A stretch of DNA of 64,000 nt from an uncultured SAR86 cluster bacterium (GTDB lineage Bacteria; Pseudomonadota; Gammaproteobacteria; Magnimaribacterales; D2472). Positions 1 through 64,000 of this stretch are shown here, piece by piece; the first letter of the stretch is position 1; each line of letters opens with the position of its first letter. The position numbers and the translations under genes are program-made. The stretch covers positions 387,785 through 451,784 of the forward strand of contig CAJIYN010000002.1 in assembly GCA_905181645.1 (NCBI GenBank). The letters are read 5' to 3'. Below the pieces are notes generated by a model. The model had not been told where the DNA came from and searched no databases. It saw nothing but the letters and a program-made list of their open reading frames with translations.

Positions 1-177
1 CATTAATTCATATGCTTGACTACCACTTGTTCCAAAATATCGTTCTAAAATGTGTACAACAAATTCCATGGGTGTGTAATCATCGTTTAACAACATAACC
101 TTGTACATTTTTGGTTTTTTTGTTTTAGGAATGGCTTTTGTTGCTAAACCTACATCAATATTTTCGTCATCTGACAT
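1..177 (-). CDS. clpS: ATP-dependent Clp protease adaptor ClpS (C-terminus cut by window edge)
   Basis: The reverse strand reads [17 protein letters not shown] followed by [16 protein letters not shown], the diagnostic ClpS core that binds the N-domain of ClpA and presents N-end-rule substrates. The ATG at 177 follows an unstructured acidic start, as usual for ClpS. About 59 residues are visible and the rest of the roughly 100-residue protein lies beyond position 1. It is too near the edge to appear in the ORF track. In gammaproteobacteria clpA normally follows. The frame is intact and the assignment rests on the [13 protein letters not shown] motif. Confidence 0.93.
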
Positions 178-199
178 AATCATTTAGTGACTGGTTTCA

Positions 200-820
200 T
201 TAAATTACTGTTTTTCCTAAAATTTTTATAAGCATACCAAAGATTAACCCAGATATGAGCCCCCCAAGATGGGCATAGTTTGCAATTGATCCAAAGCCAA
301 AAATTTCTAGAACTCCCATAAATCCTAATGCTAGCCAAATGATCATAAATATATATATTGCAGGTGGAAGACCGTAACGTTCTTTGTTTGAATCTAGCTC
401 TATTAAAAAGCAATATCCAAGCAATCCGTAAACTACTCCTGATAATCCTCCAAATAATGAAACTCCACTCCAAAGATATTCAATATAATTACTAGTAATG
501 CCTGAGAAAATAACTAAACAAAGAAATAAGAGTCTGCCATCAAGCATCTCAATTTTAGATCCTAATATGAATATCCAGAGCGCATTAAAAGCTAAATGGC
601 TCAATGAGAAATGAATAAATATAGGCGTTATAAGTCTCCACCAATCATTTTGAATAAAGTAAGTCTGATTAAACGTTACAAACTCTAAATAAAGTCCTGA
701 TCGTTGAAAATCTAGAAAAGATAAATTTCTAATAATTTCAAAATTGAGTCCAAAGTTAGAAATAACTGTTATGAGTGTAGCTATAACAATTATAGGAATA
801 TGAAAATTTTTTATATTCAA
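200..820 (-). CDS. Rhomboid family intramembrane serine protease
   Basis: A 206-residue polytopic membrane protein. It carries the rhomboid GxSG motif (GGLSG, serine about 127) and a histidine in the last helix (NYAHLGG, about 184), which form the Ser-His dyad. HLAFNALW (His 75, Asn 79) is the oxyanion-hole region. The size fits a minimal six-helix GlpG-type core without a cytoplasmic domain. The start appears to be TTG at 820, because no good in-frame ATG lies upstream and the TTG overlaps the reconstructed nadK stop as TTGA, which suggests translational coupling. Substrates cannot be predicted. The frame is intact. Confidence 0.88.
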   Translation of the reverse strand: MNIKNFHIPIIVIATLITVISNFGLNFEIIRNLSFLDFQRSGLYLEFVTFNQTYFIQNDWWRLITPIFIHFSLSHLAFNALWIFILGSKIEMLDGRLLFLCLVIFSGITSNYIEYLWSGVSLFGGLSGVVYGLLGYCFLIELDSNKERYGLPPAIYIFMIIWLALGFMGVLEIFGFGSIANYAHLGGLISGLIFGMLIKILGKTVI

Positions 821-1669
821 GAAATAGAATTGTTTTTAGTGATGTCTAAACTCCATCCAAGTTTTTCTCTGCAAGCCTCAAAGAAATCATTATCATTTGA
901 TGCAAAAGCAATTTGTACACTCACAAATAGTGGATATACCGCTTTTCAAATTTCTGCTTGGCGACCATCTGCACATATTTTAGTTTTCACCTGAACTCAT
1001 TAATAATTTTATTTCTATTTTCTGATCAGAGGAGATAATAAATGGTCTTGATGAAATACTCTGCGGAAGCATTGGTAATATTGTCCAAACGTCTAAACTT
1101 GGATGAATAATAGGACCGCCAGCAGATAATGCATATGCAGTTGATCCTGTTGGAGTAGCAATGATAAGACCATCTGATCTTTGTTCATAAACAGGCTTGT
1201 CATCTACACTGAGCTGATAACGCATTAATTGTGCATATGATCCTGAATGAATAACTATTTCATTAAGTCCAAATAATGTTTTATCTAAAAAGTTTGCTGA
1301 GACTAAAGACCTTTCTTCTATCTCATAATTACCTTGCAGAATATCTTGAATAATAGATTCAAAGTTTTCGATATTAATATCTGTTAGGAATCCCAAAGTA
1401 CCTAAATTAATTCCTAGTAGAGGAATATCAGAAGTAATGAAATTTCTTGCTGCTCCAAGTAAAGTTCCATCTCCACCAAAGACAATCAAAACATCAATTT
1501 GATCTTGAAATTCCTGATAGTTTTTCTCTATAACTAAACTCAGTTTTGTGCCCTCTTCAATAAAAATTTTATCTGTATATTTTGAAAGAATAGGTAATAG
1601 CGAATCAAGGAATTTGATGTCTCCATCTTCCTGATTTTTTTTAACTACGATACCTATATTTTCAAACAT
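817..1669 (-). CDS. nadK: NAD kinase (C-terminus frameshifted)
   Basis: Phosphorylates NAD to NADP. The long frame has the GGDGTLL catalytic motif near residue 65, then GINLGTLGFLTDI, and the substrate-binding NEIVIH and TPTGSTAY motifs. The ORF track stops it at 980 after LLMSSGEN, but the protein continues in other frames as LKICADGRQAE, a short KSGIST piece and NDNDFFEACREKLGW, the usual NadK end. At least three indels lie within about 150 bp. The merged gene ends at 817, overlapping the rhomboid start. Since NadK is essential, sequencing error is likelier than decay. The plus-strand ORF 800-994 is its antisense shadow. Confidence 0.9.
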
Positions 1670-1710
1670 AATGAGGCATTATACTCCTTGATAGATTGGA
1701 AAATAAATAT

Positions 1711-2478
1711 ATGCAACTAACAAATAAAATTAATGAGTTTTTAAGTCTTATTCAAGAAGCTAATAAGATTGTTATTTTAACTGGCGCTGGTATTAGTACT
1801 GAGTCTGGTCTGCCTGACTTTAGAAGTGATGATGGTTTTTGGACAAAAAATAAACCTATATTATTTAAAGAATTCTTAAAAGATGCAGAATCTAGAAGAC
1901 TTTCATGGGAGAGAAATTTGGAGTTAAAAGAAAAACTTAAATCAATAAAACCAAATACAGGACACTTCTTTGTTAGAGATTTAATTAACACCTCAACAAA
2001 TCATCATCTTATTACACAAAATATAGATGGCTTGCATTCAATGGCGGGCCTTGATGAGAAAAAAATTATTGAAATTCATGGGAATGCTACTAAAGCATCC
2101 TGCCTAAATTGCTTTAAAGAATTTGATCCAAGCATATTTCATAAATCTGTTATTAATCATCTTGAGGTTCCAGATTGCAGTGACTGCGGCTCATTAGTAA
2201 AGGTTTCAACTATATCATTTGGTCAACCGATGAATGAAAAAGACCATACAAATGCAATGTATTTAACCCAAGCAGCTGATTTATTTATTTCAATAGGAAC
2301 TTCATTAAGTGTGCAGCCAGTGGCTAAATTACCTGAATTGGCAAAAAAAAATGGATCTAAACTAGTTATTCTTAATAGGGACGCTACCCCATTAGATCAT
2401 CAAGCGGATGTGGTTATAAATGCAGAATTGCAGGATATTTTTTTAAAAATATCTAAAAATTTATCAATCGTGCATTAA
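1711..2478 (+). CDS. cobB: NAD-dependent protein deacylase, Sir2 family
   Basis: A Sir2 deacylase that removes acyl groups from lysines using NAD. It has GAGISTESGLPDFRS for NAD binding, TQNIDGLH, the catalytic-histidine motif EIHGNA, and two CxxC pairs (CLNC, CSDC) for the structural zinc. The ORF track begins at a TTG at 1696 (MENKYMQ); I prefer the ATG at 1711, giving about 255 residues, close to bacterial CobB. It is divergent from nadK across a 41-bp gap, so the promoters must be short or shared. Its 3' end overlaps the convergent alcohol dehydrogenase by 15 nt. Nothing suggests a defence-type Sir2. Confidence 0.88.
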   Translation: MQLTNKINEFLSLIQEANKIVILTGAGISTESGLPDFRSDDGFWTKNKPILFKEFLKDAESRRLSWERNLELKEKLKSIKPNTGHFFVRDLINTSTNHHLITQNIDGLHSMAGLDEKKIIEIHGNATKASCLNCFKEFDPSIFHKSVINHLEVPDCSDCGSLVKVSTISFGQPMNEKDHTNAMYLTQAADLFISIGTSLSVQPVAKLPELAKKNGSKLVILNRDATPLDHQADVVINAELQDIFLKISKNLSIVH

Positions 2479-3503
2479 AGCTGCTCTTCCAACTATCTTA
2501 CCTTCTTTTAGATCAATTAAAGTCTGATTTGCTTCTGATGCATGCCTTTTTTCAACAGGAATAGGATCAATTTTACCCTCTCTAACTAATTTCATAAGCT
2601 CTTTTAAATTCGATAAGCTACCCACATAAGAACCTTGAATATTTCTTTCCATTAAAACCATCATTGGTAGCGGATGATTTAACTCACCTCCAAATAGCCC
2701 AACTATAATATACCTGCCGCCCTTTCTTAAAAGATTAGTAGCAAATCCAGTTGATAAATCAGAACCAACAAAATCAATTACTGCGCTAACACCTCCGGTA
2801 ATTGCATGAATTCTTTGTGCTGCATCTTCATCTCTTGAATTTATTGCGTGAGAAGCTCCACTTTCTAAAGCTAAGTTTAGTTTAGCCTCATCAACATCAA
2901 CAACAATTGGCTGAACGTTAAAAGCTGCTTTAGCAATTTGGATACCCATCAACCCAATCCCATTATAAGAATATGATCGTCAGCATTTACATTTACTAAT
3001 TTTTTTAAAGCACCAAATGCTGTTAAGCCAGAGCACATATAAGTTGCCGCTAAGCCTGGTCTTATACCTGTATAATCTAGAAGATACTTTGAATCAGGAA
3101 TTAAACAAAAGTCGGAAAAACCTCCAGGTAGTTGAATACCTAATTGCTGAGGTGCATTACAATAATGTTCATCACCTGTTTCGCAGGTAGAACATTCCCC
3201 GCAACCTATCCAGGGATAAGCAACAACACTTGATCCAATCTTTACATCAGACACATCAGGCCCAACACTTACAACCTCTCCTTCAATCTCATGTCCAAGT
3301 GTATGTGGTAAATTCATTGCCGCACCAACAGGTAATTGATTTCCACCACCAAGATCAAAATAACCATCATGAAGATGGACATCTGAATGACAGACACCGC
3401 TATATGTGATTTTTAATAAAACCTCTTTGCCCTTAGGCTTAGGTGTTTCGCTTTCGATAGTTTTAAGAGGTTTTCCAAACTCAACAATTGCTTCACTTTT
3501 CAT
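2464..3503 (-). CDS. Zinc-dependent alcohol dehydrogenase, MDR family (one frameshift)
   Basis: A medium-chain dehydrogenase in two ORFs (2949-3503 N-terminal, 2464-2952 C-terminal) broken inside the Rossmann GLGGLG motif: one ORF ends HILIMGLG and the next resumes MGIQIAKAAFNV. The catalytic zinc site is shown by GVCHSDVH and GHEIEGEV. The structural zinc site is the four-cysteine loop CGECSTCETGDEHYC. The whole is about 345 residues, normal for the family. The substrate is probably a primary or aliphatic alcohol, but this is inference. It is divergent from the acyl-CoA dehydrogenase at 3665, and the 160-bp AT-rich gap must hold both promoters. The single break looks like an indel error. Confidence 0.87.
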
Positions 3504-3664
3504 TTACTTCTCCTTTATTTAAATAAATTAATTATTATTTTTATTATTATCTAAAGCACCCTCTTTTTAACATTTAATTTATTGCCATAGTTTTGCTTAG
3601 ACTAGAAAAATCTATATTTGTCCTTACAATGGGATTGAAATTAAAAATTTAGGAAACTAGTCAA

Positions 3665-4843
3665 ATGGAACATTTAGAATCTTTTAGAGCAGAAGTAAAA
3701 GAGTGGCTTGAGGAAAACTGCCCTCCTTCAATGAGAACAGGATCAAAAGTTGATGCTAGTAGTGCAACTGATGAGGTCTGGGGTGGAAGAAATGCTGTTT
3801 ATAAAAACCCAGAATCTAAACTTTGGTTAGATAGAATGGGGGCTAAGGGTTGGACAATGCCAACTGTTGCAAAAGAGTATGGTGGTGGTGGTCTTTCTAA
3901 AGAAGAAACTAAGATTTTAAATGAAGAATTATGGTCAATAGGTGCTAAACAAGCATTATTGAGTTTTGGTATCTGGATGTTAGCTCCTGCACTTTTAGAG
4001 TATGCAAGCGAAGAGCAAAAGAGATTACATATTCCAAGAATCATCAAAGGTGAAATTAGATGGTGTCAAGGTTACTCTGAACCTGGTGCTGGGTCTGATC
4101 TTACAGTGTAAGGCGGAAGATAAAGGTGATCATTATTTAGTAAATGGTACAAAAATATGGACAACAATGGCACAGCATGCCGATATGATTTTTTGTCTTG
4201 TGCGAACATCAAAAACTGATAAGCCACAAGCAGGAATATCCTTTTTGTTAATAGATATGAAAACTGAAGGAATTGATGTACGTCCTCTTATTACATTAGA
4301 TCAGTCACCCGAGCCTTACCAAGAGGTTAATCAAGTATTTTTTGAAGATGTTAAGGTTCCGAAAGAAAATTTAGTGGGTGAAGAGAATAAGGGTTGGACA
4401 TATGCCAAATATCTTCTTGAATTTGAAAGAGGTAATACATATTCACCTAGTCTCTATAGAGGCGGTAATGACGTTGTAACTCTTGCTAAGAAACATTTTG
4501 GTGAAGAGGATGGAAAAATTGCTAATGGTATTTTTAGAGCAGATGTTACGAGTCACAAAATGAAAGAACATGCATTTGGATTAACTCTAAAAAGAGCTGG
4601 TGATGAGGGTGGTAAAGCTTCAGCTGTTGCTTCTATGTTTAAATATTACGGAACTGAACATAATAAAAAAACGTCATGAATTAATGGTTGCTGCTATGGG
4701 AACTGATGGGGTTGCTTGGGATGGTGATGAATATGATCAAGAGGAAAAAGACCTCACCAAAGCATGGCTCAGAACAAAACGAAATATGAATTCCTCTATG
4801 TAGAACTTCTCTTACCAAACCAAAACCAGAGGCCCAAAAATGA
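3665..4843 (+). CDS. Acyl-CoA dehydrogenase, first of a pair (frameshifted, small deletion near C-terminus)
   Basis: An FAD-dependent acyl-CoA dehydrogenase assembled from three ORFs. The N-terminal domain has WSIGAKQALLSFG and the GYSEPGAGSDL motif; the next frame gives KAEDKGDHYLVNGTKIWTT. A few bases are missing at 4105-4112, where related genes read GSDLASLQ. A second break near 4670 is one extra A in a seven-A run. Near 4800 the family's GGTSEVQLNIIAKRVL segment is missing, about 36 nt, before a terminal KPKPEAQK ending at 4843. The next gene encodes a second dehydrogenase, so the two probably form a heteromeric enzyme like FadE pairs acting on bulky acyl-CoAs. Confidence 0.82.
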
Positions 4844-4868
4844 TAGACTGACATTAAGACTAATAATA

Positions 4869-6005
4869 ATGAAACTAATACTTCGAGTTTTACAAATGCT
4901 TAGAGATTCTGCAAAAGATTTTGCAGAAAATAGAACTCCTGTAAATCATTTTCGATCTCTAAGAGATAACAATAATGCTCAAAATTATGATGAATCTCTG
5001 TGGAAAGAGATGGTCAATTTAGGCTGGTCAGGAATTTTAATTCCAGAAGAATTTGGTGGATCAGATTTTGGTCTTGCTGGTATAAGCGTAATTATGCAAG
5101 AGATAGGGAAAACTCTTACTCCATCACCCCTTCTAGCAACAGCAGTCTTGGGAGCATCAGCTATTAATACTTTTGGAACTCAAGAACAAAAAGCAGAATA
5201 TCTTCCAAAGATAGCGTCAGGAGAAATTACCATAGCATTAGCAGTTGATGAAGAAAGTCATCATGCTCCTGCAAATACAGTTACTAAAGCAGAATTAGTT
5301 GGTGAAGAATGGGCTCTAAATGGTAAAAAGAAATTTGTAGTCGATGGTGCAAGTGCAAATATTATTATTGTTTTAACTAGAACATCTGGGTCTAAAGGCG
5401 ATAAAACTGGTTTAACTTTGTTTATTCTAGATTCAAATCATGAGGGTCTTAAAATTATTAAAACAGATATGGCTGATTGTAGGAACTACGCAAATATAGT
5501 TTTAGATAATGTTAAATTACCTAAAAATGCTTTGCTGGGAGATCAGGAATCTGGTGGAGAGGCTATTGATAAGATTTTAGATGAAGGAAGAATAGCTTTA
5601 TCTGCTGAAATGCTTGGTAATTCTGAAGCAGCTTTTGAAATGACTCTTAATTATTTAAAAGAAAGAAAACAATTTGGAGTTTTAATTGGAACCTTCCAAG
5701 CACTTCAGCATAGAGCAGCTGAAATGTTTGTTGAAATAGAGCTCACTAAATCAGCTGTTATGGCAGCTATGCAAGGCGCTGATGAGAATAATAATGATCT
5801 TCAAAGAATGGCAAGTCTTGCTAAATCTATTGCAGGAGAAACCCTATACTTAGTCTCTAATGAATCTGTTCAAATGCATGGCGGGATAGGTGTAACAGAT
5901 GAGTATGATATTGGTTTTTATATGAAAAGAGCTAGAGTTGCTGAAGTTATTTTTGGCGGAGCTAACTTTCACCAAGAAAGATACGCAAATTTAAGCAATT
6001 TCTAA
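4869..6005 (+). CDS. Acyl-CoA dehydrogenase, second of a pair
   Basis: 378 residues from the ATG at 4869; the ORF-track start at 4764 lies inside the previous gene and is rejected. It has an MLRDSAKDFAEN start typical of the family, a PEEFGGSDFG segment, DEGRIALSAEMLG, the KERKQFGVLIGTFQALQH signature and a QMHGGIGVTDEY C-terminus. The middle domain lacks the canonical YCxTE-type motif and reads AVDEESHH, as in the non-catalytic-like partner subunits of heteromeric dehydrogenases. Residues 4-8 look scrambled (expected LSDEQQ), suggesting an early indel. Spacing of 25 nt to the preceding dehydrogenase indicates one operon. Confidence 0.85.
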   Translation: MKLILRVLQMLRDSAKDFAENRTPVNHFRSLRDNNNAQNYDESLWKEMVNLGWSGILIPEEFGGSDFGLAGISVIMQEIGKTLTPSPLLATAVLGASAINTFGTQEQKAEYLPKIASGEITIALAVDEESHHAPANTVTKAELVGEEWALNGKKKFVVDGASANIIIVLTRTSGSKGDKTGLTLFILDSNHEGLKIIKTDMADCRNYANIVLDNVKLPKNALLGDQESGGEAIDKILDEGRIALSAEMLGNSEAAFEMTLNYLKERKQFGVLIGTFQALQHRAAEMFVEIELTKSAVMAAMQGADENNNDLQRMASLAKSIAGETLYLVSNESVQMHGGIGVTDEYDIGFYMKRARVAEVIFGGANFHQERYANLSNF

Positions 6006-6068
6006 TAAATCTAACAGCAATTTATCTAATTGTTATAATAAATATCTCTTTTAGCCGAGAGATTAATT

Positions 6069-6956
6069 ATGAATTATTTTAAATCTAACTTAATTGGCAT
6101 TATTAGCCTTGTTTTAATTCTTACTGAATTAATTATTGGGTTTTCAACTCTAGCAATAGTAAACATTCCTAGAATTGTTGTGCGCACCCAGCGTTTTAAA
6201 ATTTTTCTGCATAATGTATCAAATACAATAGGTGAGCTAACCGTGCTCGGTCTTAAGTATATTATGCAGTTCATGTATGGAAAGCACTCTATCCAAATTA
6301 TTAGTAATGATAAATTATCTACAGATGATTGGTATTTAGCTATGTCAAATCACAGTTCTTGGGCGGATATTTTTGTCATTCTCGTAGCTACAAATTATAG
6401 AATTCCATTACTTAAAATATTTATGAAAAAAGAATTATGGTGGATACCTTTTGTATTTCTTGCAAACAAAACTTTAAATATGCCTTTTGTCCATAGGCAC
6501 TCTAGAGCCGAAATAGAGAAAAATCCTAATCTTAGGTACAAAGATTATGAAAATACTATTAAATCTTGTAAACGCTTTCACAGATCACCAACTACAGTTT
6601 TTAGTTACGCTGAAGGCACTAGGCATACTGATCAAAAGCATCAAGAACAAAACTCGCCTTATAAAAATTTACTAAAGCCTAAAGTTGGAGGGATTGCTAC
6701 TGCTTTATCTGCTATTCCACAAATTAATAAATTATTAGACTTTACGATTGTTTATGAATCTAAAAAGAAAAGCTTTTGGTCGTTTTTAAAGGGTGAAATG
6801 AAAAATGTTAAAGTTCATATTCAAGAGTATGAAGTGCCTGAAAATCTTAAGAATAAAAATTACTTAAATGATGATCTTTATAGAAATAATTTTAAAGATT
6901 GGATCGATAACTTATGGATAAAAAAAGATAATATATTTGAAGAGCTAAAGTTCTAA
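6069..6956 (+). CDS. 1-acyl-sn-glycerol-3-phosphate acyltransferase-like protein (YihG/PlsC family)
   Basis: A 295-residue membrane acyltransferase. An N-terminal hydrophobic segment (residues 9-35) is followed by the PlsC motif I NHSSWAD (HX4D). The acceptor-binding motif is YAEGTRHTD. KVGGIATALSAIP resembles the later blocks of the YihG subfamily. It probably acylates lysophosphatidate or a related lysolipid at the inner membrane. The ATG at 6069 is preceded by a purine-rich GAGAGATTA. It converges with the RraA-like gene on the other strand, overlapping by 12 nt. The frame is intact. Confidence 0.85.
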   Translation: MNYFKSNLIGIISLVLILTELIIGFSTLAIVNIPRIVVRTQRFKIFLHNVSNTIGELTVLGLKYIMQFMYGKHSIQIISNDKLSTDDWYLAMSNHSSWADIFVILVATNYRIPLLKIFMKKELWWIPFVFLANKTLNMPFVHRHSRAEIEKNPNLRYKDYENTIKSCKRFHRSPTTVFSYAEGTRHTDQKHQEQNSPYKNLLKPKVGGIATALSAIPQINKLLDFTIVYESKKKSFWSFLKGEMKNVKVHIQEYEVPENLKNKNYLNDDLYRNNFKDWIDNLWIKKDNIFEELKF

Positions 6957-7415
6957 TTGCTTTTTTACAATAACCCAGCCATTGGAGTCTATGTAAATCC
7001 AGTTGCCTGATCGTATCATCACCCCTCCAACAAAAATATCAGCTCCAAGAGTTCCTAAACCATTTTTATTTGTTTTTTTAGGAATAGAACCTTTTGCATA
7101 TATTCCAATCGGAAGGGTTTTAAGGACCTCAATATCTCTAACAAAACCATCTACAATAATTCCATTCCAATTCCTAACAATGCTTTTGCTGCAATTTGAG
7201 ATGCACGGCCAAGACTAACACCTGTATTATCTAAAGCTGTAATAGCCGCATTTAAATCAGACACTATTTGTGAATAAACGCTATTTACAGGTTGTCTTGC
7301 AAGTATTGATTGATCCGAAGCACTTGGAGCGCCAGATAAATTTATAGTAACATCACCAACTTGAATCTTATCCGCATGCTCATCGCAAATATCAGGTACT
7401 GAAAAATTTAAACTA
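6945..7415 (-). CDS. RraA family protein (frameshifted; not in the ORF track)
   Basis: No ORF of reportable length is present, but the reverse strand reads FSVPDICDEHADKIQV at the start, then NWNGIIVDGFVRDIE, a GIYAKGSIPKK stretch and GADIFVGGVMIRSGNWIYIDSNG. This matches the RraA fold, whose members act as RNase E regulators or as HMG/CHA aldolase-like enzymes. One break is near 7180. The middle (about residues 20-80) matches RraA poorly and could hide further indels. A clear ribosome site, GGAAGGAG at 7426-7419, sits just before the likely start, but no clean start codon remains. About 155 residues, the normal RraA length. Confidence 0.6.
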
Positions 7416-7553
7416 TTACTCCTTCCAATAATTTTAATACAATTAATTAAGATTTGTTTATTTCCATATCGATTGAATAAGTACAGAAGTTAATTAATCT
7501 AAGATAGAATAAATTATTAAAGATTAAAGTAGGTATAAATTAGGAGTAAAAAT

Positions 7554-8715
7554 ATGAAATCACCAATTTGTGAAATGTTTGATATAGAATTTCCAATTAG
7601 TTGCATTTAGCCACTGCAGAGATGTTGTTGTTGCTGTTTCAAAGGCAGGTGGTTGTGGTGTTTTGGGAGCGGTTGGGCATACTCCAGAAATGCTTGAACA
7701 AGATTTAAAATGGATTGATGATCATATTGATGGAATGCCTTATGGGGTTGATTTACTTGTTCCAAATGCATTTGAAGGCAAAGGAACAAATAAAACTTCA
7801 GAAGATTTAAGAGATATGATTCCTCAAGAGTATAGAGATTTTAGAGCTGATGTTCTAAAGCAATATGAAGTAGATGGCGAAGCTCTTAGAGGTGGAAGTG
7901 AAGCTAAAGATGTTGAACTTGCGTCTGATTCTAGATTTGGTAAAAACTTACGACAAGATGGCGCACAAAAACTTTTAGAAGTTGCTTTTTCTCACCCTAT
8001 TCAACTAATAGCAAATGCATTAGGAGTTCCGCCAAAATGGATGCTTGATATGGGTAAAGAAAATAATGTAAAAGTTGCGGCGCTATTAGGTGCTAAAGAA
8101 CATGCTATCAAGCAAGTTCAAGCTGGTGTAGATATTCTAGTTGTTTCTGGGACCGAAGGCGGCGGTCATTGTGGAAGTGTTTCTACAATGGTGTTAATAC
8201 CTGAAGTAAAGAGAGCTATTAAAGAGCTGGGTGAAGTTCCAATTCTTGCTGCTGGAGGTATAGCAACTGGAGAGCAAATGGCAGGAGTTATGGCTATGGG
8301 TGCTGATGGGGTTTGGTGTGCCTCGGTATTCCTTCCGACAACAGAAGCCGAAACATCAGAAGTAATTAAGGAAAAAATGGTAAATGCTTCATCAAGTCAA
8401 ACTGTAAGATCCCGAAGTAGAACTGGTAAACATTCAAGACAACTCAAATCTGCTTGGACAGATGCCTGGGAATCTAAAGATGCTCCTGAGCCTCTACCTA
8501 TGCCACTTCAAACTATGATTAGTGAGCCAGCTTTAGCTGTAGTTAATAAGCAAGCTGAAATTGGTCATGAAGGTGCTAAAGAACTTGCAACCTATTGGGT
8601 TGGCCAGGGAATTGGATTAGTTGATGAAACCATAACTGCTGGTCAAACGGTTCAAAAATTCAAAGAAGAATTTATAGTGGGTTATGAAAGAATGACTTCA
8701 CTCTTTGATGAATAG
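7554..8715 (+). CDS. Nitronate monooxygenase / 2-nitropropane dioxygenase-like flavoprotein (frameshift near N-terminus)
   Basis: An FMN-dependent TIM-barrel enzyme of the nitronate monooxygenase group. The ATG at 7554 follows TAGGAG and gives MKSPICEMFDIEFPI. A break near 7605 then leads into DVVVAVSKAGGCGVLGA, which the ORF track starts at 7663. Later motifs are GTEGGGHCG (flavin phosphate binding) and PILAAGGIATGEQMAGVMAMGADGV. The C-terminus is normal. True substrates range from nitronates to enoyl-ACP (FabK-like) in this superfamily, so the specific activity is uncertain. The divergent RraA-like gene shares the 130-bp upstream region. Confidence 0.83.
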
Positions 8716-8740
8716 TTTTAAGATTTAACTAATAAAAATT

Positions 8741-9218
8741 CTATAGTTTTAAATAGTTGCCATTACCATAAAGCAAAGGGTCAGGCTCCTCGCTATTTAA
8801 GACTACATTATCTATAGATAAAATTAGGATTGAGTGAGTTGCGTAATCAACCATTTCTTCTATTTTACAATCCTATTATTGCCTGAGAATCACTGAGAAA
8901 AGGAGTTTGATTTTCATCATAAGACCAATGGTCATTGTCAAACCTACTAACATCTAAATCACTAGAGCTGCAGATTGTTGAAATCTCTTGTTGAGAAGAA
9001 CTTAATAAATTTACATTAACCAGATGACCATTTTTTAGAGTTCCATGAATGCTTGCTGATTTGTTTATACATGCCAATAAAGATGCTGGATCAATAGAAA
9101 GAGAAGTCATAGAGGATACTGTTATAGCATTCTTATTACCATTTTCAGCATTAGAAATAATGCATACAGGATATGCTAAATTTCTAAGAGCCTTAATAAA
9201 TTTATCTTGATTATTCAT
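8741..9218 (-). CDS. Flavin reductase domain protein (one frameshift)
   Basis: A short flavin reductase-like FMN-binding split-barrel protein. The main frame begins MNNQDKFIKALRNLAYPVCIISN and has AITVSSMTSLSIDPASLLACIN, the family's flavin-binding strand pair. The ORF track stops at 8865. The protein resumes in another frame as DCKIEEMVDYATHSILILSIDNV and EEPDPLLYGNGNYLKL, a typical end for this family, with a stop at 8741. Such proteins supply reduced flavin to partner monooxygenases. The convergent nitronate monooxygenase-like gene is next door, but on the opposite strand, so any functional link is only suggestive. Confidence 0.82.
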
Positions 9219-9249
9219 GCAATAATTATATATAGATATATTTTTAAAG

Positions 9250-10455
9250 TTATATATTTTTTCTTAAAACAAATTCCAAAACCGTTGCGTTAATACAATA
9301 TCTAGGCATTCCATTTGGTCCATCGGGAAATACATGGCCAAGGTGAATACCTGAACTCTTAGATCTTATTTCTGTTCTTCGCATTCCATAGCTATTATCC
9401 GCAAGCTCATATGTTGAGTCTTGAACTGGTCTGGTAAAAGAGAGCCAGCCAGATGAAGAATTAAATCTATCTCTTGTATCAAATAAAGCAGCTCCACTTA
9501 ATTTATCTATAAATATTCCATCAGGAGTATTCTTAAAAATTTCATACTCTTGGCAGAATCTTGCATCTGTGCCTTCATTAAATGCCACATTATAAGCTTC
9601 ACTTCTACCTAATTTAAAAGCTCCAAAAAATTTATAAAATGCTTCTGGCTCGAGGTAGCCCTGATAACCAAATACTTCAGTTCCATCTTCTAAAAAGAGA
9701 ATTGTAGGAGTGGCCCAAGTTGGAGTCTTAAGATTCAAGCCTTCAAGATTAGAAGCTAAACGAAATGACATAGCTATACTTCCTTTGTAGTCATTAGCGA
9801 CATCTGCTTTAAAACTTTCACAATAAGGACAAAAACCTTCTGGCTCTATAATGACGATCTGTTTGCCTACTTGCAGCTTGCTATTATCTAGCTTAGCAAT
9901 TTGATCATTTGTATTAAATTTAATTCCAGTAGAGTGATCAGGGCAATAGCCATTAGGATTTTTAGCTAAATAATCTTGATGATATTCTTCTGCAACATAG
10001 AATTTTTCAAACTCAACAACTTGAGTGGTTACTTTTTTATAAGTCTGGTTTTTTAAAAGACTTTTAATCTCTTCTTTAATTATTTTTTTTTCATTTTCAT
10101 TTTTGTAAAATGCAATTGATCTATATTGGGTTCCAACATCGTTGCCTTGTCTATTAAGTTGAGTTGGATCATGGTTTTCAAAATAATGTTGGAGTAAGTC
10201 TTCTAGATTGATTAATTGAGAGTTAAAAGTAACTTTTACAACTACTTCTGTATGGTTGGTATTTTTATAGCAGACATCCTCATAGGTTGGATTATCTGTA
10301 TCACCACCCGCATAACCTACCGAAGTTAACCAAACACCATCGAGTTGCCAAAATTTTCTTTCAACTCCCCAAAAACAACCAGATCCAAATAGTACCTTTT
10401 TAAAATTTTTAGGATAATCCCCGTTTATTGGGTTTCCAGATATGTAGTGATTCAT
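9250..10455 (-). CDS. msrAB: Tri-domain methionine sulfoxide reductase: MsrA - thioredoxin-like - MsrB
   Basis: An intact 401-residue fusion. Residues about 15-170 are MsrA (GSGCFWGVE catalytic cysteine, GYAGG, YRSIAFY, EEYHQDYL, and a possible resolving cysteine in GYCPDHSTG). Residues about 190-285 form a thioredoxin-fold insert with a CPYC active site and ATPTILFLEDG. Residues about 295-401 are MsrB (SGWLSFTRPV, HLGHVFPDGP, catalytic RYCIN), lacking the CxxC zinc pairs of most MsrB. Known triple fusions such as Neisseria PilB place thioredoxin first, so the central position is unusual. No signal peptide is visible, implying a cytoplasmic, self-recycling repair enzyme for both Met-SO epimers. 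Confidence 0.9.
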   Translation of the reverse strand: MNHYISGNPINGDYPKNFKKVLFGSGCFWGVERKFWQLDGVWLTSVGYAGGDTDNPTYEDVCYKNTNHTEVVVKVTFNSQLINLEDLLQHYFENHDPTQLNRQGNDVGTQYRSIAFYKNENEKKIIKEEIKSLLKNQTYKKVTTQVVEFEKFYVAEEYHQDYLAKNPNGYCPDHSTGIKFNTNDQIAKLDNSKLQVGKQIVIIEPEGFCPYCESFKADVANDYKGSIAMSFRLASNLEGLNLKTPTWATPTILFLEDGTEVFGYQGYLEPEAFYKFFGAFKLGRSEAYNVAFNEGTDARFCQEYEIFKNTPDGIFIDKLSGAALFDTRDRFNSSSGWLSFTRPVQDSTYELADNSYGMRRTEIRSKSSGIHLGHVFPDGPNGMPRYCINATVLEFVLRKNI

Positions 10456-10506
10456 TTAATAAATTATTAATAAGAGAGAATGTTTTATAAAGCTATTCAT
10501 TTATTG

Positions 10507-11122
10507 TTATACCTCCCATTTAAAACTCTTAGCCTTTTGAAAAGCCTCTCTTTCAAATAGCATATCTGTCCATCGAGTAATATTAGGCTTAAAAGCCTCC
10601 TCTATCCCTAAATGTTTTAGCTAAATATATTGCATAACTCACACATATATCAGCAATAGTGAATCGATTTGAGCAAAGATACTCTCTGGAATCTAAAGAT
10701 TTCTCTAATAGTTTTAATCTAGCAACAAACCAACGCCTGTAACCCTCTGCTGCTTTATCAGCAACTCCAACTTCTTGAAGTGTATATCTCAATACAACTG
10801 TTTGAGGAAAAGTTAAGGTAGCGTCTGAATGAGAAAGCCAATTGAGATAATTACCATAATCAGCCTCATCAACATTTACCTTAAGATCAGTTGGGCCATA
10901 GCTATCTACAAAATATTGACTCATTCCAACTGACTCAGTCATACGAACATCACCATCAATCATATAAGGTATGGTTCCTAAAATATTAATATCCATAAAC
11001 TCTTTATGCAGAAAACGAGGTGGAAATGGCATCATCTTAGAACCGAGTAAACCCATTTCTTCAGCTGTCCATATTGGACGCATTCCTCTTGAACCTTCAC
11101 AACTATAAATTTTAATTGTCAT
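10507..11122 (-). CDS. Glutathione S-transferase family protein (frameshift near C-terminus)
   Basis: The N-terminal thioredoxin-like half begins MTIKIYSCEGSRGMRPIWTAEE and contains the GST cis-proline region GTIPYMIDGDVRMTESVGM. The C-terminal helical half has FTIADICVSYAIYLAK. The ORF stops at 10589, but the frame shifts and continues GIEEAFKPNITRWTDMLFEREAFQKAKSF to a TAA at 10507, giving about 205 residues, normal for GSTs. The active-site residue is probably the serine in the CEGSRG turn. Divergent from the carboxylase operon at 11226. The role may be detoxification or isomerisation of intermediates, but no substrate can be assigned. Confidence 0.82.
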
Positions 11123-11225
11123 ATAAACTCCTTGGGCATTTTAATAGGTTAATAGTACTCTTTTTGAGTGGTAATATTAATAATATTATATTACCATATT
11201 GTGAATTATTTCTAATTAATATTAT

Positions 11226-12876
11226 ATGCATTCTAAGAATATCGCCCCTCAACTTCGAAGTAATTTAGATACAAAATCAGAAGAGTATCAAAAAAATAAA
11301 CAAAGCATGCTTGAAAAGCTTGATTTTATTGATGATCTGCTAGATCAAGCTGAATTAGGTGGTGGTGCTTATCACCATGAGAGATTAGCTAAAAGAGGTA
11401 AAGATGCCTATCCGTCAAAGAATAATGAATGTTATAGATGATGATAGTCCTTTTTTAGAGATCAGCCCTTTTGCTGGCTATGGAACAGATTTTACAGTTG
11501 GTGGCGGATGTGTTTCAGGTGTCGGAATTGTTGCTGGTACTGAATGTGTAATTTTTGCTAATGATCCTTCAGTCTTAGCTGGCGCTATGACGGTTTATGT
11601 TGGAGAAAAATGGAATAGAGCAATGGAAATTGTAGAGAAAATAAAATTCCATTTATAAGTTTCGTTGAATCTGCTGGTGGAGATTTGAGCATGGGTACCG
11701 GAAGTAAAAGTGGTCAAGCACCTATATCACCAACAATTCAAAACACTCATTTTGCTGCAACTGGAAGATTCTTTTATGAAATGACTGAGCTTTCAAAATT
11801 AAGAATCCCAGTTATTTCTGTTGTCTTTGGATCATCTACTGCTGGTGGAGCCTATCAGCCTGGAATGTCCGATTACAATATTTTTATTAAAGATCAGTCT
11901 CAAGTTTTTCTTGCCGGGCCTCCTTTGGTTAAAGCGGCTACTGGTGAGGAGTCTGATGCTGAAACTTTAGGTGGCGCTCAAATGCATTCTGAAATTTCTG
12001 GCTTATCAGACTATTTAGCAGAAGATGAAATGGATGCTCTTAGAATATGTAGAGAAGTTGTATCTCATCTTAATTGGAAAAAAGGTGGTGATGAGCCTTC
12101 AAAAACTTCTATGGAGCCTGTTTATGATCAAGAAGAGCTTTTAGGTCTAATTAGTGAAGACCTTAAATCTCCAGTAGATATAAGAGAAGTAATTGCACGA
12201 TTTACAGATGGCTCACAATTTGAAGAATATAAATCTTTATATGGCCCTACTATGATATGTGGCTGGGCAAGTGTTCATGGCTATCAGAATTGGTATAGTT
12301 GGAAATAATGGTATCGGAAAAACAACTCTTCTGAGACTACTTTTGCAGGAGATAACGAGAAGAAACATACCGTTAATTTTTCTTCAAAATGTCACTGGAT
12401 TTTTAGTTGGAAAGGATTTTGAGAGACAGGCTATTATTAAAAAAGGCTCTCAATTAATTAATTCTGTATCCAATTCAATGGTTCCTCATATAACGATTAT
12501 TGTGGGTGCGTCATATGGAGCTGGAACTTATGCAATGTCAGGAAGAGCATACAATAATAGATTCACTTTTTTATGGCCTACAGCAAAAATTGGTGTCATG
12601 GGATCAGAGCAAATTGCTAAAGTTATGTCTATTGTAAGGAGAGCTAAAGCAAAAAGAACTGGAGAAAAGTTTGATGAAAAAGCTGATGCGCAAATACGAA
12701 AAATGGTTGAAGCTGCAGCAGAAGGAATGTCTCATGGATTAGTTGCTAGCAGTATGGTTACTGATGATGGAATTATTGATCCAAGAGATACAAGAACAAT
12801 ATTAGGATTTTGTTTATCAGTTGTCAGTAACATACCTATTGAAGGTGCAACAGAATATGGGGTATATAGACTATGA
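11226..12876 (+). CDS. Acyl-CoA carboxylase, carboxyltransferase (beta) subunit, methylcrotonyl/geranyl type (three frameshifts)
   Basis: Transfers carboxyl from carboxybiotin to an acyl-CoA. Four ORFs in series encode one protein of about 540 residues: LDQAELGGGAYHHERLAKRGK, FAGYGTDFTVGGGCVSGVG, VFGSSTAGGAYQPGMSDY with AGPPLVKAATGEE, and RRNIPLIFLQNVTGF with VGASYGAGTYAMSGRAY. The AGPPLVKAATGEE and TLGGAQMHSEISG blocks place it nearer MccB/AtuC than PccB. A GNNGIGKTT string at a break near 12310 is an indel product, not a P-loop. Its stop overlaps the alpha subunit start. The downstream AtuA-type gene favours geranyl- or isoprenoid-CoA as substrate, but methylcrotonyl-CoA is possible. Confidence 0.87.
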
Positions 12877-14790
12877 TATTTAATTCACTTCTAATCGCTA
12901 ACAGAGGCGAGATTGCTTGCAGAATTATAAGAAGTGCTCATGAAATGGGCATTAGATGTATTGCTGTCTATGTTGATGCTGATGCTGATGCTCCTTTTGT
13001 AAGGGCTGCTGATGAAGCTTTTCGTCTTCCAGATGGAGGTTATCTTGATGGAAACCTTATTCTTGATGCTGCAAAGAGAACTGGCGCACAGGCAATTCAT
13101 CCTGGCTATGGTTTTTTATCTGAAAATGCGTCTTTTGCAAGAAAAGTTCTTAAAGAAAAAATTGTTTGGGTTGGTCCTTCTGCTCATGTTATTTCTGTTA
13201 TGGGAGATAAATTAAAAGCTAAAGAACTTGCAGAAAAATCTGGTGTTCCCACTTTGCCAATGACCTCAAATACCTGCAGATGCAAAAAATATTGGCTACC
13301 CTCTTTTAATAAAAGCAGCTGCTGGAGGTGGTGGAAAAGGAATGAGGATAGTTCAGTCTCAAAAAGATTTAAAAGAATCAATTATTAGTGCCCAACGAGA
13401 AGCTAAGTCTGGCTTTGGTGATGAAAGAGTTTTTATAGAAAGATATGTAGAAAAATCTAGACATATTGAAATACAGATTCTTGGAGATTCATATGGAAAT
13501 ATTGTTCATTTGGGTGAAAGAGAGTGCTCTATTCAAAGAAGGCATCAAAAAATTATAGAAGAATCTCCATCAGATTCATCAACATTACAAATCCTCATCA
13601 ATGGCAGTAAAATTAGCAAAAAAAATAAAATACAATCAGCTGGAACTGTGGAGTTTCTGTTTGATGATAAAACTGGAGAATTCTGGTTTCTTGAAGTTAA
13701 TACTAGGTTGCAAGTAGAACATCCTGTCACTGAAGAAGTTACAGATATGGATCTTGTTTATGAGCAGTTAAGAATAGCTAGAGGCGAAGAGTTGGGCTAT
13801 GAGCAAAGTGACATTAGTTGGAATGGACATTCCATTGAAGCCAGATTATATGCTGAAGATCCTGACAATGACTTTCTACCAGAAACAGGAACATTAATAG
13901 CTTTTGAGGAAGACTATGAAGCTGAAGCTCGATGGGATTCAGGAGTTGAATCTGGCTCAATAGTTGGCACATCCTTTGACCCAATGTTAGCTAAAGTTAT
14001 TTCATATGGAGCGACAAGAGCTGATGCAGCTTCAAAACTTGCTAGAGCATTAGAAGCAGCTCATATTGGAGGTCTTACTACTAATAGAGATTTTTTAGTT
14101 GCAACCCTAAAAACAAAAGAATTTTTAGATGGCGATACTACAACTGACTTTATTAATAGAGTAAAGCCGCCTAGGGCATTGGTTTTAAGTGACGAACAAA
14201 TCAAACATGTAACTGCTATAGCTGCGTTATGGATACAGGAATTAAATAGATTACATGATGATGTTTTAGGTCACTTGCCTTCAGGCTGGACGAATGGAAG
14301 AACACCAAGACAGAATATTAAATTTAAATATAAAGATGAGGAAATTAATGTAACTTATCAAGCAAAAAGAGATGGATCCTTTAAGATACATGATTCCTCG
14401 GTAGCATTTATTTATGAATGTTACGAAAATGGAATTGATCTTGAGTTTGATGGCAGAAGACATTTTTCGAAGGTAACTATTCATAAAAATCAAGTCCTCG
14501 TGCATATGCCTTTTGGTGATGTTTTGCTCGAGATTCTTCCAAGATTTATTGTTCCAGGATTCGAAGTTCAAGCTGGCGGACTAGTTGCCCCTATGCCGGG
14601 TAAAGTTATTGATTTAAAAGTAAAAAAAGGTTCTAAAGTTAAAGTAGGAGATCCTATTATTATTTTAGAAGCTATGAAAATGGAACATTCAATAAGAGCT
14701 AGTGAAGATGGAGTAATAAGTAAGTTGTTTGTAAGTGGTAATGATCAAGTCGAAAATGGTGCCCTCTTGATGGTTTTAGATTCAGATTAA
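12873..14790 (+). CDS. Acyl-CoA carboxylase, biotin carboxylase-BCCP (alpha) subunit (one frameshift)
   Basis: ATP-dependent carboxylation of biotin. It begins NSLLIANRGEIACRIIRSAHEMG, with a GYGFLSENASFA block, then breaks near 13270-13340 within the ATP-grasp glycine loop (AAAGGGGKGMR in the nucleotide sequence). It continues with HLGERECSIQRRHQKIIEESPS and FLEVNTRLQVEHPVTEEVT. The C-terminal biotinyl domain has MPGKVIDLKVKKG and EAMKMEH with the biotinylated lysine. About 640 residues, normal for MCC/GCC alpha. Start ATG at 12873 overlaps the beta-subunit stop as ATGA, so the two are coupled and presumably made in equal amounts. Confidence 0.9.
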
Positions 14791-14792
14791 TA

Positions 14793-15364
14793 ATGCATGC
14801 AATTGAAAATATACAAACTATCGCAGGTAAATCTATAAAACCTATCAGTCAAAAGCATAATCAAGTTATTGATAAGCTAGAATTAATGTTAGAAAAAGGC
14901 ATACCTGACCATACAATGTCTGAGTTGGCAGCTAAATTAAAAGTATCATTGAGAACTCTTTATGAGATTGCTCCAAGCAAGAGCAGTTGAAGCTGGAAAA
15001 GGTTGTCCAGTATTTTTAAAGAGAACTCACAAAAATACTCTTAAACATTTGCCAATTGAAAAATTAAAAAAATATTTACAGATGAAATGTGCACTTATCA
15101 AAGCGCAAACTTATATTATTCATATAGAGGTGAAAATAATACTGGTAGAATTGCTTCGTTAATATGGATAGAATAGGCAATAACATGGATGAGTTGAGAA
15201 ATGCTGACTAAAATCATACATTATGTAAAATCTTTAAGTGTATTTAAGGTTTTTATATTCAGTTTGCAAAAGAAAAAAATAGATTATTAATTACAGTTTC
15301 GCCCGAAGAATCTGCCAATTCTATAACTAATGTAATTTTAGAAGGAATAAGACTGGAGAGTTAA
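14793..15364 (+). CDS. TetR family transcriptional regulator (heavily frameshifted)
   Basis: The first frame (14793-14990) has a TetR-type helix-turn-helix: HTMSELAAKLKVSLRTLYEIAPSKE. The remainder is scattered over frames: an LPIEKLKKYLQM helix around 15040-15080, a GIGNNMDEL-like segment near 15175, and RLLITVSPEESANSITNVILEGI at 15265-15360, which resembles a TetR C-terminal helix. The gene spans about 190 codons, normal for the family. It sits between the carboxylase and the atuA-like gene in the same direction with 1-2 nt gaps, so it likely autoregulates this catabolic operon in response to an acyl-CoA or terpenoid. Multiple indels make the exact protein uncertain. Confidence 0.62.
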
Positions 15365-15365
15365 A

Positions 15366-17139
15366 TTGAATAAGGAAGTAATAAAAATAGCTAATTGTAG
15401 TGGCTACTATGGAGATAAGTTATCTGCAGCTAAGGATATGGTTGATGGCGGTCCTATAGATGTTCTTACAGGTGATTATCTCGCTGAATTAACTATGGCA
15501 ATTCTTTTTAATCAAAGAATGCAAAGAGGAGAAGAGATTGGATATGCTGGAACCTTTTCTTAAACAAGTTAAAGATCTTGATAGTATTAAAAGATAAAAA
15601 TATAAAAATTGTAACTAACGCAGGTGACTCACCCCCTCCTCTATGGCATTAGAAATAGAAAAAATACTAGAAGAGTTGTCTATAGATTTAAAAGTTGCCT
15701 ATATCGATGGCGACGATCTTATGCCAAGAATTGCTGAATTGCATAATGAAGGAGAGTTATTCAATAATATGGATAAAAAGATACCTCTTGAGGATTCTGG
15801 CTGCCAAACACTCACAGCAAATGCCTATCTGGGCGGTTGGGGCATTAAAGAAGCCTTAGACCAAGGCGCGGACATTGTCATTTGCCCAAGAGTCACAGAC
15901 GCCGCCGTGGTCATTGGGCCGGCTGCATGGAAGTTCAACTGGCAGCGCAACGACTATGATGCGTTAGCTGGCGCACTCGCCGCAGGTCATATTATTGAAT
16001 GTGGATGTCAGGCAACTGGAGGAAATTATTCATTTTTTAAAGAAGTTCCAAGTTTTGATAATGTTGGTTACCCAATAGCTGAAATTAAAGCAGACGGAAG
16101 TTTTTATATAACAAAACATCCAAATACAGGCGGGCTAGTCTCCACCGGAACTGTTACTGCTCAACTTTTATATGAGATTAGTTCGCCGGCATACCTTAAC
16201 CCAGATGTAATTGCGCATTTTGATACTCTTAAAATAGAACAGGAATCTAAAGATAGGGTCTATGTTTCAGGCTGCAGAGGGAGTTCTCCACCTTCAACCC
16301 ACAAAGCATGCATTAATCTTGCTGGCGGATATAGAAATGGCATGGATCTTGTTCTAACTGGTCTAGATATTGAAGAAAAAGCTGATGCATTTACAAATGC
16401 TTTGTTTAACTCAGTCGGAGGAAAAGAACAATTTGATGATGTTTCAATTAATTTACATAGAACCGATAAAGAAAATCCAAATTCTAACGAAGAGGCTATG
16501 GCAACATTATCAATTGCAGTCAAATCTATGAATCCAGATTTAGTTGGTAGATTATTTAGTGCAAAAATAATTGAGTTATCTTTAGCAAATTACCCAGGAT
16601 TCTTTTCTAGCGGGGGCGGTAAAAAACCAGGTCCTGTTATTGTTTACTGGCCAGCTCTTGTTGATAGTAAATTTATTAATGAGTATGTACATATAGACGG
16701 TGAAACTATTGAAATAATCCCTACAAGCCAAATGGGATTTGAAGAAAGCTTTTATCAAAAAAATCTAGTCGAAATAGCGCCTGCTCCAGAAGGTAAAACC
16801 GATAAAGGCCCTTTAGGATCATATTTTGGAGCTCGATCAGGAGACAAAGGTGGTTGTGCTAATTTAGGAGTATGGGCAAAAACTGATTTATCTTATTCAT
16901 TTTTATATAATTTTCTTACTGTTGAAAAGCTTAAAGAATTACTGCCAGATCTCAATAATTATGAAATAGATAGATACGATCTTCCAAATATTAAATCACT
17001 AAATTTTTATATTCATGGAATACTTGAAGATGGAGTCTCCTCTAATAATAAAAAGGATGGACAAGCTAAATCACTAGGTGAATACTTAAGAGCAAAAATA
17101 GTGGATTTACCAATTTCAATAATCAAGGAAAGTAAATAA
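15366..17139 (+). CDS. AtuA-type acyclic terpene utilisation protein (DUF1446, DUF4387-like C-terminus; one frameshift)
   Basis: The N-terminus KIANCSGYYGDKLSAAKDMVDGGPIDVLTGDYLAEL is diagnostic of the AtuA/DUF1446 family. A break lies near 15560-15630 (the family's NAGGLNPSSMALE region is garbled), then the frame runs to 17139 with CPRVTDAAVVIGPA, an HIIECGCQATGGNY block and a DUF4387-like end (SGDKGGCANLGVWA). AtuA is required for citronellol/geraniol catabolism in Pseudomonas, though its chemistry is not established. Likely start is TTG at 15366, 1 nt after the TetR stop. A patch at about 15830-15990 is 50-60% G+C, far above the rest of the gene. Confidence 0.85.
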
Positions 17140-17923
17140 TGTCTAATAAATTATCTTTAGAGCGTATTAGGAATAGATACAGAAATTGATGTTTCAAAAA
17201 ATATTTTAACTATTACTTTAAATCGTCCAGAAAAAAAGAATGCAATAAATAACCATGCGCACCATATTAACTATGCTTTGGCTTATGCAAAACAAGAAAG
17301 ATCTGTAAGAGTAGTAATTATTGCTGCTGAGGGTGATGTTTTTTGTGCAGGGGCTGATTTAAGAAGAGAAAAGTCAGAATCTAACATTCCAAAATTAGAA
17401 GACTCAGATGATATTAGCTTGAGTATAAGACATCTATACAAGCCTGTTATATGTAAAATTCAAGGGTTCTGTATTAGCTGGAGCGCTTTTAATGGTTGCT
17501 AATTCAACTCATTCTATAGCAGTTAAAGAGGCAAAATTCTCAGCTCCAGAAATTCACAGAGGTCTTTGGCCTTTCATGGTCATGGCTGGTTTATTTAGAG
17601 TTATGCCTAAAAGAGCTGGGTTAGATTTTGTAATGAGAGGTAATTATATTAACTCTCAAAAAGCTGAGGAATGGGGTTTAATTAATCAATCTGTGGATAG
17701 TAAAGATTTGAATAATACTGTTAATAGTTTAGCTAGTGAGCTGGCTAGTTTAGCTCCAGGAACTATGCGATTTGGTCTAGAAGCATATGAGAAACAAGAC
17801 GCTTTAGAATTTGATGAGGCTCTGCCTTATCTGCAAAAACAAATTGCTAAATGTTTTGAAGGTGATGATGCTAAGGAAGGTATTGCTGCATTTTTAGAAA
17901 AAAGAAAACCTAATTGGAAATAA
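17139..17923 (+). CDS. Enoyl-CoA hydratase/isomerase family protein (two frameshifts)
   Basis: A crotonase-fold enzyme that hydrates enoyl-CoA, or in this context perhaps methylglutaconyl- or isohexenylglutaconyl-CoA. After ATG at 17139 (overlapping the preceding TAA as TAATG) a break near 17160 leads into LTITLNRPEKKNAINN. This is followed by FCAGADLRR (oxyanion hole), a break near 17470, and APEIHRGLWPFMVM, where the family's catalytic glutamates lie. The C-terminus has ASLAPGTMRFGLEAYEKQ and KEGIAAFLEKRKPNWK. About 260 residues. Its position between atuA-like and dehydrogenase genes fits an AtuE/LiuC-type role, which is inference. Confidence 0.84.
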
Positions 17924-17940
17924 AAATAATGAGGTAAATT

Positions 17941-19160
17941 ATGGATTTAGAATACGGGCCTGAATATCAAGATTTCAAAAAAGAAGTTCAGGCCTTCTGT
18001 AATAAATATAAAGGTATTCAATTTAGTGATTCGGCTAAAGTGCCTCTAGCTCAAAATAATAAATCTGGCGGCCCTTCAATGTCGAGATCAGATTGGCAAA
18101 AGACTCTAATTGAAAACGGCTATTTTGCAAGATCTATTCCAAAAGAGTATGGCGGATTTGGTGGGGAGTCAGATGTAATAAAGAGCAGGATTGCGGCGAC
18201 TGAATTTTCAAATAAAACTCCAGGAGCAATGGGTGGTCAAGGGATTGATATGCTTGTTCCAACATTGCTAGAACTTGGAACAGAAGAGCAAAAAAATAAA
18301 TACATAAAGCCGACGCTTTATGGAGAAATGATATGGTGCCAAGGCTATTCAGAACCTAACTTGGTAGTGACTTAGCTAGCTTGCAAACTAAAGGCGAGTT
18401 AATTGATGATCAATGGGTTATTAATGGGCAAAAGATTTGGACTAGTACAGCACAATATTCTCAAATGATGTTTTGCCTAGTAAGAACAGAGCCAGAAGCT
18501 TCAAAGCATGCAGGAATTAGTTATTTATTAGTTCCAATGGATACACCTGGTTTAGAAATAAGGCCTTTAGTAGATATGACACTTAAAGCAGGATTTAATG
18601 AAGTATTTTTTACTGACGTTACTATTCCTGGAGATAATATAGTGGGAAGTAGAGGTGAAGGTTGGGCTGTTGCAAATGCAACTTTAGGCCATGAAAGAGG
18701 ATCTCTTGCTAACCCAAATGCAACTATGAATAGATTAAATATGCTAATCGAAAGGATGAAAAAAGAAACAATAAATGGAGAAACTCTAATTGAAAACCCT
18801 ATCTACAGAGATAGATTGCTCCAAGTGCAGGGCAAAGTTATGGCATTTCAATCTCATGCCTTAAGGGTATTGTCTGCAAAATTAAATCCTGGTCAGGATG
18901 TCAAAGTTGGCAAAATGATTCAAAAATTAATTGGGACTGAATTAAGACACGAACTTGAGGGTTTGGGTATAGACATAATGGGTGAATTAGGAACTTTATA
19001 TGAAGATAGTCCCCACTTGAGAGATGGAGGATCTTGGCAGTTCGCTTACATGTATTTTCTAGGTTTAATAATAGGTGGCGGAACTAGCCAGATTCAAAAA
19101 AATATAATTTCAGAAAGAGGTTTAGGCCTTCCAAGAGAACCTAAGGTTCAAGGAGTTTAA
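17941..19160 (+). CDS. Acyl-CoA dehydrogenase (one frameshift)
   Basis: Two ORFs, 17941-18375 and 18381-19160, join across a one-base loss at 18362. The family motif SEPGAGSDLAS reads SEPNLVVT and then restarts LASLQTKGELIDDQWVINGQKIWTS. Other landmarks are YGGFGGESDV, YLLVPMDTPGLEIRPLV, FTDVTIPGDNIVG and a C-terminal GGGTSQIQKNIISERGLGLPR. The merged length is about 405 residues. It begins 17 nt after the hydratase and ends 1 nt before the next dehydrogenase, so these belong to one operon. Probably the FAD-binding catalytic partner of a heteromeric enzyme oxidising a branched or isoprenoid acyl-CoA. Confidence 0.86.
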
Positions 19161-19161
19161 G

Positions 19162-20250
19162 ATGTATTTTGGATTATCTGAAGATCAAGTATTTTTTCAA
19201 GACAATGTAAAAAAATTTCTTGAAGATCAATCATCGCTTGATGTAATAAGAAGGATTACTGCCGGAGAAGGTGAAGAGCTTCAAAAAGAAATTCATCAAG
19301 GGCTTATTAATTTAGGTCTAAATGCCCTATTAATTCCAGAAGAGTACGGAGGATTAGAATTAGATCTTCTTTTTGCTGCAGCAGTATCAGAAGGCCTAGG
19401 ATCAGGTGTTGCACCTATTCCTTTTATTGGATCCTATGTAATGGCTCCTCTTGCAATCATGCATGGTGGAAGCAACTCTCAAAAAAAGGAATATCTTAAT
19501 AAGATTGCATCAAATGAAATTAGTTTTGGTGTGGGTTTAACAGAATATATAGCAGCTCGTGAGGATGCCGGTATTGAGATTGATGGAAGTAAAGCAAGTG
19601 GAAGAGCTTTATTTGTTATTGATGGAGATCACGCAACACATTTCATACTGGCAGATAATGAGGGAGCTATGTGCATAATAAATGTTAGTGACCCAGGTAT
19701 AGAAATCGTAAAACTAACAGCTATTGATAAGACTAGAGGTTACTTTGAAATCTTGCTTAAAGATGTAAATGCAGAGGTTTTAGAAAATTCTGTAAATAAC
19801 AAAGATCCAATTACAAAAACTATAGATGCCGGAAGAATTATGCTGGCTGCCGATAGTGTAGGCGCTTCTCAAGTTATGATTGATAAATCTGTAGAGTATG
19901 CAAAAGAGAGAAAGCAATTTGGAAGAGTTATTGGATCATTCCAGGCTGTAAAGCATATGTGTGCTGAGATGGCAGCAGAATTAGAACCTTGCTATGCAAT
20001 TGTTTGGCATGCAGCTCATTGTTTTAATAATGTTCCAGAAGAAGCTAGATTAATGGCTTGTCATGCAAAAGCACATGTTTCAGAGATGGGTAAAGGTATA
20101 GCAAAAAAAGCAACTGAAGTTCATGGTGGAATGGGTTTTACTGATCTTCTAGGCCTACATTATTGGTTCAAGAGAATTGGTATGAATCGACAATTGCTCG
20201 GTTCACCAGAGTTAGTAAGAGAGGAAGCTGGAAGAATTCAAGGATTCTAG
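19162..20250 (+). CDS. Acyl-CoA dehydrogenase, partner subunit
   Basis: Intact 362-residue protein starting MYFGLSEDQVFFQDNVKKFLEDQ. It has PEEYGGLELD, the KERKQFGRVIGSFQAVKHMCAEM signature and VHGGMGFTDLLGLHYWFKR near the end. It lacks the SEPGAGSD-type loop (reading VGLTEYIAAREDAG instead), typical of the shorter partner subunit in paired dehydrogenases. It starts one base after the previous dehydrogenase. The same long/short pair arrangement occurs at 3665-6005, so the organism has at least two paired enzymes of this kind within 15 kb. It is the last gene of the carboxylase-atuA operon and converges with the isomerase at 20247. Confidence 0.86.
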   Translation: MYFGLSEDQVFFQDNVKKFLEDQSSLDVIRRITAGEGEELQKEIHQGLINLGLNALLIPEEYGGLELDLLFAAAVSEGLGSGVAPIPFIGSYVMAPLAIMHGGSNSQKKEYLNKIASNEISFGVGLTEYIAAREDAGIEIDGSKASGRALFVIDGDHATHFILADNEGAMCIINVSDPGIEIVKLTAIDKTRGYFEILLKDVNAEVLENSVNNKDPITKTIDAGRIMLAADSVGASQVMIDKSVEYAKERKQFGRVIGSFQAVKHMCAEMAAELEPCYAIVWHAAHCFNNVPEEARLMACHAKAHVSEMGKGIAKKATEVHGGMGFTDLLGLHYWFKRIGMNRQLLGSPELVREEAGRIQGF

Positions 20251-20861
20251 ATTAGATCTTTATTTAATAGGCTGGATAACAAATCTAGCCTATCGTTTCC
20301 AAAAAACATCTTATCTTGATAAAAGAAAGTTGGTGAACCAAAACCACCCTTTTCAATTAGATCTTCAGAATTCTTAATCAATTGAAGTTTTGTTGATGGC
20401 ATTTTGATAAATTCAAAAAACTCTAAAGGATCTAATCCTCTATTAAGACAAATATCCTCAAGCACTTTATCTGAACTTATATCTTTATTATAAGTCCAAT
20501 AAGCTTTAAAAATGTCTAATGCAAAATCATAGGAGATATTCTTAGATTCGGCATATAAACATCCCCGCATTGCTTTTACAGAATTAATGGGAAATATACT
20601 TGGCCAATTTATAATAATATCCCTGCTCATTGCCCAATTTTGAATATCACTTAAATAATATTTTTCTTTTGCAGGAATGGGGTTTTCTCGACTTTTGTAG
20701 ACTGAAGGATTTACAGTATTAAATATTCCACCAACTAAGATTGGTCTATATTGAATTTCAATATTGTTCTCTTCTGCTAGATCTTTTAGAGCACTAAAAG
20801 ATAAATATGTCCAAGGACTTGAACAATCAAAGAAAAATTCGATATAGTTAGCATTCATCAT
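20247..20861 (-). CDS. DsbA-family oxidoreductase / 2-hydroxychromene-2-carboxylate isomerase-like
   Basis: 204 residues, intact. The start MMNANYIEFFFDCSSPWTYLSFSAL is characteristic of the HCCA isomerase group of the DsbA fold, where the active-site motif is SPW/SP-Y rather than CxxC. The C-terminus GGFGSPTFFYQDKMFFGNDRLDLL matches the family's glutathione-binding cis-proline and FGNDR motifs. These enzymes are glutathione-dependent isomerases in aromatic degradation or of unknown substrate. Convergent with the upstream operon (4-nt overlap) and divergent from prc. No aromatic pathway is visible nearby, so the native substrate is unknown. Confidence 0.83.
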   Translation of the reverse strand: MMNANYIEFFFDCSSPWTYLSFSALKDLAEENNIEIQYRPILVGGIFNTVNPSVYKSRENPIPAKEKYYLSDIQNWAMSRDIIINWPSIFPINSVKAMRGCLYAESKNISYDFALDIFKAYWTYNKDISSDKVLEDICLNRGLDPLEFFEFIKMPSTKLQLIKNSEDLIEKGGFGSPTFFYQDKMFFGNDRLDLLSSLLNKDLI

Positions 20862-20887
20862 ACAAAACTATACATCTAAATAATAAA

Positions 20888-22921
20888 TTGAACATTAAAA
20901 ATATAAATTTTGCTTCAAAGCTTTTAGATCCTTCCAGACAGGTCTCATTATTGGCAGGAAATATTGCCTTTAAAGCCGACGAAAATAGAGTTTTATTAAG
21001 TGATGAGATTTTTACAAAACTCACTGAAGAGCATTATGCTCAAATCTTAGATGATGATTTTAATTATAAATATATTGAGCATCTTATTAATGAGCTTGAT
21101 AATAATAAACGGTACTTTACTAAATATGAGGTTAATCGTTTCTTAAATTCAGCGAAGCTTTTTAACCCATCAAAGCAAACATTTGATATTAAGTCCGCTT
21201 ATAAAATAATTAATCTTTATTTTAATAGGCTCCTAGAATTTTCTGATTATCAAATAATGTTGATTGAGAAAGAGGCATTTATTTATAGCGGTGTAGACTC
21301 TTTAGATATTTATTCCGATGATAATGAGTGGCAGGCCTCTAAGTTAGCACTTAAGAAATTATGGAAAAAAATTACTAAAAACGACATGCTTACTTCTGAG
21401 TTAGCTGATAAGTCAGATGATAATTCTATTGAGAATATTAAAAAAAGATACACCAATAGAATAAGAAGAATTAATCAAAGAAAAGATGAGGATATCTTTT
21501 CGTTAGCTATGAACTCTTTAACCAGTCAATTTGATCCTCACTCAACATATTTTTCACCGCGATCAGCTGAAGATTTTGAGTTAAATATGAGTCTTAAATT
21601 AGAAGGTATAGGCGCTCTTTTAACCACAGAAGATGACTATGCAGAAATTGTTAGTCTTGTTCCAGGAGGCCCTGCAGAAAAATCTGGACAAATTGATCCC
21701 GAAGATAAAATTACAAGAATCAAACAAGAAGATTCAGAAGAGTTTATTGATGTTATTGGCTGGAGAGTTGATGAAGTTGTTGATTTAATTAGAGGAAAAA
21801 AAGTTTCTGATGCTTTAGATAGTTTATACCTTCAAATTCTGAAGATAATAGTAATAGAAAAGTTGTAAATCTTATTAGAGAAGAAATTAAGTTAGAAGAT
21901 AGAGCTGCAAAATCAAAAATTCATTCAGTAAAAATAATGGATCAAGAATATAAAATTGGAATAATCGATTTACCTACATTTTATATTGATTTTGAGGCTT
22001 ATCGAAATAGAGATCCAAATTACAAGAGCAGCAGCAATGATGTTAAAAAAATATTAAAGGAATTTAATAATTAACTGTTAGGTTCAGTTTCTTTAAGAGG
22101 TAACTCAGGAGGTTCGCTCTATGAAGCAAATAAACTTACAGGTTTGTTTGTATCATCAGGCGCGACAGTTCAAGTTAAACAAAATTCAGGGAAAATAGGA
22201 TCTTGGGGAGACTACTATGCAAAGCAAGCATGGAAAAAACCTGTAGCTGTTCTAGTTGATAGAGGCTCTGCTTCTGCATCGGAAATATTTGCAGCAGCTA
22301 TACAGGACTATCAAAGGGGAATCATTGTGGGGCACCAAACATACGGAAAAGGCACAGTACAGAAATTAGATGATTTAAGTGATGGCCAGATAAAATTAAC
22401 TGAATCTAAATTTTATAGGATCACAGGAAGTGGGACTCAGAATAAAGGAGTAATTCCAGATATTGAATTACCCTCTTCATGGGATATTGAGACAAGTGGT
22501 GAAAGTTCTTTATACCTATCTTTGCCCTGGGACACGATACCGCCTGTTAGATATAGAACTTTTGATATTGATGAGGATATTCTTGCAGCTGTAAAAAAAT
22601 CTCATCTAAATCGCTTAAATGAAAGCCCTAATATGAAATATATTCTGAATCTAAGAGAGAGATATGACCTTGTAAAAAATAAGAAAGAGTTGTCTCTTAA
22701 CATTGATATTAGCAATTAGAGATTATGAAATAGAAAAGATTGGATTTTTGACATTGAAAACACACGAAGAGAAAATGTTGGTCTTACTAGATTTGAAACA
22801 TATTCAGATATGGAAGATTTTAATAAAGAAAAGGATGAAAGATGAAGATATAGATGTTGAATTTGCCAAACAAAAAGTAAAAGACGAAATAGAAACTGAA
22901 ACATCTAGTTTTAATCACTAA
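20888..22921 (+). CDS. prc: Carboxy-terminal processing (tail-specific) protease Prc, S41 family (several frameshifts)
   Basis: A periplasmic serine protease that trims C-termini. Pieces in order: N-terminal region (LLSDEIFTKLTEEHYAQ, NRFLNSAKL, SQFDPHSTYFSPRSAEDFE), the PDZ domain (GALLTTEDDYAEIVSLVPGGPAEKSG), a gap at 21868-22140 readable as VNLIREEIKLEDRAAKS and SLRGNSGGSLYEA, then the catalytic block DRGSASASEIFAAAIQDYQRG (serine) and TYGKGTVQKL (lysine). The C-terminal domain has ENTRRENVGLTRFETYSDMEDF and an acidic tail. The start is TTG or lost. SLLAGNIAFKADENR looks like the end of a signal peptide distorted by an indel. Essentially whole, about 675 residues. Confidence 0.88.
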
Positions 22922-22936
22922 ACTAGGTCAATAATT

Positions 22937-23752
22937 ATGTTAATAGTTTCCTTTAATATTAATAGTATAAGAGCAAGACCTCATCAATTAGAGTATATAA
23001 GAGATGTAATAAAGCCAGATGTTATTGGATTACAAGAAACAAAAGTAAATGATCCTGATTTTCCATTGGAAGTAATAAAGGAAATTGGTTATCACACTGA
23101 GTACTGGGGCCAAAAAGGTCATTATGGAGTGGCTATTCTTAGTAAAAAAAAACCTATTGCAACCCAAAAAGGTTTTGCAGATGACATAGAAGAAGATCAA
23201 AAGCGTTTTATACAATGCACTTATGATTTTAATGGTTCAGAGATTATTGTTATGAATGGCTATTTTCCTCAAGGTGAGAGCATTCATCATGAGACTAAAT
23301 TTCCAAAAAAAATTAAATACTATGATGACTTAAGCAAGCACATAAAGGCTTTAAAAAAGAAGCAAGAAAACTTAATAATTATGGGTGATTTTAATGTTGC
23401 TCCTGAAGATATAGATATAGGCATAGGGCCTATAAATATGAAAAGATGGCTTAGAGATGGAAAAACTTCATTTCAGCCTCAAGAGCGTGAAATGTGGAAT
23501 AGTATAAAAAATTTAGGCTTTCAAGATTCTTGGAGGTGCATTCACCCCTGAAGAATCCACAATTTATTCATGGTTCGACTATAGGTCAAGGATGTTTGAT
23601 GATAATCCCAAGAGAGGCCTTAGAATTGATCATATAATGCTTTCAAATAACCTTGTGGATGGTATATGCAAGAAACTGGGATAGACTACGAAGCAAGGGC
23701 AATGGAAAAACCCTCAGATCATTGCCCTGTATGGGTTGAATTAGGTAGTTAG
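22937..23752 (+). CDS. xthA: Exodeoxyribonuclease III (one frameshift)
   Basis: An AP endonuclease / 3'-5' exonuclease for base-excision repair. Frame one (22937-23551) carries [33 protein letters not shown] and the catalytic [14 protein letters not shown]. After a break near 23548 the protein continues [27 protein letters not shown] and [13 protein letters not shown], with a further indel near 23670, to a TAG at 23752. Full length is about 270 residues, normal. Its last 205 bp are present again at 24855-25059 as part of a tandem duplication. Its stop overlaps the convergent tadA stop by 4 nt. Confidence 0.9.
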
Positions 23753-24216
23753 TGTCTTTTTGTTTTAAAGAAATCCTTTACTATTTTGCTAGGCGCTTGC
23801 TCATAGGAGACTTCCTTTAGCTGCCACAATCGATCTTTGATTAAATGGTTTATCTGTAAAGGTTGTCTATTGAGGTAATAGCACCAGTTTTTGGTTCAAA
23901 TGAAGAATAAACAAGCCTCGATACTCTTGCATCAATTAAAGCTTTAGCGCACATGTGGCATGGCTCTAAAGTTACATAGATACATGTAGTGTCTTTCATC
24001 TATCAGTTTTGTATAGTTTGACTTGCATCTTTTATGGCTAAGAATTTCAGCATGCGCTGTTACATCGGTCAGTGAAATAACTTGATTAAAACCTCTACCA
24101 ATAATTTTATTATCTAGAGTTATTACTGCTCCAACTGGGACCTCATCAACTAATGCTGCCTCTTTTGCAAGCTGAATAGCTTCCTGCATAAATGCACGAT
24201 CAAGTTCAGAAAACAT
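23749..24216 (-). CDS. tadA: tRNA-specific adenosine deaminase TadA, copy 1 (one frameshift)
   Basis: Converts A34 to inosine in tRNA-Arg(ACG). It has [29 protein letters not shown], the zinc and proton-shuttle motif TAHAEIL, and, after an indel near 24000, [22 protein letters not shown] (PCxxC zinc motif). A downstream frame gives [28 protein letters not shown], with a stop at 23749. About 155 residues when merged. A second near-identical copy occurs at 25056-25521. In this copy the codon after AEILS is His (SHKRC), whereas copy 2 has Tyr; neither matches the family's usual alanine-rich helix well, so this region may hold another indel. Confidence 0.87.
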
Positions 24217-24224
24217 TAAATATA

Positions 24225-24716
24225 TTAATAAAGTTCGATTTTAGCTAAATCAACTTCTGCGTAAAAATCTTTTCCATAAGCTACAACAGCAATCCAGTTT
24301 ACCTTTGAAGATTTAACTTTGCGTGGAACGTAAGCAGGACCAACTCTTTGAAAAGAAGTAAAAGGAATATCTAAAATTTCCCAATTGTCATTGGCAGTAA
24401 AGGTAGCCTTGTAATATTGCCAAGGTAGAAATGTTGCAGGAGTTCTAAGATGAATCTCATAAACCTCACCATTTCCTCTTGTTTTAATTCTCACCCCTTC
24501 ATAATCATCTGAACCTGCATCAACTCTTGATCTAAATTGAATAAAGCCACCATTATTTTTTGTGCTAACTTCACCTTCTAGTCTATAAAAATTAATATCT
24601 TCATCAGATAGTTTTGTAAATTTAATCTCTGAGAGTCCGCCCATAACCTGGTCTGAAACAGGGTCCCATTGAGCTCGATTATTGTCAAAATCTTCAATAA
24701 CTAAATTATCAGCCAT
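24225..24716 (-). CDS. CIA30-domain protein (NADH:ubiquinone oxidoreductase intermediate-associated protein 30 family), copy 1
   Basis: 163 residues, beginning MADNLVIEDFDNNRAQWDPVSDQVMGGLSE, the CIA30 signature (SDxVMGG), with EGEVSTKNNGGFIQFRS and a galactose-binding-like beta-sandwich pattern throughout. Bacterial members are small soluble proteins of unknown role; in mitochondria the domain assists complex I assembly. No signal peptide is visible. The protein is identical residue for residue to the copy at 25530-26021. It lies 8 nt upstream of tadA, so the two probably share a transcript. Confidence 0.85.
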   Translation of the reverse strand: MADNLVIEDFDNNRAQWDPVSDQVMGGLSEIKFTKLSDEDINFYRLEGEVSTKNNGGFIQFRSRVDAGSDDYEGVRIKTRGNGEVYEIHLRTPATFLPWQYYKATFTANDNWEILDIPFTSFQRVGPAYVPRKVKSSKVNWIAVVAYGKDFYAEVDLAKIELY

Positions 24717-24771
24717 TAAAGATGATGAGAAAAGTAACGCGTTTCTTTATAATTTTCCGTCTCATATTATT

Positions 24772-24857
24772 TTAAGTTTTTTTATTAATTGTCTCAGCAG
24801 GAAACCAAGGCCATTTACATACAGTAGCTTCTTTTTGACCATCTGGGGTTACTACTG
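24772..24857 (-). pseudogene. 3' fragment of the DmdA-like gene at the end of duplication unit 1
   Basis: About 86 bp encode only the last residues of the DmdA-like protein (VTPDGQKEATVCKWPWFPAE) and its stop, after which the sequence switches at CTGAA into xthA. It has no start or upstream part and cannot be functional. The intact gene lies in the second unit. Its presence defines the right boundary of the duplicated segment. Confidence 0.8.
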
Positions 24858-25059
24858 AAGAATCCACAATTTATTCATGGTTCGACTATAGGTCAAGGAT
24901 GTTTGATGATAATCCCAAGAGAGGCCTTAGAATTGATCATATAATGCTTTCAAATAACCTTGTGGATGGTATATGCAAGAAACTGGGATAGACTACGAAG
25001 CAAGGGCAATGGAAAAACCCTCAGATCATTGCCCTGTATGGGTAGAATTAGGTAGTTAG
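24855..25059 (+). pseudogene. 3' fragment of xthA at the start of duplication unit 2
   Basis: About 205 bp encode only the last third of exonuclease III ([14 protein letters not shown] to [12 protein letters not shown]) and its stop. There is no start codon or catalytic N-terminal part, so it is a non-functional remnant created by the tandem duplication. It carries one substitution near the end (GTAGAA versus GTTGAA) and the same internal indel as the parent copy. Confidence 0.82.
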
Positions 25060-25521
25060 TTTCTTTTTGTTTTAAAGAAATCCTTTAATATTTTGCTAGT
25101 CTCTTGTTCATAGGAGACTTCCTTTGCTGCCACAATCGATCTTATGATTAAATGGTTTATCTGTAAAGGTTGTCTATTGAGGTAATAGCACCAGTTTTTG
25201 GTTCAAATGAAGAATAAACAAGCCTCGATACTCTTGCATCAATTAAAGCTTTAGCGCACATGTGGCATGGCTCTAAAGTTACATAGATACATGTATTCTT
25301 TAATCTATCAGTTTTGTATAGTTTGACTTGCATCTTTTATAGCTAAGAATTTCAGCATGCGCTGTTACATCGGTCAGTGAAATAACTTGATTAAAACCTC
25401 TACCAATAATTTTATTATCTAGAGTTATTACTGCTCCAACTGGGACCTCATCAACTAATGCTGCCTCTTTTGCAAGCTGAATAGCTTCCTGCATAAATGC
25501 ACGATCAAGTTCAGAAAACAT
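25056..25521 (-). CDS. tadA: tRNA-specific adenosine deaminase TadA, copy 2 (one frameshift)
   Basis: Second copy within the tandem duplication. It has the same N-terminus, the same HAEIL and PCHMC motifs and the same frame break between them, here with a slightly different error pattern around 25293-25305 (ATTCTTTAATC). It ends KTKRN rather than KTKRH. Two tadA genes are unusual because the enzyme is essential and normally single-copy. If the duplication is an assembly artefact, only one gene exists, and this copy, joined to a complete dmdA, represents the true right-hand context. Confidence 0.85.
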
Positions 25522-25529
25522 TAAATATA

Positions 25530-26021
25530 TTAATAAAGTTCGATTTTAGCTAAATCAACTTCTGCGTAAAAATCTTTTCCATAAGCTACAACAGCAATCC
25601 AGTTTACCTTTGAAGATTTAACTTTGCGTGGAACGTAAGCAGGACCAACTCTTTGAAAAGAAGTAAAAGGAATATCTAAAATTTCCCAATTGTCATTGGC
25701 AGTAAAGGTAGCCTTGTAATATTGCCAAGGTAGAAATGTTGCAGGAGTTCTAAGATGAATCTCATAAACCTCACCATTTCCTCTTGTTTTAATTCTCACC
25801 CCTTCATAATCATCTGAACCTGCATCAACTCTTGATCTAAATTGAATAAAGCCACCATTATTTTTTGTGCTAACTTCACCTTCTAGTCTATAAAAATTAA
25901 TATCTTCATCAGATAGTTTTGTAAATTTAATCTCTGAGAGTCCGCCCATAACCTGGTCTGAAACAGGGTCCCATTGAGCTCGATTATTGTCAAAATCTTC
26001 AATAACTAAATTATCAGCCAT
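25530..26021 (-). CDS. CIA30-domain protein, copy 2
   Basis: Identical in all 163 residues to the copy at 24225-24716, including SDQVMGG and the C-terminal FYAEVDLAKIELY. It lies between tadA copy 2 and the complete DmdA-like gene, 55 nt from the stop of the latter, so in the undisturbed order it is probably co-transcribed downstream of dmdA. The lack of even silent protein-level divergence between copies argues for a very recent event or an assembly duplication. Confidence 0.85.
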   Translation of the reverse strand: MADNLVIEDFDNNRAQWDPVSDQVMGGLSEIKFTKLSDEDINFYRLEGEVSTKNNGGFIQFRSRVDAGSDDYEGVRIKTRGNGEVYEIHLRTPATFLPWQYYKATFTANDNWEILDIPFTSFQRVGPAYVPRKVKSSKVNWIAVVAYGKDFYAEVDLAKIELY

Positions 26022-26076
26022 TAAAGATGATGAGAAAAGTAACGCGTTTCTTTATAATTTTCCGTCTCATATTATT

Positions 26077-27229
26077 TTAAGTTTTTTTATTAATTGTCTC
26101 AGCAGGAAACCAAGGCCATTTACATACAGTAGCTTCTTTTTGACCATCTGGGGTTACTACTGAAAAAGTAGTATCGATATGACTTAATTCAACAGGTACA
26201 TTAGCAAAGCCTATATTTTTATTTAATCTTGGTGAGAAGATACATCTTGAGATATGGCCTATCTTTACATTATTATCTTTAACTGGCCAAAATTGCTCTG
26301 GTGGAGTTTTAATAGGATCTCCATCGATAACTACACCTACTAACTTTCGCTTAGTGCCCTCTTCTTCTATTTTCTTTAAAGCTGCCTTGCCTATAAATTC
26401 AATTGATTGACTGGTATCAACTAACCTATCTAAGCCTATAGTGAAAGGACTATCCTCTCTTAGCATATCTGAGGAATACGATAATAAACCTCCTTCTATA
26501 CTTCTAATAGCATTCGGAGCTATAGGAACTATATTAAATTCTAATCCAGCTTCTCGGACTAATTCCCATAATTTATTTCCGAGCTTGTGATCTCGAAGGT
26601 AGAGTTCGTAACTAATCTCGCCACTCCATCCAGTCCTTCCTAATACAAGAGGTATACCTTGCAAGGATGTTTCTCTCGCTCTATAAAATCCAACATTTTT
26701 ATGATCTTCATCAAATAATTTTTCTATAAGCATGTGAGCTTTTGGACCGCCTATTTGTAAAGGAGATACATCAGGCTCAAATACATTAACGTCCATGCCT
26801 GAATTAATTGCAGTTCCTTGCAACCATAACAGTACATCACTATCTCCAGGTGAAATCCAGAACTGGTCTGGTTGAAGTCTTAATAAAACTGCATCATTAA
26901 TGATTCCTCCATCTTCATCAGTAATTAGCGCGTATTTCCCTTGCCCAATCTGTAATTTTGAAAGGTCTCTTGATGTAATGTATTCGACAAATTTAAAGGC
27001 ATCATTTCCAGTAATTTCTACTTGACGTTCTGCTGCCACATCCCACATAGTCACATCATTAACCAGACTATGATATTCGCTCTCGGGCACTTGTATAAAC
27101 CGTTGGCATATACATATGGTTGTAAATAGTAAAAGCTTTGGCTCCATATTTTCTTGTTGAATTATAAAATGGTGATTTTCTAATTCTAGAACCAAACGAA
27201 ATGTATGCTGATGGATCAATATTGTTCAT
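26077..27229 (-). CDS. dmdA: DmdA-like protein, candidate dimethylsulfoniopropionate demethylase (GcvT fold; frameshift near N-terminus)
   Basis: A tetrahydrofolate-dependent aminomethyltransferase-fold protein. Reading the alternate frame gives the true start at 27229: MNNIDPSAYISFGSRIRKSPF, then GAKAFTIYNHMYMPTVY, a DmdA-type N-terminus. After a break near 27080 it has SLVNDVTMWDVAAERQVEI, TSRDLSKLQIGQGKYA, DQFWISPGDSDVLLWLQG and APNAIRSIEGGLLSYSSDM, all close to DmdA and unlike classical GcvT. Known DmdA demethylates DMSP to methylmercaptopropionate, a common marine trait. Paralogues with unknown substrates exist, so the exact substrate is not certain. About 385 residues. Confidence 0.75.
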
Positions 27230-27258
27230 AAATTTATCCTATAAGTCTATAAATATGC

Positions 27259-28548
27259 TTAGCTTAATTCCTTAATCATTACTTTTTCAAGCTTTTTATT
27301 TTCTTTATATGCTTTGAAAATTGGTAGTTTTAAATTAGGGGCCAAATTATCTCCCATTCTCTTGATTTGTATATAAAACCAAGCCTGCTGAGAGAAAGCA
27401 TTAAGGGCTTGAATAATTAAAAATGGACTATGAGGTGACAGCCACCATTTACCAATTTGAAGGGATTTTTCATAGGATGGTAACTCTTGAATAGAGCCAG
27501 CCAGCAAATCATTTAATACTAATGGTTCAGCACATAGGGGCCTTCCTACACCTATCAAATCGCAGGCTTTTGCATTTAATGCAGCATTCATTCCAGCTGA
27601 AGTTCGAAATCCACCTGTTACCATTAAAGGAATATTAATAGCTTTTTGTATTTTTTCTGCATAATTTAAAAAATATGCTTCTCTGGCAATAGTGCTTGGC
27701 TTTCTTATTTCACTTCGCTCTTTATTAACACTTACATCATCTAATCCAAGTAAACGAGGTTGTTCATATGTTCCACCTGAAATTTCAATAACATCAACTC
27801 CTGCGTCATCTAATAATTTAGCAACTTTTATTGAATCTAAATCACTAAAACCACCTTTTTGAAAATCAGCAGAATTTAACTTAACAGCTATTGGAAAATC
27901 ATTACCCAATTCAGCGCGACAGCCTTCAATAATTCTTAGCATAAGCCTGGATCGATTCTCGATTGAGCCACCCCACTCATCGTCTCTTAAATTAATGTCC
28001 GGTGAAAGAAATTGTGAAAGCAAATAACCGTGGGCTGCACTTCCTAAAATGCCAGTAAAACCAGATTCTTTTGCAATTTTAGCAACAAAAATAAATCTTT
28101 CGATCACGTCCTCTATATCATCAACTGTCATAGGAACTGGAACCCCGTAATTAGCAGTTGGAATTATTAGCTGGACTGAGGATGGTGAAATAGGATTTGG
28201 ATTTATTGCGCCAGGTGTCTGTCTGCCAGCGTGGCTTATTTGCATCCAAAATTGTGTATTATTTTTGGTGCCTGCTTCAGCCCATTTTTTAAGCATATCT
28301 ATTTGATTGAGATAAGAATCTTTTTCTATAGCGACATTTCCTGGACCCTCGAGATATCTTCTATCTACTTGAACATTTCCAGACAAGAGGATAGCAGCTC
28401 CACCTGAAGACCATTTTTTATAAAGATTAATATGTCTTTGGGTTGCAAAATTATTTGAATCAGCAATGCCTTCAGTCATAGCAGCTTTGCAAAGCCTATT
28501 CTTTAAGGTAACACCACAAGGTAATGTAAAATTAGATCCTATTGTCAT
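27259..28548 (-). CDS. NADH:flavin oxidoreductase, old yellow enzyme family
   Basis: Intact 429-residue FMN TIM-barrel enzyme. It begins LPCGVTLKNRLCKAAMTEGIAD, with QISHAGRQTPG (substrate histidine region), GAAHGYLLSQFLSPDINLRDDEWGG and DVIEISGGTYEQPR, and a flavin phosphate site VTGGFRTSAGMNAAL-KACDLIGVGRPL. There is no C-terminal 4Fe-4S or second flavin domain, unlike 2,4-dienoyl-CoA reductase. Such enzymes reduce activated alkenes. The C-terminal 80 residues are family-specific and may dock a partner. It lies 29 nt upstream of dmdA on the same strand and 15 nt downstream of arsC. Confidence 0.87.
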   Translation of the reverse strand: MTIGSNFTLPCGVTLKNRLCKAAMTEGIADSNNFATQRHINLYKKWSSGGAAILLSGNVQVDRRYLEGPGNVAIEKDSYLNQIDMLKKWAEAGTKNNTQFWMQISHAGRQTPGAINPNPISPSSVQLIIPTANYGVPVPMTVDDIEDVIERFIFVAKIAKESGFTGILGSAAHGYLLSQFLSPDINLRDDEWGGSIENRSRLMLRIIEGCRAELGNDFPIAVKLNSADFQKGGFSDLDSIKVAKLLDDAGVDVIEISGGTYEQPRLLGLDDVSVNKERSEIRKPSTIAREAYFLNYAEKIQKAINIPLMVTGGFRTSAGMNAALNAKACDLIGVGRPLCAEPLVLNDLLAGSIQELPSYEKSLQIGKWWLSPHSPFLIIQALNAFSQQAWFYIQIKRMGDNLAPNLKLPIFKAYKENKKLEKVMIKELS

Positions 28549-28563
28549 AAATTATTATATTAA

Positions 28564-28914
28564 TTAAATTAAATTATTAACATTTTCAGGAGGTCTTCCT
28601 AAAACTGCATCAAGATCTTTGATTATAATTGGTCTTTCGATTAATTTTGGAAATTTAATCATGAAATTAATGATGTCTTGGTCTGATAGTTCTAAATTTC
28701 TTAAATTATTTGATTTATAGTCTTCTTCATCTATGCGAAGTAATGCTCTAGGCTCCATTTTTAGTTTAAGAAGAACATCTTCTATCTCTTTAATGGTTAA
28801 AGTCTCTTCTAGATATAACTTAATAGTATATTCACAATTATTATCTTGAATAATTTTTAATGCTTGTCTAGATTTGCTGCATCTAGGATTATGGTAAATA
28901 ATAAATTTACTCAT
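28564..28914 (-). CDS. arsC: Arsenate reductase, ArsC family (glutaredoxin-dependent type)
   Basis: 116 residues, intact. IIYHNPRCSKSRQAL holds the active-site cysteine, and RPIIIKDLDAVLGRPPENV holds the C-terminal arginine and GRPPE motif, both typical of the plasmid-R773-type ArsC. The arginine triad around the cysteine seems conserved. It reduces arsenate to arsenite with glutathione and glutaredoxin. No arsenite pump or ArsR is nearby, so it may serve housekeeping detoxification. Its ATG overlaps the stop of the SnoaL-like gene as TAATG. Confidence 0.9.
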   Translation of the reverse strand: MSKFIIYHNPRCSKSRQALKIIQDNNCEYTIKLYLEETLTIKEIEDVLLKLKMEPRALLRIDEEDYKSNNLRNLELSDQDIINFMIKFPKLIERPIIIKDLDAVLGRPPENVNNLI

Positions 28915-29337
28915 TATGCTAATTCTTCTAACATCCTCTGCATCTGCATATGAATAATATTCACAGCTTGTAATGGTCTTATCATTACTTTAAATTCTGA
29001 AATCTTTCCCTCGTCATTAAAAGTAATAATATCAACGCCATTTATAGATTCTTCAATTTTGGTCTCGAATTCAGGTAACTCGCCTGGTTTCCGTCATGAA
29101 CTAGCTTATCATGCTTTTTCAGCTAGACTCTTTTAATCCATCTGCTTCTTTTGTATCATCGCCACCAAAAGTATTCCCAGCAGCCATAAGATATAACTTC
29201 GTTAGGTCTTTACCTTTTTGGGGTGTAAAAACAACAGGTGAGTAAAAAATAACATCATCAGCTAGCAATTCATCTAGCCCACCTGGGAAATTTCCATGCG
29301 TATGATCATGCCATTTCTTAATATTCTCTTTAATCAT
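28914..29337 (-). CDS. SnoaL-like / NTF2-fold protein (frameshifted)
   Basis: The N-terminal part (ORF 29119-29337) reads WHDHTHGNFPGGLDELLADDVIFYSPVVFTPQKG, characteristic of nuclear transport factor 2-like proteins. After a break around 29100-29125 the reverse strand continues LPEFETKIEESINGVDIITFNDEGKISEFKVMIRPLQAV and ends MLEELA at 28914. About 140 residues, normal for this fold. The cone-shaped pocket usually binds a small hydrophobic ligand, and members act as isomerases, cyclases or ligand carriers. The neighbouring saccharopine dehydrogenase-like and acyl-CoA synthetase genes suggest a lipid-related role, which is inference. Confidence 0.72.
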
Positions 29338-29349
29338 TAAGCTTCTATT

Positions 29350-30501
29350 TTAAAGGTAAGTCCCGCCATTTGCCTGAAGTCTTGCAATGAGTTTTTCCCC
29401 CATTGCTGGTGCTGGAGTATAGATACCTCCAGCAAGATCAGGACATTCTTTAACCAAGCAGATTGCACTTTCAGCAATCATCTTAGATGTTGAGCCGTAG
29501 CCTGGATCCATGTCACCGGTAACAGCAGCGTGCATAGTTGATCCATCAGACAGGTCTGCACAAAACAGAACATCGTAATTTCCATTGTCTCTAGATTCTT
29601 TAGAAGGACCTTCGCCGGGAGCTGGCGCATCAGCCAATGGGTTCATGCTACCAACAAATTCTGCTGCAGCTTTGCCCTCTTCGCCTGGCCCTTGAATCCA
29701 CATCTCGTTGTAACAAAAATCTTCTCCATACATATGACCCATTAAGGCATTAGATCTATGAACATTCTTGGTATTTATAGGTGCCATAAAAAATGGAGCT
29801 ACCCAAGTATCAAGTTTTTCATCAAATATAGGCTTGCTATCTGCTGGCTGCTCAGGACCTGAAAAACCATTAGATAATGCAAATGGGTTTACTAAAATTT
29901 CAAAAAGTTCAGGCTTATTTTTTAATGAGCTCATAGTCGCTGCCATTGAAGCTGCTGTTCCTCCAGAGAATTCACCATTCATTGCTCTTACTCTGCCTCT
30001 AACATTTGCAGCAGGGATACCAAATCTTTTAATCACTTCTTTTTGTAAACACCTAAATCAAAAGGTATGCTGTCAAAGCCACAGGAAAAGACAATTCTTG
30101 CTCCAGTTTCCTTGGCCTGTGCAGCATGCTCATTAATCATTTCATGCATCCAACCAGGCTCTCCACATAAATCAACATAATCAGTACCTAAAGCTGCGCA
30201 TTCTCCAACAATATCGTCTCCATATAGCTGATAAGGACCTACTGTAGTTAAATACGCACTGGGTTTGCTGGACCATCTGGGTGATACTTTCTTCGTCATC
30301 GCTATCCACCGTTAGCAAAGGCACATCTTTGGATACGCCCAAGGCATCTCTCACTGCAACTAATTTTTCATGGCTTCTGCCGGCCATGGCCCAAGATATG
30401 GTTTCATCATCTCCGTATTGATTAAGCATGTATTCGACTACCAGCTTTCCAGTAAAGCCAGTTGCTCCATAAATAACTACATCAAAATTTCTTTCACTCA
30501 T
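29350..30501 (-). CDS. Saccharopine dehydrogenase-like NADP-binding protein, trans-acting enoyl reductase type (two frameshifts)
   Basis: Three ORFs encode one protein. The start is RNFDVVIYGATGFTGKLVVEYM, an NAD(P)-binding Rossmann motif. The middle has TTVGPYQLYGDDIVGECAALGTDYVDLCGE and GARIVFSCGFDSIPFDLG. The remainder has MNGEFSGGTAASM and a C-terminus with DPGYGSTSKMIAESA. This matches the subgroup that includes mycobacterial trans-acting enoyl reductase and many uncharacterised bacterial lipid genes rather than true lysine-pathway saccharopine dehydrogenase. Breaks lie near 30035 and 30250. The part around 30290-30450 is about 50% G+C, above the local level. Lipid or quinone reduction is inferred from context. 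Confidence 0.8.
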
Positions 30502-30528
30502 AAAATTCCCCTTTTAAATTTTTAATTA

Positions 30529-32290
30529 TTAATAACCTGCTTCACAAGAATTAATCTTGTTTAACCAATCTTGATCAAGTAATTCATAGGTATTTGAAGA
30601 TGGTTTTAAACAATAAACTATGTCACTTACTTTATTTAAATCAAATGACTCGTCTCTTAATTCATTTTTCTTTAATTTAAAAGTTCCTGTAGTATCCATT
30701 TCTTGAATAATTCTAATAAAAACTGGGCGGGCATATTTGGGGAGATTGCTCTCCACGTATTGAGAAAATTCTTGCCAATCAAAGCTACCAAAATCTTCAA
30801 GGCTAAAAGCTGCCATCCCTGCTCTGCCCTCACAACCTGGAACTTGAACTCCATAAACATTCGACATATTTACATCCGTAAAACCATTTAATATCTCACC
30901 AACCTCATTAGTTGAAACATTTTCTGATCTCCATCTAAAAGTATCACCAACTCTGTCTACGAATTGATAGTGTTCTTTACCAAAAGCAAATCCAACATCA
31001 ACTGTTTTAATAAGATCACCCGTGTTAAACCAAGCATCTCCATCTTTAAATACATTGCGCAGAATTTTCTTTTCACTTGCGTCTTTATCCGTATAACCAT
31101 TAAAGACTGCATTTGGTCCAATCTCTATAGCTAGCAGGCCAGGCTCATGATTAGAAATCTTTTTACAATACCCATCTTCATTTTTAAGAATTTCATCTTC
31201 AGCAACATCATATTCGAGTAAAGCAACATCAGCACTTGTCATACCTATAGTCTTATTTTTATTAAAAAGATTCATAAATAGAGCATTTCCTTCACTTGCT
31301 CCATAAATTTCAATTATTCTGTCTACATCAAATCTATCTTTAAAAGAGTCCCAAACATCAGGCCTAAGACCATTGCCAACCATACTTTTTATTGGATTAT
31401 TCTTTTCAGCTTCAGAGGGCTCTTGATTATCAAGGTATCTACATAACTCACCAATGTATACAAATGCTGTTGTATTGTATTTATGGGCATCTGTCCAAAA
31501 AGAAGAGGCAGAAAATTTTCTTTTTATAAATGATGAAGCGCCTACATGTATAGCTCCACATAAACCAAGCATTAACCCTGTTGAATGATATAAAGGTAAG
31601 CAGTTATACATGCAGTCTTCATGATTAATTCTATATCCAGCCTGAGTTATATTTGTAGCAGCTGCTATAAGTTTTGCATTAGGTAAGACTGCAGCTTTTG
31701 GCACTCCTGTTGTGCCTGAAGTGAAAATATAAAATGCTAGTATCTTTAGATGTAACTAAATTAGTTTCCTCTAGATTCTCATCATCATTAAAATCTAGGT
31801 TACTTTTTAAATCTGTTGCCCCTCAATAGAATTAGGCATATATGCTGCAACCCTATCTTTTTCTTTAATCTAAAGGCTTAGCTCTTTCAGCTCCAACTAT
31901 GCACTTTATAGAATCAGACGAATTTATGCAGTGGATTAAAGGATCACCTGTCAAACTTGTATTAATTAGAACACCTATAGCTCCTATTTTATTTAATGCA
32001 AGAAGTGAAATTACATAATAAGGACGATTTTCCATAAAAAGTACAACTCTGTCGCCATGCTGCACGCCATTTTTTACAAGATACCTCGCAAAACTATTGG
32101 CCGCCTTATTAGCCTGAGAGTATGTCCAAGTCTCGTCTTCAAAATATACAAAAGGGCGTTCTCCAAATTTATCCGTTGAGTTCTGGAAGGTGTGAGCTAA
32201 AGAGGTATTACTCTCTAAATCAGGCCATTTGTATCGAAGAACAGGAATCATATATTTTAACTCCCCCAGCATTCTAATAAATTCTTTCAT
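30529..32290 (-). CDS. Fatty-acid-CoA ligase, FATP/SLC27-like (two frameshifts)
   Basis: An AMP-forming acyl-CoA synthetase. The N-terminal ORF (31865-32290) has GERPFVYFEDETWTYSQANKAANSFARYL. After breaks at 31740-31865 the P-loop-like motif TSGTTGVPKAAVLP is readable near 31720, followed by PLYHSTGLMLGLCGAIHVGAS, IIEIYGASEGNA, DAWFNTGDLIKTVDVGFAFGKEHYQFVDRVGDTFRWRSENVST and a C-terminal lysine-containing TGTFKLKKNELRDE. The RVGDTFRWRSENV signature is that of very-long-chain (FATP-type) synthetases, including sterol/bile-acid CoA ligases. It opens an operon and has a palindromic operator candidate 28 bp before the ATG. Confidence 0.86.
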
Positions 32291-32317
32291 ATTGTCCTCT
32301 TAAAGTGTATTCAAAAT

Positions 32318-32342
32318 TATATGGCATTACATATGCCATATA
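32318..32342. promoter_or_regulatory. Palindromic operator candidate for the adjacent TetR regulator
   Basis: Perfect inverted repeat TATATGGCAT - TACAT - ATGCCATATA (10-bp arms, 5-bp spacer) centred at 32330, in the 80-bp gap between the tetR stop and the acyl-CoA synthetase ATG on the minus strand. The centre lies 40 bp upstream of the ATG, where binding would block a promoter. The size and symmetry fit a TetR-family operator. No T-tract follows, so it is not a typical terminator. Confidence 0.65.
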
Positions 32343-32370
32343 TAAATTAATTATATCGTGAAAAAATAAC

Positions 32371-32955
32371 TTATTTTAATAATGATCTTAATTGATTTGC
32401 CATTAAATCATTAGCGCTCTTATTTGACATATTTTGATGCGCTCTCAATCTATACCAAAATTCAAAGGAGGTTATAGCATGAATCATTTCTTGTTTTTCT
32501 TTAGGTAAGTTAACCATCTCTGGAAACCATTCATGAAGATTTTGTTTGAGTGTCTTTATGACAGCTTTATATTCTTGATCAAGAAACTTATATTTCCATT
32601 TTGCAGCTGCATTGGCTAGAATAAAATTCTGCATTTCTGCATAGCCAGTTGTTCTTGTTTTAAGAAAATTTTTAATTCTCAGTTCAAGTGTTCCTGTTTT
32701 ATCAGCTTCTAGAAATAGTGCGCTGCGTTGCTTGGCATTAGTTTTCCCAATTTGCTTAAAAAGTGTCTCCATATCATTTGCATGGCGAAAAACTGTTCTA
32801 ATTCCAACTTGGGCAGTTTCAGCAACCTGTTGCGCAGTTGGGCTTAAGATGCCTTCATCAATAAGGTCACGCATAGCTTGGATAATAAGATCTCGGCTTT
32901 TTTTACTTCTTTCTAGCCTGCCATCTTTTTTATTAGGATCTTTGGAATCACCCAT
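32371..32955 (-). CDS. TetR family transcriptional regulator
   Basis: 194 residues, intact. The N-terminal helix-turn-helix reads RDLIIQAMRDLIDEG, SPTAQQVAETAQVGIRTVFRHANDMETLF, the standard TetR DNA-binding domain. The C-terminal helical domain (FILANAAAKWKYKFL, AITSFEFWYRLRAHQNMS) is family-specific and would bind the inducer. A basic 20-residue extension precedes the domain. It lies directly upstream of the acyl-CoA synthetase on the same strand, with a palindrome in between, so it probably represses the downstream lipid operon and may answer to an acyl-CoA or sterol-like ligand. Its ATG overlaps the preceding small ORF by 8 nt. Confidence 0.87.
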   Translation of the reverse strand: MGDSKDPNKKDGRLERSKKSRDLIIQAMRDLIDEGILSPTAQQVAETAQVGIRTVFRHANDMETLFKQIGKTNAKQRSALFLEADKTGTLELRIKNFLKTRTTGYAEMQNFILANAAAKWKYKFLDQEYKAVIKTLKQNLHEWFPEMVNLPKEKQEMIHAITSFEFWYRLRAHQNMSNKSANDLMANQLRSLLK

Positions 32956-33097
32956 GTTGCAGTTCGTTATTGTGACTATTGGATACTTTACCTAATAAAG
33001 GAAGGGCTAAAATATTTATAAATATATAAATTAATAAAAATATTGCTGCTGCAATTCCTGCTATTCTTGTTCTACCACCAGACTTTACATTAATCAT
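32948..33097 (-). CDS. 49-residue single-pass membrane ORF with a SulP-like segment
   Basis: Starts at an ATG that overlaps the sterol desaturase stop (ATGA at 33097-33094) and ends 8 nt inside tetR. It reads MINVKSGGRTRIAGI followed by an approximately 22-residue hydrophobic stretch, AAAIFLLIYIFINILALPLL, and a polar tail, NSHNNELQHG. NVKSGGRTRIAGI plus the hydrophobic run resembles an internal segment of SulP anion transporters, so it could be a relic of a deleted sulP gene. Equally, the tight overlap at both ends suggests a translated small membrane protein. The ORF track lists a longer version from 33145. Confidence 0.45.
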   Translation of the reverse strand: MINVKSGGRTRIAGIAAAIFLLIYIFINILALPLLGKVSNSHNNELQHG

Positions 33098-34180
33098 AGA
33101 AGTCTTGAGGCTTCCATATATATTGCAGGTCTGCCTTCTAGCCATCTTGAGGTTGAAACCATAGTAAAAACAAGCATTCCAACATATATAACTCCCAATA
33201 TATAATTTGAAGAGCCGTATTCAATAATAAGAGGTCCGACTATGGCTAATACTATTAACTGAATAAACCCATACAGACTTATTAACTTGCTAACCACTGG
33301 GTCGAATTTGATATAAGTTGCATAATCATATTTCTCACGTGGATATTTTTTAGCAACATCTTTAGGTTGCCAACCAGTTCTAGCTATCAAAACATGAAAT
33401 TTATCTTTTAATTTTTCTGCACGCAGAAAATCTTTGATAATTCCAAGATAGATATGAGTATTTGCCCAAAGCGGATTAAAGGTATTTAATGTACTTCTAA
33501 TTCCATATATACAAGCTTCGTTTTCATCTTCTACTTTATGAGTTCCAAACATCCTATCCCAGATAATAAAGACACCGCCATAATTCTTATCAATATATTG
33601 TTCATTTTGTGCATGATGAACTCTGTGGTTTGATGCAGTTACAAAATAGTTTTCATACCATCCAAGCTTAGGTATATGCTCACTATGAACCCAAAATTGA
33701 TAAATGAGGTTTAAAGGAAGCAACACTTACAAAAACTTTTGCAGGAACGCCTATAAGAAATAAAGGTACATAAAATATCCAATTTAATAGAAAGCTACTG
33801 CTGGTTTGTCTTAATGCGGTTGATAAGTTGTATTCTTCACTTTGATGATGCGCAACATGAGAAGCCCAGAATATCTGACGTTCATGGCCAATTCTATGAA
33901 AACAGTAATAACAAAGATCGTATGCTACAAAAGCAAAAATCCAAGTAATTGCCAAACTATCATTCATTCTCCAAAGCGCGTAATAGGTTTCAATAGAATA
34001 AAAAACTGCACCGCCGACACCGATAAGAACTAATTTAGAGGCGGTACTTAGAGATCCCATGAAAAGACTACTAACAGTATCATTTAAACGATATGTATTT
34101 TTGTTCTTAACCCAGCCAAATATAAATTCTAGCGCTATAGCTAAAAGAAAAAATGGGACTGCTAAAGGAACATAATCCAT
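33094..34180 (-). CDS. Sterol desaturase / fatty acid hydroxylase family protein (one frameshift)
   Basis: A membrane di-iron oxygenase. The first ORF (33683-34180) has four hydrophobic segments and the histidine boxes HRIGH and HVAHH, with a YDLCYYCFHRIGHE context. After a break near 33715 the second ORF has FWVHSEHIPKLGWYENYFVTASNHRVHHAQNEQY, the third histidine cluster, then IWDRMFGTH. Two further hydrophobic segments follow. About 360 residues, typical of the ERG3-like bacterial group. It may desaturate or hydroxylate fatty acids, hopanoids or carotenoids. The FATP-type synthetase and OYE neighbours would fit a lipid-modifying operon. ATG at 34180 overlaps the nagZ stop (TAATG). Confidence 0.86.
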
Positions 34181-35183
34181 TAAATTAATCCTATCTCTTT
34201 AATCATAGATATTGTATTTAATCTTCTTGGATGATTCTTAAGTTCATTCCATTCTATTTCATTATTTTTTAACATAGTATTTATTTCTACTATTTGGTTA
34301 TCACTTAAGGAATCTTCGTAATCCAACATTATGAGTGCTAAGTATCATATCGCATCCTGCCTCCAAGGCCATCCTTGCTTTCTCAGAATAACTTCCAGCA
34401 ACGTCAGCTCCTTTCATTGATAGATCATCACTAAAAATAACACCATTAAACCCTAATTGTTGGCGAAGAATAGTAGTAAGCCAAAAAAATGAGAAGCCCA
34501 CAGAATCAGAATCAATATTTGGGAAAGTTAAATGTGCTGACATGATTCCACCGAGCAAATCTTGTAAAACAATATATGGCTTTAAATCATATTCAAATAA
34601 TTCTTCTAATGCTCTATTGTCTATAGGAGCTTCTATGTGACTATCCTCTGCTACACCACCATGCCCTGGAAAATGTTTTCCTGTTGCAGCCATGCCTGCA
34701 TCCTTCATACCCTTAATTAAAGCCTCTGCTACATCTATTACAAGCTGAGGATCATCTCCAAAGGACCTATTACCAATAATAGTACTTCTATCTCTGTCTA
34801 TATCTAAAACAGGTGTAAAGCTAATATCTATTCCAGAAGAAATTAATTCTGAAGCAAGTAACCAGCCAATATCTTTTGCTAGATTAATCCCATCAATAGG
34901 ATGTTTTTTTACAAAATCTCCTAAAGATTGCATCGATGGAATATGAGTGAAATCCTCTTTAAAGGGATCTTGATAAAGAGTTAATGAGAAAAGCTATTAA
35001 TATTTCATCTTTAATATTTTTAATATCTGCGCATAAGGAATGTAATTGTTGACGAGATTGAAAATTTCTTTCAAAAAGAATAAGCCCGCCTACATGAGGG
35101 TTTTTAATTAAAGCAATATCATCATTAGATAGAGATATGCCTTCGATATCTACCATGAGTCGACCATATTCTTGAACTGACAT
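34180..35183 (-). CDS. nagZ: Beta-N-acetylhexosaminidase NagZ, GH3 family (two frameshifts)
   Basis: Removes GlcNAc from anhydro-muropeptides during cell-wall recycling in the cytoplasm. The first ORF has VDIEGISLSNDDIALIKNPHVGGLILFERNF. The second contains DISFTPVLDID, IIGNRSFGDDPQLV, GKHFPGHGGVAEDSH (the catalytic histidine motif KHFPGHG-DSH) and GVIFSDDLSMKGADV (nucleophile aspartate). Breaks lie near 34945 and 34325, and the end is readable as DYEDSLSDNQIVEINTMLKN to a stop at 34180. About 330 residues. The substrate motif KHFPGHGxxxxDSH identifies NagZ rather than another GH3. It is followed by the desaturase with TAATG overlap. Confidence 0.88.
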
Positions 35184-35195
35184 TTTTAATTAAAT

Positions 35196-35798
35196 TTATT
35201 TATTTTTTAAATACACAAATTGAGCTATTACATGTACTAAAGACTGGTGAATATCTTCAATAATTCCATAATTATCAATGGAAACATGAATGTTTAAACT
35301 TGATTTAATCTTAGCATCACCACCATCAAAGCCAGTTAATGTAATACTCTTAATACCTCTTTGATTAGCGTAATCAATTGCATGTACTATATTATCGCTA
35401 TGTCCTGATGAAGAAATGAGTAGAATAACATCACTATCATCTAGATAATATTCCAACTGCTTTGAGAAAGATTCTTTATAAGAGAGATCGTTAGATATAG
35501 CTGTAAATAATGGAGTGTTAGAATTTAAAGAGAATGATTTAAGTTTTGAATTATCGGTAAAACATCCTTTTGTAAAATCACATACGAGGTGATCTGCAAT
35601 AGCACTGGAGCCACCATTACCCATTGAGTAGACAGTTGAGCCAGAATCTATTGTGTCTTGAATGACTTTAATTATCTCAGGCAGGTCTGATAAATCTATT
35701 TCCTTTTGAGCATCACTCATAGCCTGAAAATACTCTTGGGTAAATTCAGTAACAGATGAAACATTAAATTCTATATTTTTATCTCTTGTATCACTCAT
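35196..35798 (-). CDS. SIS-domain phosphosugar isomerase, GmhA/DiaA-like
   Basis: 200 residues, intact. STVYSMGNGGSSAIADHLVCDFTKG is the SIS sugar-phosphate loop of sedoheptulose-7-phosphate isomerases, followed by DVILLISSSGHSDNIVHAIDYAN and SITLTGFDGG. The C-terminal part YGIIEDIHQSLVHVIAQ contains the E-x-x-H residues used as acid/base and zinc ligand in GmhA. It could make D-glycero-D-manno-heptose precursors for LPS; DiaA, the replication-initiation relative, is a less likely alternative. NagZ lies 12 nt downstream, making a small envelope-sugar pair. Confidence 0.78.
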   Translation of the reverse strand: MSDTRDKNIEFNVSSVTEFTQEYFQAMSDAQKEIDLSDLPEIIKVIQDTIDSGSTVYSMGNGGSSAIADHLVCDFTKGCFTDNSKLKSFSLNSNTPLFTAISNDLSYKESFSKQLEYYLDDSDVILLISSSGHSDNIVHAIDYANQRGIKSITLTGFDGGDAKIKSSLNIHVSIDNYGIIEDIHQSLVHVIAQFVYLKNK

Positions 35799-35835
35799 AT
35801 TTAATATATTTTATTAAAATAATATTTTAATAGAT

Positions 35836-35919
35836 TTACTGATTTTTAGATATTATAAAAAATATGGAAGTCGAAGCCGGTGCGCTACTTCTCAGCTAAC
35901 TAAAACAGCTAATCAGTAA
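35836..35919. ncRNA. Possible structured RNA element in a 173-bp intergenic region
   Basis: Within very AT-rich sequence a G+C-rich island (TCGAAGCCGGTGCGC) is enclosed by a 9-bp complementary pair TTACTGATT / AATCAGTAA. Inside lie a second pair GGAAGT / ACTTCT and a short AGCT / AGCT pairing, so a three-way-junction RNA is possible on either strand. On the minus strand it would lie in the leader of the SIS isomerase gene. I cannot match it to a riboswitch family that I know. No T-run follows, so it is not a simple terminator. Confidence 0.35.
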
Positions 35920-35971
35920 GATTTTCTATAAGATAATTTAAAATAAAGATTTTTTTCATTCTTTATTTCAA

Positions 35972-36761
35972 TTAAATTTTGGGAAGTTTATCAATAAATG
36001 CCTCTATGCCCTCTTTTGCGTCATCTTTTAAAATATTGTCTAACATTACTTTAGAGGTGTATTTATAGGCTTCAGATAGCTCTAATGAAGATTGGACATA
36101 GAAAGCTTGTTTACCTACTTTGAGAGTCATAGAAGATTTGCTCGCAACTTTTTTAGCTAATGTTAATGTTTCTTGCATTAAATTTTTGCTGCTTACATTA
36201 TTATTAATTAAACCAATATCTGTAGCTTTTTTTGCATCTATCATATCTCCTGTAAGGAGCATTTCCATTGCATGTTTGTTAGATATGTTTCTTGATAATG
36301 CAACCATTGGAGTTGAGCAGAATAAACCTATATTTACCCCAGGAGTAGCAAACTTTGCTTTATCAGAAGCAATAAGCAAGATCACAACTCGCAACTAATT
36401 GACAGCCTGCAGCAGTAGCAATTCCATTCACTTCAGCAATAATTGGTTTAGGGTTATTAACTATTAATTGCATTAACTCAGAGCAGGTATTAAATAACTT
36501 TTCAAAATAAGCATATCCTAGGTCTTCATTATTTCTTGCTTCTGTTATCTCCTTTAAGTCATGTCCTGCACAAAAAATGGGGCCATTTGCAGCCAAAATA
36601 ACTACTCTAATAGATTCATTGATTGCAACATCTGATAGTTCTTTTTTTAAAGACTTCATCATTGCATCAGATAAGGTATTTTGATGCTTTGAATTATTGA
36701 GAGTGAGGCGAAGAATACCATTATCAATTTTATCTTTTAGTAAAAATATTTGTGTTTCCAT
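35972..36761 (-). CDS. Enoyl-CoA hydratase/isomerase family protein, ECHDC3-like (one frameshift)
   Basis: A crotonase-fold protein. Start METQIFLLKDKIDNGILRLTLNNSKHQNTLSDAMM; the oxyanion-hole motif is GPIFCAGHDLKEI; a second block reads KPIIAEVNGIATAAGCQLVASCDLAY. After a break near 36380, KFATPGVNIGLFCSTPMVALSRN continues the fold, with KEGIEAFIDKLPKI at the end. About 262 residues. FCAGHDLKE and NIGLFCSTP are typical of the ECHDC3-like subgroup, in which the usual catalytic glutamates are partly missing, so the true reaction is unsure. Free-standing, 15 nt downstream of the YccU-like gene. Confidence 0.83.
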
Positions 36762-36776
36762 ATATATTATTTAAAG

Positions 36777-37214
36777 CTAATTAGTCTTACTAGTCCAATT
36801 TAATTTCTTGAATTCTATTTTAGGGCATCTATCCATAACAACTTTTAAACCTGCGGCTTCAGCAAGATTAGCGGCTTCATAATTTATTATTTTAAGCTGT
36901 AGCCATAAAACTTTAGCATTAATTTGAATTGCGTCTTCAGCTACTCCCATTACTGCATCTGGTAAACGGAATACATCGACCATATCAATAGATTGTTGAA
37001 TTGACTTTAAATTAGAATAAAAATTAAGCCCTAGAACTGAGTTACCTTCTTCATTAGGATTAACTGGGAATACTTCATAGCCATTATCTAACAAGAATTC
37101 TATGACCTTATAACTATCTCGTTCAGGCTTAGAGCTTGCTCCTACAACTGCAATAGTTCTTACCTCGGTAAGTATTTCTTTTATAAATTTATCTGAGTAG
37201 TCCATTTTATACAA
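36777..37214 (-). CDS. CoA-binding domain protein, YccU family
   Basis: About 142 residues. VRTIAVVGASSKPERDSYKVIEFLLDNGYEVFPVNPN is the CoA-binding Rossmann motif shared with succinyl-CoA synthetase alpha; the end MDRCPKIEFKKL is characteristic of the YccU group. Start may be the ATG at 37205 (MDYSDKF) or the one at 37214, which overlaps the preceding oxidoreductase end. The molecular role is unknown; a CoA-dependent regulatory function is assumed for the family. Intact. Confidence 0.82.
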   Translation of the reverse strand: MYKMDYSDKFIKEILTEVRTIAVVGASSKPERDSYKVIEFLLDNGYEVFPVNPNEEGNSVLGLNFYSNLKSIQQSIDMVDVFRLPDAVMGVAEDAIQINAKVLWLQLKIINYEAANLAEAAGLKVVMDRCPKIEFKKLNWTSKTN

Positions 37215-38345
37215 CTAACCCTGCGCTATAGCCAGATGCCCATGCCCATTGAAAATTGTAGCCTCCAAGATGACCGGTTACGTCGAGAACCTCTCCTACA
37301 AAAAATAAACCAGGATGATCTTTTGTTTCCATAGTTTTTGAATTAATTACATCAGTATCAACCCCACCAAGTGTTACCTCGGCTGTCCTATAACCCTCTG
37401 TGGCTGCAGGTTTCAAACTCCAAGCATTTAGAAAATTGCCAATATTTTGTATGTTTTCTTTACTAATCTCAGCAAGCATATGATCTTTATAATCAGGCCA
37501 ACACATTTCCTCTAATTCAAGGACAAGAGCTTTTGGTAATAAATCATTTAAATGCTTTTTGATAGAAGTTCTAGGATCTTCTATTTTTTTAATTAATAAC
37601 ATTTCAGATGCATTAATCTCAGGAAGAAGATTAATAGTAATTTCATCTCCGGGATTCCAGTAATTTGAAATTTGAAGAATTGCTGGTCCACTTAATCCTC
37701 GATGGGTAAATAACATTGATTCTGAAAAATTCATGCCATTGCTAATAATATCTACTGGCGCAGATAAACCGGTTAATCTTTCACATAAGCCTTTAATTTC
37801 ATCAGAAAACATAAATGGAACTAAGCTTGCTCTTCGAGGAACAAGTGGTAATTTAAATTCTTTAGCCAATTCATAACCAAAGCCACTCCCGCCTAGTGTT
37901 GGTATTGAAAGAGCTCCAGTTGCAACTACTAGAGATTTGCATTGAAGAGCAGTTTTTTCTGTAGATGTTTTGCTATTAAATACTGAAGTGACCTCATATA
38001 AGGGCTCAGCACCTTCCTTATTAATTTTTACTACTTTTTCATAACTTGTTTTAGTTTTACGCCTAAATCAGTACACTCTTCTAAAAGCATATTAAGAATA
38101 TCTTTTGATGAATTAATACAAAATAATTGATGATGTTTTTTTTCTTCATAATCAATACCATGTTTTTGAACCATGGCAATAAAATCATCGGGGGTATATC
38201 TTTTTAGAGCTGATTTGCAGAAATGAGGATTATTGGAAAGAAAGTTCTCAGCTTCAACATAAAGATTTGTAAAATTAGAACGCCCACCGCCAGACATTAA
38301 TATTTTTTTTCCACCTTTATTAGATTTCTCTAATAAAAAGTTAAT
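37207..38345 (-). CDS. HI0933/YhiN-like flavoprotein oxidoreductase (N-terminus missing, two frameshifts)
   Basis: An FAD-binding protein of the HI0933 family. Readable parts in order: LLEKSNKGGKKILMSGGGRSNFTN (the family's GKKxxxSGGGRCNxTN block, here Ser for Cys), then RYTPDDFIAMVQKHGIDYEEK, SLVVATGALSIPTLGGSGFGYELAKEF (outside the ORF track), PLVPRRASLVPF, FTHRGLSGPAILQIS and [44 protein letters not shown]. The first approximately 30 residues, which should hold the FAD GxGxxG motif, are absent: upstream of 38345 the sequence changes to an unrelated PrmA-like piece. Either a real truncation or an assembly deletion. Confidence 0.8.
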
Positions 38346-38420
38346 ACTATATTTTTATCCAAAAGATAATGATGACCAGTTCCAAAAGACATCTCGGGAT
38401 TAATGATAATATCGAATTTT
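38346..38420 (-). pseudogene. Short PrmA-like relic between the GH gene and the HI0933-like gene
   Basis: One reverse-strand frame reads KSNKKFDIIINPEMSFGTGHH, matching the SAM-binding entry strand of ribosomal protein L11 methyltransferase (consensus PxMSFGTGHH-TT). The similarity stops after about 22 residues, where it runs into the HI0933-like gene. No other part of prmA is nearby. This suggests a deletion that fused prmA to the flavoprotein gene, either genomic or in the assembly. Confidence 0.45.
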
Positions 38421-39477
38421 TTATTAGATTTAGATATAAGTCGATTTTTTTAATGAAAAGTATTTCTTTATCACTAAAAGAGGAGCCATCTTTTCTATAA
38501 ATATCATGAAACCAAACCTCTGGCTCGATGAGCTGGTCGCCAACTTGAACTAATTCACCTTTGTCTCTTCGTTCATTTAAATAAAAAATTGTTTCCCAGC
38601 TAAAATGAGTTTGGCTCTTTCCTGCAACTAGTCCCCAGTTATAGCATGCAATATTTTTGTCTTTAAATATGGGTAAACAAAACTCAAAAGTAGTTCCGTA
38701 TTCCCTTGCCATATATTCAGTACACATGAGCGGTCGGCCAATCTTACTTAATTCTTCAATGGAAGGATTTAATTTATCAGCCTCGTAAGTATGAAAAGTT
38801 ATTATGTCGGAATTTTTTTTATTCAAAGCAATAATATTATCTCCAATAGAACCATCAAGACAGGCTGTGAGTGGCTGACATGGTCTAACTTCATGAGCCC
38901 AATCCCATACATATTCCAATAAAGTTAAAGAAGTTTCTCCTATTCCAAATTGTCCAGGCTCATTGTATAAATCCCACATCAAAATTCTTTCATCGTCTTT
39001 ATATAAATCTAAAACTTCTTGAGTAAACCTTTTCAACCTAGGGAGATGCACTGAAGAGTTTGAGCGTGATATTTCTGCAACAATTGAATGGCCTGGACTT
39101 TGCCTCCATCCTGAATTATGAACCCCTTTAACAGGAAGTGGTTGCTTGCCTAATTCGGCTAGCGGGTAATGGCAATCATCAAATAAAACAATCATTGGTT
39201 TTATTGAAAACTCACTACAGATATCCAGAAAAATATTAAATGTATAAATAAATTCGTTTTTCTCTTCCCATAACAAATCATGCAAATATACTCTTAGGGT
39301 ATTAAACCCAAGATTTTTTGCCCAACCAATTTCTCTCTTTATGGTTTCAATATCAAAAGTATCTTTTTGGAACATTTCCAATTGATTAATTGAAGAGCTG
39401 GGAAGAAAATTACAGCCTACTAGCCAATCCTGGTCCTTGTACCAGCTATTTGCTAAATCAGCAGACCAAATACTCAT
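38347..39477 (-). CDS. Glycoside hydrolase, GH5/cellulase-like TIM barrel
   Basis: A (beta/alpha)8 hydrolase-like protein. It has LVGCNFLPSSSINQLEMFQ, then GFNTLRVYLHDLLW (strand beta-2), IKPMIVLFDDCHYP, WDLYNEPGQFG (the NEP acid/base glutamate) and RPLMCTEYMARE (the probable nucleophile glutamate), with CYNWGLVAGKSQTHF after it. No signal peptide, so probably cytoplasmic. The ORF runs to 38347, but its last 25 residues overlap the PrmA-like relic; loss of one A in the seven-A run near 38450 would end it at about 38425, which is more natural. The specific glycosidic substrate cannot be given. Confidence 0.78.
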   Translation of the reverse strand: MSIWSADLANSWYKDQDWLVGCNFLPSSSINQLEMFQKDTFDIETIKREIGWAKNLGFNTLRVYLHDLLWEEKNEFIYTFNIFLDICSEFSIKPMIVLFDDCHYPLAELGKQPLPVKGVHNSGWRQSPGHSIVAEISRSNSSVHLPRLKRFTQEVLDLYKDDERILMWDLYNEPGQFGIGETSLTLLEYVWDWAHEVRPCQPLTACLDGSIGDNIIALNKKNSDIITFHTYEADKLNPSIEELSKIGRPLMCTEYMAREYGTTFEFCLPIFKDKNIACYNWGLVAGKSQTHFSWETIFYLNERRDKGELVQVGDQLIEPEVWFHDIYRKDGSSFSDKEILFIKKIDLYLNLIKNSILSLIPRCLLELVIIIFWIKI

Positions 39478-39483
39478 ATTAAG

Positions 39484-39801
39484 TTATCTTTTACCAATAT
39501 AAGCCCAGCATCTAATGCCTGACTTTAAAGTAACTTCAGCTCTTTTATAATCTGCATGTAATAGTTCTGATGAAGTGATTTTAAATACTGTGCCGTTTAT
39601 CTCATCCTGAAGACTATTTGATGAAAAAATAATTGGATGGGATTTTTTTTGACTAGTCTTAAGTACAAACTCATCTGTAATTTCTAATTCCTCTGGCTGA
39701 TAACCTTGCAGGACATCTAAAGTACCATCAAGAACTCTATCAAAACTTTCAAGTTGGATATTTTCTTGCTGCAAAGTTCCATAAGAAAACAGATTTTCCA
39801 T
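39484..39801 (-). CDS. Gamma-glutamylcyclotransferase-like protein (AIG2/GGCT fold)
   Basis: 105 residues, intact. LFSYGTLQQENIQ is the GGCT YGTL(R/Q) glycine loop and DEINGTVFKITSSEL-ADYKRAEVTL includes the conserved acidic catalytic-region motif. It follows the GH gene by 6 nt on the minus strand. Members cleave gamma-glutamyl amines or act on uncharacterised substrates. The small size is typical of bacterial YtfP-like proteins. Confidence 0.82.
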   Translation of the reverse strand: MENLFSYGTLQQENIQLESFDRVLDGTLDVLQGYQPEELEITDEFVLKTSQKKSHPIIFSSNSLQDEINGTVFKITSSELLHADYKRAEVTLKSGIRCWAYIGKR

Positions 39802-39842
39802 AGTTAAGAAATTCTAAAATTAAAGCTAATTAATTCTTTCAA

Positions 39843-40250
39843 CTAAGCAGAAGGTTTTTTCATTAAATTTATACTAACAATAAGCATAATTGCAAAAAGA
39901 ATCTCTGATATTATTCCAGGTACCCAAAATTCAGTACCATGCATAACGCCTGCAGTTAATCTAAATATAGCAGCTGACCCTAGTAAGACTAAAGGACCAT
40001 AAAGCCACTCATGTTCATTTTTATAAGAGCCAATACAAGACAAAATACCAGCTGTAAAAAAGAAAGAAGTGAAATCGCCTATTAATGTATTTTTTCCTAA
40101 TAAAGTTTCACCACCAACAGCCTTTAAACTTTCTTTAATCTCAAGACTTGCTGCAGCTGCAACTGGATCAATAATCCAATTTATAGCTGAAATAAGCATT
40201 ACTGCACCAACTAGACCGGATAATATTCTTGCTACCATAACTTTCTCCAT
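39843..40250 (-). CDS. DUF4345-like small membrane protein
   Basis: 135 residues with four hydrophobic segments (about residues 8-26, 55-75, 85-105, 112-130). The start MVARILSGLVGAVMLISAINWIIDP and the glycine/alanine-rich loop resemble DUF4345 proteins. No catalytic motif is visible and the function is unknown. Its reverse-strand ATG at 40250 follows a purine-rich AGAAAGTT. The 140-bp gap to the divergent MFS gene presumably holds both promoters. Confidence 0.62.
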   Translation of the reverse strand: MEKVMVARILSGLVGAVMLISAINWIIDPVAAAASLEIKESLKAVGGETLLGKNTLIGDFTSFFFTAGILSCIGSYKNEHEWLYGPLVLLGSAAIFRLTAGVMHGTEFWVPGIISEILFAIMLIVSINLMKKPSA

Positions 40251-40390
40251 AAAAAATGTATGTTTCTTTGTTAATAATACATCATTAATAGATTAGACAA
40301 AGAAAGATAAGCTTTAGGTTATAGGGATATTTTTTGTGTTGTCTTCTAATAAGGCTACACTAGATCACTAAGTCTAAATGAGGATTTTCT

Positions 40391-41624
40391 TTGCTACCTG
40401 TCAGATCTGATGCTTTTCGAAGCTATAGTCAGCTTGCACTGATTGTTGTTGCTGCTGGAGCCATATATCCCCTTCTTTATCTGAGACAAAATTTTGAGAT
40501 TTCTATATTGGAATCCTTTGATATTACTCAGACACAGCTTCGTTACTGTAGCTCAATGCTTGGACTTATTTTTATGATTAGTTATGTTCCAAGTGGCTGG
40601 CTTGCAGATCGCTTTTCATCTCGTAAATTACTTGCCTACTCTTTATTAGCAACTGCTTTATTGGGTATTTGGTTTTCAACAATGCCCTCTTATTCTTCGT
40701 TACTCATTATTTATGGAGCATGGGGTATTGCTACAGGACTTACTTTTTGGTCAGCGCATATCAACTGGGGACATACTTGCAAAAAAAGATCAACAGGGCA
40801 AATTCTTTGGAATTCTAGATGGAGGCCGAGGTTTGGTTGAAGCTATTTTAGCTACAATTGCTATCACTCTTTTTGCCTATGTGCTTAGTCAGGGTTCTGG
40901 ATCAACAAGCATGGCATTAAGACAAGTTATTTATCTCTATATAGGAGTTTTACTTGTGGTATCTCCTCTTGTCTATTGGCTTCTTGATGACTTTGAGGAT
41001 GATAATACAAAGGTCACTAATACTAATTTTATAGCTGATTTGAAAACTATATTAAAACATCGTGAAATCTGGCTATGTGCAATCTGTATTATTTGTGGTT
41101 ATCAGTTATTTTATGCAACATACTCTTTTTCAGCATATTTGCAGCAAAATTTTGGTTTAACAGCTGTCGCGGTAGGTACGATCACTGTAGCTAAATTATG
41201 GATGAGGCCTATCGGGGGAATTACAGCTGGATTTATTGGTGACTGGAGTAGTCCAGAAAAAGTTCTCTCCATACTACTGATACTTGCATCTCTATCACTT
41301 GGAATAATGGCATTTTTACCTGCTGCTTCATCAGTAATATTTGCTAATTCTGTATTGTTGATTGGATTTTTGACCTATGGAGTAAGGGGTGTCTACTGGG
41401 CTACATTAGCTGGCTGTAATGTTCCTAATAAAACTAAAGGATTAGCTATCGGTGTCATTTCAATGATTGGTTACTTTCCTGAATTCTATCTCCCGTTAAT
41501 TAGTGCGCCTCTTCTAGAGCAATTTCCTGGAGTACTTGGTTATCAGATTTACTATTTAATAATATCTGGTTTTGGGCTTATTGGAGCTTACGCAGCCTAT
41601 CTATTGATGCAGCCTAAATCTTAG
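40391..41624 (+). CDS. MFS transporter (one frameshift)
   Basis: Two overlapping ORFs give one 12-helix transporter of about 410 residues. The first ends in a scrambled stretch; the second resumes ISTGDILAKKDQQGKFFGILDGGRGLVEA. The motif-A-like loop is GWLADRFSSRKLLAYS between helices 2 and 3. The pattern resembles the NarK/UhpC/opposite-phosphate subgroup, but substrate-binding residues cannot be assigned. The start is TTG at 40391 or an out-of-frame ATG at 40378 (MRIFFATC), which would need an indel. Convergent, with 4-nt overlap, to the lipoprotein gene. Confidence 0.78.
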
Positions 41625-43282
41625 TCAGTATAAACAGGTGTATATGCTTCGTATTCGCCTGTGTACCAGTATTTAATGATCTTTTCTGCTGGTTTCCCTC
41701 TAATTGACTGAGAAATATTGGGGAATCCTTCAAGTGGTGTCTTGTTAGGATGCTGATCAGGCTCTGCATACAATGTGTCAGATAGCCAGTATCCAGTGGT
41801 TGTAGTCGTACCTAACGCCTCAAACACTGCTTGATTATCGACTGCTCTCAATACTGCTTCTGTAAGCATTGCTTGAGCCGAGAAATCAGTTTGTATCTCA
41901 TATTGTGTACATTCATAATAGACACCATCAAGAGTTCCTGCTGTGCAGTATCCATCTTCCCACCAGCCCTTTGACAAGTATCTTGTATTACTTTGACTAA
42001 AAAAGTTGAAGATTATCTTTGGGTATAGTCGTACTTGAATTATGCCAACAAGGGTATTGAGTTAAACAATTCCATTCCTCATACGTATTTTGAATCGACC
42101 ATGCCGCTTTTTCTTGCAGCAGATCAACAGTTGCATATGCAACTTCTTCAGCAGTCAGTCTCATATTGACAGAAAGCCCAACACCATCCACCTTGTCAAA
42201 TACACGTTTGTCATTCCAGACCAGACCTTCACCCATATATACTTTGCCTGAGAATCTTTCTCTAATTTTGTCGATAAGGCGCCCATTCTTTCCATGTAAT
42301 AGTCTTTGAGTTCATCAATCTGAACTTGGGTGTGACCTTCATCGTTCACACCACAATGCCAACATAACCACATAGCACTCCAATCAGCCGATATTACATC
42401 TACACTAATTCGTTCTAAACGATCGGCTTCCCATAGTATGTGTTCTTCGTGGGCATCCATAATTTTTATTAACAGCGGCATGTCAAGCCTAACGTTCCCG
42501 TCAAACGGAAACAGTAATTGATCAGTATTTGCAATACGCATGTTAAATTGCCATGCATAATGCAAATCTAATCCTAGATCATTTGCTATTGCAGTAATCA
42601 TATCAATATCAGCATCAGACAAATCTTTGGTATCATGATTTACTTCCCATGCCCCATCATTAGTCACGTCCCAATAACCATAGTTATAAATCGATGCAGT
42701 ATTCACGCCGTGATCTTTAAGTCTACGTAGGGTCATCCTATACATGAGTTTTTTGTATTCGATTTCAGTACAATCAGCTATCCAACTAGTACCAGCTCTT
42801 TGGTGGGCGCCGTAAACTTGTCCTGCTGAGTAATCCTTCAATCCTATGCCTTTATAAAGATGATCATCGCCAAATGAATTTTGAGCCATCGGCACTTCGT
42901 ATTCTCCTATGTAAGACTGTGGGATATCTGGATTGTGTGGATTAACACACGAGCCTTCAGAATCTTCTGTGTTGACTGTAATTTCGACACTTGAAGAGGC
43001 ATCTCCGCATGTGATAGTAAAACCTTGATCACCATAACTAGTAATAGCAATAGTTTCGCTTCCAGATGTAGATTTAGTACCAGACCAATACCCTGATGCC
43101 GAGCAAGAAGATGCGCTAGTACTACTCCACGAGACTATAGTAGACTCGCCCAGGAATACAGTAGTTGGATTTGCTGATATAGATGCGGTTGCTGAATTAG
43201 TCTCTGAAGTTAAGTCATTACTTGCGCTTCCTCCGCCTCCTCCGCAACTCGACATGGTGATTGTTATAAAAATGATTACCAA
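41621..43282 (-). CDS. Secreted lipoprotein with Ig-like region and TIM-barrel-like catalytic region, unknown function (two frameshifts)
   Basis: The N-terminus has a hydrophobic signal and a lipobox (ITMSSC followed by GGGGGS); the signal extends upstream of the ORF start (KKISKLSYILVIIF). A Ser/Thr-rich beta domain follows (SISANPTTVFLGESTIVSWSSTS, TITCGDASSSVEITVN), then a long region with alternating helix-strand pattern (LKDHGVNTASIYNYGYWD, LGLDLHYAWQFNMRI, VDVISADWSAMWLCWHCG) suggestive of a glycoside hydrolase barrel. Breaks lie at 42240 and 41995. Many Cys and Trp residues and a higher G+C than the neighbours. I do not recognise a family. Probably outer-membrane polysaccharide processing. 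Confidence 0.5.
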
Positions 43283-43356
43283 GATATAACTTAGTTTGCT
43301 TATCTTCTTCGATAGTTTCTTTCTTACCTATAATTTTAATTGCCACTCAAAGCATT

Positions 43357-44203
43357 TCAATCTTTTGATTTACAAGATGCTGAAGCTGTAATTCCATCAA
43401 GCGAAAGGATACCTTTTGAAAGACTCGAAAGAGGTCTGTAGTTTGGGTGGGTAAATATATAAAATTCGCCATCATTTAGAGCTTCTACAACCCTCTTCCC
43501 AACAATGGAAACTTCAATCCCATTTTTTACCATTTCTTTGGCTTTATTAAAAAAACTATTTTCATTATCTGGTGTCTTTATCAGATTTATACTGAGCTGG
43601 ACGATTTCTTTCAGAATCATAAATACGTGTTTGCACAAAAGCTGGACATAAAACAGAGACATTGATACCTTCGCTCTCAAGCTCTCCAGCCCAACTTTCC
43701 GATAACGCTACTACGGCAGCTTTGGTCGCAGTATAGGCTCCACTATAAGGAACGCCTCCCATGCCTGCCATTGAAGCAACATTTACAACCCATCCACCTT
43801 CATCATGTTGTTTTATCAATGGAACCATTACTTTGGCTCCATAGACTACTCCCATCAAGTTAACGTCTAATGCCCATTGCCATGCTTTTTTATTCTGACT
43901 TTCGATCGATGTCGAGTCTCCCCCAACTCCAGCATTATTTACAAGCATATGTACTTTTCCAAATCGAGCTATTGCTTGCTCTGCTACAACCTCCCACTGA
44001 TCCTCCTCAGCAACATCGAGGACAACAGGCAATACAGAAACTTTATTTTCTTCAAGTTCTAAACAAGCTTTTTGAAGATTTTCTTCATTAATATCTGTGA
44101 GTACAATATTCATATTTTGCTCAGCCAATGCTTTAGCAATTGATAAACCTATACCCTCTGCACCGCCACTTATAACAGCTGTTTTTCCAGTAAATTTAGA
44201 CAT
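43357..44203 (-). CDS. Short-chain dehydrogenase/reductase (frameshift near C-terminus)
   Basis: A classical SDR: TAVISGGAEGIGLSIAKALAEQ (TGxxxGxG variant with SGGAEGIG), VLDVAEED, MLVNNAGVGG (NNAG), VVNVASMAGMGGVPYSGAYTATKAAV (catalytic Ser, Tyr-x-x-x-Lys). The frame breaks at about 43570 and continues NSFFNKAKEMVKNGIEVSIVGKRVVEALNDGEFYIFTHPNYR to 43357. About 275 residues. Such enzymes oxidise alcohols or reduce ketones with NAD(P). No clear operon partner: DUF1295 starts about 95 nt upstream on the same strand. Confidence 0.87.
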
Positions 44204-44299
44204 ATTAATTTTCCTTTAAAATCTTTTTATTTTGAGTATCATACATTAGTTGAAGGAATTTCAACACTAGACTTATCACTTTCAATCATTATATTAATA

Positions 44300-45217
44300 T
44301 TAAGGTTTTGTTGGTCCAGGAAAAAAGCGATTTGTTTCCTTTTGATAATCCTTATAGCCAGGTCTTTTTTGTGCAGAGAAATATTCAGATGGCACTGCTC
44401 CTGTTGTATAAACTAAAGTGGTATACATAAATTTGGAGGCTAGTAAAAGTCCTATTCCTAAAAAGAACCACACCAAATCACTTTCTAAAGGATCAATAGC
44501 AAGCAATGAAGGAATTGCTGCAATTAAGACACCATTCCATACCATCCACTCTGCAAAATAGTTAGGATGACGGGAGTATTTCCAAAAGCCAACTTTGCAC
44601 ACTTGACTGTGTTTACCTTCTTTCTTCATTCTCTGAAGAAAGCTGACCTTCTGGAAATCAGCAATAGATTCCATTGCAAATGCCAGAATCCAAATAACAA
44701 GACCTACCAACTCTAATACTAAAAACTCTTTACTATTATTGGAGGCGATAATAAAAACAGGAAATGCTAAAAAGGATGCATTAGCTAAGCCTTGTGCAAT
44801 GGCATCTATCTGCAGAGCTAGAGCTGTATTATTTTTACCTTCTTCTTTCCAGACTATTCGCTGATATTGATACCTAGGAAACTCTTTTTCTAATAAGCCT
44901 AATTGCCACATTTTTAGAGCGCCTAAACCCATACGAAGTCCAATCAATATAACCACACCACTAACAACTAAAGACCTCAACCAATAACCATCGCTAAAAC
45001 AAAAGCTTATTATGCCTAGTAAGACTAAGCCCCAAGGCCAGCCTATATCTACATAGCTCATTCTCCCAGTTCGCCAAATAGGTATGCATACTACAAAGGT
45101 AAAAAGGACTAACTGGCCCAAGCTATTTAAAAGAGCTAATTTAAAGAATGTTGCAGTCCATAAGATAAGACCCAATCCTATTAAAAAAGGGTAAACAGGG
45201 CGAAAATAATTAATCAT
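44300..45217 (-). CDS. DUF1295 / 5-alpha-reductase-like membrane protein
   Basis: 305 residues, intact, with about seven hydrophobic segments. The C-terminal VGFWKYSRHPNYFAEWMVWNGVLIAA and PGYKDYQKETNRFFPGP motifs are the DUF1295/steroid 5-alpha-reductase NADPH-binding signature. Bacterial members are predicted membrane reductases of sterol-like or polyprenyl substrates. Its ATG directly follows the dipeptidase stop (TAA at 45218), so the two are co-transcribed. Substrate unknown. Confidence 0.84.
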   Translation of the reverse strand: MINYFRPVYPFLIGLGLILWTATFFKLALLNSLGQLVLFTFVVCIPIWRTGRMSYVDIGWPWGLVLLGIISFCFSDGYWLRSLVVSGVVILIGLRMGLGALKMWQLGLLEKEFPRYQYQRIVWKEEGKNNTALALQIDAIAQGLANASFLAFPVFIIASNNSKEFLVLELVGLVIWILAFAMESIADFQKVSFLQRMKKEGKHSQVCKVGFWKYSRHPNYFAEWMVWNGVLIAAIPSLLAIDPLESDLVWFFLGIGLLLASKFMYTTLVYTTGAVPSEYFSAQKRPGYKDYQKETNRFFPGPTKP

Positions 45218-46394
45218 TTAAAATCCCTTTATTATTATGTGCAATAGCTGTTGCAAGAAAGTAAACATATTACCACCCATCACTTTTCTAATCTGTAAGT
45301 CACTTAAGCCTAACTCAAGTAATTCATGGGTTATAGCTACGAGCTCTGAGCTATCAAAACCTGGGGTAATAGCTCCATCAAAATCTGACCCTAGCGCTAC
45401 ATGATCAACGCCAACAAGATCAATTCCATAAACAATAGCTTCTGCAACTGACTTGGGAGTATTGTCACAGACTGCTCCATCCCAAAAGCCAACGCCAATT
45501 AAGCCACCTTTTTTAGCAATTGATTGCATTAAACCATCGCTAATATTACGAGGAGATTCACAATGTCCATTAAAACCTGTATGGCTAACAACAATTGGTC
45601 TATTGGTGATATCCAGAACATCTTTGACAACATTTTCAGAGGAATGAGATACATCAATGATGATATTTAAGCGAAGCATCTCAACTATGGACTGCTTTCC
45701 AAAGTTAGTTAGCCCTTGTCCAGTTATGCCATGCAATGATCCTCCAAGCTTATTATCAAAGAAATGATGCAGGCTCATCATTCGAAACCCTTTGTTATAA
45801 AGTCGTTCTATATTATTTAAATCTCCATCCAAGGCATGGGATCCTTCGGTGCCAATAAGTGCGCCAATAAGTGTTGGATTTAATTCCCTTTTAATCATAA
45901 ATTGCTTCAGGTCAGATTGAGACTCTATTAACATTAAATTTTTAGAATCACGAAGTGATAGATCGCGAATTTTTTCGGCCTGAAAAATTGCTCTTTCTGT
46001 AAGGCTTGACCAAGTTTTAATTGGCCAACCTTGAACAATAGCCAATGAAGTAATGTTATCTCTAGAGGCCGTTTCATTGCTGTCATAGTTCTGACCAGAA
46101 GGTGATTTAGTTACCGTTGTAAACATCTGCAGAGCTATATTTCCTGTTTGCATTCTCGGTATATCTTCATGGCCATAATCATAGGTCTTACTTAAATTTC
46201 GATTCCATAAAGCACTGTCTGAGTGCCAATCGCCTATTAATAATGTTTTGTGTAAATCTCTAGCCTTGTCTGAAACTACAAAAGGTAAGTGATCTGAGAC
46301 TGGGTTCATTTGTTTATCAAGCCAAGAAGGAAGAAAAATTCGACCTGAGACAAGTAAAAGAATTATTAAATAGTTTTATTATTTTTTTAATCAT
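45218..46394 (-). CDS. Membrane dipeptidase, peptidase family M19 (frameshift in N-terminal anchor)
   Basis: The main ORF has LLIGDWHSDSALWNR (HxD zinc ligands), LIGTEGSHALDGDLNNIERLYNKGFRMMSLHHF (Glu and His ligands), IIDVSHSSENVVKDV, PIVVSHTGFNGHCESPRNIS and HVALGSDFDGAITPGF, a full M19 set. A separate frame upstream supplies MIKKIIKLF and IILLLVSGRIFLPSWL, a signal anchor, giving a start at 46394. It hydrolyses dipeptides, perhaps D-amino acid or beta-lactam-like ones, on the periplasmic side. Adjacent DUF1295 gene downstream. Confidence 0.86.
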
Positions 46395-46498
46395 CTTAAA
46401 CGTTTGAATATCTCTTTTCTAAATCCATCACATATTGTAAAGGTTATCCTGAATCATATGAAAAAGGATTTTTTTGTAATGAAATCAAATATTCATAT

Positions 46499-47473
46499 TT
46501 AAAAGAGGTTTTGTAGAGTTTCCATTTGATAAGAGCTAAGTTTGCCCTTACTTTCTGCATCAATACATTCCTGTAATTCTTTTCTATTTTTAATTCCTAA
46601 GATTACAGAACTTACTTTTTGAACACTCAGAGCGTACCTATGCGCTAAAGATGCAGGAGATTCATCCCATTCCTTGGCAAGCTTTCTAAAAGGCAAGGCT
46701 CTTTCAAAGTCCATGAAATCAGCCTTATCTATTCCTGAAGGATGTGGTTTTCTATCCATATTAGAAGTAAGCGCCCCTGCTTGAACAGCTCTAATAGCTA
46801 AAATCGGTATATCTTTTTTTTGACATTCTAGTAACACTCTACTGGGATCGGGTTTTTCACTCATATACCCAATAGCACCAATTGAATTTAAAATGTTTAC
46901 AGCACACTGCATAGCTTCAGGAGGATATTCGTGATGTATAGCTTTTATAAGAGCTTCCTCTTGCCCTAATCCAATGCCCCAGTGATCAATCTTGCCTTCT
47001 TTTTTTAACATTTCAAAAGCCGGAATTACTGCATTGTAATAACACGAAAGAGTTGTGGCATTTGTAGCTCTGTGTTCATTAAAAAAAGGTAGTTGATAGT
47101 CATCCTCTATGAGTTGGGAGTGAAGAAGGAACAAATTAACCTTATCGACCCCCATTGTATCTAAACTTCTGCAAAGAGAATTATTTAGTCTGGTATAAAC
47201 TTCTGAGTCTGTAACTGTTCCAAGCCTGCATTTGGTTGTTAAGTTTATTGCTGAGTAATCTTGGCCTTTAAAAACTTCCCCAACAACTCTTTCTGCTTCT
47301 CCTTTGCCATACATTGGAGCCATATCAAGATGGTTGATTCCTGAGTCAATCGCCAAACTCACAGTAGAAACTCTTTCAGATCTAGTGGTTTGCCCCCAAA
47401 CATTACCGATGCCACCACCTCCCAAACTAAGAGCGCTTACAGTGCTGAAAGGTTTAAATTCTCGTTGTTGCAT
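46499..47473 (-). CDS. Aldo/keto reductase family oxidoreductase
   Basis: 324 residues, intact. GINHLDMAPMYGKGEAERVVGEVFKG carries the Asp and Tyr of the tetrad, TTKCRLG the Lys, and VNLFLLHSQ the His. The TIM-barrel end ASLAHRYALSVQKVSSVILGIKNRKELQEC is typical of the AKR group related to L-fucose dehydrogenase/pyridoxal reductase. Reduces aldehydes or ketones with NADPH; the physiological substrate is unknown. Stands alone: the 105-bp gap downstream to the dipeptidase anchor (46395-46498) shows nothing notable. Confidence 0.86.
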   Translation of the reverse strand: MQQREFKPFSTVSALSLGGGGIGNVWGQTTRSERVSTVSLAIDSGINHLDMAPMYGKGEAERVVGEVFKGQDYSAINLTTKCRLGTVTDSEVYTRLNNSLCRSLDTMGVDKVNLFLLHSQLIEDDYQLPFFNEHRATNATTLSCYYNAVIPAFEMLKKEGKIDHWGIGLGQEEALIKAIHHEYPPEAMQCAVNILNSIGAIGYMSEKPDPSRVLLECQKKDIPILAIRAVQAGALTSNMDRKPHPSGIDKADFMDFERALPFRKLAKEWDESPASLAHRYALSVQKVSSVILGIKNRKELQECIDAESKGKLSSYQMETLQNLF

Positions 47474-47551
47474 TATTTATTTCTGATTGTCTCATTTTCT
47501 TAAATACCCTCACACTTCATAAGTCCTTCTATTTGGTCTAAACTCTAAGTA

Positions 47552-47629
47552 ATGAAAAAATATTTACCCATAGTCTCTATAGTTATTATGTTTATATTAC
47601 TAATAATATCAGGTAATTTATTCATCTAA
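47552..47629 (+). CDS. 25-residue hydrophobic micropeptide (possible)
   Basis: ATG at 47552 opens MKKYLPIVSIVIMFILLIISGNLFI, a lysine-flanked single membrane span ending in TAA at 47629. It is too short for the ORF track. Purine-rich ACTCTAAGTA precedes it, not a strong ribosome site. It lies in the 280-bp gap between the AKR gene and the Pr6Pr-like gene, facing the latter. On the opposite strand the same gap has an acidic 23-codon ORF (47626-47697, MCRIFMEDDDFDIYLRELDK). Neither is assured to be expressed. Confidence 0.3.
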   Translation: MKKYLPIVSIVIMFILLIISGNLFI

Positions 47630-47755
47630 GAACTAGTTTTATCTAACTCTCTCAAATAGATATCAAAGTCATCATCTTCCATAAAGATTCTGCACATCTC
47701 TTTTCTTATTATGACAGAGGTTGTTATAATATTTTTCTAATAAACTGGAAAAAAA

Positions 47756-48381
47756 ATGAAGTATAACTATAGAATTATATGTGCACTTATTGGATGGCTA
47801 GCGCTATCTCTTAGACTTGTCGATGTGTTATTAATCGGTCAGTACGCTAGTATCGCTGAAGAATTGTTTGTCTATTTTGGGTTTTTCACAGTTTGGACTA
47901 ACATCCTGATTGCGCTTGCGTTTACGGCGCCATTACTTGATCAAGATAGAAAGTTATATAATTTTTTCATGCGTCCTGCCGTTCGTGCAGCTCTTGCATC
48001 TTATATTCTTATGGTGTCCGTTGTTTACCATGTGATGATCGTGCCTTATTGGAATCCCCAGGGTTTCACTTGGTTGACCGCCACAGGCTTGAATACAGTC
48101 ATGCCCATTCTCTATATTATCGATTGGTTATTCTTTGCTGAAAAGCGACCAATTTTCTATAAACACCTTCCCTATTGGCTTATATTTCCTGCCGTGTATG
48201 GAGCGACATCAATCGTCCGGGGGTTATTAACCAATGTTTACCCTTATCCATTTTTGACGTATCTCTCATAGGCATTGAAAAAGTATTAATGAATATGTTC
48301 GGATTAGTTGCAGTTTTTGCGGTGGTTGGCCCTATTTTTATCGCGGTAGGACATCTGATTTCTAATAGAACCAAAACCTAG
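47756..48381 (+). CDS. Pr6Pr family membrane protein (frameshift near C-terminus)
   Basis: About 208 residues with six hydrophobic segments: IICALIGWLALSLRL, FGFFTVWTNILIALAFTAPLL, AALASYILMVSVVYHVMIVP, TVMPILYIIDWLFFAEKR, LPYWLIFPAVYG and, after a break near 48262, NMFGLVAVFAVVGPIFIAVGHL. The YxFFTxWTN and HxxxPxxYxxDW motifs are those of Pr6Pr proteins, whose function is unknown. The ATG at 47756 directly follows an A-rich stretch. Its codon use appears richer in G+C than the surrounding genes. It ends 50 bp before the distal guaA-type att repeat. Confidence 0.75.
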
Positions 48382-48430
48382 AGAACAGTTTGATGTTGAT
48401 AAAACCTCATAGATAAAGGTTTCAGGCAGC

Positions 48431-48486
48431 TTAGCTACTCCCACTCAATAGTTGCAGATTTACAGAGCCTTATAGACGAAGGGCTA
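48431..48486. repeat. att-like repeat C1, distal end of the guaA-linked array
   Basis: Contains TTAGCTACT - CCCACTC - AATAGTTGC, read on the minus strand as GCAACT ATT GAG TGG GAG TAG, i.e. the last codons of a guaA gene (ATIEWE-stop). It continues CAGATTTACAGAGCC, TTATAGACGAAGGGCTAC, with an imperfect AGCC/GGCT inverted pair. The same tract recurs at 50513-50553 with two mismatches, and its first 22 bases recur at 49190. I interpret it as the outer attachment site (attR-like) where the original guaA 3' end was displaced. Confidence 0.75.
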
Positions 48487-48504
48487 CAAGCACGAAAATA
48501 AAAG

Positions 48505-48560
48505 CGTGTAACTTTCGTGTAACTCTTACCTTCTATTTCTTGTTCTGCCCATGTGTAACT
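48505..48560. repeat. Arm-like direct repeats of distal cassette (CGTGTAACT)
   Basis: CGTGTAACT occurs at 48505-48513 and 48516-48524, exactly 11 bp apart, and TGTGTAACT at 48552-48560. The first lies 19 bp from repeat C1. The spacing of one helical turn, and the same layout with a different word next to C2, suggest binding sites for a recombinase or excisionase. Confidence 0.5.
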
Positions 48561-48565
48561 TCATT

Positions 48566-49194
48566 TCAACTCTGTGTTTCGCACCTTAATGCATTACTGG
48601 TGTTACTTAATGCTGTTGGATGAACCCACCATATCCACATCAGGTTCAATAGTTAGACATTCACAGACTAAGATACAGCGGTAATCACTGCAATGGTTCC
48701 ACCCATCATATTGCCAAGTGTCTTCCTATTCTTTCTTTTCCGATGGCTGTTTTGTTCTTATGACTCTTAAAATCACCGTAACCCAAAGTAATAGATAAAA
48801 ATCCGAAAACCAAAAGCACGATATATTGCGTATTACTATTCAAGAAATAGATTGCAGCTAATACCCACATTCCTATTCCTGAAAAAATCATTAAACAAAT
48901 AGCAATCCAATCCAAAATAGTTGCAACTCCTTTTCTATTTCTTGCAAAGCGCATTCCTGCAAAAGCCAAATAGAAAGAAAAGATAGCTATAAGAAACAAA
49001 AAGATATTACTGCTGATAATTGACATTGGAATAGCTGTTAAGAAGATAGTAGCCATACCCCAGAAATATGTTCTACCTGAAAGCACATGGAGTTTTTTAC
49101 CTTTCTCAGATGAAACTGCCAGAGCAGCACAAAGCAGAGCAATTGTTCCAGCTAGGATATGTATTGGTAATAGAATTTGTATTTTCATTCCCAC
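48566..49194 (-). CDS. DUF2306-like membrane protein, cargo of guaA-linked unit (frameshift near C-terminus)
   Basis: The main frame has five hydrophobic segments: IQILLPIHILAGTIALLCAALAV, SGRTYFWGMATIFLTAIPMSI, NIFLFLIAIFSFYLAFAGMRFA, LDWIAICLMIFSGIGMWVLAAIYFL and YIVLLVFGFLSITLGYGD. HILAGTIAL and HxxxGRxYFWGM fit DUF2306-type proteins. After a break near 48712 it may continue NMMGGTIAVITAV and end at about 48566. The start is GTG 49194 or ATG 49188, both inside the guaA-like repeat C2: the repeat's GAGTGGGAATG supplies the start codon. No own promoter is evident, so expression would rely on guaBA read-through. Confidence 0.68.
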
Positions 49195-49238
49195 TCAATA
49201 GTTGCAGATTTCGAACCCCTATAAACAAAGGGATACAG
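49181..49238. repeat. att-like repeat C2, internal
   Basis: ATTTTCATT - CCCACTC - AATAGTTGC followed by AGATTTCGAACCCCTATAAAC and AAAGGGATACAG. The first 22 bp (CCCACTCAATAGTTGCAGATTT) are identical to C1. The following part differs in sequence but keeps the spacing and the GGG/CCC inverted pair (CCCCT...AAGGG), which suggests a conserved recognition structure. Its left edge overlaps the start codon of the DUF2306-like gene. Confidence 0.72.
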
Positions 49239-49253
49239 AGGTGCAAAAAAGTA

Positions 49254-49336
49254 GTTTGTCATAAGTTTGTCACTACATTTCTTTGTTTTCAATCTCATAT
49301 CCCTCATTTTAACCCATTTTGTGACAAGGTTTGTCA
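49254..49336. repeat. Arm-like direct repeats of proximal cassette (GTTTGTCA)
   Basis: GTTTGTCA occurs at 49254-49261 and 49265-49272, again exactly 11 bp apart, and at 49329-49336, with an inverted GTGACAA at 49321. The first copy lies 16 bp from C2. The remaining 110 bp up to the DUF418 gene stop shows no gene. The layout copies that beside C1 but uses a different word, as expected if each unit had its own recombinase. Confidence 0.5.
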
Positions 49337-49448
49337 GGAAGTAAACAAGGTTTTTCCCACTTTGAACCTATAAACCGAAAGGATAACTATCATTTTGGTA
49401 TGAAGACTAAATAAAAATGAGACCCATTTGTTCTACAGAACAAATATA

Positions 49449-50499
49449 TTAACCAGTTAATTTTCGCATTAGTGATTCAAATATTCCTCGACTAAACCAT
49501 CGCGACCAAAAAAATGCATATATAGTTCCTAAAATACAAAATATTAGTGCAGCAAAGAACGCTTGTGATGAAGTTTGGCTGCCAGTCAGTCCAAGAGCAT
49601 CAACAAACCCTAAACCGACAACGATATGAAGGATGTATAAAGTAAGTGTTTGAGTCCCAGCAGGAGAGATTAAATGATAAACGTTACTATCTTTAAATCT
49701 CTCGGATGCCATTAGACAAAGACCAATAACAAGAGAAGCTGCGCCAGTAGCCGCTAAAACATAAAGTGGCATTGGTGGCATCGAATCAGTCATAACCAAA
49801 AACTGAAGTTCCGAATCAATAGGGATTAAATAGCTTGAGAGTATAAAACTCATAACTTCTGCAAATAGAATGGCAGTCAACCCCCATGCAATCATCTTAA
49901 CCTGGACTTGTCTTTCTCTTAATGAAACGCGACTCAAAAGAATGCCAAACAAGAAAAATCCTAACCACGGTAAAATTGGATGGAATCCATTAAAAAAAAG
50001 ATTGCGGATGAATCCGTCAATTGTCCAGAATCCAGAATAGGTAAGTTCTTCAAAATTCCAACCTGCTTCGTAGTCAATGGATAAAATCATACAAAAATAA
50101 ACTACATTGAGAAGACCTATAACCCCAATCAACATTCGATTACTTAATGGGAGTAACAAAACACCAAAGAAGAAGTAGAAGGCATAGTAATGCAAAATAT
50201 CTCCCTCGAAAATAGACATATTTAAAAGACCTAGAATCAGTAAGAATATTGCTCTCTTTATAATGATGTTTACTGTCTGACTCTCTCTCTTAAAACTAGA
50301 TAGTCCACCCAATACCTGCGAGAACTACAAAGGTAGCAGAAGCACGACCCTGTAATTGCCCTATAAGTTCATTAAAGAATCCCCCATTGCTTTGAACTCC
50401 ATATGACATGGCAACATCAAAATTAACAATAACCATACCTATAAAAGCAAAGTATCGAGCAATATCTAAACCAATTAATCGAGTGCTCATAAGATTCAT
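49449..50499 (-). CDS. DUF418-like membrane protein, cargo of guaA-linked unit (one frameshift)
   Basis: The N-terminal ORF reads STRLIGLDIARYFAFIGMVIVNFDVAMSYG with GRASATFVVLAGIGWTI. After a break near 50300 the second ORF continues with eight hydrophobic segments, PWLGFFLFGILLSR, and a C-terminal PAGTQTLTLYILHIVVGLGF followed by FWSRWFSRGIFESLMRKLTG, the YeiB/DUF418 signature. About 350 residues, normal length. The family is related to acyltransferase-3-like integral membrane proteins. ATG at 50499 lies only 14 nt from the left edge of repeat C3, in the same direction as guaA, so it can be transcribed from the guaBA operon. Confidence 0.8.
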
Positions 50500-50505
50500 T
50501 TTATT

Positions 50506-50553
50506 ACCGATCAATAGTCGCAGATTTACAGAGCCTTATAGACAAAGGGCTAC
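50506..50553. repeat. att-like repeat C3, next to guaA
   Basis: ACCGATC - AATAGTCGC followed by AGATTTACAGAGCC and TTATAGACAAAGGGCTAC. The tract from AATAGT to GGGCTAC matches C1 at all but two positions. The overlap word is degenerate (ACCGATC rather than CCCACTC), so this site may be inactive. Only about 15 bp separate it from the guaA boundary site. Confidence 0.68.
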
Positions 50554-50561
50554 TGCTATTT

Positions 50562-50586
50562 GCAACTATTCCCACTCAATAGTGGC
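50562..50586. repeat. Core-type att site at the guaA 3' end (attL-like)
   Basis: GCAACTATT - CCCACTC - AATAGTGGC: two 9-bp inverted arms with one mismatch around a 7-bp overlap. The left arm is outside guaA; the overlap and right arm encode the last GuaA residues (ATIEWE). This is the standard architecture of tyrosine-recombinase targets. Joining the outer arms of this site and C1 would regenerate a perfect guaA end with its stop codon, and the two inner arms GCAACTATT and AATAGTTGC are exact inverted repeats. Confidence 0.75.
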
Positions 50587-52096
50587 TGGAGGTTTGCTGG
50601 AAATATCGTAAACCACCCTACTCACATCCTCTATCTCATTAACAATTCTGTTTGAAACATGTTCTAAAAAATCATATGGAAGATGAGCCCATCTAGCTGT
50701 CATGAAATCAACGGTTTCCACTGCTCTTAATGCAATGACTTCAGCGTAGCGTCTTTCGTCACCTACTACACCGACAGATTTAACGGGCAAGGTAGACAGC
50801 GAAAGCTTGGCTAACTTTGTCATATAAATCGGCTTTAATAAGCTCTTGTATGAAAATATGTAGTCTGCTTCTTGAAGGACTGCTGTTTTCTCTTTGGTTA
50901 CTTCACCAAGAATTCTGACACCTAAACCAGGACCAGGAAAAGGATGGCGATAAAGCATCTCAGGAGATAACCCTAATGATTTTCCAATTTTTCTAACCTC
51001 ATCTTTAAAAAGATCTCTAAGAGGTTCTACTAAATCCATTTTCATTTCCTCTGGCAGTCCACCAACATTGTGATGAGACTTAATAACCCTCGCTTCTTTT
51101 GATTCAGATCCAGATGATTCTATAACATCAGGATAGATAGTTCCTTGAGCTAAAAAATGTACGTCTTTAATTTTTATAGCCTCAGCATCAAAGACATCAA
51201 TAAAGGTTCTTCCAATAATCTTGCGCTTCTGTTCAGGATCTTCAACGCCTTTTAAGTGACGTAAAAAAGCTTCTTCGCTGTCAGACTTAATAACATTAAG
51301 GTTCATATTCTCTTTAAAGGTTTGCATGACTTCAACTGCCTCACCTTTTCTTAACAAACCATTATCAACAAAGACACATACCAACTTCTTTCCGATAGCT
51401 TGATGTAATAAAGCTGCGGTAACTGATGAATCCACCCCGCCAGATAAACCTAATAAGACTTTATTGTCACCAACTTGTTGTTTTATCTCTTCAATTCTTT
51501 GGCTAATAAGGTCATCCATCTTCCAGTCGTTGCGAGCGTTACAAACTTTAAAAATAAAGTTTTCTAAAATCACTTTTCCAGACTCTGTATGGGTAACTTC
51601 AGGATGAAATTGCAATGCAAAAATAGGCTTAGAGTTATGTTGCATAGCAGCTATAGGGGCTGATGCTGTCGATGCTACTAAGGTGAAATCATCTGGTATA
51701 TCTTGAACCTGATCTCCGTGACTCATCCAAACATTTAATGTTGTATCTAAATCTGAAAATAAAAAAGTTTTTGTTTCAATCAATTAAAGTTTTACCAAAC
51801 TCTCTTTGATTAGATATTTCAACCTTACCACCCAATTGATGTACAATTAGTTGCATGCCGTAACATATTCCAAGAATTGGTATCTTTAATTCAAATATTT
51901 TTTGATCAATTTTAGGTGTGCGAGATTTGTGAACACTAGCAGGTCCTCCAGAAAAAATAATTCCTGAAGGTAAGTTCACTTTAATTTTACTTATAAGATT
52001 TCTATTACTTACAATTTCACAGTATACACCAGCTTCTCTAACTCTTCTTGCTATCAGCTGGGTAACCTGTGAACCAAAATCAACTATGTAGATCAA
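50566..52096 (-). CDS. guaA: GMP synthase, glutamine-hydrolysing (one frameshift)
   Basis: Amidates XMP to GMP. The N-terminal glutamine amidotransferase begins [21 protein letters not shown] and has the nucleophile motif GICYGMQL. A break near 51780 separates it from [11 protein letters not shown]. The ATP pyrophosphatase has [17 protein letters not shown] and the C-terminal domain ends PPATIEWE, the usual GuaA terminus. About 510 residues. The start is TTG at 52096 or nearby, after AGAGG. The last 8 codons form the right part of a recombinase core site shared with downstream repeats. GuaB lies upstream on the same strand. Confidence 0.92.
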
Positions 52097-52163
52097 AAAA
52101 AACCTCTTTTATTTGCTATACGAAATTTTTGCTTTAGCATCCATAATTAAAAAAATTTAAGTG

Positions 52164-53609
<1,446 letters not shown>

Positions 53610-53615
53610 GAAGGA

Positions 53616-54268
53616 TTATAACCAAGACCGAGAAGAAAAAAAAGTACCTAATCGATTCCTAATAACTTTATGTTGTTGCAGGCTTAGTTTCCACTTAGGG
53701 TTACTCTTACAATAATTGATAGTGTCTAGCGTATTTTGCTCACTTTTCTCAGAGTCCATAGGTTGTAAAAAATAATGGTCAAAAATAAGATTTTGTAATT
53801 GATCTAGCTTTAACTCTTCTTGAGGAAAGACAACTTTTAATTCATTACCTTTAAAAACTTTTAATACTGAGCCTGATTTAGGAGAAACACAGATCCAATC
53901 TATAGCAAAATCTATTTCAATAGTTCCATTAGTTTCAATTGCTGTTTCAAATCGATTCCCTTTAGTGATTAATTCTTTATCTAGCTGAAGCATAGGCTCG
54001 CCGCCAGTAAAGACAATGTAGCCATTTTCTTTTGAAGACCAGATCTCATTTATTTTTTTGCCAAATCTTGGGCCTCATAACGTCCTCCTAGGGTGCCATC
54101 CACCCCCACAAAATCAGTGTCACAAAAATCACAGATGCTAGTACCGCGGCGCGCCTCACTACCAGTCCAAAGATTACAGCCTGCAAAACGACAAAAAACT
54201 GCAGGTCGTCCAGCTTGTCGGCCTTCACCTTGGAGGGTATAAAAAATTTCTTTAACAGCATACATCAT
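53616..54268 (-). CDS. queE: 7-carboxy-7-deazaguanine synthase, radical SAM (frameshifted)
   Basis: Queuosine/7-deazaguanine pathway enzyme. The N-terminal ORF has VKEIFYTLQGEGRQAGRPAVFCRFAGCNLWTG and CDFCDTDFVG, the cluster cysteines in the QueE-specific C-x14-CxxC pattern. After a break at about 54000-54050 the second ORF has RFETAIETNGTIEIDFAIDWICVSPKSGS and ends near QQHKVIRNRLGT. About 215 residues. It overlaps queC by ATGA. The stretch 54060-54440, covering this N-terminus and the queC C-terminus, is 45-53% G+C by direct count, much above the background. Confidence 0.87.
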
Positions 54269-54904
54269 CAGATTTGCACGTAAGGCACTGGGTCTGTGAG
54301 ACCCATTTTAGCAAAAGCGTCTAAACGCTCAACACAAGAACCACATTGACCACAGGCTTTTTCTTGACCCAAGTAGCAGGTCCAAGTTTGGCGGTAATCT
54401 AAACCCATGTCTACGCCTGCTTGCAGAATAGCTTGTTTAGTTGCATGTAAAAAAGGGCTGATGATTTGCACCAATGTTTACTGCATTCATTGCAGATAAA
54501 AACTCAGGTCTACAATCTGGATAAATAAAATGATCTCCAGCATGAGCTCCATACCAAACTTCGTCAATATTATGAGCAATAGAGTAGGCAATAGCATATG
54601 ACATAAAGATCATATTTCTATTAGGAACAATAGTGGACTTCATAGACTCCTCTTTGTAACTCCCGTGCGGTATCTTATTATCTTTATCTACCAAGGATGA
54701 TGATCCAAAAATACTTAACGGATCGCCAATATCAATCAGAGTATGTTCTAAGCCTAACTCTCTACAATTATCCTTAGCAAAGTTAATTTCTTTTATATGC
54801 TTTTGACCATAAAAAAATAGACAATCCATACAAACCAAAAACATACCAATAGTCCAATACAAAGGATGACATCCTCCAGAATAGATAAGGGTTATTTTTT
54901 TCAC
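54268..54904 (-). CDS. queC: 7-cyano-7-deazaguanine synthase (frameshifted; PP-loop garbled)
   Basis: Converts CDG to preQ0 with ammonia and ATP. LIYSGG is followed by a garbled stretch (CHPLYW) where the family has MDS(T/S), so the ATP PP-loop has lost several bases. It continues CLFFYGQKHIKEINFAKD, IVPNRNMIFMSYAIAYSI, HAGDHFIYPDCRPEFLSAMN, and in the second ORF CYLGQEKACGQCGSCVERLDAF, the zinc cysteines (CxxCxxC). About 212 residues. The damage to an otherwise well-kept gene is probably a sequencing deletion. It lies between phhB and queE with short overlaps on both sides. Confidence 0.86.
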
Positions 54905-55245
54905 TTTTCTGAATATAGACTATCTGTTTTAGAAGCACATATAAAATCATTTTTATGCAGTCCTTCTATTTTGTGAGACCACCATAAGACAGTAACTTTG
55001 CCCCACTCTAGGACTATTTTAGGATGATGATCTTCTTCATCAGCTATTTTAGTTAGGTTATTGGTAAAATTTATAGCGCCTTGGTAATCCTTAAAACTAA
55101 ATACTTTTTTTAATTGTTGCATAGGGCTGTGAAGTAAAGTCCATCCCATAAGATCAGGTATAAGGGTATTAATTTCAGCTTCAGATAACTTTGGAGCATC
55201 TATTCTGCATGCCTCACAAGATTGTTCAGATAAATTAACCACCAA
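54901..55245 (-). CDS. phhB: 4a-hydroxytetrahydrobiopterin dehydratase (PCD/DCoH)
   Basis: 114 residues, intact. IPDLMGWTLLHSPMQQLKKVFSFKDYQGAINFTNNLTKIADEEDHHPKIVLEWGKVTVLWWSHKI contains the catalytic histidine motif EDHHPxI and the later SHKIEGL. It regenerates pterin cofactor after aromatic hydroxylation, but no phenylalanine hydroxylase is nearby; some bacterial PCDs instead act with molybdopterin. The start is TTG at 55245 or GTG at 55242. The 5' end overlaps fumC by about 10 nt and the 3' end overlaps queC by 4 nt. Confidence 0.9.
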   Translation of the reverse strand: MVVNLSEQSCEACRIDAPKLSEAEINTLIPDLMGWTLLHSPMQQLKKVFSFKDYQGAINFTNNLTKIADEEDHHPKIVLEWGKVTVLWWSHKIEGLHKNDFICASKTDSLYSEK

Positions 55246-56611
55246 TACCGCCTTTAGTTAGTTTTGCAGGATTAAGTAATTTTTTTAATTCAGATTTGCT
55301 CATCCCTGTTTCCTCATGTGCAACATCAATAATTGCTCTTTTTTCTTTGTAAGCTTTTTTAGCAATTGCAGCACCACTGCTTTTGAATCCGCCTAGCTTC
55401 TCGCTGTAACTAATATTGGATTTTTAGATAGGGACTCATCTATATTTTTTGAATTAACTTTGAATGTCTTGATGGCCTTATTTGCAAGGAGAGGCATAGC
55501 ATTTCCAAGCAGATTAATGCTTTTAAGAAGATTGTAAGCAACTACTGGCAGCATGACATTTAACTGAAAATTACCACTTTGTCCTGCAACAGTGATGCTA
55601 GTATCATTTCCAATAACATCTGCGCAAGCCATTGTAACAGCCTCAGGAATAACAGGATTAACTTTGCCTGGCATAATGCTACTTCCAGGCTGCAAGGCTT
55701 CTAGTTCAATCTCACCAAGACCTGTTAATGGGCCGCTATTCATCCATCTCAAATCATTAGAAATTTTCATTAATACAATACTTTGTTTTTTAATGCTGAA
55801 GATAGTGATAATTTTTTAAACTCAACTATTCTTGAAAGAAATTTTTGGCAGTGTTTTGTTTAAAATTACTAAGTTTTATTATTCATTATTTCGACCATAC
55901 ATCTGTGTAGCATACTCACGCCATTCCTGTGCCAATTGCTGTTCCTCCTTGAGGCTATTTAAATGATCTCGATTACTGTTGATAATGATCTTGATTTTAA
56001 GCTTCTAATTGAGCCTTCCATCCAGATAACTCTTGAGAAAACTCAATAGGCATAGCATCCATAAGATGTGTACGACCGGTTTTAATATGGTGGTCTACCG
56101 TCTTTGCCTTTGCAACGATTAGATGCTCTAGAGCCGGCATCAATAATCTTTGAGTATCTAGAAGCGCAGAAATACAGATTGCGGTAGGTATAACATCATT
56201 ACTGCTCTGGCTCATATTCACATGGTCATTAGCATCAATTGATAATTTTGAAGCTTTTGAAGCAACATTTGCAATAACTTCATTAGCATTCATATTAGTA
56301 CTGGTTCCTGATCCGGTTTGAAATACATCTAAAGGGAATGAATCGTCATAAAGACCCTTAATTACATCTTTTGATGCTGCTTTTATTGGTGCAGCTTTTT
56401 TTGCAGTTAATAATTTTAATTTCTGATTAGCTGAAGCTGCAGAAAATTTGATAATCCCAAGAGCTTCAATAAAAGATCTGCCAAAAGGAAAAGCAAATTT
56501 AATTCCACTAATTGTAAAATTATCTAAAGCTCTTTGTGTTTGAGGTCCCCATAAGGCGTTTTGAGGTACCTTTACTTCTCCTAGACTATCTTTTTCAATT
56601 CTATATTTCAT
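55235..56611 (-). CDS. fumC: Fumarate hydratase class II (badly frameshifted, degraded middle)
   Basis: TCA-cycle fumarase. The N-terminal ORF has GEVKVPQNALWGPQTQRALDNFTISG, FQTGSGTSTNMNANEVIA, NDHVNMSQSSNDVIPTAI and KTGRTHLMDAMPIEFSQELSGW. The C-terminal ORF has the catalytic loop GSSIMPGKVNPVIPEAVTM. The end is readable as EKRAIIDVAHEETGMSKSELKKLLNPAKLTKGGIGG in a third frame, with a stop at 55235. The 55771-55996 section shows no coherent fumarase frame apart from QGGTAIGTGM and SALKNKV, so it holds several indels. About 460 residues if whole. Confidence 0.86.
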
Positions 56612-56670
56612 AATAATGTCTTTATTTGTTATCCTATTTTAACATTCATTAGTTCTAAGGGGGATATACA

Positions 56671-57479
56671 ATGTCAAATGTTACACCTATAAAAATTGAT
56701 ATCGCAGACGGAAGGCTTCCTGTAAAAGGCAAAGGTCTAGAAATGACTGAATTTGCTAATGTTGCAGAGCTTAGAAGAAACCAATTAGAAAAATTAGCTG
56801 CTGGATTCAGAATGTTTGCTTATTTTGGTTTTAATGAGGGTGTTGCTGGGCATATTACTCTTAGGGATCCAGAATTTAATGATCATTTTTGGGTTAATCC
56901 TCTTGGTGTGCATTTTTCTCAAATATCTGTTTCAGATTTAATATTAGTTAATCATGATGGAAAAGTAGTTCAAGGAGACAAAGACGTTAATGTTGCTGCC
57001 TTTGCTATTCACTCAAGATTGCATGCTGCTAGACCAGATGTTAATGCAGCAGCTCACTCTCATTCAATGTATGGAAAAACATTTTCAACCTTAGGAAAGC
57101 CTCTTGATCCTATATCTCAAGATGCATGTGCATTTTATGAAACTCAAGGATTGTATAAAGACTTATCACCTATAATCAAGAAGTTAATGAAGGTGATGAA
57201 ATAGCTAAAACACTTGGTGACAATAAAGTTATTATTCTTCAAAATCATGGAATTCTAACAACAGGGCCATCTGTTGATATAGCTTTATGGTTTTATATGT
57301 CTATGGAAAGATGTTGCCAAGCACAGCTTATGGCAGAAGCCTCAGGGAGTCCTATATTAATTTCTCACGATACTGCAGTAAAAACAAGAAACTTTATAGC
57401 AAATGATGTGGCAGCTTGGGCAAGCTACCAACCAGCATTTGATATGATTGTTAAAAAAGAACCAGATTTACTAGATTAG
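56671..57479 (+). CDS. Class II aldolase/adducin family protein (one frameshift)
   Basis: A zinc-dependent aldolase-fold protein. LRRNQLEKLAAGFRMFAYFGFNEGVAGHITLRDPEFNDHFWVNPLGVHF is the adducin N-terminal signature, with a catalytic glutamate and AAHSHSMYGKTFSTLGKP supplying two zinc histidines. After a break near 57200, LQNHGILTTGPSVDIALWFYMSMERCCQAQL supplies the third. About 265 residues. Bacterial members include decarboxylases and epimerases of unknown substrate; it is not a fuculose aldolase by close motif. RBS AGGGGG at 56657-56662 precedes the ATG at 56671. Divergent from fumC. Confidence 0.85.
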
Positions 57480-58908
57480 CCTACTGCGAATAATTACAGC
57501 TTTAGTCTCTAGGCATTCATCAATGCCATGCAACTCCGTGCTCTCTTCCGTTACCTGAGGCTTTATAGCCACCAAATGGTGCCGCACTTCCTCTTGCCCC
57601 GCCATTAATAATAATTTGACCAGCTCTAATTTTCTTAGCAACCTCATGTGCATGACTTGCTTCACCTTGAATGTATCCAGCTAGCCCATACTCAGTATCA
57701 TTAGCAATTTTAATTGCTTCCTCTTCTGTTTCATATTTGATCACACATAAAACTGGACCAAATATTTCTTCTGTTGCTATAGTCATATCATTGGTGACAT
57801 TTGCAAATACAGTAGGTTTCACGAAGTAACCTTTATCACAACCTTCTGGCTTTTCAGGCCCTCCTGCTACAAGAGTTGCACCCTCTTTAATACCAATCTC
57901 TATTAATCTTACAACTTTTTCATATTGAGCCTTGTTTGCTATTGGTCCCATTCTAAATTCACCCTGAGGATCTCCAACCGTCGTACCGTTTGCGGTTGCA
58001 GCGGCAATTTCAACAGCTTTATCATAGTTAGTTGATGAAACTAGCATCTTTGTAGGTGCATTACATGACTGTCCAGTATTGTTGAAAACAATGGCCAGCT
58101 CCACCTTTAACTGATTTTTCTAAATCAGCAACATCATCAAGAATAATATTTGAAGATTTACCTCCAAGTTCTTGATGAACTCTTTTTACTGATCCGAGGC
58201 AGCTTTAGAAATAAGAGCTCCTGCTCTTGTAGAGCCTGTAAATGACATCATGTCTACTTTTGAATGCTCAGACAAAGCTGCTCCAACTGTAGGCCCATAT
58301 CCATTCACAAGATTAAAAATTCCTGCTGGAACACCTGCTGCATCGAAAACTTCTGCAAGCAACATTGCGCAATAAGGAGAAATTTCACTTGGCTTGAGCA
58401 CCATGGTGCATCCACTAGCTAATGCTGCTGAAACTTTAGTGGTGATTTGATTCATAGGCCAGTTCCAAGGTGTAATCATTCCAATTACGCCAATTGGCTC
58501 TTTTCTAAGTATGTATGTACCTTCAGTTTTTTCAAATTCATAAGCTTCTAGAGCTTCTAAAGTGTCTTGAAAATTCCTAAGTCCCGTAGTGGCCTGAGCT
58601 GCACCTGAAAGCCACAAAGGGGCGCCCATTTCTTCAGAGATAGTGTCTACAAAATCTTGCATTCTGTTTTCGTATTCTGCGATAACCTTTTTTAATAGAT
58701 CTATACGCTCTTCTTTAGAGCTATGAGAAAATGTTTCAAAAGCATTCGAGGCTGCATTTACAGCAGAATCTATATCTTCTTTTGTTCCTGCTGCTACATG
58801 ACCAATAACTTCTTCATTAGCAGGATTAATGACTTCAATCTTCTCATTGGATGAGGATTGAACCCAAGCACCATTAATATAAAAATCTAATTTATCTTTC
58901 ATAACCAA
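57471..58908 (-). CDS. Aldehyde dehydrogenase family protein (two frameshifts)
   Basis: NAD(P)-dependent aldehyde oxidation. The start [34 protein letters not shown] and [39 protein letters not shown] give the Rossmann domain; [15 protein letters not shown] is the glycine loop. After a break at about 58110-58185, [15 protein letters not shown] carries the catalytic cysteine. [22 protein letters not shown] and [13 protein letters not shown] follow, and an adjacent frame supplies the end [18 protein letters not shown] at 57471. About 475 residues, normal. Convergent with the class II aldolase with 9-nt overlap. No specific substrate can be named. Confidence 0.9.
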
Positions 58909-58985
58909 AACTCCAAGGTATTAAATTAAAGGAATAAAATTATAATTCATTAACACGCATGCTATAAAGCAAAAATGCTAAAGAA

Positions 58986-60639
58986 TTAAAATAAGCCTTC
59001 TATATTTTTATCTTTATCGATGCCTATGTTTTCAGAAGCAGGTTTTCTTGGAAGACCGGGCATAGTCATAATTGCGCCACAAATAACTACAATAAATTCT
59101 GCACCAGAACACAAGCGAACTTCTCTTATTGGGATATCATGTCCAGTTGGAGCTCCCATTAATAAAGGATCTGTTGAAAAACTATATTGAGTTTTTGCCA
59201 TACAAATGGGATAGTGCCCGTAACCATTTTTATCAAAATCAGCTAATTGCTGGCTAACTTTTTTATCAGCAATAATATCGTTTGCACCATATATATTCTG
59301 AGCAATATATTTTGTTTTTTCTAACAAAGGCATGTCATCTTCATACAAAGTATTGAAATCTGAATCTTTTGAATCGACCATGTAAACCCATGCTGATAAT
59401 GTCTTGGTGACATGGCTTCAGAAATTTTACATTCAACATTTAACTGCTTACAAAAATCAATAATAGCCTGATGCTCTTCTTTGGTATCAGTTACATATTC
59501 ATTAATTCCCACTACTACCGGAACCCCAAATTGACTAATATTCTTAATATGTTTTTCTAAGTTTTTGCAGCCTTCAGTTATGGCTTCAATGTTTTCAGCT
59601 TTTAAATTATCTTTTGATGACACCACCATGCATTTTTAGTGCTCTAATAGTTGCAACAATTACAACGCATCTGGAGTAAGGCCTGCTTTTCTACACTTAA
59701 TGTCAAAAAATTTCTCTGCTCCTAAATCTGCACCAAAGCCTGCCTCTGTAACCAAATTTTTCAGCTAATTTTAAAGCTGTTTGACCTCCAAGCAACTGAA
59801 TTACATCCATGTGCAATATTTGCAAATGGTCCTCCATGCATAAAAGCAGGATTATTCTCTAGCGTTTGAACAAGATTTGGTTGAAAAGCATCTCTAAGTA
59901 ATGCTGTTACTGCTCCATGAACATTTAACTCACTTTTATTGGTTCTAGCTTTCTTGTATAAGCAAAAACAATATTGCCGATTCTTTTTTCAAGATCTTCA
60001 AGATCACTTGCTAAACAAAAAACAGCCATTATTTCTGAAGCAACCGTTATATCAAAACCACTTTGTCTGGGAATTCCATTTCCTGGACCGCCTAAACCAC
60101 AAGTAATATCTCTTAGCGATCTATCATTCATATCAACCACTCTTTTCCAAGTAATCCTTCTTGGATCTATATTTAAAGAATTTTCCCAATGAATATGATT
60201 ATCAATTAAAGCAGAAAGAAGATTGTTTGCTTTTTCTATAGCCGAAAAATCTCCAGTAAAGTGAAGATTAATATCAGTCATAGGAATAACTTGAGCATAA
60301 CCACCTCCAGCAGCCCCTCCTTTCATTCCAAAAGAAGGTCCAAGACTTGGCTCTCTGAGGCAAATCATAGCTTTCTTATCTAGATGACATAAACCATCAA
60401 CCAGACCAACGCTTGTAGTAGTTTTGCCCTCACCTGCTGGAGTAGGAGATATTGCTGTCACTAAAATTAATTTGCCGTTTTTAGTATCCTTGAGTTGGCT
60501 AAAAACAGAAGCTTTCGAAAGCAATACTTCCATTGAGAATTAAGGCATCGCTTGGAATCCCAATTAAATTACCAATATCTGTAATATCATTTTTTGAGGC
60601 AGCATTTGCTATCTCGAGGTCTGTAAGAAACTCTTTCAT
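58986..60639 (-). CDS. fhs: Formate-tetrahydrofolate ligase (several frameshifts)
   Basis: Makes 10-formyl-THF from formate, ATP and THF. The start [23 protein letters not shown] at 60639 follows GGGGAGCA. A break near 60535 precedes [47 protein letters not shown] (ATP P-loop). Then come [48 protein letters not shown] and [20 protein letters not shown] broken section lies at 59640-59925, then [21 protein letters not shown] and [39 protein letters not shown], ending at 58986. About 550 residues. Links C1 units, including those from DMSP demethylation, to the folate pool. Confidence 0.9.
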
Positions 60640-60719
60640 AATATTTGCTCCCCTATAGATAAGCTATTATTTGTAAAGTATACATAAGAAGAAATAACTA
60701 GACTATAGACTTTAAAGAG

Positions 60720-62128
60720 CTATGTATTCTTAGCTTTATTAAAGACTTCAATTGCTCTAACTCTAGATTCTTTTAGATCTAAAATTTGCAAAGGATAATT
60801 ACAGTATTTTCTATGTTCAAGAGGTGGGTCATGGATAACAGACTTATCTAGATCTAGAAGTTCAGGTACATATTTTTTAATAAATAAACCTTCTTTATCA
60901 AAATTTTTAGATTGAGTTACAGGATTAAAAATCCTAAAGTAAGGCGCAGCATCTGTTCCAGTTGAACTGCTCCACTGCCAACCTCCATTATTAGATGCAA
61001 AATCACCATCTATAAGATTTTGCATAAAATAGGCTTCTCCCAGCCTCCAGTCATGAAGCATATTTTTAGTAAAAAACATTGCTACGACCATTCTTAATCT
61101 ATTGTGCATCCATCCCTCATGAAGCAATTGCCTCATAGCTGCATCAATTAATGGAAAACCTGTATTACCATTTTTCCATGCATTAGATTACACGGTGATT
61201 TAGAAATGTATTTTTTGTATAATCCTGAATTCATAATTTTTTAAATGGATAAATAAAGAACATAATATTTCTATAAAATTCTCTCCATACAATCTCATCA
61301 ATCCATTTAGTTATCCCAATATTCCCGGAACTTAATTCAAAATTATTTTTTTTGAGCCCCTCTAAAATACATCTTTTTGAAGAAATAATGCCACATGCAA
61401 GATATGGTGAAATTCTGCTAGTTCCATCTAAGATAGGATCATTTCGATTCTTAGAATAGTCTATAGCTCTATTATCAAGAAAATCATTCACTCTATCCAA
61501 AGCGCTAATCTCACCTACTGGCCAAAGACTCATATCAACACCATGAGTAGCACTCAAACCAAAATTAAAGTTTTCTACATTTGAATCAAAATTAAGTTTG
61601 TCTTTAATTGGATAATCAAAATCAATATCTAAAAATTTCATATCAAAATTTTCAACCCATCTTCTTTTAAATGGTGTAAAAACAGAGAATGGATTGTCTT
61701 GACCTGTTCTTAAAAAACCAGGCTCATAAATAATTTGATCATTAAATATCTCGATCTCAGATCCGCCTGCTTTTATAGCATCATGAACATGCTTATCTCT
61801 ATTAATCTCGTCTAATCCAAATTCTTTATTCCAATAAATCTTATCTATAGAGTGTTCTTTTATAAGTTTAGCAATTTCATTTTTTACATTATAAAAACTT
61901 TTACTCTCAATAATCAGTAGCGGCACATTTACTGCATTTAAATTTACACCTAAAGATTTAAGATTTTGTATTAAAAAATCTTGTTTAATATTTGCTTCAT
62001 TATGAGAATTGAGTTGCTTTTCAGAGTATATAAATACTGCTTGCTGAGTCACACTCCTCAAACGCTGTTTTAAGAGCAGGATTATCATCCATTCTTATAT
62101 CATTTCTAAGCCAGACTAGTCCTTTCAT
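60720..62128 (-). CDS. phrB: Deoxyribodipyrimidine photolyase, CPD type (two frameshifts)
   Basis: Light-driven repair of pyrimidine dimers. The start MKGLVWLRNDIRMDDNPALKTAFEE at 62128 lies in a frame separate from the ORF track. The main ORF has DKIYWNKEFGLDEINRDKHVHDAI and GLSATHGVDMSLWPVGE, then GTSRISPYLACGIISSKRCI (FAD site) and KWIDEIVWREFYRNIMFFIYP. After a break near 61190, MRQLLHEGWMHNRLRMVVAMFFTKNMLHDWRLGEAYFMQNLIDGDFASNNGGWQWSSSTGTDAAPYFRIFNP is the strongly conserved FAD/DNA region. About 465 residues. Fits a sunlit surface habitat. ATGA overlap with the ELM1-like gene. Confidence 0.9.
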
Positions 62129-63116
62129 ATTTCAATCCTTGTAAAGATACTTCTTTTTAAATCTTCTCTAATTAAATTAATTTGATCAATTTCTTTACCT
62201 TCTTCAAGACTTAGTTCGGCTTTAATACTTTGACTATCAATAAGATTTAAATCTCGGTACTTTTGAATATGCTTACTATAGCGATCAGGTGTATCTATAG
62301 ATGCAGGAAAAAGAGTTGTTACCTTTTTTCCACTACTTATCGATTCAGAAATCATCATTGCACTATCTTCGGTAACAAAAATTTTAGCAGCATTTCCAAA
62401 TAATTCAGCTAAGTTAGCATTGGCGCCACCATGATGAAACCAAATGGAATCCTTTGTATAACAATCACTTAAACTGTCTCTTAATAAAGCTTCTATAGAG
62501 GGATCTGTTCTTCTGGAAGTGACAATTGTAATTTTTGAATGCATTGAGTTAGTAAAGTTACTAATATTTTGAACTAATTGGTTCCATTCACTTGCTTTGT
62601 AAGAGTAACCAATTCCCTTGCCGCCAATAAGTAAAAGAGCTGAATTATTAGATGCATTATTATTTGAAGCATTTTTACATATCTCTGGTGAATAGAGGTT
62701 TGGAGTTATATCTAATACCAGATTATTAGGAGTATCAAAGTATCTTTCAATTGTTAAATGTACATCAAAATTATTAGAATGAATGCCTCTTGGAGAACCT
62801 AATTGAATATTTGGAACTGCAGTTATTAGCGATAAGGCTGCAGAATAAGCTGCTGTATTTCCGCCTGCTGCAATAATAATTTTTTAGAGGAATCTATTGA
62901 TTTAAATAAATTTATAATGATTTTAGCTTTAAATTTAGTAAGGTTGTTACATAAATATCTTGCAAGTAGCTTAATGGGTGACCTGAGTAATCTAATTTTT
63001 ACTTCAAGATTTTTTACCTCTTCGTTAAGAAGAATATCTTCTCCCAAAAGTAAGGCAACTCCTCTGGATTGATTAAAGTGTCCGGGAATACCATCACTCA
63101 GAATTAATGCTTTCAT
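62125..63116 (-). CDS. ELM1/DUF1022-family protein (one frameshift)
   Basis: N-terminal ORF: MKALILSDGIPGHFNQSRGVALLL, the family signature for a putative nucleotide-sugar or nucleoside-diphosphate-linked GT-B-like fold. The frame breaks near 62880; the readable middle is NIQLGSPRGIHSNNFDVHLTIERYFDTPNNLVLDITPNLYSPEIC and SALLLIGGKGIGYSYKASEWNQLV. C-terminal ORF: SKITIVTSRRTDPSIEALLRD, FHHGGANANLAELFGNAAKIFVTEDSAMMISESISSGKKVTTLFP. About 330 residues. Often found with LPS genes in bacteria, as here beside kdsB. The biochemical role is not established. Confidence 0.8.
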
Positions 63117-63125
63117 ATTATTTTT

Positions 63126-63881
63126 TTATAAAAAGTTTAGACCATTTTTGACTGATTCATCATCAGCCATAAGCAATTCAACTTTTTTAATATCTTCTGG
63201 ATGATCAACTCCAATAATAGATTTATGAGTCATAAGAGAGCTTATTGCAATATCATTTTCTAAAAATCGCATCATATCTATGGACTCTGTAATTTCTAGT
63301 GTTGTAGGCTCTAACTCACAATATTTTTCTAAAATTTTTGCAGTAAATCCAATCATGCCAAGCTGCCTATATCCTGAATTTGATTTATTGGGTATATGCG
63401 CTCTGCTAAAAAATAAAATGTTGCCATGAGAGTCTAAAATAGACTTAACAACACTCGAATTGGTCATATCCTCTCCTTCTATGGGATGGATAATATTTAC
63501 AACACAATTTGAGCTATTTTTAAGCGCTAAGGCAAGATTATCTATCTCTTCAGGATCAATTTGCGGCTCATCTCCTTGAAGTAAAAGAACATAATCATAT
63601 TCTTCACCCTGTTTCTTGTATATCTGAAGAGCCTCTTCAGCTCGCTCAGTAGCCCTTTCATGTTTATCAGAAGTTAAAACTGTTTCTATACCAAAATCTT
63701 TACCAAATTGCATAATTTCAGCATCGGGTGTTGCAAGAACTACTTTGGTAACTTCTTTTGCTTTTAAGGCTCGAAAATAACAATGAGCTATCATTGGTAT
63801 GCCGTTAATTGTCTCTAAGGGTTTGCCTGGAAATCTTGAGGAGCTCATTCTTGCAGGAACTACTGCAAGAATTCTAGTCAT
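63126..63881 (-). CDS. kdsB: 3-deoxy-manno-octulosonate cytidylyltransferase
   Basis: Activates KDO as CMP-KDO for lipopolysaccharide inner-core synthesis. ILAVVPARMSSSRFPGKPLETINGIPMIAHCYFRALKA is the nucleotidyltransferase loop; KVVLATPDAEI, TSDKHERATERAEEAL (H-x-x-G/A-T-x-R), VLLLQGDEPQIDPEEIDNL and IPNKSNSGYRQLGMIGFTAKILEKY, ITESIDMMRFLEN follow. TERAEE replaces the usual TDRVAE. 251 residues, intact. Start ATG at 63881 overlaps the previous gene's stop by 8 nt. Its presence indicates an LPS-bearing Gram-negative. Confidence 0.9.
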   Translation of the reverse strand: MTRILAVVPARMSSSRFPGKPLETINGIPMIAHCYFRALKAKEVTKVVLATPDAEIMQFGKDFGIETVLTSDKHERATERAEEALQIYKKQGEEYDYVLLLQGDEPQIDPEEIDNLALALKNSSNCVVNIIHPIEGEDMTNSSVVKSILDSHGNILFFSRAHIPNKSNSGYRQLGMIGFTAKILEKYCELEPTTLEITESIDMMRFLENDIAISSLMTHKSIIGVDHPEDIKKVELLMADDESVKNGLNFL

Positions 63882-64000
63882 TATTAAATGGTGTTCTCGC
63901 CATTACATCTAACATTCTAAAATCTACACTAAAAGCAATAAAGTTATAGCCTTGTGATTTTCTTAATTCAAGCTGTTCTAAATCAGGCTCCACTATGTGA
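63874..64000 (-). CDS. HpcH/HpaI-type aldolase, C-terminal part (cut by window edge)
   Basis: The reverse strand reads PDLEQLELRKSQGYNFIAFSVDFRMLDVMART to a TAG at 63874. The GYNFIAFSVDFRML segment resembles the C-terminal strand and helix of HpcH/HpaI aldolases (GFxFVAVGSDxxLL). Only about 40 residues are visible, so the family call is tentative. Tightly coupled to kdsB, which suggests a role in acidic-sugar metabolism for the envelope, but this is inference. Confidence 0.5.
   Translation of the reverse strand, partial: HIVEPDLEQLELRKSQGYNFIAFSVDFRMLDVMARTPFNND

Follow-up and report, generated by a model that had tools for sequence, protein, structure and literature searches.

Two pairs of short words, each repeated at 11 bp downstream of guaA in a SAR86 genome, are probably arm-type protein-binding sites in the attachment modules of integrase-less cassettes at guaA, served by trans-acting integrases that would differ in arm word and share the core. 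We analysed a 64-kb stretch of DNA (the window) from this genome (G000, 1.3 Mb), together with guaA-downstream DNA from 75 SAR86 relatives. In the mechanism that we propose from these comparisons, a tyrosine integrase supplied in trans would recombine the shared core, ACTATTGAGTGGGA, and its N-terminal domain would read the 11-bp-spaced word beside that core. Each word would mark modules for another integrase specificity, with one core for all.

Copies of the guaA 3' end and word pairs in the window

guaA, identified by Pfam, lies on the minus strand of the window and ends at position 50566. Its 3'-end core, ACTATTGAGTGGGA on the minus strand (50570-50583), is the presumed attB overlap, and the same core also ends guaA in the fetched SAR86 loci. 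It shares GAGTGGGA with the core of GIsul2 (PMC9376610). Past guaA we observed three more copies of the 3' end, C3, C2 and C1. C2 (49189-49202) and C1 (48439-48452) are on the minus strand, within exact 22-23 bp repeats that include the guaA 3' end (48439-48461 and 49189-49211). C3 (50505-50518) is decayed and belongs to a minus-strand relic (50505-50569) in which only the inner portion of an A-type right module is left, its arms lost, and which matches the A-type right module beside C1.

These copies delimit two minus-strand cassettes. The cassette from C3 to C2 (49203-50504) carries a DUF418/acyltransferase gene, and the compact cassette from C2 to C1 (48453-49188) has an ORF (48706-49188) that begins at the core with an ATGA stop/start overlap. 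guaA is split by a frame change (50566-51783 and 51776-52096), as is the acyltransferase gene (49449-50312 and about 50296-50499), which is intact at 350 aa in the congener G004; both frame changes are probably assembly indel errors. Second guaA C-terminal coding ends, often decayed, occur downstream of guaA at L142, L143, L144 and L141 (G042, G029, G090 and G104).

A sequence-only reading of the window had placed CGTGTAACT at 48505 and 48516 beside C1 and GTTTGTCA at 49254 and 49265 beside C2, and we found both pairs; the full repeat of the second is the 9-mer AGTTTGTCA at 49253 and 49264. A scan of all 64 kb returned CGTGTAACT and AGTTTGTCA as the sole non-simple 9-mers repeated at 11 bp. 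Read on the minus strand, the putative A arm sites are an outer copy of AGTTACACG (48516-48524) and an inner copy 11 bp away (48505-48513), and the putative B arm sites are an outer copy of TGACAAACT (49264-49272) and an inner copy 11 bp away (49253-49261). Both pairs lie on the same side of their cores, as that reading had claimed; its distance of 16-19 bp was counted from a longer repeat, and measurement from the 14-bp core puts the start of the inner copies at 59-61 bp. The third copies that it had listed farther out are present (48552, with one mismatch, and 49329) but not conserved: the A-type third copy occurs in the window and the congener G004 only, and the B-type third copy is missing in G088. 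The words are different, but calling them unrelated was slightly too strong, as a T(T/G)ACA kernel is common to several words of the family.

Geometry of the word pairs across SAR86 genomes

The comparison set comprised 76 loci, window included, from genomes that are mostly MAGs and single-cell assemblies; genera in our counts are anonymous genome groups. In a strict search, an extra core copy was defined as ACTATTGAGTGGGA followed by a stop codon, with variation like that of guaA allowed in the core. We observed 42 such copies past guaA in 29 of the 76 loci. A 9-mer repeat (at least 8 of 9 positions) at exactly 11 bp accompanied 28 of these 42 copies, compared to ~1% of control positions, and none of the 42 right ends had a repeat at 9, 10 or 12 bp. 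Two short words in a single window, as first seen, might have been chance repeats next to a duplicated guaA end; these counts and the single exact spacing refute that idea, to which we give next to no credence. The pairs start 60-77 bp from the core in the SAR86 arrays, and the cassettes between guaA-tail copies measure about 0.4-3 kb.

Visual grouping and a one-mismatch rule sorted the repeats into at least ten words (AGTTACACG, TGACAAACT, ACTTGTAAA, AGTTACAAA, AAGTTACAA, AGTTACTAC, TGTGACACA, ATGTTGTAA, TTATACAAA and TACAAATTA). Aligning the guaA-downstream regions of other genomes, a check proposed in the sequence-only reading, revealed that this geometry recurs within SAR86 in at least ten types that differ in their word. 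Type H (TTTGACAAA) is without an exact 11-bp pair at the right end; its word is present at both cassette ends. The proposal that the pairs are arm sites is partly supported, in that they form part of attachment modules at the 3' end of guaA, and its two-recombinase part is interpretive. Across 370 genomes of the class, the exact SAR86 core occurred in more than one copy only in SAR86, a count to be read with the codon choice of guaA in other clades, which often differs and may hide arrays.

The words might also have been equally dense elsewhere in intergenic DNA. We observed that they are nearly absent outside the arrays: AGTTACA-N4-AGTTACA had 17 matches in 107 genomes, 16 of them inside guaA arrays and all 16 in guaA sense. 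Every match to TGACACAAATGTGACACA and TGACAAACTTATGACAAA was likewise inside guaA arrays, with one orientation kept.

Pho boxes are 11-bp direct repeats of TGTCA, and the pairs could in principle be transcription-factor operators, such as PhoB boxes, that control the cassette genes. The B word matched the Pho-box consensus at 15 of 18 positions and the F word at 14 of 18 (99th percentile of controls, 13), and other TGACA repeats at 11 bp outside the SAR86 arrays include Pho-box-like sites. However, words C, D, Dp, E, G, H, J and K scored 10-12, which is control level, and A scored 13 of 18; the distance is fixed to the core and not to a gene start, and the words occur at both cassette ends. 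We consider PhoB-like control very improbable. Elsewhere in SAR86, TGACACA repeats at 11 bp (L314:7297, L315:105 and L316:6174) separate the gene of a TetR-type regulator from that of a PiT-type transporter and are probably Pho boxes.

Cassette ends and right modules

Right modules are discrete units. In types A, C, Dp, F, G and H, high identity extended from the core as far as the outer arm, past which it fell to about 0.3-0.4, the level of unrelated DNA. Both minus-strand modules of the window consist of arms, an inverted-repeat region and the core: the A-type right module (48453-48547) is conserved across four genera to just past the outer arm, and the B-type right module (49203-49337) is conserved with G088, which belongs to another genus and has unrelated DNA upstream. 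In several compact cassettes the ORF starts 14-25 bp from the core start, at times with an overlap between it and the guaA-type stop codon, and 71-134 bp separate its end from the next core. Many modules have an imperfect inverted repeat (AAACCC...GGGTTT) between arms and core, as in the window at 48453-48490 and 49203-49245, which may be a guaA terminator or a protein site. We did not retain a hairpin function for this region; RNA folding barely exceeded that of shuffled sequences (mean z −0.7 vs −0.15).

The word co-varies with the cassette. The right-end word recurred at the left end of its own cassette in 15 of 35 cases (permutation mean 5.6, maximum 13 in 5000). In two-ended cassettes, of types A, D, F, G and H, putative arm sites flank the core on both sides and are distinct from the core sites. 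Left-end words stood at fixed offsets, such as +42/+53/+92/+104 in type A (L132), +54/+65/+103/+115 in type D (L174) and +32 and +92 in type F. The left modules of types F and H (L146, L153, L154, L163 and L200) end in a conserved TTG-started leader (MKVISSWH...), which is followed by the cargo gene.

The main rival to integrase arm sites leaves the remaining picture unchanged and takes the 11-bp pairs to be operators of the att sites for an excisionase (RDF/Xis/Apl-like). The direct repeats to which RDFs bind are arranged head to tail with a spacing of one helix turn; the 186 att site has five of them for Apl, 10-11 bp apart (PMC7498355). However, in complete cassettes a single word flanks the core on the left and on the right, a better fit to integrase arm sites, and no RDF gene was recognised in the arrays, which were not searched systematically for one. 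RDF sites usually lie on one side, as in lambda. We regard the excisionase reading as unlikely, though the least so of the rivals. The words are, we infer, bound by an integrase and not by its excisionase; the integrase would act in trans, and several specificities would exist side by side.

Insertion and transfer between species

Array-free genomes correspond to empty sites: their DNA right after guaA aligns from base 1 with the DNA past the last core of many arrays. Cassette identity was 99.8% in one species comparison where guaA was 80% identical, and 96.1% in another where guaA was 78% identical. A 470-bp segment was 99.1-99.8% identical in four genera, compared to 70-75% for guaA. As judged by these identities, cassettes have been transferred recently between species. 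After this 470-bp segment, G039 and G047 have a C-type module, G074 has an H-type module, and G008 and G013 have none. Co-inheritance of cargo and module is therefore not the rule in every case; simple element insertion does not explain one cargo gene with different right modules. A 160-aa gene behind guaA (L135, L136, L197, L169 and L170) has a C-type, an H-type or no right module, and its DNA is 99% identical in four genera and 95-96% identical in L169.

Among the 35 cassettes that have a pair at the right end, 20 showed no recognisable left arms; these include the two window cassettes, which have right arms only. The present mobility of such cassettes is therefore in doubt. The arrays could be fossils, that is, old insertions with decayed, immobile sites, and the decayed core C3, the one-armed window cassettes and the arrays without an integrase are all consistent with this. 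Against it stand the near-identical cassettes across species and genera whose guaA is 70-80% identical, and the exact words and cores in many genomes, and we consider a fossil origin improbable.

Search for the recombinase

We did not detect an integrase catalytic domain in the guaA-downstream DNA of the 76 loci (phmmer, up to 16 kb), nor an integrase-bearing neighbour within the same reach. Genome-wide in SAR86, PF00589 matches beyond two per genome were not at guaA; the two phage-integrase-family matches in most genomes were taken as XerC and XerD. In IMG/VR, exact arm patterns gave unrelated matches only, and the exact guaA core gave no SAR86 attP. The preferred reading, with trans-acting integrases that share one core, is weakened by the failure to find an integrase or attP-bearing helper, by the one-armed cassettes, by cargo that occurs with different right modules and by the missing exact right-end pair of type H.

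Several candidates were set aside. L242 and L246 (IMG/VR) have 11-bp pairs near a core, but in other settings; L243 and L250, also core matches in IMG/VR, look like a match within coding sequence. In G005, the 3.5-kb contig with a DUF6538 integrase contained no guaA core. The phmmer matches to the L084 query, which was in a wrong frame, look like IMPDH/GMP-reductase ORFs. The only integrase relatives in the arrays were two stand-alone proteins with DUF6538, the N-terminal domain of some integrases. Such proteins (~150-300 aa) occur at about one per genome in ~45 SAR86 genomes, with two beside guaA (L259-L286, L196:1788-2243 and L199). The L196 protein has a C-terminal hydrophobic stretch.

Comparison with known systems

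GIsul2 inserts at the guaA 3' end with the core GAGTGGGA, and experiments have shown that its integrase moves both GIsul2 and the integrase-less CR2-sul2 unit (PMC9376610). The SAR86 arrays also lie at the guaA 3' end with a duplicated GAGTGGGA core, and CR2-sul2 is likewise integrase-less and bounded by cores. In contrast, GIsul2 encodes its own integrase, whereas the SAR86 array elements are without a guaA-specific tyrosine integrase; the SAR86 cassettes differ further in their small size and number of arm types. The guaA-adjacent Pseudomonas integrases that we examined were of one HDLRRT type, which we take to be P4-like, and no 11-bp pair was found within 300 bp of the core at these Pseudomonas loci.

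Tandem islands at Dehalococcoides ssrA have integration modules in 16 cases and lack them in 15, and use a serine recombinase (PMC3146451). Like these islands and the ICESt1-related CIMEs, the SAR86 cassettes are tandem and att-flanked at one gene; they contain no recombination genes, as CIMEs do not, and some Dehalococcoides islands also lack integration genes. A CIME would stem by deletion from an adjacent ICE or IME and move with it; the SAR86 DNA covered, up to 16 kb, contained no integrase-bearing neighbour. Integration modules are present in about half of the Dehalococcoides islands and in none of the SAR86 arrays, and the SAR86 cassettes are near gene size with different arm words on one core. 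Taken with the arrays in which no integrase domain was found, the GIsul2 and Dehalococcoides precedents suggest trans-acting tyrosine integrases with differing arm specificity.

As in integrons, the cassettes are arranged in arrays, and in each a compact ORF precedes a recombination module of 70-130 bp that contains an imperfect inverted repeat. However, the attC signature RYYYAAC...GTTRRRY was found in 0 of 47 modules, and the arrays have no integrase catalytic domain that could indicate an intI/attI neighbour. Unlike integron cassettes, those of SAR86 have the guaA end as core and paired 11-bp words, and some of them bear a module at either end. Tycheposons and small marine satellites are small mobile cargo islands in streamlined ocean bacteria, as the SAR86 cassettes are; tycheposons use a tRNA gene site, whereas the SAR86 cassettes use a protein-gene site and no self-encoded recombinase was found. 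In a search of the open-access literature, no title or abstract described SAR86 guaA arrays.

It is conceivable, and we offer this tentatively, that SAR86 has a gene-cassette system like integrons but made from phage-type attachment modules. Near gene-sized cassettes would gain interchangeable right modules of 65-135 bp, stack behind guaA, with some start codons at the guaA stop, and cross genera via several trans-acting recombinases that read different words.

Cassette cargo

SAR86 bacteria are among the commonest uncultured ocean bacteria, and how their streamlined genomes gain genes is poorly known. If our reading is true, one hotspot that takes defence, surface-modifying and metabolic genes via small integrase-less cassettes would be a concrete route of gene gain. 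The at least ten arm words on one core would also form a natural series for how integrase arm specificity evolves at a fixed target. A cassette of G062 carries an EcoRI-type methylase and a GmrSD/HNH type II restriction enzyme, and one of G052 carries a PDC-S02 defence candidate. Further cargo includes DUF3800, acyltransferases, MAPEG and an FkbM methyltransferase, among others. The restriction-modification pair and the PDC-S02 candidate are located at L163:13285-15452 and L146:15136-16068, respectively.
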